Virus record (IMG/VR): IMGVR_UViG_3300037189_007110 | Location: 1 to 22,093 of that record | Reading direction: 5' to 3' (one strand) | Origin: a virus | DNA length: 22,093 nt | In this document: positions 1-22,093 of the stretch, piece after piece | How the letters are laid out: every line of letters begins with the position of its first letter | Numbering within the stretch: the first letter of the stretch is position 1 | Position numbers and translations under genes: made by a program | The notes under the pieces: generated by a model | Seen by the model: only the letters and a program-made list of their open reading frames with translations | Told to the model about the DNA's origin: nothing | Database searches by the model: none

Positions 1-400
1 CCCACTTGGCCCGCTGCTCTGGAGTCACCTCGCCCCCGCCGTTCCCTAGTTGCTCATCCAAGTACGCGCCAATGGCCGTGCGTGCAGCCGGGTGCTTCTC
101 GCCAAGCGACTCGCCCCTGCACATGAACTCCCTTGTTTGGGTGCGCAGTTCATCAAGCATCCGCCCGGTCTTGAGCATGGGCGACTCCTGCCTGCCGTCC
201 CACTCGATGATGTCCGCTATCTCGTCAGCCATCGCAGCAAGGGTGGCGGCGTCATCCGCTGCTGTGGCCCCCTGAAATGCGCCCACAAGGTCGATGGCCG
301 CCGGGGGTGCCGGGGCAGGGGAAGGCGGCGTCGGGGCTGACGCGAGCGCCCATGCGATCACAGCGGCAACCAGCAGCAGGACGGCAAGGCGGCCCCTCAT
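1..400 (-). CDS. Secreted or membrane-anchored hypothetical protein, 3' end outside the window
   Basis: The frame is open from an ATG at 400 to the window edge, giving 133 codons without a stop, so the C terminus is missing. Residues 1-21 form an N-terminal hydrophobic helix (MRGRLAVLLLVAAVIAWALA) typical of a signal peptide or membrane anchor. A proline/alanine-rich spacer follows (about 22-35), then a mostly helical acidic domain. There is no cysteine at the end of the hydrophobic segment, so it is not an obvious lipoprotein. The start overlaps the stop of the preceding gene as ATGA, which implies translational coupling. The domain (FQGATAADDAATLAAMADEI, then WDGR, LDELR and RAKW motifs) recalls small conserved proteins I associate with Planctomycetota, but I cannot name the family. 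With the next two genes it makes a membrane-protein trio that could be the lysis or envelope module. That role is inference. Confidence 0.75.
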   Translation of the reverse strand, partial: MRGRLAVLLLVAAVIAWALASAPTPPSPAPAPPAAIDLVGAFQGATAADDAATLAAMADEIADIIEWDGRQESPMLKTGRMLDELRTQTREFMCRGESLGEKHPAARTAIGAYLDEQLGNGGGEVTPEQRAKW

Positions 401-651
401 TGCTCGCTCCCATCGGAAAGTGCCAGAGTCAACGCTGCGATGGCCTTGCCCTGCGCCTCCTCCAGTTTGGAGGTGTTCACCAGCCGGGTGCGCACCGTCT
501 GGAGGCAGACCACCGCATCCACGTAGGACGGCTCGCGCCGCTTCGGCGGCTCGACCGGGCTGATCGGAGGGATGTGCAGGGGCTGCGGCTTGGTCGAGGG
601 CCACAGGAGCAGCACGGCGGCGGCGGCGACGAGTACCCATACCAGACTCAT
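397..651 (-). CDS. Small single-pass membrane protein (84 aa)
   Basis: The frame is open further upstream, but the ATG at 651 is preferred because it overlaps the previous stop as ATGA and places a hydrophobic helix (MSLVWVLVAAAAVLLLWP) at the very N terminus. After the membrane segment come a proline-rich linker (about residues 20-38) and a soluble C-terminal helical part with VDAVVCLQTVRTRLV and AIAALTLALSDGS, which is probably cytoplasmic or periplasmic depending on topology. The 3' end overlaps the next gene by 4 bases. Its size and topology would allow an inner-membrane spanin-like role, but there is no long coiled coil and no lipoprotein partner is seen. The function is unknown. Confidence 0.75.
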   Translation of the reverse strand: MSLVWVLVAAAAVLLLWPSTKPQPLHIPPISPVEPPKRREPSYVDAVVCLQTVRTRLVNTSKLEEAQGKAIAALTLALSDGSEQ

Positions 652-1022
652 TTCGATTGCCTCACCAAAGGCAGGAGAACCTCGACGGCACCGGCCGCGA
701 GGGAGCAGACGAGGGATCGGACGGCGGGCTTGAGCAGCCACCACACCGGGCGCAACGCCAGCGGGATGGCGAGGTCGGCAAACTGATCGAATACCGCAGC
801 GGCCATCTCCACAACGGTGGCCTTCTTGTCGGCACCGGGGGCCGACAGCGTGTCCACGGCAGCGATGGACAGGCGGATCGCGCCCAGCACCAGTTCCGTG
901 AGTTCCGCTACCGTCAGTCCATCCCCGGCTTTCTGCCGGGCGACCTCAAGGTACGCGGCCAGTTGGGCATTCAGGCCCGTGGCTTCCTGCGCCACGGCAA
1001 TCGGCATCTGCGAGATAGGCAT
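648..1022 (-). CDS. Hypothetical membrane-associated protein (124 aa)
   Basis: The ATG at 1022 has an SD (GGAG) about 9 bases upstream. The protein is largely helical. Residues 1-60 are amphipathic, and 78-121 are rich in hydrophobic residues with two tryptophans (PVWWLLKPAVRSLVCSLAAG), which suggests association with a membrane. A conserved-looking polar stretch (APGADKKATVVEM) links the halves. The gene overlaps the 3' end of the upstream gene by 77 bases and couples to the next as ATGA. A holin-like role is conceivable from the hydrophobic C-terminal half and the two neighbouring membrane-type genes, but no holin family is recognised. Confidence 0.7.
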   Translation of the reverse strand: MPISQMPIAVAQEATGLNAQLAAYLEVARQKAGDGLTVAELTELVLGAIRLSIAAVDTLSAPGADKKATVVEMAAAVFDQFADLAIPLALRPVWWLLKPAVRSLVCSLAAGAVEVLLPLVRQSK

Positions 1023-1347
1023 TGCGATTTACTCCAAACACTACACGGTTTATGGGGGGCAGTTGCTCTGCTTCAGCAAGGCCATGCAAGGCTTGCCGTG
1101 TCCATTCCTTGTCCATCCCCATCACCTCGCAGCATTCCCCGAACGTCAGGACTCCGCCCTCGTTCGTCACCCACTCTCTCGCCGCTACCCTCTCCCTCGC
1201 CGTGTCCTTGCGCCTGCACGGCTTGCGCTTAAACGCGATGGCCGTCTGGACAAGCATCATGCCGCACAGCGCCTTGTACGCGCCAGCGATTTCTTGTGCC
1301 GCCAGCCCTTCAAGGCCAGCCTCTACTACGTTGTCCATCTGGTTCAT
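946..1347 (-). CDS. Small phage protein with a possible HTH-like C-terminal part (133 aa)
   Basis: The start at 1347 forms an ATGA overlap with the preceding stop. A longer frame reaching 1374 is less likely. The N-terminal half (residues 1-40) is helical. The core (about 49-92) reads DTARERVAAREWVTNEGG, then LTFGECCEVMGMDKEW, then a helix. This is the familiar pattern of small phage proteins with 'A..REAxxWI....gxFSFxxxCexLGLDPxxxR', often next to replication genes. The second part could fold as a helix-turn-helix, so DNA binding is possible but not shown. The last 25 residues overlap the next gene in another frame and look unconstrained. Confidence 0.7.
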   Translation of the reverse strand: MNQMDNVVEAGLEGLAAQEIAGAYKALCGMMLVQTAIAFKRKPCRRKDTARERVAAREWVTNEGGVLTFGECCEVMGMDKEWTRQALHGLAEAEQLPPINRVVFGVNRNAYLADADCRGAGSHGPECPTGRVP

Positions 1348-1643
1348 GCGCCTTCCCGAATCATGCACTCCCACCAGCAGGCTGCGTAGCCCGCAACGTC
1401 AACGGGGTTGTCATCGATGGGCCTGCCCTGATGCCGGGACAGTTTGTCCAGCACCATGATCTGCGCCCAATCGCTGACGGTCAGCGGCTCCCGCAGTTTG
1501 TGGCCGAAGATCGCGTTGATCGCTCCGACCGTCCGGGCAAAGTGTGCGCCCGGCGGCCCGTAGGTAGAGCGCCGGTCGGTCACCGCCTCGATAGCGGTAT
1601 GCAGCAGTTGCTCTGCCGGTGGCGGCAGCGGCGTGTCACTCAT
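1344..1643 (-). CDS. DUF6378-like phage protein (99 aa)
   Basis: The ATG at 1643 overlaps the upstream stop as ATGA and has a GAGAG element just before it. The protein shows the layout I associate with DUF6378: an N-terminal helix ending in DRRSTYGPPGAHFARTVG (residues 23-40), a middle LTVSDWAQIMVLDKLSR (54-70), and a final DDNPVDVAGYAACWWE (77-92). The pattern 'R..YG.p', 'D....m..lKl.R' and 'Dn..DvaGYa' is widespread in phages, and its helical form recalls MazG-type nucleotide pyrophosphohydrolases. No biochemical role is established to my knowledge. A nucleotide-metabolism or host-takeover role is inference. Confidence 0.8.
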   Translation of the reverse strand: MSDTPLPPPAEQLLHTAIEAVTDRRSTYGPPGAHFARTVGAINAIFGHKLREPLTVSDWAQIMVLDKLSRHQGRPIDDNPVDVAGYAACWWECMIREGA

Positions 1644-1957
1644 GTCTCTCCCCTCATCTTCATTGATATGGCCGCATAAATGGCCCAGAACAAAGCGTCG
1701 TGATCGTCTTCGATTGGTATCGGGCACTCGGCTCTAGCGAGATGGCTCCACTCCTCGACTAGCGACTCCACCATTACCGTGTCCGTGTCTGGCGACAGCC
1801 GGATCAGGCCGCGCCCGTTACCCCAGATGGCGAGGCCATGCAGATCGGGCTGGTTGTCAACCACCCGGACTGTGACGGGCATCCGCAATGGGTACTGCCG
1901 CCGCAGCCAGCGGACTACCCGCCGCAGCCTCGGAGTCAGTTGCCGTCGTGTACGCAT
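1640..1957 (-). CDS. SprT-like metallopeptidase-fold protein with altered HExxH motif (105 aa)
   Basis: The N-terminal half is basic (RTRRQLTPRLRRVVRWLRRQ) and is followed by a short beta-rich part (PVTVRVVDN, LHGLAIWG, RGLIRLS). Residues 62-72 read MVESLVEEWSH and 84-91 read DDHDALFW. This matches small SprT-like proteins with 'L(H)EWAH' followed by 'DH...W', except that the first metal-binding His of HExxH is Glu here (EEWSH). The fold is therefore suggested while zinc peptidase activity is doubtful. The frame begins at 1957 without a good SD and overlaps the resolvase-like gene by 101 bases. An internal ATG at 1882 would cut the overlap to 26 bases but remove the basic region. The 3' end couples to the next gene as ATGA. 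Confidence 0.7.
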   Translation of the reverse strand: MRTRRQLTPRLRRVVRWLRRQYPLRMPVTVRVVDNQPDLHGLAIWGNGRGLIRLSPDTDTVMVESLVEEWSHLARAECPIPIEDDHDALFWAIYAAISMKMRGET

Positions 1958-2279
1958 GGCAAAGCCTTGGAAGATCGGTCAAGCGGATGGTCAGCATCCA
2001 GCCATTTGGGCTGCGGTTGGGGCGGTGCATGATTACTGGGCAGCGGCGACCGCACTGCTTCACTGCAATCGTCAGGGCACGGGGAATGTTGCAGCGCTCG
2101 ACTCGCTTGATCTCCCAGAACAGGTCTGGGGTTTGGTCGATCTCGATGTCGGGCGAGTTGCCGTCGCTCCAGCCGGTTCGCTGCTGGGTGCGCCGCCCGC
2201 TCCAGCCGAACAGTTCTGCGAGAGCAGCCACCGCACTAAGTTCTCCCACCTTGCCTTTGGCACGGCTATTCAAGGCCAC
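1857..2279 (-). CDS. Holliday-junction-resolvase-like PD-(D/E)XK nuclease (140 aa)
   Basis: The start is a GTG at 2279 preceded by a strong SD (GGAGGT, about 6 bases upstream) that lies inside the HNH gene. The overlap with that gene is 10 bases. The nuclease signature is clear: SRAKGKVGE (residues 5-13, with E13), a glycine-rich loop, SPDIEI (42-47, D44) and WEIKRVERCNIPRAL (55-69, E56 and K58). This is the arrangement of archaeal and phage resolvase-type PD-(D/E)XK enzymes. Such enzymes cut branched DNA during recombination or before packaging, which fits the exonuclease, annealing protein and helicase upstream. The final 35 residues are low-complexity and overlap the SprT-like gene in another frame. 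Confidence 0.85.
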   Translation of the reverse strand: MALNSRAKGKVGELSAVAALAELFGWSGRRTQQRTGWSDGNSPDIEIDQTPDLFWEIKRVERCNIPRALTIAVKQCGRRCPVIMHRPNRSPNGWMLTIRLTDLPRLCHAYTTATDSEAAAGSPLAAAAVPIADARHSPGG

Positions 2280-2692
2280 GGTTCACCTCCACGCCGATGT
2301 CGGTCGGCTAGATATTCCTCGGGTATCGAGCATTGATCGTAGGGCAGGCACCTTCGGTGCTTGAGGGCCGCCAGTTTCTGTTCATCGACGGGGCCGTCTT
2401 CCTCGATCTTTGCCGTAAGGATCGCGCCCTTCGTGAGATCGCCATAGCCCGGCATCCTTGCAGAGTGAAGCGCGTAATGGCATCGCCCGCACAGACACAG
2501 CCAGTTGCTACCGCAAGGCAAGTCCTTCCTGCCTGCTCCGCCAACGATGTGATGTAACTCAAGATGTCTGCCCCACCTTTCCGCAGGCCAGTGACATACT
2601 GCGCACCGCTGGTGCATCAGCATGTAGTCAGCCTTCGTCAGTCCCGGTTCCGATGTGTCGCCCATCAGTCGAGCCAACTCCGATCCATCCAT
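2270..2692 (-). CDS. HNH endonuclease (up to 140 aa)
   Basis: A zinc-stabilised HNH domain is visible. CxxC at residues 30-33 (CAVC) is followed by LELHHIVGGA (H47, H48), N63 and a second metal pair with the final His (CLCGRCHYALH, C68, C71, H72, H76). This is a bare HNH nuclease without an evident DNA-recognition domain. The C-terminal 60 residues are polar and unassigned. The start is uncertain. The ATG at 2692 overlaps the GNAT gene by 65 bases. ATGs at 2665 and 2623 are in frame, and 2623 sits 4 bases past the GNAT stop with a GAAGG about 8 bases before it. Single HNH genes in phages may act in packaging, recombination or as mobile homing nucleases. The context does not decide between these. 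Confidence 0.85.
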   Translation of the reverse strand: MDGSELARLMGDTSEPGLTKADYMLMHQRCAVCHWPAERWGRHLELHHIVGGAGRKDLPCGSNWLCLCGRCHYALHSARMPGYGDLTKGAILTAKIEEDGPVDEQKLAALKHRRCLPYDQCSIPEEYLADRHRRGGEPWP

Positions 2693-3113
2693 CGTCCACC
2701 AGCGTGTATTCCGTGGCTTGCCATTTCAGTCGTTGTGCGATGCGGAAGAACTCCGGGCTGAACACTGCAACCGGCAGCGACTCCCTCGGAAGGTCATGCG
2801 TCAGGGCGATGCACAAGGCGAGCGCGATGCCGCGCTGCCGATAGTCCTCATGGACGAACCCCTGCGCTTGGATGCGTACTTCGTCACCGACAGCCCACTC
2901 GCTGATCGACGCCCAGCCGATCACCTCCAGATCGTCACCGTCGCGCGACCAGCAGTAGGCGATGCGTGCTGCGTAGTCCTGCTCACGCAGCGAGAGCAGG
3001 GCTACCCTGTCGAATAGTCCCTGCATCTCGCTGCCGTCGTTGCACAGACCGCGACACTGCTCTGCGATGTAGCAGGGCATTTCGATCACGGGCATGGCGT
3101 GGATGTTGAGCAT
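2628..3113 (-). CDS. GNAT-family N-acetyltransferase (161 aa)
   Basis: The ATG at 3113 shares its A with the stop of the zinc-ribbon gene (TGATG). The frame stays open far upstream, but that extension is the antisense-frame shadow of the zinc-ribbon gene. The GNAT acetyl-CoA signature is seen at residues 85-100: GFVHEDYRQRGIALAL, with the R-x-x-G-x-A turn at R92, G95 and A97. The preceding strand (GDEVRIQAQGFV) and following helix (CIALTH) fit GNAT motif A. A WASISEW strand (67-73) fits the central sheet. The substrate cannot be told from sequence. Phage GNATs may modify host proteins, toxins or DNA-linked groups. It lies within the accessory operon and overlaps the HNH gene if that gene uses its longest start. 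Confidence 0.75.
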   Translation of the reverse strand: MLNIHAMPVIEMPCYIAEQCRGLCNDGSEMQGLFDRVALLSLREQDYAARIAYCWSRDGDDLEVIGWASISEWAVGDEVRIQAQGFVHEDYRQRGIALALCIALTHDLPRESLPVAVFSPEFFRIAQRLKWQATEYTLVDDGWIGVGSTDGRHIGTGTDEG

Positions 3114-3466
3114 CAGAAGGGGGTGTCGGCGTCGTTCGCGTGATTGATGCCCGCGCCCTGCTTCTGCCGGGGATCGATCCAGCCGCGCTTGGGCAACCAC
3201 TGATCGTCCTTCTTGCGGCGGGGGAACAGCGCGCCGTCCTGCCGCCTCTGGCCGTAGCCAAGGCAGCAGCCGCAGGAGTTGCACTTCATCTCGTAGTACG
3301 TGTTGCCCTCGATCTCGCGCACCACGGGCGTGGTGTCCTCGCTGCCGCAGGCACCGCACTTGCTCTGGCCGAAGACCTCGGCGGCCCTCGCCAGTTCCGC
3401 GAACACCTCCTTGGCATCGCCCTCGGCGGTAATGCGAATGCGCCCGAAATCCATCATCGCTTGCAT
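3113..3466 (-). CDS. Zinc-ribbon phage protein (117 aa)
   Basis: The ATG at 3466 has a GAGG SD about 7 bases upstream. The N-terminal strand-helix (FGRIRITAEGDAKEVFAELA, residues 7-26) leads into EVFGQSKCGACGS (C37, C40), a hairpin (TYYEMKC) and a second CxxC (C62, C65) followed by LGYGQRR, LFPRRK and WLPKRGW. This is a zinc ribbon with the layout of a small conserved phage family usually found among replication and recombination genes. I recall the pattern but not an assigned function. Single-stranded DNA binding or a transcription role would be guesses. It is the first gene after a control region with palindromes and is coupled to the acetyltransferase. Confidence 0.8.
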   Translation of the reverse strand: MQAMMDFGRIRITAEGDAKEVFAELARAAEVFGQSKCGACGSEDTTPVVREIEGNTYYEMKCNSCGCCLGYGQRRQDGALFPRRKKDDQWLPKRGWIDPRQKQGAGINHANDADTPF

Positions 3467-3489
3467 GTTTATGTCCTCTGGGGTTGGGT

Positions 3490-3528
3490 GACACGCCTAG
3501 TGTCCGGGCTTGTCAATAGCGACTATTG
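3490..3528 (-). promoter_or_regulatory. Putative promoter/operator region with two palindromes
   Basis: The 76-base gap between the DUF3820-like gene and the zinc-ribbon gene holds two inverted repeats. One is CAATAG-CGA-CTATTG at 3514-3528, and the other is GACAC-GCCTA-GTGTC at 3490-3504. On the minus strand a perfect -35-like TTGACA (3516 to 3511) overlaps the first palindrome. A convincing -10 box at the right spacing is not visible. The layout suggests a repressor-controlled promoter for the genes from 3466 leftward, but no cognate regulator is seen in the window. Confidence 0.4.
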
Positions 3529-3542
3529 CAGTGGGTATTTCA

Positions 3543-3818
3543 CTAGCGCCCCCGGAGGCGATTGGCCTTGAATCGGCGCCACTGCTTGCGCTTCTTCTTG
3601 CCCTTGGTCTTGGCCTGCCGGTAGGTCAGCGATGACACAGCCGCAGCAGCGTCCACTGCCTCCCTGCTGCCGTGCTTCTCGGCCCGCCGCTTCAGTTCCT
3701 CGACCACGCATGGTGGCGGCGTGGGCATGCTCGACGCGGCCCACAGCAAGTACTCAATCGACACCTCGTTGGCAGGCTCGCCACGGTGGCGGCCAAACGT
3801 CATCGTCGCTTCTGTCAT
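3543..3818 (-). CDS. DUF3820-like protein (91 aa)
   Basis: The ATG at 3818 has an SD (GGAG, about 8 bases upstream) and follows a long non-coding leader. Residues 6-28 (MTFGRHRGEPANEVSIEYLL) match the 'FGkyrG.pl.evP..YL.Wl' motif of the DUF3820 family, and a helix with VEELKRR (38-44) follows. The C-terminal tail (about 66-91) is strongly basic (KTKGKKKRKQWRRFKANRL) and could bind nucleic acid. In other phages the motif is found alone or fused to nucleases such as 3'-5' exonucleases. Here no catalytic part is present. The function is unknown. The basic tail next to a structured leader RNA makes RNA or DNA binding a reasonable guess. Confidence 0.75.
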   Translation of the reverse strand: MTEATMTFGRHRGEPANEVSIEYLLWAASSMPTPPPCVVEELKRRAEKHGSREAVDAAAAVSSLTYRQAKTKGKKKRKQWRRFKANRLRGR

Positions 3819-4105
3819 CGCTCCCGCTCCTTTCAGTGCGCACCCGGTTCAGTTGAGGTAGGGGGAAGTCCCCTGCCTCTGGCATCCTGTGCCGAGAACC
3901 TCCACAGCCTTATTAGGGTCTAGCCTCAACTTGCCCGCTCCCCCGGTAGGGCTACGGGACTTCGTGCTGCTTTGGTCTGACTTGCGCGGACTAGCCGCTC
4001 CTGCGTAGGCAGGCTTTGTTTAGGCTCGCCGGTTTTTGATTTCTATCCCGCTGCATCCGAACGAGTGAATGAAGCAGCGGCGTCGTGGTCGGTTGTATTG
4101 GCGTG
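3819..4105 (-). other. Non-coding leader / intergenic region (about 290 bases)
   Basis: No convincing gene is found on either strand between the helicase stop and the DUF3820-like start. The stretch holds several inverted repeats: CCGCTGC/GCAGCGG (4048-4054 with 4074-4080), CCTGC/GCAGG (4000-4004 with 4009-4013), AGGTAGGGG/CCCCTGCCT (3856-3864 with 3870-3878, one G-T pair) and AGTTGAGG/CCTCAACT (3851-3858 with 3924-3931). A TTGACA hexamer on the minus strand (4109 to 4104) overlaps the helicase stop codon and could be a -35 element, though I see no -10 box. It may be a transcribed 5' leader or regulatory RNA. Confidence 0.5.
3851..3931 (-). ncRNA. Possible structured 5' leader RNA upstream of the DUF3820-like gene
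   Basis: On the minus strand an 8-base-pair closing stem (AGTTGAGG at 3931-3924 with CCTCAACT at 3858-3851) encloses about 65 bases. Inside lie a short GGC/GCC hairpin and a strong G/C hairpin whose outer bases (3856-3858) are shared with the closing stem, so the two helices compete at their border. The structure ends about 32 bases before the start codon at 3818. It does not match any riboswitch consensus I can recall, and it was judged by eye only. Confidence 0.3.
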
Positions 4106-5680
4106 TCAAGAGCGGCCAGCGAGGAACTTCCTGATGTTCCTCGCCAGCCCCTCATCGCGCACGTGGGGCAGGATCGAGCGCAGATACCACGGCGCTTGCT
4201 GGTGAATCTGCTTGAAGCCTCTGCCCTTGAATCGCCCGTATGGCATCCACCAGTAGTCGGTGGTGCGGCGCGTGCCGGGGCGGCCCTCGGCGTCGGCCAT
4301 CGCGTCCCGCTCATACGCCGTTACCGTGCCGTCCACCCTGATATGGTTGCGCTTTGCCATCTCGGCCCGGTCGAGTTCCGCCTGCTGGGCGGCGAGGATG
4401 CGGCGCTCCTCCTCGATCAGCGCGTCCATCTCCACGGCATTGACGGGCTTCCGCATGATGCGGTTGCGCACCCGCTTCATCAGCCGGTCATCGAGCGATG
4501 GCCGGAGGATCGACAGAGCCGTCTTCAGATCGTTGTGGCGGCTGCTGTCCGTGATGTCATACACCTCAAAGCAGGGCTTGTCGGAGGCAGCGATAGCGGC
4601 CAGCCGGGCCTCCACGCTTGAGAGGCCGTCGATCACTCCCGGCAGCGTGCGCGTGCCTCGCCCGAACATCTGGAGGTAGAGACAGGTACTGGCGGTAGGC
4701 CGGGCCATGAAAAGTTTGCGGACGTTTGGTGCATCCCACCCCAGTGTCAGGATGCCCACGTTGATAATGAGTTGCGTCCGACCGGACATGAAGTCCGAGA
4801 GGTGCAGTTGCTGCTCCTCCTGCTCCATCCTGCTGTGGATAATCGACGCGCCAATGTTGCGGCTCATCAGGTCATCACGCACGGCCTCCGCATGCTGGAT
4901 CGAAGACGCAAACACCACGCTGGGCTGGCCCTCCCAGTACTGCTCGATCATCGCCGCCACCCCGGCGACGTTGCTCTTCTGCCGCATCAGCCGGTCGAGG
5001 CGAGCGGCGTCGAAGTCACCGAACGAAGCCTTGAACCGGGTGAGGTCGAGGTCTTGCAGGACGCAAAGGTGCATCTTGCAGCCGACGAGGTAGCCATCGG
5101 CCACTGCCTGCGCGTAGTCATACACGTAGGCGGGCTGGCCGTAATGCTCCTCAAGCGAATGCTCCTTCGATGTCGGCGGCGATGCGGTCATGCCGACCAC
5201 CCTCGCCCCGAAGGATCGGAACTCCGCCAGCATCTGAAGCGCAGCCGGGCTGTAGTTCAGATGCGACTCGTCAACGATGATCAGGCCAACCGTGCCCAAG
5301 AATCGCTGGTAGCGCTTGCGGCTTTGCAGGCTGGCGTAGCAGGCCACGACAACGCCGTCGCCATCGGCCCGCTGCTCCGCCATCTCGATGCCGCATTCCA
5401 CGCCCCGGAGGCGAAGGCGGTCAGCAGACTGACGCACCAACTCCCTCCGGGGCGTGATGAAGAGATCGCAGGCATGGCCCCAATCTCTTTGCAGTAGCAA
5501 GGCGGCGGTTTCGGTTTTCCCGCAGCCGGTCGCCATGTAGAGAGCGGTGCGGTCAGTTGACTGAAGCACCTCAAACACACGGCGGTCTGCTTCCGACTGA
5601 TACGGGCGTGGCTTGTAGGCCGTCGTGGGCGACAGCCTCGTTGTCCACTCCTCATCCATCCAATCCATTGCGCCCTGCAC
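4106..5680 (-). CDS. Superfamily 2 DNA helicase (DEAD/DEAH type, 524 aa)
   Basis: All the expected SF2 motifs are present in order: a Q-like PRPYQ (residues 25-29), Walker A MATGCGKT (49-56), ITPRRELV (motif Ia, 75-82), Walker B VDESH (136-140), TASPP (165-169), the second RecA-like domain with SVVFASS (254-260), VGILTLGWDAP (308-318) and arginine-finger motif QMFGRGTR (337-344). The order and DESH box resemble phage helicases of the UvsW/SSL2 group, which act on branched DNA. The C-terminal 150 residues contain an EERR-rich helix and an aromatic WWMPYGRFKGRGF patch, probably an accessory domain. The start is taken as GTG at 5680 because GGAGG lies about 9 bases upstream. ATGs at 5668 and 5659 are alternatives. 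It fits a replication/recombination operon. Confidence 0.92.
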   Translation of the reverse strand: MQGAMDWMDEEWTTRLSPTTAYKPRPYQSEADRRVFEVLQSTDRTALYMATGCGKTETAALLLQRDWGHACDLFITPRRELVRQSADRLRLRGVECGIEMAEQRADGDGVVVACYASLQSRKRYQRFLGTVGLIIVDESHLNYSPAALQMLAEFRSFGARVVGMTASPPTSKEHSLEEHYGQPAYVYDYAQAVADGYLVGCKMHLCVLQDLDLTRFKASFGDFDAARLDRLMRQKSNVAGVAAMIEQYWEGQPSVVFASSIQHAEAVRDDLMSRNIGASIIHSRMEQEEQQLHLSDFMSGRTQLIINVGILTLGWDAPNVRKLFMARPTASTCLYLQMFGRGTRTLPGVIDGLSSVEARLAAIAASDKPCFEVYDITDSSRHNDLKTALSILRPSLDDRLMKRVRNRIMRKPVNAVEMDALIEEERRILAAQQAELDRAEMAKRNHIRVDGTVTAYERDAMADAEGRPGTRRTTDYWWMPYGRFKGRGFKQIHQQAPWYLRSILPHVRDEGLARNIRKFLAGRS

Positions 5681-5710
5681 TGCTGCGGCCCTCCGTGAAA
5701 AACCTCCGTG

Positions 5711-5956
5711 TCAAACCCATCCGCTCATGCGGCGGGCGGCGATCCATCGCGAACGCTCCTGTTCAGGACTCCACTCGTTCCTGATCTGCTGGGTTGCTGC
5801 GGCGATTTCTCCGGGGCCGGGATCGCTTAACTTTCGGCCCGTCAGCCCCGTCTGGTCGAACAGCGCCACCAGTTGCTGTGTGGTCATCTGGTTCGCTGCC
5901 GCCACCTCCGACACTCGCCTCCTGCTGCACTCGATCCACATCGCCTGAACGTCCAT
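5711..5956 (-). CDS. Small hypothetical protein (81 aa)
   Basis: The ATG at 5956 has a GGAG SD about 8 bases upstream, located inside the neighbouring frame. The product is helical and well balanced (VSEVAAANQMTTQQLVALFD, then EIAAATQQIRNEWSPEQERS, then RWIAARRMSGW). A 'IR..Ws..e...R' pattern is common in small phage proteins near recombination genes. It overlaps the 152-residue ORF by 194 bases in another frame. Both have ribosome-binding sites, so either the overlap is real or the upstream frame is shorter than it looks. The function is unknown. Confidence 0.55.
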   Translation of the reverse strand: MDVQAMWIECSRRRVSEVAAANQMTTQQLVALFDQTGLTGRKLSDPGPGEIAAATQQIRNEWSPEQERSRWIAARRMSGWV

Positions 5957-6221
5957 GTTCAGTCTCCTTCACGGTGACACTGCCGGTAACGAGCGAACCC
6001 AGCAGCGAATCGAACGAGCCAAGGGTCATCCCACGCAGGATGTCCAACTCAGCAAGCACAGCACGCGCGTCTTTCTTCAGCGCCAACAGCGCTGCCGTGA
6101 CGAGTTCGTATGCGTCAGGCTCCAGTTCCCACTGCCCGCCTTCGCTTGCGATCCTCCACGCCGCCTCCGCCGCCAGCAGCATCCTCGCCTTGATCTCCAA
6201 CAGTTCCTTCGTTTCCAGCAT
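5763..6221 (-). CDS. Hypothetical protein (152 aa) with a doubtful C-terminal half
   Basis: The ATG at 6221 follows an AAGGAG SD by about 7 bases. Residues 1-70 form a plausible helical domain (MLETKELLEIKARMLLAAEA, ELVTAALLALKKDARAVLAE). From about residue 85 on, the sequence is glycine-, proline- and arginine-rich and overlaps the 81-residue gene in another frame. It also overlaps the end of the ERF gene by 107 bases. Its position directly behind the annealing protein suggests an accessory recombination role, but nothing in the sequence proves one. Confidence 0.5.
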   Translation of the reverse strand: MLETKELLEIKARMLLAAEAAWRIASEGGQWELEPDAYELVTAALLALKKDARAVLAELDILRGMTLGSFDSLLGSLVTGSVTVKETEHGRSGDVDRVQQEASVGGGGSEPDDHTATGGAVRPDGADGPKVKRSRPRRNRRSNPADQERVES

Positions 6222-6864
6222 TGGTCTTCTCCTTCAGGTGGGTGCTTCGCTTCTGACACAGGGACTCGATCCGCTCGACTGCGTCCGGGGGCATGGCCCC
6301 AGACTGCACACGCTGCTTCGCCACGTTTACGTACCGCGCCAACGTGGCGTCATCGGTGGCAAGCGCGACTGCTGCCTCCGCGATTTCCATGTTGGTCTTC
6401 CACTTCTTCTGGGTTGCCTCGTCCACGCCGGAGTGTTCCGCCACGCCCTGCGCGTCGGTGTCCTCCTCGGTGGAGATGGACAGCAGCCCCTCGATGGCCG
6501 TGCGACAGAGCAACGTCATCGCCGCCTTCCGCTCCTGCACATCAGCGAGGTGCGGGATGCGAAGCGTCGAGGTGATGTACTCGCCCGTCTTGTGGCGGAG
6601 CATCGTCACGACGTAGTCGCCGCCCTCGTTCTCGCCATACAGGTGGTTCATCCAGATGCCGTGCTTGGCGAGAGCAGGCATCACCGCACGCCGGATCGCA
6701 GAGATCGAGGCGTAGCGGTAGGAGTGACCGTCGCGGCTTCCCTTGGAATCGAGAGGCACCGGAGGGAACTCGGGATGGGCGGAGCAAAGCGCCTCCACCA
6801 GAGCGCCCGTGGTGCTGCTCTCCTCGCGAAGAACAGACACGGCGATGTTTCCAATCCTTGGCAT
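6115..6864 (-). CDS. erf: ERF-family single-strand annealing protein (249 aa)
   Basis: The ATG at 6864 shares a base with the exonuclease stop (TGATG) and has a GGAGAGG SD 4 bases upstream. The ERF pattern is readable: SYRYASISAIRRAVMPALAKHGI (residues 48-70), DYVVTMLRHKTGEYITSTL (83-101), then VQERKAAMTLLCRTAIEGLLSI (109-130) and the acidic EEDTDA (133-138), which correspond to the family's 'Y.yasl..v...v.p.L..hGl', 'T.L.H.sGE', 'Q..GsaiTYarRYal..llGi' and 'eeDdD'. ERF proteins coat and anneal complementary single strands. The C-terminal 40 residues are glycine- and basic-rich and overlap the next ORF. With the upstream exonuclease it forms a two-part recombinase like Red or RecET. Confidence 0.88.
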   Translation of the reverse strand: MPRIGNIAVSVLREESSTTGALVEALCSAHPEFPPVPLDSKGSRDGHSYRYASISAIRRAVMPALAKHGIWMNHLYGENEGGDYVVTMLRHKTGEYITSTLRIPHLADVQERKAAMTLLCRTAIEGLLSISTEEDTDAQGVAEHSGVDEATQKKWKTNMEIAEAAVALATDDATLARYVNVAKQRVQSGAMPPDAVERIESLCQKRSTHLKEKTNAGNEGTVGDQGEDAAGGGGGVEDRKRRRAVGTGA

Positions 6865-7757
6865 CAGACCTCTCCTTTCAGGGCATAACTCGGGAAATAA
6901 ATCTCCTCCACTCCACGGGCATCGAGGCGATGCCAGCAGTCCAAGTCGAGTCGCATCTGCAACTCATCCAGCAGGCGCAGACACTCGCTGCGACCGTGGT
7001 CGATCACGCGCTGCGGCAGCGGGCCAACAACGCTCTCATAGGGCCACACCGTCGAGGTGACGATGAAGACCATGCGATGGGCAGGCCAGCCTGCGGCAAG
7101 GCCAGCCGACTCATACATCGCGCTCTGCAAGTGGTAGCCAAACTTTAGCGCGCTGCGCCACCACTCACGTGCCGGGTTCTCGTCCCGCGTTGTCTTCCAA
7201 TCGAAGAAGTAGTCGGGCGTGGCGCCGTCCACGCGGCAACGACAGGCGTGGCCGTTCCACTGCCACTTGATGTTGAACTCCGCATCGATGGCCCGCTCGA
7301 TGATCGTGGTGACATCAGAGTTGGCGAGCAACGCCCGTGTCTGATCACGCAACTTTTTGTAGTCAGCCGGGCATACCGGGATGCGCGCCGGATCAAGGTT
7401 CGCCTTCCAATCGGCGGCCTTGGCGGAGAACGCTCCGGCAGCAGTTGCCAGAGTGTCCGGGCAGACTTCGACGCGGGGCCAGAACTCCTTTTCCCCCAAC
7501 TCCCCCCACGAATGAAGGAGCGAGCCGTAGTCGAGGGCATCACTCGACCGGGGCGGGGCGGCCTTGGCGACTTGCCGCCAGTAGTATGCCAGCGGTGATT
7601 CGCGCAGCAGTTTCAGGTTGCTGCACGACACCTCCGGCCAGCCGTGATAGGACGCGGCTGGGGTGTGGCAAATCGAAACGGACGGGTCTACTAGCAGCGG
7701 CGAGACTTGAACTCGCGACCCCCGGCTTATGAAGCCGGTGGCCGGAACAATCGTCAT
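6864..7757 (-). CDS. RecE-like PD-(D/E)XK exonuclease with attP-encoded N terminus (297 aa)
   Basis: The core matches RecE/DUF3799-type nucleases: YHGWPEVSCSNLKLLRESPL (residues 37-56), GSLLH (78-82), CRCRVDGATPDYFFDWKTT (172-190, with D177, D186 and K188 as the D...DxK site) and QSAMY (211-215), the QxxxY motif of RecB-type exonucleases. It should resect double-strand ends to give strands for the ERF protein. The ATG at 7757 has a near-ideal SD (GGAGG at 7769-7765, 7-base spacing). Codons 7-22 lie in a tRNA-derived sequence, so about the first 30 residues extend beyond the usual family start and are probably not part of the fold. A GTG just before SCSNL is the only obvious internal start, and its GGAG abuts it. 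The gene heads the recombination operon. Confidence 0.88.
   Translation of the reverse strand: MTIVPATGFISRGSRVQVSPLLVDPSVSICHTPAASYHGWPEVSCSNLKLLRESPLAYYWRQVAKAAPPRSSDALDYGSLLHSWGELGEKEFWPRVEVCPDTLATAAGAFSAKAADWKANLDPARIPVCPADYKKLRDQTRALLANSDVTTIIERAIDAEFNIKWQWNGHACRCRVDGATPDYFFDWKTTRDENPAREWWRSALKFGYHLQSAMYESAGLAAGWPAHRMVFIVTSTVWPYESVVGPLPQRVIDHGRSECLRLLDELQMRLDLDCWHRLDARGVEEIYFPSYALKGEV
7692..7740 (-). other. attP: Putative attP core: 3' half of a tRNA (anticodon CAU)
   Basis: Read on the minus strand, this segment has an anticodon arm CCGGC-TTCATAA-GCCGG (7738-7722) with anticodon CAU, a five-base variable loop GGGTC, a T arm GCGAG-TTCAAGT-CTCGC (7716-7700), the 3' acceptor strand CGCTGCT (7699-7693) and a discriminator A (7692). 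The matching 5' acceptor AGCAGCG and any D arm are missing upstream, so this is not a working tRNA gene. A tRNA 3' half beside a tyrosine integrase is the standard form of an attachment core, because integration restores the host tRNA. CAU could mean elongator Met, initiator or Ile2. The anticodon stem lacks the initiator GGG/CCC run. Exact core limits need the host sequence. Confidence 0.85.
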
Positions 7758-7842
7758 GTCTGAACCTCCGTATCTGGGGGGCTAGACCAACCTTTTGATT
7801 TGCCAGTTCTCAGGGAGGGTGCATTTTTGGAAACAATCCCCC
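7758..7842. promoter_or_regulatory. Divergent control region between integrase and recombination operon
   Basis: About 85 bases separate the minus-strand exonuclease start from the likely integrase ATG. The only clear signal is the exonuclease SD (GGAGG at 7769-7765, minus strand). The part nearer the integrase is relatively AT-rich (around 7790-7840), as expected for promoters and integrase arm sites. A GGGAGG at 7813-7818 lies too close to the in-frame GTG at 7819 and too far from the ATG at 7843 to settle the integrase start. No convincing -35/-10 pair is seen on either strand. Confidence 0.4.
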
Positions 7843-8691
7843 ATGTTGAGTACCACTGGCATTATGCGGTTGGCCGAACTCCTTGGCCTGTATTGCGGTA
7901 GCCGCGAATGCAGCGACCGCTATTGCGAATCCCTCCGCCGCACCGTGCGGCAAGCCGAGGCGGCTGGCGTCGGCACCGTGGCCGACCTCAAGCCAGCAGT
8001 AGTGAACAGATTTCTCTCTAGCCTGTCAACGTCAGCCGTGACCCGGCAAAATGTGCGGCGAGAACTCCTGACGTTATGGAAGTGGGCATTTGAAGAAGGG
8101 CTGACCGAGACGCCGCCGATGCGGGTGATGAGGATCAAGGCTGCTGCCAGACCTGTTGAGGCGTGGTCGCTGGCCGATCTGCGGCTGATGCTGACGCGAG
8201 CAGAGGCAGACCAGACGCGCATCGGAGGGCATGCCAACCGCAGGGTATGCGAGTGGTTTCCGGGGTGGATCGTGATCGCGTATGACACCGCAATGCGGTT
8301 CAGCGATGTGCTTGAACTGCGTGACAGCAACCTTCGCAACGGGTGCATCGCAAGCACGGCACACAAGACAGGCAAGGCGTTGGTCAGGCCACTGTCCGGG
8401 CATGGGCAGGAATGGGCGCAGCGCTTGATCAGTGAATCACCCGATGGCTCGCTGTTCACGTGGTTCCTGACGCGGCGCCGCGCCTTGATGTCGATCCGGG
8501 CGTTTCTCGACAGGCAAAAGATACGCGGCTCCAGCAAGTACCTGCGCCGCGCTGCTGCGACCTACATCGAGATGCGTAGTCCGGGCGAATCGTGGCGCTA
8601 CCTACAGCACTCCGTACCAACTTTGGTACAGCGTCACTACGTGGATGCCTCGCTCTGCCCCGTGCCAGACGGGCCGCCGCCGATCAGGTGA
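7843..8691 (+). CDS. int: Tyrosine-family site-specific integrase (282 aa)
   Basis: This is the only plus-strand gene. An N-terminal SAM-like core-binding domain (about residues 8-90, helical, with LLTLWKWAFEEGLTE) is followed by the catalytic domain: Arg I in YDTAMRFSDVLELR, a beta-hairpin Lys in AHKTGKALVRPL, box II SSKYLRRAAATYIE, His in LQHSVPTLV and the nucleophile Tyr in QRHYVD near the C terminus. In box II the first residue of HxxR is Lys (K-Y-L-R). The frame opens at a TTG at 7795. GTG 7819 and ATG 7843 are alternatives, none with an ideal SD. I chose 7843 because it begins just before the core-binding domain. It sits beside a tRNA-derived core and should drive integration there. Its last 55 bases overlap the opposing kinase-like gene. 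Confidence 0.93.
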   Translation: MLSTTGIMRLAELLGLYCGSRECSDRYCESLRRTVRQAEAAGVGTVADLKPAVVNRFLSSLSTSAVTRQNVRRELLTLWKWAFEEGLTETPPMRVMRIKAAARPVEAWSLADLRLMLTRAEADQTRIGGHANRRVCEWFPGWIVIAYDTAMRFSDVLELRDSNLRNGCIASTAHKTGKALVRPLSGHGQEWAQRLISESPDGSLFTWFLTRRRALMSIRAFLDRQKIRGSSKYLRRAAATYIEMRSPGESWRYLQHSVPTLVQRHYVDASLCPVPDGPPPIR

Positions 8692-9134
8692 CAGAGGTGG
8701 TAACTGTTGGCGTGTACCCAAATCTTGGGTTCCTCGCCATCGAGCAGAAGGTAGTCGCTCATCACCTTTTCGTGAGCCGCGCAAAAGTTCCGCAGCACCT
8801 TGATGTTGCACGGCTTGCCTCGCGCTGCATACGCCCGTGCGATCTGCTCATCGCTGGCATTGAGTTGGATCACGATGTCAGGAGCAGGCAACTTCAACTG
8901 CTTGCGCTTGCGCAAAAAGCGGTAGCCAATCATCCCCTCCACGATCCAGCCATCGTCGCCAACTGCTTGCATCAAGCCGTATAGCGCGGCCACGTGCCCG
9001 TCTCCCAGAAACTTGTCCGTGCAGTAAACGGGCAGGCCGCTGTGTTCGGCAAGCAGATGGGCCACGTAACTCTTGCCGCTACCGGGAGGGCCGATGACCA
9101 CCACGGTGGATGCGTCGTTGAGGTACAGCATCAT
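8637..9134 (-). CDS. P-loop kinase-like NTPase (165 aa)
   Basis: The first ATG of an ATGATG pair (9134) overlaps the preceding stop as ATGA. An upstream extension of the frame is rejected as an antisense-frame artefact of the preceding gene. A hydrophobic strand VVVIGPPGSGKS puts Walker A at residues 15-22. Next come a helix, LPVYCTDKFLGDG (an acidic residue in the position used by small-molecule kinases), DGWIVEGMIGYRF, IVIQLNASDEQIARAYAARG (a lid-like segment) and KVLRNF. This is the layout of adenylate- or shikimate-type kinases, so a nucleotide or other small-molecule kinase is likely, but the substrate is unknown. It ends the virion gene run and converges with the integrase, overlapping it by 55 bases. 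Confidence 0.8.
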   Translation of the reverse strand: MMLYLNDASTVVVIGPPGSGKSYVAHLLAEHSGLPVYCTDKFLGDGHVAALYGLMQAVGDDGWIVEGMIGYRFLRKRKQLKLPAPDIVIQLNASDEQIARAYAARGKPCNIKVLRNFCAAHEKVMSDYLLLDGEEPKIWVHANSYHLCHLIGGGPSGTGQSEAST

Positions 9135-9505
9135 TCCATGTTGTCGCGGCGCAGCACTGAACGCAGTGGCACCGGCTGCGGCTGCGGCATGTCGCCGGGG
9201 GCCGGGGCCACTTGTCGCGGGCCTTGGCCCGGAGGCGGTGCCCACGGCGGTTCCGCTTGGCCGCGCATCTTCTGGAGTTGCCTGATGCGGCCCTCGATTC
9301 CTCCGGGCATGGGAGTGTTGATGTTCTTCAACTCACGCTCAAGCACGCGCTGCGCATCGCGGCGCGGAAAGTTCTGCGGTGCGTTGGGGTCAAACTTCGG
9401 CGCATCTTGCAGACCTTGGATCATGCGCATGTCGGGCTGCATGCCGGGCATGTCCATGTCTGTCACGTAGCGCCGCATTGGTTGTCCGTACATCGGAAGA
9501 GTCAT
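9131..9505 (-). CDS. Proline/methionine-rich small protein (124 aa)
   Basis: The start is ambiguous among TTG 9514, GTG 9511 (overlapping the upstream stop as GTGA) and ATG 9505. The ATG is chosen because a GGAG lies 9 bases upstream and the reading begins MTLPMYGQPM. The N-terminal 30 residues are rich in methionine (RYVTDMDMPGMQPDMRMIQG). A helix follows (NFPRRDAQRVLERELKNINT, then RIRQLQKMRG), then a proline-rich tail (PPPGQGPRQVAPAPGD). It lacks the shared leader of the five upstream genes but belongs to the same coupled string. I recognise no family. A small virion protein is likely from position. Confidence 0.7.
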   Translation of the reverse strand: MTLPMYGQPMRRYVTDMDMPGMQPDMRMIQGLQDAPKFDPNAPQNFPRRDAQRVLERELKNINTPMPGGIEGRIRQLQKMRGQAEPPWAPPPGQGPRQVAPAPGDMPQPQPVPLRSVLRRDNME

Positions 9506-9507
9506 GT

Positions 9508-9777
9508 TCACCAACTCCAGTTACAAGACCAGTACCCAGCCTTCAGTTTGTCTTTGTGCTGGTCGCAGTTGTGCCGCGACTTGAAGTTCGACCGCCGCCC
9601 CTCGTCGCCGTGCCCCTTGCCCTTGCCGCCGCCTTCCTTGTAGTGGCCCATCGAGGCGTCCCCAAAGCGCACGATTCGCTCCTCGCCACCGGAGCAAGCG
9701 CGCACAACGAACTTCTTGCCGCCCTGCGTCTGTCGCTTGGGGCTGTTGCACTTCAGGTTGCGGATGAGGTCGCTCAT
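9508..9777 (-). CDS. Small cysteine-containing basic phage protein with shared leader (89 aa)
   Basis: It starts MSDLIRNLK, the leader shared with four neighbours, via an ATGA overlap. The body begins at once: KCNSPKR, KKFVVRACSGGEERIVRFGD, then SNFKSRHNCDQHKDK and AGYWSCNWSW at the C terminus. This is a conserved small phage protein pattern ('KCN.p......yvvkac..g.ekivrFGd', 'R..F..RHnCd......arYWsC.mW') that I recall from many tailed phages. Cys and His spacing would allow a metal site. The role is unknown; because such genes lie among structural genes, a minor virion or packaging-related protein is likely. Confidence 0.85.
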   Translation of the reverse strand: MSDLIRNLKCNSPKRQTQGGKKFVVRACSGGEERIVRFGDASMGHYKEGGGKGKGHGDEGRRSNFKSRHNCDQHKDKLKAGYWSCNWSW

Positions 9778-9938
9778 TTCTGGGCTGTCTTGGCGGAGTT
9801 GATGAAGTCCTGCTTGCTGGGCGCGCCTTTGTCGCCCGGATCACGCATCTTCTCGCCACTGCCATTGGCGATGCGCCTGCGCTTGGCGTTGATGTTGGCG
9901 TACAGACCCTTCTTCAGCGAGCGAATGCGGTCAGTCAT
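9774..9938 (-). CDS. Small highly basic phage protein with shared leader (54 aa)
   Basis: This gene fills the gap between two neighbours with ATGA overlaps at both ends. It reads MTDRIRSLK (leader variant), then KGLYANINAKRRRIANGSGE, KMRDPGDKGAPSKQDF and INSAKTAQK. The body closely follows a widespread tiny phage protein ('kGLyanI.aKr.rI..GSgEkMrkpG.kGaPt...F..sAktak'). It is strongly basic and probably binds nucleic acid inside the capsid, though I know of no firm function. The leader joins directly to the conserved body with no linker. Confidence 0.85.
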   Translation of the reverse strand: MTDRIRSLKKGLYANINAKRRRIANGSGEKMRDPGDKGAPSKQDFINSAKTAQK

Positions 9939-10135
9939 CGTTGCACCGGCCAGTTGAGGACGAACACGGGTTTGAGTCCGCTACCCACCAGCGGGCGCGT
10001 GGGCGGCGTGTAGATCGGAGGGGCGTCTGGCTGCGGCTGCTGCCCGGCCCGGATCGTGCGGGCGATCTGTCGCCGCGTGGCGCGAGCCTCATGCTCCTCA
10101 TCGATCTGGCGGAGTTTGCGAATGATGTCGCTCAT
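9935..10135 (-). CDS. Small protein with shared leader (66 aa)
   Basis: The start MSDIIRKLR continues into a charged helix (QIDEEHEARATRRQIARTIR, about residues 10-29), then a proline-rich stretch (QPQPDAPPIYTPPTRP) and a hydrophobic C terminus (LKPVFVLNW). Both ends overlap neighbours as ATGA. No family is recognised. Its real coding status is supported by the conserved leader, the coupled spacing and the continuous frame. Confidence 0.75.
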   Translation of the reverse strand: MSDIIRKLRQIDEEHEARATRRQIARTIRAGQQPQPDAPPIYTPPTRPLVGSGLKPVFVLNWPVQR

Positions 10136-10530
10136 CGCATCACCTTCACGATGCCACCGTTGGGATCGCGGCCAATCGCGAACCCCTTGCCGGTCATCCG
10201 ATCCACGCCGCTGCTCACTGTCTCGATGCCCGCCCTGTTAGCGTCCAGCACGGCTGGTATGGCGGGCGGCTCAATAAGATTCATGGCAAATGCCAGCGGC
10301 GTTGGCACATAGGGCGCAGCAACGCTGCCGTCGTTGCGTAGCGAAGCGTCGGCCCGGAGCAAGGCCAACGGCCCGCCGTTAGACAGGGCCGCTACGCGCT
10401 CGGGGCTGTACACATCTTTGGGGTCGCCGCCACCAGCCACGTACTCCGCCTTTGCGCGGCCTGCGTCCTCGGCCAGTTTGCCGTACTGGGGGCCATACAG
10501 CGCTTTGGCGAGCCGGATGATGTCGCTCAT
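10132..10530 (-). CDS. Hypothetical virion-region protein with shared leader (132 aa)
   Basis: It begins MSDIIRLAKALYGPQYGKLA, the leader again, by ATGA overlap. The rest is a mixed helical, alanine-rich protein (GRAKAEYVAGGGDPKDVYSP, then PLALLRADASLRNDG, then LAFAMNLIEPPAIPAVLDAN) ending in a small beta-like part (GKGFAIGRDPNGGIVKVM). It has no recognised family. The segment before GRDPNGG could form a surface hairpin. The product is probably a minor virion or assembly protein by location only. Confidence 0.75.
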   Translation of the reverse strand: MSDIIRLAKALYGPQYGKLAEDAGRAKAEYVAGGGDPKDVYSPERVAALSNGGPLALLRADASLRNDGSVAAPYVPTPLAFAMNLIEPPAIPAVLDANRAGIETVSSGVDRMTGKGFAIGRDPNGGIVKVMR

Positions 10531-10799
10531 TGCCGCACTCCCGTCTTGGTGTTCAAGCCGTCAATGATCAGATTGGGGTGCCCGTCCTTCTTGTGCATGC
10601 TGGGCCAGTGCATGTCTGCATCGGGGGTGTGCCCCATCAGGTAGGCCGCGCGGTAGTCATATTGATGCTCCGGCGCATCGGGGTTGGGGTCGATGTCGCC
10701 GCGCTTTGACCAAGCGCCATACCAACTGCGAAAGGCTCGTTCGTCGCCAGCGCCCCATGACTCCTGCGCGCTTCGCAGTTTGCGGATGAGTTCGCTCAT
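10527..10799 (-). CDS. Conserved small phage protein with shared leader (90 aa)
   Basis: The leader MSELIRKLRSAQE starts by ATGA overlap with the 1230-residue gene. The C-terminal half carries YDYRAAYLMGHTPDADMHWP (residues 48-67), then SMHKKDGHPNLIIDG. This recalls a common small phage motif ('yDyrgay..g...p..gHwpd.fKkpnHptf') found near structural genes in many tailed phages. It may be a tail or head-completion protein. I recognise the pattern but not a proven role. It is the first of the five leader-bearing genes. Confidence 0.8.
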   Translation of the reverse strand: MSELIRKLRSAQESWGAGDERAFRSWYGAWSKRGDIDPNPDAPEHQYDYRAAYLMGHTPDADMHWPSMHKKDGHPNLIIDGLNTKTGVRQ

Positions 10800-13700
10800 T
10801 GCCGTGCCTTTCGTACCTCGCGCAGGTCGCGGCCAAGGGTGCGGAACAAGGCGTAGTCAGGTATCAGCGCGTCGGGGACTTGCGGGATGTTTTCCTTCGG
10901 GATGTAGGACTCGGTGTAGTCCTGCATGAACGAACCCAGCCGACCGGAGAGTTTGCGGCGCGCATCGTTCAACTGCCACGCCGGATCGACGGTGCGGAGT
11001 TTCATGCCCATCATGGTGTTGAACCCAGCCTTGGCAAACCTCTGCGACATCGGAATGCGGTCATCAGCGAACGTGCCGCCGATGCTGATCAGCCGCTGCC
11101 ACGGGCCGGGCGTCACGTTGATCGCCTGCCGGATGAGCGGGTTGAGGCCGGTGGGGGCAGGGGCGCCGGTGGCCTGCTCATAAAGCGATTTGTAGATGCG
11201 GTCGGCGGGCGTGACGGCTTGCTCTAGCGGGCGCCGGGAGAACGTGTCGATTCCCGTTGCGAGTTCTGTCGCGCTCTTGATGAACGGGTTGGCCTGCTGG
11301 GCAAGATTGTATGCCGTGCTTTGGACGGTGCCGTAGGTGGTCGGTGCGAGGCCAAGCAGCGACAGCGTGTCGATGCCCGGAATGTCAATGTCGGTCAGGA
11401 AGGTTGTCTTGTCAGTTTCGCCGGGGATGCCAAGGTACGGCTTGACGGCGTCTGGAATGCGGAAAGCAAACTGCTGCCGCAGCGCCTCCGGTACGTAGGT
11501 GTCCTCGTCGCTTGCTTGCAGCGTGGATAGCCCACGAATCGTCTGCGCGTAGCCGCCGCCGGGGTTGTTTGCGATTTGACCGGCAACGTACTTGCCAATG
11601 CGCGAAGTGTAGGCCCACCACGGGAAAATGCGGCGCATCGTCTGGCGCTCAAACGAAGTCAGGCTACCGTAGTCCACAAGAGCAGAGGTGATCCGCTTGG
11701 CCGCCACATCAGCAGAGATGCCCTGCCGCATGAGGGCAAGCATGCCACCCAACCTCGCAACGGTATCGGTGTAGTCGCTGAACTTCTGCGAAGCATTGAG
11801 CGTGGCGTTCCGGGTTTGGTCTGCCGCTACCTTTTGCCACGGCATGCGGAGGCCACGGAACGTAAACTGATCGGCAACCATCTGCCCCAGCGACCGACTG
11901 CCATCGGGGATCAGTTCACGCAGAGCGTCCATCTTGCTCATCGGCGCGCTGCCGGGAACAAGTTGGTTCATAATGCCGGTCTGGTTAGAAGTCACCAGAT
12001 CGCTGGAAGCCAGCGATTCCAGCACGCCAGTGCGGGCAACGTCCTCGGTAAGTTTTTTCTGAATGGCGTCGGCGTCTGCGATGTTGTAGCCGGGCAGTTC
12101 CTTGAGCAGCGCAGCCGCATCATCCATGCGACCGCCTACAATCGCCTTCGCCGTCTTCAGGCCGTAGTACACATCTGGGACGTTGCCAGCCTCCAGCGTG
12201 AGCAGGAAGGCGTTGCTGTACATGTCGCGCACTTTGGTGGACGGGAACGCGAGGGCAAATCCCTTAAACAAAGTGCTGATTGAATCGAACAGCCAGATCA
12301 CGTTTTCTTGCGCGCGGGGCGAACTGTAGAAATCGTTCATCCGCGTCAGGCGGTTGTACACCTCCTCCGGCAGTGCGTACTTGCGCAGGTCGATGCGCTG
12401 CCAATCCGCCTCTCCAGTGGCCGTTGCGATCGCGCGGCGCAGATTGTCCTGCACAACACGGGAGGCAGAGTTGGTTTTGGCCGACGTATCCATCCCGGTC
12501 TTTAGCGCGATCTCGTCCAGCGCGCGATGCAACGGCTTAAAGTTGACGCCGGGAATGGCGTTGGCGCTCATGCCGTCTTTTACAAAGATGGCGGCCTCTG
12601 CCATGCTGGCGTACACGTGCCGTGCGTGCGCGCGGGCAGTGCCGGTGCTTGCTAAAGCGCGAGCCTGCGACACCGCCGGATGCTCGCTGAACAGCGGAAT
12701 GTCGAGCGGGGTCTTCTTGGGGTCGCGGCGCATAACGGTGCGCGCGATGCCCTCTGCCTGTGCCTGCGAAATCACCTCGCCCGGAGCCACCTTGGGCTGC
12801 ATCAAGGGCTTGCCGGTCTTGCCTAATACCTGATTGCCTTCAGTGTCACGCACAGGCTCAAGGATCAGTTTGCCTTGGCTATCTCGGGCGGCAACCTTGG
12901 CCTTAAACGGGCGCACTCGGGGGTCGGGGGCATTCGGCCCCCACTTGTTGTCGATGTACTTCTTGATGTGCGCGCCGACTTGCTCGACCGACAACTTGCT
13001 CTGGCGGCCTTCGGCAACGAACTGCTTGACGATTGGCAGTTGGCTGATCTCGCGGAAGTCAACGGTAGCGCCGGGCGTCATTAAGTCCCACGAGCGCGCT
13101 TCGTGTTCCAGCATGCGCGTGGTGTTGGAGGCGCGGCTCAATCCGTGGCCGTATTCACCAAAAGACAGTTCGCGCGCTACGCGGGGCGACCATAGGGCGC
13201 CAAAGCGGTCTTGCAGGCGAGCGCGCGGAATGCCAAGTTTCCCCGCTTCGGAGTAGGTCATCGCGCGCAGGCTATCCCAGTTCTTCATTACATCCTGAAT
13301 CGGCTGACCAATCTCGTTGATCACCCGCATGTCGCGCTGCGTGTGTACCCCTTCGTACAAGCGGGTGAGAAAGTCGCGCCCCTGCGGACTGTTAAGCGTG
13401 TCCGTGCCAAGGAGTTTCTGCGCATTGGGGGGCAGAACGACGCGGCTAACGAGTCGAGCGTTTTCGGCACCAGCCGCGCGCATTGCCCGCGTCTCCGCCA
13501 ACTCCAGCGCGGAGCGCTTCATGTTGGAGATTTGATCGATGGCCGCAAAATCCCCGCCGACCCGCTTGTCGAAGAGTTGCGAGCCAAAGCGCGCAACTGG
13601 CGACCACCGGGCCGCCTGCCCAACGCGATCCATCGTGTCGAGCATGCCGCGCGCCCAGCGCGGATTCGCGACGGCGGGGTCAACAAAGTTGAAGTACCCC

Positions 13701-14488
13701 ATGCCGAAGGCGCCGCCAAGAGTGTCGTTCTTGACATCGTCATAACTTAAGCCGCGCTTTTCAAGAAACTGATTGACCTTGATCAGCGCCTGCGCGGCGT
13801 CTTCTTTGGGCATCGCCTTCAGCGTGTCATCCAGCGTGACCATCGACCTTGCGGTGCGCGGCCCAATAAGCGGGCGGTAGGCGGCGTTCTCGCGCGTAAG
13901 CGCCTTGCCTGCTGGCAGGAGATTGCCCAGCCATTCGTAGGCGGCTCTGCCGGTGCGCAGTTGCTCGTTGGCGGCTTTTGCACCGGCGGCAAAGTCTCCA
14001 GCGCCTAGCGCAAGCACGGCTGCGTCACTTGCCTTGTCTAAGACGCCAGCCGCCTGTGCTGCCTTGCCAGCGACCTTCAGCGGGGCGGTGCTGAAAATAG
14101 CGAGCGGGTCTGTGGCGATTTCCGCAGCCAGCCCGGCCCCGGTAGCGAGCCACGGATTGGAGTCCTTGTTTAGCAGGCCATAGGACTCCAGCAGTTCCCG
14201 CCCGCTGACGCGGCGGTCAGAGTCCCAAGAGAAGCCCGATGTCGGATCGCCAGCCAGCACGCCGCGAGCGATAGCGCCGGGGTAGTCCAGCACTTTGCCC
14301 AGCACTTCGACGGCATTCAGCGTCTCGCGTCCTAACGCCGAAAGCGCGGACTGCTTTTGTGCCGGGTCTTCGATGTACGGGACAGATGCCGTAGAGTCAG
14401 CGCCGCCACTCGGGCTAACGCCGAACATCTGCCCATACAGGCGGCGGGCGTCAGAGGGCGCGCCTAGTGGCTTGAGGCCAAGAGCCAT
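10796..14488 (-). CDS. Large internal/ejected virion protein candidate (1230 aa)
   Basis: This is by far the largest gene. It starts at ATG 14488, sharing one base with the previous stop (TAATG). It is mostly helical without signal peptide. Two segments stand out: YSNAFLLTLEAGNVPDVYYG (near residue 755) and ALVDYGSLTSFERQTMRRIF followed by PWWAYTSRIGKYVAGQI (around 935-965). The 'Dy..Lt.fEr...rrifPfy.wtr' pattern occurs in very large phage virion or polyvalent proteins, including ones annotated as internal core or DNA-ejection proteins. I see no lysozyme or peptidase motif. Preceded by two glycine-rich small proteins, it may be the counterpart of T7-type internal core proteins. That is inference. 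Confidence 0.88.
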   Translation of the reverse strand: MALGLKPLGAPSDARRLYGQMFGVSPSGGADSTASVPYIEDPAQKQSALSALGRETLNAVEVLGKVLDYPGAIARGVLAGDPTSGFSWDSDRRVSGRELLESYGLLNKDSNPWLATGAGLAAEIATDPLAIFSTAPLKVAGKAAQAAGVLDKASDAAVLALGAGDFAAGAKAANEQLRTGRAAYEWLGNLLPAGKALTRENAAYRPLIGPRTARSMVTLDDTLKAMPKEDAAQALIKVNQFLEKRGLSYDDVKNDTLGGAFGMGYFNFVDPAVANPRWARGMLDTMDRVGQAARWSPVARFGSQLFDKRVGGDFAAIDQISNMKRSALELAETRAMRAAGAENARLVSRVVLPPNAQKLLGTDTLNSPQGRDFLTRLYEGVHTQRDMRVINEIGQPIQDVMKNWDSLRAMTYSEAGKLGIPRARLQDRFGALWSPRVARELSFGEYGHGLSRASNTTRMLEHEARSWDLMTPGATVDFREISQLPIVKQFVAEGRQSKLSVEQVGAHIKKYIDNKWGPNAPDPRVRPFKAKVAARDSQGKLILEPVRDTEGNQVLGKTGKPLMQPKVAPGEVISQAQAEGIARTVMRRDPKKTPLDIPLFSEHPAVSQARALASTGTARAHARHVYASMAEAAIFVKDGMSANAIPGVNFKPLHRALDEIALKTGMDTSAKTNSASRVVQDNLRRAIATATGEADWQRIDLRKYALPEEVYNRLTRMNDFYSSPRAQENVIWLFDSISTLFKGFALAFPSTKVRDMYSNAFLLTLEAGNVPDVYYGLKTAKAIVGGRMDDAAALLKELPGYNIADADAIQKKLTEDVARTGVLESLASSDLVTSNQTGIMNQLVPGSAPMSKMDALRELIPDGSRSLGQMVADQFTFRGLRMPWQKVAADQTRNATLNASQKFSDYTDTVARLGGMLALMRQGISADVAAKRITSALVDYGSLTSFERQTMRRIFPWWAYTSRIGKYVAGQIANNPGGGYAQTIRGLSTLQASDEDTYVPEALRQQFAFRIPDAVKPYLGIPGETDKTTFLTDIDIPGIDTLSLLGLAPTTYGTVQSTAYNLAQQANPFIKSATELATGIDTFSRRPLEQAVTPADRIYKSLYEQATGAPAPTGLNPLIRQAINVTPGPWQRLISIGGTFADDRIPMSQRFAKAGFNTMMGMKLRTVDPAWQLNDARRKLSGRLGSFMQDYTESYIPKENIPQVPDALIPDYALFRTLGRDLREVRKARQ

Positions 14489-15144
14489 TACCCGTACCTC
14501 CGGGCGGGCAGCGCGCCATCCACGCCAGACGGGCCTACATAGCGGTAGCCCTGATCAGCGCTCTTGGTCTGACCAGACAGGCTGGGTTGACGCGATGGGT
14601 TGGCGTCCTGATAGTCGAACGGCTGCTTGTTTGTTCCTGAATCGAGCAACTGGTTGCGGATCGTGTCGGGCTGCGGGGCGACAGGGATTTCCCCGAACTG
14701 CTCCTCGACGGGGCGGGCAACAGGGGTGGGCGTGTCGGTTTTGTTCACCACCGTCTGCGGTGGCGGGGGCTGGTTGTCAGACGGCTTGTCTTGCGGCGCT
14801 GGAGCGCCGGGGGCGTCATCCAGCAGGCCGGTCAGCGGCGTCTCCGGCTGCTTCGGCTGCGCCTCCTTAATCTCGGTAGCCATCTCGGTAGCCACCGGCT
14901 GCTGTGCTGGGGGCTGGACAGGCTTCTGCGGCTGCTGCTCGGCTTGCTGTTGGCCGCTTTGCTCCTCTGGGGCCGCAGTCATGGGGGCGTCTTTAGACGG
15001 CTCCGCTTGCTGCGGGCGATCCTGCTGGCCGCCGCCCTTGCCGCGTTGCAGCAGGCCGCCAAGCACGCCGCCGCCACCACCTCGGCCACGGCCAAGACCG
15101 CGAGCAATGCCCCCGCCCAACAATCCGCCAAGCAGTCCAAACAC
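14488..15144 (-). CDS. Glycine-rich N terminus, proline/glutamine-rich virion protein candidate (218 aa)
   Basis: The start is GTG at 15144, with GGAGG about 9 bases upstream spanning the previous gene's end. Residues 1-38 are glycine-rich with hydrophobic spacing (MFGLLGGLLGGGIARGLGRG then GVLGGLLQRG), a pattern that could insert in membranes. Residues 40-165 are disordered (EEQSGQQQAEQQPQKPVQPP and similar). The C terminus has QPFDYQDANPSRQPSLSG and YRYVGPSGVDGALPARRYG. It precedes the 1230-residue gene with a one-base overlap. A role as an ejected or internal virion protein is proposed from composition and context only. Confidence 0.75.
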   Translation of the reverse strand: MFGLLGGLLGGGIARGLGRGRGGGGGVLGGLLQRGKGGGQQDRPQQAEPSKDAPMTAAPEEQSGQQQAEQQPQKPVQPPAQQPVATEMATEIKEAQPKQPETPLTGLLDDAPGAPAPQDKPSDNQPPPPQTVVNKTDTPTPVARPVEEQFGEIPVAPQPDTIRNQLLDSGTNKQPFDYQDANPSRQPSLSGQTKSADQGYRYVGPSGVDGALPARRYG

Positions 15145-15146
15145 GG

Positions 15147-15398
15147 CTATTGCCCTCCGGCTTTAGCCTTCTGCTGCGCTTCGTCCCAAGTCATGGGCTT
15201 GCTGCGGTTTTTCATCGCCGCCGCAAGCGCGTCCTCGCTGTCGGACAGGCTCATGCCCTGCTTCTTCCAATACTCGTTGTCTTTGTCATAGTCGCTCTTG
15301 GGCGCGCCGCCTCCGCCTGCGCCGCCGCCGCCGGAGCCACCACCACCACGGGCGCGGCTCATAAACAGTTTGATAAGCGCGGGGATAAGCGCTGCCAT
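15147..15398 (-). CDS. Small glycine-linker protein (83 aa)
   Basis: The ATG at 15398 has a GAGG SD about 6 bases upstream. It opens with a short hydrophobic/amphipathic helix (MAALIPALIKLFMSR), then a pure glycine/serine/alanine linker (residues 18-31), then a charged helical part (DYDKDNEYWKKQGMSLSDSE, AMTWDEAQQ-type end with AAAMKNRSKPMTWDEAQQKA). It sits 2 bases before the glycine-rich gene. The helix-linker-helix plan suits a small virion or membrane-contacting protein. No family is recognised. Confidence 0.75.
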   Translation of the reverse strand: MAALIPALIKLFMSRARGGGGSGGGGAGGGGAPKSDYDKDNEYWKKQGMSLSDSEDALAAAMKNRSKPMTWDEAQQKAKAGGQ

Positions 15399-15409
15399 GC
15401 GTGGCCTCG

Positions 15410-16999
15410 TTATTCGTACTGGATTCCGCCAAGCGGGTTGTACTTGTGCGGCGGGAGTGTGTCATTGCTGTCAACGGGCTTGGACTGCTCGGGCGCCTCG
15501 TCGCCGCCCCAGAATGACTTGACTTGTTGCCACTGGTTGTTCCACCACGAATCGTCCTTGCGGTACTCCGGGTTGTGGAAGGCGTCACCCGCCTCCTCCA
15601 AAAAGAAATCGTAGAACTTCTCGGCGCGCTCGCGCGCGACGGTGTCGATTTCAAGCAAGTACGCTTCGCGATCGGCTGGCGACAGGTTTTCTGGCATCGG
15701 GCGCTGCGTGGCGTACAGTTGCCGCATCGAGCGCTCCAGCGGGCGGTAGACGTTGCTGTCCATTTTCGCGCGGACTTCAAGCCAATCTTGTTTCTTCCAT
15801 GCGTCGGTGCGCTGGAGGCCCGAAATGATGGTGTCGGCGGCGCGATACAGCGTCTCGTCATACATAGACTTGAGCGACTGCTTCTTCCGATCGGCATACA
15901 CATCGTCGGGTTCGTTGGGCAGGCGCGGCACTAGGCGGGAGTCCACGTTCTCCGCCAGACCCTTGGCATCGCGCAGCACCATTGCGTGCGAAATGACGCC
16001 GTGTACCGCGACGGTGCCATACGCCTCGGCTTCTGCATTTGCCATCATCTGGGGAGTGATTGTGGCCGTGACGGCAGCGCCGCCCTGCGGCATGATCGGG
16101 TTGCCGTCCTTGTCCACAGAGAGCGGGGCTTTGCTGTCCAGCCGCGCCAAAAACATGGCGAGAGTCTGTGGGTCGCCGCCCTGACTCAAGTACTTCTGCT
16201 TCATAGCCACGCGCCGCCCTTCCGATCCGGTCGCGGTGGTTTCGTCGGCGTGAACCGTCATGGCGCGAGTCAGGCCCATCTCGACATCAGCCTGCTCCAT
16301 TTCCTTGTCTAACTTGAGGCGAGCCTGCCCGGCGGCGTTAAGGGATAGGTTGCGACTGAACTCATCGTTGACCTTGTTTTGCGCGTTGATGTCATCAATC
16401 AGTGCGTTGTTGCGCTGCCGCTCAAAAAACGCGCGACCGCCGTGCTGGCCCATCTGCTGCTGCTGCCACGCCTGCTGCGTCATGGCGGTCTGGTCTGAAA
16501 AATCGAGATCAGGCGCGCCGGAAACGGGCGCACCCGAAACAACAGTGCTGCCGGTCATCATTGGCGAACTGGACTGCATTACGGGGCTACCCACCACGGT
16601 AGAGGTGACAGGGAAACCGCCGTCATCGACCATGCGGCACTGGCCTGACGAGCAATCCATTCGACGCCCAGAAGATGGGCGCTGCATTGGCGCCGGGCCG
16701 CCGGAGAAGAAGTTGCGAATCGGCCCGCCAGTTTCCTGCACAGGGCTATCGGCCGCTCCGCTTCCGCCTGCGGTGCGAAACGGACTGCCGCCGCCGCCTG
16801 TGCTGGCAAGCATTATCCCGCCTTCGCCGTCTGCATCCGCCGCCGGGCCGCGCCGCGATACAGGGGCGGGCGTGGAGACATCGGCCCCTTGCGCCGCGTC
16901 CATCGCGGCCTGCGATTCAAGGGGGTTTGGCCCCATGACATCCGAGAACGGATTCCGCCTGCGCTGGCGGGACAAAAGGCGGGAAAGAAGTTCAGCCAT
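15410..16999 (-). CDS. Large virion-region protein of unknown family (529 aa)
   Basis: The ATG at 16999 is preceded by GAGGT, about 7 bases upstream. Residues 1-16 are basic (SRLLSRQRRRNPF). The next 190 are a low-complexity glycine, serine, proline and methionine-rich region. From about 190 to 529 it is helical, with a possible coiled coil around 195-250 (NALIDDINAQNKVNDEFSRN, LKLDKEMEQADVEMG) and an acidic C-terminal part with WWNNQWQQVKSFWGG. A small GRRMDCSSGQCRM cysteine pair lies near 110-123. It lies between the lectin-like tail genes and the glycine-rich internal proteins, so it is probably a structural or internal virion protein. Confidence 0.8.
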   Translation of the reverse strand: MAELLSRLLSRQRRRNPFSDVMGPNPLESQAAMDAAQGADVSTPAPVSRRGPAADADGEGGIMLASTGGGGSPFRTAGGSGAADSPVQETGGPIRNFFSGGPAPMQRPSSGRRMDCSSGQCRMVDDGGFPVTSTVVGSPVMQSSSPMMTGSTVVSGAPVSGAPDLDFSDQTAMTQQAWQQQQMGQHGGRAFFERQRNNALIDDINAQNKVNDEFSRNLSLNAAGQARLKLDKEMEQADVEMGLTRAMTVHADETTATGSEGRRVAMKQKYLSQGGDPQTLAMFLARLDSKAPLSVDKDGNPIMPQGGAAVTATITPQMMANAEAEAYGTVAVHGVISHAMVLRDAKGLAENVDSRLVPRLPNEPDDVYADRKKQSLKSMYDETLYRAADTIISGLQRTDAWKKQDWLEVRAKMDSNVYRPLERSMRQLYATQRPMPENLSPADREAYLLEIDTVARERAEKFYDFFLEEAGDAFHNPEYRKDDSWWNNQWQQVKSFWGGDEAPEQSKPVDSNDTLPPHKYNPLGGIQYE

Positions 17000-17061
17000 G
17001 TGGTTACCTCAACGTGCTTATGGCCGCGCCGGGCCGTAGTTGTGCAGGTTTCCGGCAGTTA

Positions 17062-18117
17062 TCACGAAACCGAGAACGGGATGCTTTGCGGGCCTTGCCC
17101 AAAACTGCTGGTCGCGGACACAGTTGCGGCTGCCCCTTGATAGTCCTGCTCGATCCTCGCCAGCCCGTGGCCCACGAAGACCGTTTCGAGTGCGTTGGAA
17201 GTCGGTGACACGAGAGTCCCGTCGAAGAAAAAGTTGTAGTCAGTGATCCGCGTGCCGCCATCGTTAACGGGAAAGGCGTAGACAACAAACGTACAGTCAT
17301 TCGCGGCGTCGTAGTACGCATTAGTGATCGTCGGCGCGCCCGGCACGGTCAGGGGCGGGAGCCGGAATGGCTGCACGGAAAAATCATCCCATCGCGCATT
17401 GCCGTGAATGTCGATGGTGTAGATGCCATGCCGCGTAGCCGACAGTCCGACGTTAGAAGAGAAGTTGAATGTGTGCGTAACCGCGTTACTGATGTTCGCT
17501 ATGAAATCTGCGTAAATGGCGCTGCCGTTCATCGCGATGCAAATCTCACCTGTCTGGCCTGTGCGACCGCCTAGACACGAGCCGCGCGTAGTCGAATCAG
17601 CCAGAATCGATACCGACCCGTTCTGCACTTGCGCCACTATAAACTTTGCGCAGTTGGTTGCTGCATAATCAGACAGGGCGACGAGAAAGTTGTTGCTGTC
17701 CTGATAGCGCAGGATAAGGCCGCCAAACCCGTAGCCGTATCCGTTGTCGCCCCACTTCACACGGGAGCGCACTACGCAGTTGGCGGTGTTGGCATTGACG
17801 GTGGCGAGTCCGGTATTATGCGCACCGAACACTCCGTAGTAAGAGTAGGAAGTGAAGCAGGCTTGATTCCCGGTTATCGCGGCAGTGCCAAACTGGTTCT
17901 GCCATCCAGACGCGCCGGGCTGTAGCACATTAGGGCTGCGAGCAGACAACGCAGTTCCATTGCTGGCGGTAAAGGCGTCCGACACAATGGGGCGGATTAG
18001 CGACCACCGTGAATCGCGCCGCAAAGATTCGGCCTCGCGGATATTCCACATGCCGCCCGCGCCCGCGAACATGGCAGGAGACACAGAGTGGCCGATAAAT
18101 CCCGCGCGTCCTCGCAT
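17062..18117 (-). CDS. Lectin-like surface or tail protein with C-terminal FnIII-like domain (351 aa)
   Basis: The ATG at 18117 follows GGGGGTGA. Residues 1-30 carry RAGFIG...GMWNIREAE, a motif shared with the next upstream gene product and likely used for attachment. Residues 45-250 form a beta-rich, cysteine-containing domain ending RWDDFSVQPF, which resembles the close of LamG/concanavalin-type jelly rolls. After a PPLTVPGAPTITNA linker, residues 258-351 look like a fibronectin type III domain, with the typical FPVNDGGTRITDYN. Such proteins commonly sit on tails or capsids and bind glycans. The gene starts 13 bases after the paralogue. Confidence 0.78.
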   Translation of the reverse strand: MRGRAGFIGHSVSPAMFAGAGGMWNIREAESLRRDSRWSLIRPIVSDAFTASNGTALSARSPNVLQPGASGWQNQFGTAAITGNQACFTSYSYYGVFGAHNTGLATVNANTANCVVRSRVKWGDNGYGYGFGGLILRYQDSNNFLVALSDYAATNCAKFIVAQVQNGSVSILADSTTRGSCLGGRTGQTGEICIAMNGSAIYADFIANISNAVTHTFNFSSNVGLSATRHGIYTIDIHGNARWDDFSVQPFRLPPLTVPGAPTITNAYYDAANDCTFVVYAFPVNDGGTRITDYNFFFDGTLVSPTSNALETVFVGHGLARIEQDYQGAAATVSATSSFGQGPQSIPFSVS

Positions 18118-18130
18118 TCGTCACCCCCTG

Positions 18131-18793
18131 CTACACAGCGAAAACATCAAACCGAGAAGCACTTGCGGGCGCCGGGCCGAGGAGCAATCCGGTGTAGGTG
18201 CCATGCGAAAAGTCGCTGTTGACAACGGACAGGATTTGAGCGTTGTTGTAAAACCCGGTGATCGTGGAGCCGTTCACGCGGATGCCAAACGTGTCGCCGA
18301 CCCGCATCGTCGGAATCGATGTACTGGTCAACGTAGTGCTGCTGTACTGCGCATTGCGGTACAGGGATGCGTTATTTGTCGCGGTTACGTGCAATCCATA
18401 CCCAATGTGGTAGTTACCCGGATACTCGTCATAAGCCGTTGTCCGCGCCAGCACGGCAAAACTCCCAACCGCACCCACCACGCATTGGGCATAAAAGTTC
18501 GTCCTGCCTGTGTGCAAGACGCTGCCGGAGTTGTTGTAGGCGTCATTCGTTCCGCGAACAGCAGACGATGAGCCGGAGCGAGCGAGACTGCTGGGGAGGT
18601 CTTCAACCACATAGTCTCCCCATCGCGGAGAGTGCGATACAGAAGACAGTAGAACGCCCGCAGACCCGGCGAACGTGTCTGACAGGAATGGTATTTGAAT
18701 AACGGGTGTATCGCGCAGCCCCCACACGCCACTGGCGACCGGCGAGCCGCGAGGTTCGCGGTTGAATCCGATGTAGCCTGCAATGGGCTTCAT
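18131..18793 (-). CDS. Lectin-like surface or tail protein, paralogue (220 aa)
   Basis: It begins by ATGA overlap at 18793. The N terminus (IAGYIGFNREPRGSPVASGV then WGLRD) parallels AGFIG...GMWNIRE in the next gene. The body is beta-rich with many serines, glycines and aromatics (YDEYPGNYHIGYGLHVTATN, then RVGDTFGIRVNGSTITGFYN). It ends SRFDVFAV, equivalent to RWDDFSV in the longer paralogue. The glycan-binding jelly-roll type is inferred from this pattern. Unlike its neighbour, it has no FnIII-like addition. Confidence 0.78.
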   Translation of the reverse strand: MKPIAGYIGFNREPRGSPVASGVWGLRDTPVIQIPFLSDTFAGSAGVLLSSVSHSPRWGDYVVEDLPSSLARSGSSSAVRGTNDAYNNSGSVLHTGRTNFYAQCVVGAVGSFAVLARTTAYDEYPGNYHIGYGLHVTATNNASLYRNAQYSSTTLTSTSIPTMRVGDTFGIRVNGSTITGFYNNAQILSVVNSDFSHGTYTGLLLGPAPASASRFDVFAV

Positions 18794-19245
18794 GCGCCAC
18801 CGTCAGCGGACGCCGCCGCCCTTGCCGCACCGTAACCCAGCATCAGCGCCTCAAACGCTGCGAACGTCAGCGTATGCCGCTCGCCCGCCATATCAGTTAC
18901 CACGCAGGGCTGTGTCACCCCCAACTGATTGGCCCGCGCAGCAAGCACGTACAACCCCGTAAGCAGGGCCACATCGTTGGCCTGCCAACCAAGCCGCCAG
19001 CCTTCCGGCGTCTCATATCCCGCTTCCAGCCACGACGGCTCCGGCGGCGGCGGAAACAGCGCGTCGAGGTCGGCCTGCGTCAGCGTGGATCGTGACCAGC
19101 CGGTAGCGGCGAGAATGTCGGGATCAGCGCTCCACTGCGTAGGATCAGTCCGCGTGCTGCCGTCAGGCAACTGCACCCGAAACGGCAGTTCCAGCGCAGC
19201 CGCGCCGGAAGCGTCACGCCAGCAGGGGTCGTTGATGGATGGCAT
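18790..19245 (-). CDS. Tail-region protein with duplicated C-terminal domain, copy 2 (151 aa)
   Basis: The ATG at 19245 (MPSINDPCWRD) is chosen because it lies 1 base past the previous stop with GGAG upstream. The longer frame is rejected. The N-terminal part is short and charged, with a polyproline spacer (PPPPEP, 66-71). Residues 77-143 (YETPEGWRLGWQANDVALLT, then YVLAARANQLG and ALMLGYGAA) align with residues 96-167 of the 180-residue protein. The domain resembles DUF4376-like or tail-fibre-assembly domains ('G...g....D...LtG.y..A', 'm...yg'), but I am not sure of the family. It sits with fibre-like genes. Confidence 0.75.
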   Translation of the reverse strand: MPSINDPCWRDASGAAALELPFRVQLPDGSTRTDPTQWSADPDILAATGWSRSTLTQADLDALFPPPPEPSWLEAGYETPEGWRLGWQANDVALLTGLYVLAARANQLGVTQPCVVTDMAGERHTLTFAAFEALMLGYGAARAAASADGGA

Positions 19246-19246
19246 C

Positions 19247-19606
19247 TCAGGTGATCTCCTCATGCGCGGTGGTGAAAACAATGTCTCCACTCGCGCTCGC
19301 CAGACCGGCGAGTGCCCAGCCCTCGGGGAGATGAATCGGATTTTCGCGGGACACGATGACGAGCGAGGCGTCGGCGGGAACAGCCACCGTGCTGACGATA
19401 GCGTGCGAGTTCGTGCCGTCCGTGGTGGTCACGGTCACATCAGCGACGTTCGTCCCGTCGATGTTCGCTGCGATCAGCGACACGACGCGGATCGCCATGT
19501 TGCTGCTCGCACCGCATGACACGATGGTCTGCGAGGAAGTCGTGGCGGCAAGGCGGGTACTCTTGAACTCGACCTTGGTCGGGCTGTTGACGTTCGGCGC
19601 GGCCAT
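19247..19606 (-). CDS. Small beta-rich virion protein (119 aa)
   Basis: The ATG at 19606 has GGAG about 10 bases upstream. The sequence is beta-rich with serine/threonine repeats (LAATTSSQTIVSCGASSNMA, then IRVVSLIAANIDGTNVADVT, then TVAVPADASLVIVSRENPIH). The pattern is close to small tail-associated or capsid-decoration proteins in marine and freshwater phages that end in '...g..l.v.....i.vt..yeei'. Its end here, FTTAHEEIT, fits that. I cannot assign a precise family. It is probably a minor virion protein. Confidence 0.7.
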   Translation of the reverse strand: MAAPNVNSPTKVEFKSTRLAATTSSQTIVSCGASSNMAIRVVSLIAANIDGTNVADVTVTTTDGTNSHAIVSTVAVPADASLVIVSRENPIHLPEGWALAGLASASGDIVFTTAHEEIT

Positions 19607-19609
19607 GAC

Positions 19610-19729
19610 TCACATGCTCCAGTGGTAGACGGGTGTAAGGGTTTCGGCTTTCCAGAGGCTTGTCGATAGCGGTAACGCTACAGCAGTAGCAATCGCAATC
19701 GGGCGCAGGAGTCGAGGACTCATCGGCAT
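19610..19729 (-). CDS. Tiny secreted or membrane peptide gene (39 aa)
   Basis: A 39-codon frame exactly fills the gap between two genes. It starts with ATG 3 bases after the 180-residue gene and ends 3 bases before the next start. It encodes MPMSPRLLRPIAIATAVALP followed by LSTSLWKAETLTPVYHWSM, a short signal-peptide or membrane-helix shape with basic residues first and tryptophans near the end. A second ATG two codons downstream is possible. The snug fit favours a true gene, but there is no strong SD and no family match. Confidence 0.5.
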   Translation of the reverse strand: MPMSPRLLRPIAIATAVALPLSTSLWKAETLTPVYHWSM

Positions 19730-19732
19730 GGG

Positions 19733-20275
19733 TCAGCCTCCTACGATTTCCGCCCGGCGGGTGGCGTACTCGGCGCTGATCTCCGCGCGGTGCTGACCGT
19801 AGGCCAGCATCAGCATGGTGAGGTCGGTGATGTCATCGAACGGATGCGGCAGGCCGTCCTTGTCCACCACTGGCGGGATCGGCCCGCCCATCGCGGCAGA
19901 CTCCTTGGCGAGAACGTAGTTCCCGGTGAGGAGCGTCACATCCGACTGCTCCATCCCCATTACCCAGCCATCCGCCGTGGTAAACCCGGCGGCGATCTGC
20001 GCTTGGAACCATTCCTCCAGCGCACGCAAGGCGATCTGCCGGTCGATGGCGGCCTTCTTTGCCTCGTCCACGACGATGGTGGGGTAGCCGCTGGAGAGAT
20101 CAAGCACCCACGCCGCGCTGTAAGTGGAGTCCTCCGGCAGTGCGGCGGGGTCGATGATGTAGTGCTGAAGCCCTTCCGGCACCACGATGTCGGCAAGCGC
20201 TTCAATGCTCATGCCGGAGTCCGCGAGATGGTTGACGAGCGCAAGCGCCCCGTCCTGTGTGTAAGCAATAATCAT
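19733..20275 (-). CDS. Tail-region protein with duplicated C-terminal domain, copy 1 (180 aa)
   Basis: The ATG at 20275 lies 4 bases after the fibre gene's stop. Residues 1-70 (MIIAYTQDGALALVNHLADS, then DSTYSAAWVLDLSSGYPTIV) look like a fibre-assembly-type N terminus. A helix with ALEEWFQAQIAAG follows, then the domain at 96-167 (GFTTADGWVMGMEQSDVTLL, TGNYVLAKESAAMG, MLMLAYGQHRA) shared with the 151-residue protein. Its place directly behind a tail-fibre gene matches a tail-fibre assembly or chaperone role, but that is inference. Confidence 0.78.
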   Translation of the reverse strand: MIIAYTQDGALALVNHLADSGMSIEALADIVVPEGLQHYIIDPAALPEDSTYSAAWVLDLSSGYPTIVVDEAKKAAIDRQIALRALEEWFQAQIAAGFTTADGWVMGMEQSDVTLLTGNYVLAKESAAMGGPIPPVVDKDGLPHPFDDITDLTMLMLAYGQHRAEISAEYATRRAEIVGG

Positions 20276-20279
20276 TTGG

Positions 20280-21164
20280 TTACCGGATTACCACGACATT
20301 GATGCTGTTGTAGTCGGTGTAGACCCACCGGGGGTTGCCAGCGTTGAAGTCCCATTCGCGCAGGTGGAATGTGAAGTCGGTTGTGTTTTTGCTGGTCACC
20401 GTGAACACCGCCGCGCCGACGTTGGCCGACACAAACGGCACGTAGTTTGTGTCTGGCATGGCGGTCGAAAACGTCACGACATAGTTTCCGTTGGGCTGGC
20501 CGACAGTGCGGGCAATGGAGGCAAACCCAAAGTTGCCGCCCGTGTGCGCAGCCGGTGGCGTGGCCGTGCCGTTGAGGTGCAGGAACGCACGAACAAACTT
20601 GGCGTTGTACAGCGTGTCGGTGCCAGCCAACTCGGCCTGAATCACCCCAGTGGAGTTGATAGTCAGCCGCGCCACGCCGTTGGTTGCAAGCGCGATGTTG
20701 TCAGCGGCAGGCGAAAACATGCCGGTGTTCGTGTCACCCGTGAAGGTGTACGACGGCATGTTCGCGGAACCCGCTGGCACGAACACCTGACCAGTAAACG
20801 CTGGGTTGTTCAGCGTTTGGAGGGCATCGAGGTACGCACGCGCATCAGGCCCGTTGGCGGTGGCAAGCAGCCCGCGTGCGTATGAGGTGCAAACAATCTC
20901 TGCCCCGATGCCCGCCCCGGCCAGCGTGCGGCTGATGAGTTTGTCCGGGCCGGTGAACTGCACCTTGGCCGCCGTGACAGCGCCGTCCTGAAGGTGCGTC
21001 GAGTTGACCGTGTTCGCTCCGGGCGCGCCGCCACCCAGCGCGGCGATCTGGCTGGCCGTGCAGCGGCTGGTCTGCGTGATGCCAGCGTCAACAATCGGCA
21101 CGATGTCGCCGGGCTGTACCGAAGACAGCACCGGCAGTTGCGAAATCTTGACCGCTTCTGGCAT
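20280..21164 (-). CDS. Tail fibre-like protein (294 aa)
   Basis: The ATG at 21164 (MPEAVKISQLPVL) is preferred over a longer arginine-rich frame. It lies 4 bases past the previous stop. The N-terminal part (KISQLP, then GDIVPIVDAGITQTSRCTAS, then VNSTHLQDGAVTAAKV) is the pattern common at the start of phage fibre and baseplate-attached proteins. Residues 121-173 contain PAFTGQ and then YTFTGDTNTGMFSPAADNIA and ATNGVARLTIN, the well-known fibre motif 'f.gDtdTGmf.p.aD.l.fatnG..rl.i...G'. The C-terminal 100 residues are a beta-rich tip (NGNYVVTFSTAMPDTNYVPF, FTFHLREWDFNAG). It probably contacts the host. Confidence 0.85.
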   Translation of the reverse strand: MPEAVKISQLPVLSSVQPGDIVPIVDAGITQTSRCTASQIAALGGGAPGANTVNSTHLQDGAVTAAKVQFTGPDKLISRTLAGAGIGAEIVCTSYARGLLATANGPDARAYLDALQTLNNPAFTGQVFVPAGSANMPSYTFTGDTNTGMFSPAADNIALATNGVARLTINSTGVIQAELAGTDTLYNAKFVRAFLHLNGTATPPAAHTGGNFGFASIARTVGQPNGNYVVTFSTAMPDTNYVPFVSANVGAAVFTVTSKNTTDFTFHLREWDFNAGNPRWVYTDYNSINVVVIR

Positions 21165-21168
21165 CGGG

Positions 21169-21513
21169 TCAGCCCTTGAGATAGACGTTGCACGTGACAG
21201 TCGCACCCGCCGCCGCAGTCGCCGTGACATACGTCGCCGCGAACACCGCATCCGGCACGGCATAGCAGCGGTCTGCCTGCACGGTTAGCGTGACCGGACT
21301 GTTGCTGCTGTCCGCAGCGGTGAAGAACTGCGTGGATGCGGCGTTGGGGCGCGTGCCAAACGTGAGTACCACCGGACTCCCGGTAGAGGTGGCCGTCACT
21401 TGCAGCATTGCCCCGCTGTGCATGGCGAACTGGAATCCGCCCGTCGATGCCTGCGTTGCGGTGAACACGACACTGGTGTTGGTTCTGTCGTTGAAGCGGG
21501 CAATATGTTGCAC
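21169..21513 (-). CDS. Small beta-rich virion protein (114 aa)
   Basis: The start is a GTG at 21513 with a strong SD (TAAGGAG) about 6 bases upstream, overlapping the upstream stop. The product is beta-rich and low in charge (TNTSVVFTATQASTGGFQFA, MLQVTATSTGSPVVLTFG, PVTLTVQADRCYAVPDAVFA, GATVTCNVYLKG). It is probably a small virion protein, possibly a tail or decoration subunit. No family is named. It heads the fibre-gene group. Confidence 0.72.
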   Translation of the reverse strand: MQHIARFNDRTNTSVVFTATQASTGGFQFAMHSGAMLQVTATSTGSPVVLTFGTRPNAASTQFFTAADSSNSPVTLTVQADRCYAVPDAVFAATYVTATAAAGATVTCNVYLKG

Positions 21514-21523
21514 GTGCTACTCC

Positions 21524-22093
21524 TTACTGGCCGGGCGGCGGCATATAGATGGATTGAGCGGCTTCTTCGGCCCGCTGACGCGCCATGCGGCGGCGCTCTT
21601 CTCGTTCGCTGGCCTGCTCCGGTGAAGGCTGGGGCGTGCCCGGCAGCATGGCGTACCCTGCGGCACCAACCCCGCCAAGCACCGCAAGCGGGAGTAGGTA
21701 GTCGGCAATACGCTCGCCAGAGCCGGTGATCACATCGGCCCCCATTCTCCGCAAAAACTGTGGGGCGCGACTTTTGAACGCATGCCTTGGGCGCTCGCCG
21801 GGTTCTGCGCTGCCGTCAACGGCTTTGCCTTGGCCGCTGCCGCCTCCGCCGCCAGTCTTCGCGAAGGGGTCGGGGCTTTCGCCCATAAAAGACTGCCACT
21901 GCGCGGGCGTGATCGCCTCGGCGTCCGCAATCTGCCGCGCTGTGCGGTAGCCAAACGGCGGAGGCTGATAGTCGAATGGGTTCGCCTGCTCGGTTGCAGG
22001 CTGTACCGGCTCGTTGTTCATAAACGATTGCCATTGCTCGGGCGTGATCGCCTCTGCCCGCTGAATAGCCTCGGGACTACGGTAGCCAAACGG
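21524..22093 (-). CDS. Repeat-bearing membrane-type virion protein, 5' end outside the window
   Basis: The frame is open from the window edge (22093) through an in-frame ATG at 22021 to a TAA at 21524, so the real start is probably outside. Two copies of a motif of about 25 residues are visible, PFGYR then AEAITP then QWQSFM. The first copy ends at the ATG at 22021, the second lies some 21 residues further on. A glycine-rich linker follows, then a hydrophobic helix (DYLLPLAVLGGVGAAGYAML) and a charged C-terminal helix. The upstream part may hold more repeats. It is a probable virion or membrane-contacting protein. No family is recognised. Confidence 0.8.
   Translation of the reverse strand, partial: PFGYRSPEAIQRAEAITPEQWQSFMNNEPVQPATEQANPFDYQPPPFGYRTARQIADAEAITPAQWQSFMGESPDPFAKTGGGGGSGQGKAVDGSAEPGERPRHAFKSRAPQFLRRMGADVITGSGERIADYLLPLAVLGGVGAAGYAMLPGTPQPSPEQASEREERRRMARQRAEEAAQSIYMPPPGQ

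Follow-up and report, generated by a model that had tools for sequence, protein, structure and literature searches.

The attP core of the phage represented by the 22,093-nucleotide window (the whole stretch of viral DNA analysed, IMG/VR record IMGVR_UViG_3300037189_007110) is a tRNA 3' half that lies in-frame within the start of a RecE/ExoVIII-like exonuclease gene, and this position is broadly conserved among related phages. With attP placed there, the phage should split its own exonuclease gene when it integrates into a host tRNA gene, and the sequences make such an interruption very likely. The split is probably a selected, excision-dependent switch through which the exonuclease would be off in the prophage. 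An integration-coupled switch had been proposed in the preliminary description of this DNA; its anatomy and the consequence of that anatomy are well supported, whereas promoter position, silence in the lysogen and selection for the switch are what we infer.

The tRNA-derived core and the exonuclease start

The exonuclease gene extends over positions 6864..7757 of the minus strand and encodes 297 residues. PF12684 and PF12705 are matched above cut-off together with phrog_412, indicating a PD-(D/E)XK domain, and the DxKTT motif is conserved. Homology to DUF3799/PDDEXK and PHROG exonuclease VIII proteins starts at residue 33-44. The ATG at 7755..7757, on the integrase side of the core, is the sole start codon of the frame 5' of the core and is preceded by the Shine-Dalgarno (SD) sequence GGAGG at 7765..7769 (minus strand), an equally good match to which occurs at 1.5% of random positions. 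Residues 1-6 are encoded ahead of the core and residues 7-23 or so by the core itself, and the conserved domain begins at about residue 44. The window coordinates thus bear out the original placement of the core within the exonuclease start, with SD and ATG across the core from the gene body.

The core itself is a 47-bp tRNA-Met 3' half with anticodon CAT at 7692..7738 of the minus strand, where its sequence is CCGGCTTCATAAGCCGGGGGTCGCGAGTTCAAGTCTCGCCGCTGCTA, read in the exonuclease frame as GFISRGSRVQVSPLL. Its onset lies 19 nt past the first base of the ATG and it spans codons 7-23, comprising the anticodon arm with CAT, the variable loop, the T arm, the acceptor strand and a final A. The Rfam tRNA model matches 7692-7761 (minus strand) with 24.8 bits and E = 0.004, under the gathering score of 29; in this alignment the anticodon arm, T arm and acceptor 3' strand are intact and the 5' acceptor strand is mostly unpaired. 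ARAGORN found no complete tRNA in the window. Exonuclease products translated through the core would contain peptides such as RLHKPGVAGSSPAAA or GFISRVSPVQVRPPL.

A 13-nt inverted repeat flanks the core, with its left arm TGGCAAATCGAAA at 7666..7678, inside the exonuclease gene, and its right arm TTTTGATTTGCCA at 7793..7805. The inner part of this repeat recurs in L031, and L026, L030 and L034 carry a different repeat, TGACGCAA / TTGCGTCA, in its stead. Both types are possible arm-type sites; as such repeats are clearly in excess over shuffled sequences in few phages only, they were not used as evidence.

The tyrosine integrase is encoded divergently at 7843..8691 of the plus strand, its start being uncertain within 7819-7864. 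It matches phrog_1, and the invariant R, K, R, H and Y columns of the integrase alignment identify a tyrosine recombinase. The promoters of both genes presumably lie in the intergenic region, 7758..7842; a scan of this region in the window for sigma-70 promoters and terminators found none. Behind the exonuclease on the minus strand follow an ERF-family single-strand annealing protein (6115..6864), whose ATG overlaps the exonuclease stop (TGATG), and, in the same block, a DEAD/ResIII helicase (4106..5680). Domain and PHROG matches for both agree with the recombination operon originally described here. The overlap of exonuclease stop and ERF start codons is found in many of the phages.

In 5 of 9 contigs the exonuclease is followed, at a distance of about 9-10 kb and on its own strand, by a putative gene with sigma-70 region 2. 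The putative sigma factor of G001 (IMGVR_UViG_3300032305_001455), a weak Sigma70_r2 match, lies at 45149-45664, some 9 kb past the exonuclease and again on its strand, and similar genes occur in G010, G015, G016 and G018.

Core-bearing and core-less relatives

Viral contigs were scanned for the tRNA anticodon arm CCGGCTTCATAAGCCGG alone, a scan that was not exhaustive, since it missed L049. The arm was found at 29 loci, in 27 of which the tRNA 3' half continues, and 26 of these 27 tRNA-like cores sit in the start of the same exonuclease gene, a position that is therefore not due to chance. L016 is counted among the 26, its exonuclease ORF running past the locus end. Wherever the contig reaches far enough, ERF lies behind and the integrase in front. 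The exception, L024, has a tRNA-Met 3' half at about 3134 adjoined by neither exonuclease nor integrase, and its core is possibly a remnant or part of a different element. ARAGORN reported complete tRNAs in L019, L025, L030 and L036, which were rejected because their 5' halves resemble phage sequence. Removal of copies reduced the 26 loci to 19 phages, the window's phage included.

Two further scans with exonuclease profiles, independent of the core, added four phages with the core in the ORF (L049, L055, L126 and L127). L049 and L055 carry a tRNA-Met core, with a changed anticodon stem in L055, and at the same place L126 and L127 have a tRNA-Gly(CCC) 3' half. This brings to 23 the distinct phages whose core is within the exonuclease ORF, 21 with tRNA-Met, in two reading frames, and 2 with tRNA-Gly(CCC). 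The question raised at the outset, whether attP always lies within this ORF in related phages, is answered in the affirmative for every exonuclease relative with a recognisable core, across both tRNA identities. All core-bearing contigs tested were positive with the integrase profile. In L121, which has an integrase, no tRNA core could be recognised between this gene and the exonuclease (2835-3000); the L121 attP may target something else or sit elsewhere. The distant integrases of L009-L011, which occur in other gene contexts and have no neighbouring exonuclease, were set aside.

Other exonuclease relatives are core-less (L052, L058-L061, L122, L124 and L125), and in them the exonuclease begins immediately before the domain. 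The integrase profile gave no match in core-less L052, L058, L059, L122, L124 and L125, contigs that may be incomplete. The five integrase-less related contigs (L052, L058/L059, L122, L124, L125) amount to about three lineages. In a maximum-likelihood tree of the exonuclease domains the core-bearing state changes three times, each change being forced by well-supported branches, so that at two or more points core and integrase change in step. L052 groups with core-bearing L049 as a pair, and L122, L124 and L125 are nested within the second subgroup; from this nesting of core-less among core-bearing forms it follows that the integrase and the core-containing leader were gained or lost jointly. 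In L122 and L124 a promoter-like TTGACT - 17/18 nt - TATAAC lies about 130-160 nt before the exonuclease domain.

Searches for the integrated state covered several collections. An exact search of bacterial genomes with the window's tRNA core returned no match, a two-sequence integrase profile found no confirmed relative in bacterial genomes, and a BLAST search of plasmids and phages with the core gave only weak tRNA matches. No useful close integrase relatives were found among isolated phages or plasmids. As these searches revealed neither an integrated copy nor a host genome or attB, the attL considered below is hypothetical. An early guess at a host in the Planctomycetota is unproven.

Start codons and the predicted effect of integration

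Core and domain are spaced by 47-89 nt, and in 19 of the 23 phages this stretch contains no in-frame ATG, GTG or TTG. Start codons make up 4 of 453 core-domain codons, whereas the exonuclease body has 264 in 5,897 (Fisher p = 1.6e-5) and the part preceding the core 27 in 664 (p = 7e-4), and GTG accounts for 1 of 26 core-domain valine codons versus 114 of 355 in the body (p = 8e-4); these p-values are indicative only, because the phages are related and were treated as independent. Read in its other two frames, this stretch has 13 and 25 start codons in 430. The four in-frame exceptions, one GTG and three TTG, have no convincing ribosome site. Given this depletion, integration should part the start and ribosome site from the exonuclease-ERF-helicase block.

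In tRNA-targeted integration the phage core rebuilds the 3' half of the host tRNA. In the free or circular genome, translation would run from the ATG upstream of the core through the tRNA half to give the full exonuclease. Integration would leave the SD, the ATG and the DNA preceding them beside the integrase at one prophage end, and the exonuclease body with the genes behind it would come to lie at the other, behind the rebuilt host tRNA and lacking a usable start codon. Expression of the lytic recombination block would in this way be tied to excision, off in the prophage and on once attP is restored. Because of the overlapping stop and start codons, translation of ERF is likely to be lowered too in the integrated state.

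The arrangement could instead reflect compact packing, the exonuclease start merely overlapping attP between two divergent genes and a separate repressor silencing the operon, a reading that we consider rather unlikely. Phage genomes are compact, and the tRNA-Met half is open in two of the three frames, so that an overlap of core and exonuclease is easily tolerated. In the second subgroup the integrase and exonuclease ATGs overlap on one CATG, and such a shared CATG is seen in L019, L020, L022, L023, L033, L035, L038, L039, L041, L055, L126 and L127. The split would be redundant if a repressor kept the operon silent in any case. Against this, an SD and ATG in the 47-89 nt gap would be easy to gain, yet in-frame starts are depleted there; the core position is never relaxed across the 23 phages; and integrase-less relatives do start the exonuclease directly before the domain. 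Moreover, a search of nine contigs revealed no HTH_3 or S24 repressor, though other repressor types are possible.

From the shared CATG, the distance to the core varies and the exonuclease frame is always kept; of the tRNA-Met half two frames are in use and the third, with TAA, never is. Both observations favour the excision-dependent switch. At several of these junctions the SD-like sequence of each gene lies within the coding sequence of the other. L025 has a similar adjoining arrangement with GTG as the integrase start. MDVSP-like N-termini in one subgroup were rejected as protein conservation, since they coincide with the integrase SD on the opposite strand. Short inverted repeats occur just past the exonuclease ATG in L021, L026, L027, L030, L034, L038, L039 and others, and also in integrase-less L122, L124 and L125. 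Their arms vary between phages with complementarity kept (e.g. GTCAGGGT..ACCCTGAC and CTCTCCTGC..GCAGGGGAG), and an operator or an mRNA hairpin is a possible function.

A reversed switch, in which the host tRNA promoter would drive the exonuclease body in the lysogen, with a start in or upstream of the rebuilt tRNA, is very improbable. When attL was simulated with generic tRNA 5' halves containing TAGAGC, an in-frame TAG fell just before the core in the window's frame. The commoner frame (RLHKPG) may stay open into the tRNA 5' half, where some D-loops give TTG or CTG, so that a weak, unorthodox lysogen start is conceivable; no ribosome site was present there. Furthermore, tRNA processing would cut a transcript running through the rebuilt tRNA, which counts against this reading.

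That the upstream start is an annotation artefact, with the true start downstream of the core and an accidental frame through the tRNA half, a concern already voiced in the preliminary description, is extremely improbable: homology with other exonucleases does begin only at residue 33-44, but 19 of 23 phages have no in-frame core-domain start, the starts in the other four have no convincing ribosome site, about ten phages have a good SD at the upstream start (the window, L018, L021-L023, L026, L030, L031, L033-L035) and the frame is kept over many upstream lengths. Upstream starts with no SD are those of L012, L020, L055, L126 and L127.

The excision-dependent switch on the exonuclease is thus retained as the preferred reading. 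A wider version, in which integration would be the main lysogeny switch of the phage family and excision alone would restart lytic development, is doubtful. The block then severed from its promoter and first ribosome site would span some 10 kb, with the exonuclease at one end and the putative sigma factor at the other. The same-strand position of the sigma gene (5 of 9 contigs) and the lack of any recognisable CI-type repressor (HTH_3 or S24, nine contigs searched) would be compatible with integration as the principal switch.

Implications and comparison with known systems

If the excision-dependent reading is true, the target of an integration-coupled switch can be a lytic recombination operon instead of a repressor, as in this uncultured phage family; the switch can persist through a change of target tRNA and would couple excision directly to recombination functions with no repressor needed for these genes. 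A tRNA half would also be tolerable as the translated leader of an enzyme, and a tRNA 3' half within the start of a phage ORF would offer a simple genomic signature for seeking more switches of this kind.

The open-access literature searched yielded no phage that uses attP to split the 5' end of one of its own recombination genes. An integration-dependent switch with attP in a lytic recombination gene would appear to be new, the known ones using the repressor gene. In lambda sib retroregulation attP parts a 3' regulatory element from int, and expression differs between the integrated and circular states. The present arrangement likewise has attP between a regulatory element and a phage gene; in contrast to lambda, the start codon and ribosome site are parted from the exonuclease. 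As in tRNA-targeting tyrosine integrase phages generally, the core lies next to int and matches the tRNA model in the parts of a tRNA 3' half. To our knowledge, the core of such phages usually lies outside protein-coding genes, whereas here it is in-frame within an enzyme gene.

In tRNA-dependent lysogeny, integration into a host tRNA gene similarly has a functional consequence beyond insertion, but the target tRNA is left unrestored and a tRNA of the phage makes up for it (PMC10865867), whereas the long core described here should rebuild the tRNA. Helper-embedded PICIs interrupt a late gene of the helper prophage and delay its expression until excision (PMC10111431). A phage gene is predicted to be interrupted until excision here as well; in contrast to a satellite in its helper's late gene, the phage would split its own early-type gene by its own integration. 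The parallel drawn in the preliminary description, to mycobacteriophage switches with a recombination gene in place of the repressor, is upheld by the presence of attP in a phage ORF in 23 phages and by the identity of that gene as the exonuclease. In mycobacteriophage BPs and its relatives attP lies in the repressor gene, and integration shortens the repressor C-terminus to give a stable, active form (PMC4557955). In both systems attP is inside a phage coding sequence; integration itself alters the gene product in BPs and is predicted to do so here. What is split here, in contrast to BPs, is no immunity repressor but a lytic recombination gene, that of the DUF3799/ExoVIII-like exonuclease, and attP is at the 5' end of the gene, where integration is predicted to remove the start codon rather than to shorten the C-terminus.

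Follow-up and report, generated by a model that had tools for sequence, protein, structure and literature searches.

Why should five consecutive small genes of a virus, encoding proteins whose bodies are unrelated, all begin with nearly the same nine residues? The question is raised by a cluster on the minus strand of IMG/VR record IMGVR_UViG_3300037189_007110, a 22,093-bp stretch of DNA from an uncultured bacterial virus that is analysed here at its full length (the window). Gene A (10527..10799, 90 aa) opens with MSELIRKLR, encoded at 10773..10799 as ATG AGC GAA CTC ATC CGC AAA CTG CGA, and is followed by gene B (10132..10530, 132 aa), which opens with MSDIIRLAK (10504..10530). Gene C (9935..10135, 66 aa) carries MSDIIRKLR (10109..10135) ahead of a basic body, gene D (9774..9938, 54 aa, pI 10.8) carries MTDRIRSLK (9912..9938), and gene E (9508..9777, 89 aa, pI 9.9) carries MSDLIRNLK (9751..9777); neither A (pI 6.5) nor B (pI 8.0) is basic. 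The body of D (KKGLYANINAKR...) is an ordinary member of phrog_16028 (profile match 3.7e-23) and that of E an ordinary member of phrog_7595 (5.2e-15), some of whose homologues bear an HVA1 family annotation. Body A matched no family in PHROGs, Pfam, NCBIfam or 50,697 phages, and homology search found none for body C. The initial annotation, which singled out these leaders, described them accurately: all five genes lie where it placed them and begin with the residues it quoted, and the ATGA coupling it reported is present as a 4-base overlap at every start, including the junction of A with the gene upstream.

That upstream gene (10796..14488, minus strand) encodes a protein of 1230 aa with a pI of 9.5, probably a large late-region protein of the virion or ejection type, and it served as the family marker by which relatives were found. 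Wider context is supplied by a 50,953-bp record, IMGVR_UViG_3300032305_001455 (G001), which is 99.9% identical to the window over 15.7 kb. Its major capsid protein, terminase and portal were identified by PHROG match, and an acidic protein encoded directly before the capsid gene is, by position and composition only, probably the scaffold. In G001, large late proteins are followed by the five small genes and then by a P-loop kinase-like gene. The major capsid protein of the lineage had no tblastn match in the 50,697 phages, a collection that contains no isolate of it, and two scans of bacterial (GTDB) genome contigs, aimed at finding the host, revealed no proviruses of the lineage.

The resemblance of the five starts exceeds what chance would produce. 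Their consensus is M[ST][DE]x-I-R-x-[LA]-[KR], and the likeness between genes stops after residue 9; comparison of bodies A to E with one another gave no meaningful similarity, in agreement with the original description. Over residues 2-9 the mean pairwise BLOSUM62 score of the five N-termini is 21.7, whereas random sets of five drawn from a background of 438 other N-termini (seven related genomes, genes called by a simple ORF method) average -7.0 (SD 2.2); the highest score among 200,000 such sets, 17.3, falls short of that value. The dipeptide IR occupies residues 5-6 in 2 of the 438 background N-termini. A codon pattern for the leader matches G001 exactly five times, always at these genes, and has no match on the other strand or in a reversed control. 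A stretch of about ten N-terminal residues common to unrelated late proteins of one phage, a trait of the capsid targeting sequence (CTS) of phage T4, is thus present. Independent convergence on a generic helix start, in which a Ser/Asp N-cap is followed by hydrophobic and basic residues and no common role is involved, is the least probable of the explanations considered and highly improbable in itself. It draws on single MSDxIRxL starts in unrelated phages, namely a 45-aa membrane-like protein and a 71-aa family beginning MSD[IM]IRKLLDSRLPSDAVAGLGNFLTGQSV (IMG/VR loci L158-L189, one leader-like start each), but it sits poorly with five of five adjacent genes, with the outcome of the random sets, with the rarity of IR at residues 5-6 and with the confinement of multi-copy leaders to this one lineage in pattern scans.

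In relatives, the same leader is found on exchanged bodies. With aligned sequences of the 1230-aa protein as the query, 27 loci were retrieved, and 15 records (about 720 kb) were then scanned with a degenerate leader codon pattern. All 17 matches lie on the correct strand within the small-gene cluster that follows the large gene, against one match in the reversed control of the same scan. Restriction of the leader to one gene cluster, a point the initial annotation had proposed to check, therefore holds for all 17 pattern matches but not for a 517-aa protein of G002, described below, that is encoded outside it. In seven related IMG/VR contigs, six or more unrelated body families carry the leader; two of these contigs, G003 and G006, are near-duplicates, so that the independent lineages number about six. 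Both the content and the order of the cluster vary, from A+B+C+D+E in G001 to B+C+F in G002, B+F+C in G003 and G006, D+E in G007, and B+C+E2 in G011 and in L157, an extra contig found by the pattern, and every one of these genes has the leader. F corresponds to DUF6321 (PF19846; profile match 3.7e-23 in relatives), while E2 represents another subfamily of E (phrog_7595). Homologues of B keep the leader in six related contigs, and in G004 an N-terminal extension precedes it (AAIIRLAK). A further pattern built from AT-rich codons retrieved, besides G007, one unrelated membrane-like protein only and was set aside.

Such exchange invites the explanation that the leader is a passive relic, in which different bodies became fused by recombination behind an old gene start and the leader persists without function. 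Mosaic recombination could indeed yield short shared 5' ends, and the small genes of the cluster are exchanged between relatives. Persistence without function is nevertheless very unlikely, because two observations require selection: in family C the pairwise identity among relatives is 57% in the leader and 31% in the body (counts uncorrected for relatedness), and synonymous codons of the leader have diverged while Ile5 and Arg6 have not changed.

Whether this selection acts on the peptide or on the DNA was addressed at the same two residues, which never differ in 211 comparisons between leaders that belong to different bodies (counts uncorrected for relatedness); in these comparisons the mean BLOSUM score is already negative at residue 10. 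Codon identity is 0.49 at I5, where 0.58 would be expected from genome codon use, and 0.29 at R6, where 0.37 would be expected. Ile5 is encoded by ATC, ATT or ATA, and Arg6 by CGC, CGG, CGA, CGT, AGG or AGA. Since the residues are invariant while their codons vary as by chance, selection is on the peptide. The original statement that conservation is also visible in the DNA applies to codons 2-4, where the excess codon likeness is confined, and fails at the two invariant positions.

These data also bear on the second idea offered at the outset, that of a duplicated translation-start cassette, whose first codons would have been copied between genes for good initiation in ATGA coupling. The overlaps at five of five starts fit this explanation, as do the serine at position 2, nearly always AGC (partly forced by the overlap), and the aspartate at position 3, which, wherever present, uses GAC alone. 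The strictest positions, by contrast, use many codons, with an identity below genome expectation, and there the DNA is not conserved beyond the need of the protein. The leaders MSDLIRNLK and MSDLIRRLA, both of G007, agree in protein while most codons differ (TTG/CTA, ATT/ATC, AGG/CGC), and no common sequence was seen upstream of the gene starts. A copied start cassette is accordingly disfavoured and can be regarded as improbable, though slightly less so than a passive relic. As an observation in its own right, the uniformity of the Asp3 codon is greater than genome codon use predicts and is not forced by the ATGA overlap.

Homologues of the same bodies elsewhere lack the leader. In about 50 distinct homologues of D from other contigs, the body (KKGLYANIN) is preceded by 1-5 residues or by a start of unrelated sequence, and among D homologues the leader or a variant of it occurs only in members of the family defined by the 1230-aa protein. 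When E is aligned with proteins of other phages, the match begins between residues 6 and 11 of E, and its homologues in IMG/VR either have no leader or have different starts. As judged from these alignments, the leader is an addition to bodies D and E that is absent from their homologues elsewhere, as the initial annotation had stated for two widespread families. It had also reasoned that the idea of a shared tag would fail if distant relatives carried the leader for reasons of their own or if close relatives did not conserve it; distant relatives were found to be without it, and near relatives conserve it.

A portable peptide that is under selection as protein calls for a common function, and on balance the leader, M-S-[DE]-[ILVT]-I-R-x-[LAV]-[KR], is probably a lineage-specific N-terminal docking tag that takes small late proteins into the capsid or virion. 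The tag is predicted to form the start of an amphipathic helix, through which unrelated small late proteins would bind one shared phage-made partner during virion assembly. This partner would most likely belong to the scaffold, the capsid interior, the portal or the ejection-protein assembly, and the tagged proteins would be carried into the capsid with the tag left uncleaved. Cargo would include the small basic proteins C, D and E, and in relatives F, which are probably nucleic-acid-binding. The docking role, the virion destination and the lack of cleavage are what we infer from the distribution and form of the leader. In AlphaFold2 models, both of moderate confidence, the leader lies at the start of a predicted helix in B (residues 3-12) and in E (residues 3-6); a PDB fold search with these two models returned nothing at E 0.001. 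A leader-like motif inside the scaffold, portal or other called proteins of G001, which might have offered a receptor-mimicry clue, was not present.

A docking peptide need not serve the virion. The leader might instead join the small proteins to each other or to a non-virion complex, for instance one engaged in late DNA processing, or to the P-loop kinase-like neighbour, whose gene follows the cluster, and this would give the same portability and the same conservation at the protein level. Such a role is unlikely, although better placed than the explanations discussed above, given that three features point to the virion: the cluster directly follows a large late gene, the leader has a 517-aa carrier in the late region, and in T4-like phages the bodies of the E and F types are preceded by starts resembling the T4 CTS.

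The last of these features, seen in T4-like Kyanoviridae, was identified by eye and in a few proteins. The F body stands behind MKSFKDLRSDITEA in S-CAM3, behind MKNFAQYIEED in P-TIM40, and in a 165-aa protein of S-SZBM1 that starts with MKTFKQYITEA; in S-SZBM1 the following gene has MKSFKSFLSES ahead of a different body. The E body forms the C-terminal end of a Melnitz protein whose start is MKKFSEIIEARG. F is also found at the end of large proteins that have no CTS-like start in Sf-FS3 and ACG-2014f, and the Sf-FS3 protein is annotated as structural. In T4, the CTS comprises about 10 N-terminal residues that carry proteins, foreign ones included, into the head core, after which the leader is cut by gp21 (PMC9958956, PMC3012670). 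In phage P1, a reporter is taken to the capsid by the first 30 residues of DarB; the authors found no consensus among Dar N-termini (PMC9024508). The occurrence of E- and F-type bodies behind T4-CTS-like starts, taken together with the precedents of T4 and P1, is most simply read as indicating that these bodies are virion cargo, provided in the present lineage with an address peptide of its own.

The resemblance to the T4 system, which includes the internal proteins and Alt, lies in a short start common to unrelated proteins, whose bodies diversify behind a constant leader (PMC3012670, PMC9958956). The sequences differ, the leader being MSDxIRxLK-like in every carrier, in place of the T4-type MK[TSN][FY]xx[FY]IxE. 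A gp21-type cleavage motif ([IL]xE) is likewise absent from the leader-body joint in the carriers listed. Neither prohead protease was matched in seven records, which are possibly fragments: the control search for S78 found its target, while for S77 (gp21) the positive control gave no match either. With neither a cleavage motif nor a protease match, cleavage of the leader is not expected. The best reading is therefore that the leader works like the T4 CTS but is no member of that class by sequence or processing, and of the T4-like targeting peptide originally suggested, the targeting is the best-supported idea, resting on portability, conservation as protein, absence elsewhere and the E and F bodies behind CTS-like starts, while cleavage is not supported. 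P1 DarB is similar in its use of a short N-terminal stretch as a head-targeting signal, targeting being proposed here from sequence; unlike the Dar proteins, this lineage has an obvious consensus, and on small proteins. Bacterial microcompartments offer a further parallel, in which short, helical encapsulation peptides bring unrelated cargo into a protein shell (PMC12339742, PMC11157265); these are cellular organelles, and the comparison is an analogy only, with no homology shown. By their bodies D, E and F are ordinary members of phrog_16028, phrog_7595 and DUF6321 (PF19846), whose members elsewhere are without this leader. A literature search for shared N-terminal leaders of unrelated phage proteins outside the T4, P1 and giant-phage CTS systems found nothing relevant.

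Carriers beyond the cluster were sought with a profile built from the leaders, against which every N-terminus was scored; among 1094 control genes the maximum was 7.7. The highest-scoring carrier outside the cluster is the 517-aa late-region protein of G002 (MSEIIRLSK, score 16.3); a faint match between it and B (E 4e-4 over 30 aa in a tiny search space) was judged to be chance. Next comes a weak case, a 919-aa protein starting MSELARKLI (score 8.5) in G003 (L143, genome position 28697) and G006 (L145:12142-14901), two records of one species group for which a search for relatives gave identical copies only. An ART-PolyVal match, below the Pfam cut-off, runs from residue 9, directly after MSELARKLI, and for phage polyvalent proteins packaging and injection are predicted (PMC5512222); as a leader carrier this protein is suggestive only. 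The first gene fragment of G001 is matched by the C-terminal part of the 919-aa protein. Two genomes carry variant starts in place of the standard leader: the D and F bodies of G004 (L108/L115) share KxGDxVRKAK, and the D and E bodies of L116 share NxVKxLK, E having a GTG start in a GTGA context. If real, these two cases would mean that the copies of the tag within a genome change together, as would a tag that tracks its receptor.

A bolder form of the docking-tag reading is conceivable, somewhat short of an even chance: the leader would represent a second class of capsid-targeting peptide that evolved independently, is uncleaved and protease-free, and serves as the universal cargo address of the whole lineage. 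It would deliver the small basic proteins and the 517-aa late protein, perhaps also an injected polyvalent protein that contains an ADP-ribosyltransferase, and would diverge with its receptor from lineage to lineage (KxGDxVRKAK, NxVKxLK). Good descriptions of shared capsid-targeting leaders essentially concern T4 and its relatives, with evidence from one protein in P1. Should a different sequence fulfil this role for bodies of the same kinds, cargo addressing would have more than one evolutionary origin, packaged or injected proteins of uncultured phages could be read from genome sequence, and a virion-cargo function would be suggested for widespread uncharacterised families such as DUF6321, phrog_7595 and phrog_16028.

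Several other features of these genomes were recorded. A lone plus-strand ORF of the window (7795-8691), located between kinase-like and exonuclease-like genes, reads by eye like a recombinase or integrase. A small minus-strand protein (15147-15398), MAALIPALIKLFMSR followed by a glycine-rich tract, has an N-terminus conserved in G002 and G011, and a 527-aa protein of G001 starts with MSQASLRKLLDSG. The gene after E (9131-9505, minus strand) encodes a proline-rich protein with counterparts at orthologous positions in L113, L117, L122 and L157; these relatives keep a C-terminal SVLRR or SVLKR while the remainder has diverged, and this ending is a possible C-terminal counterpart of the leader.
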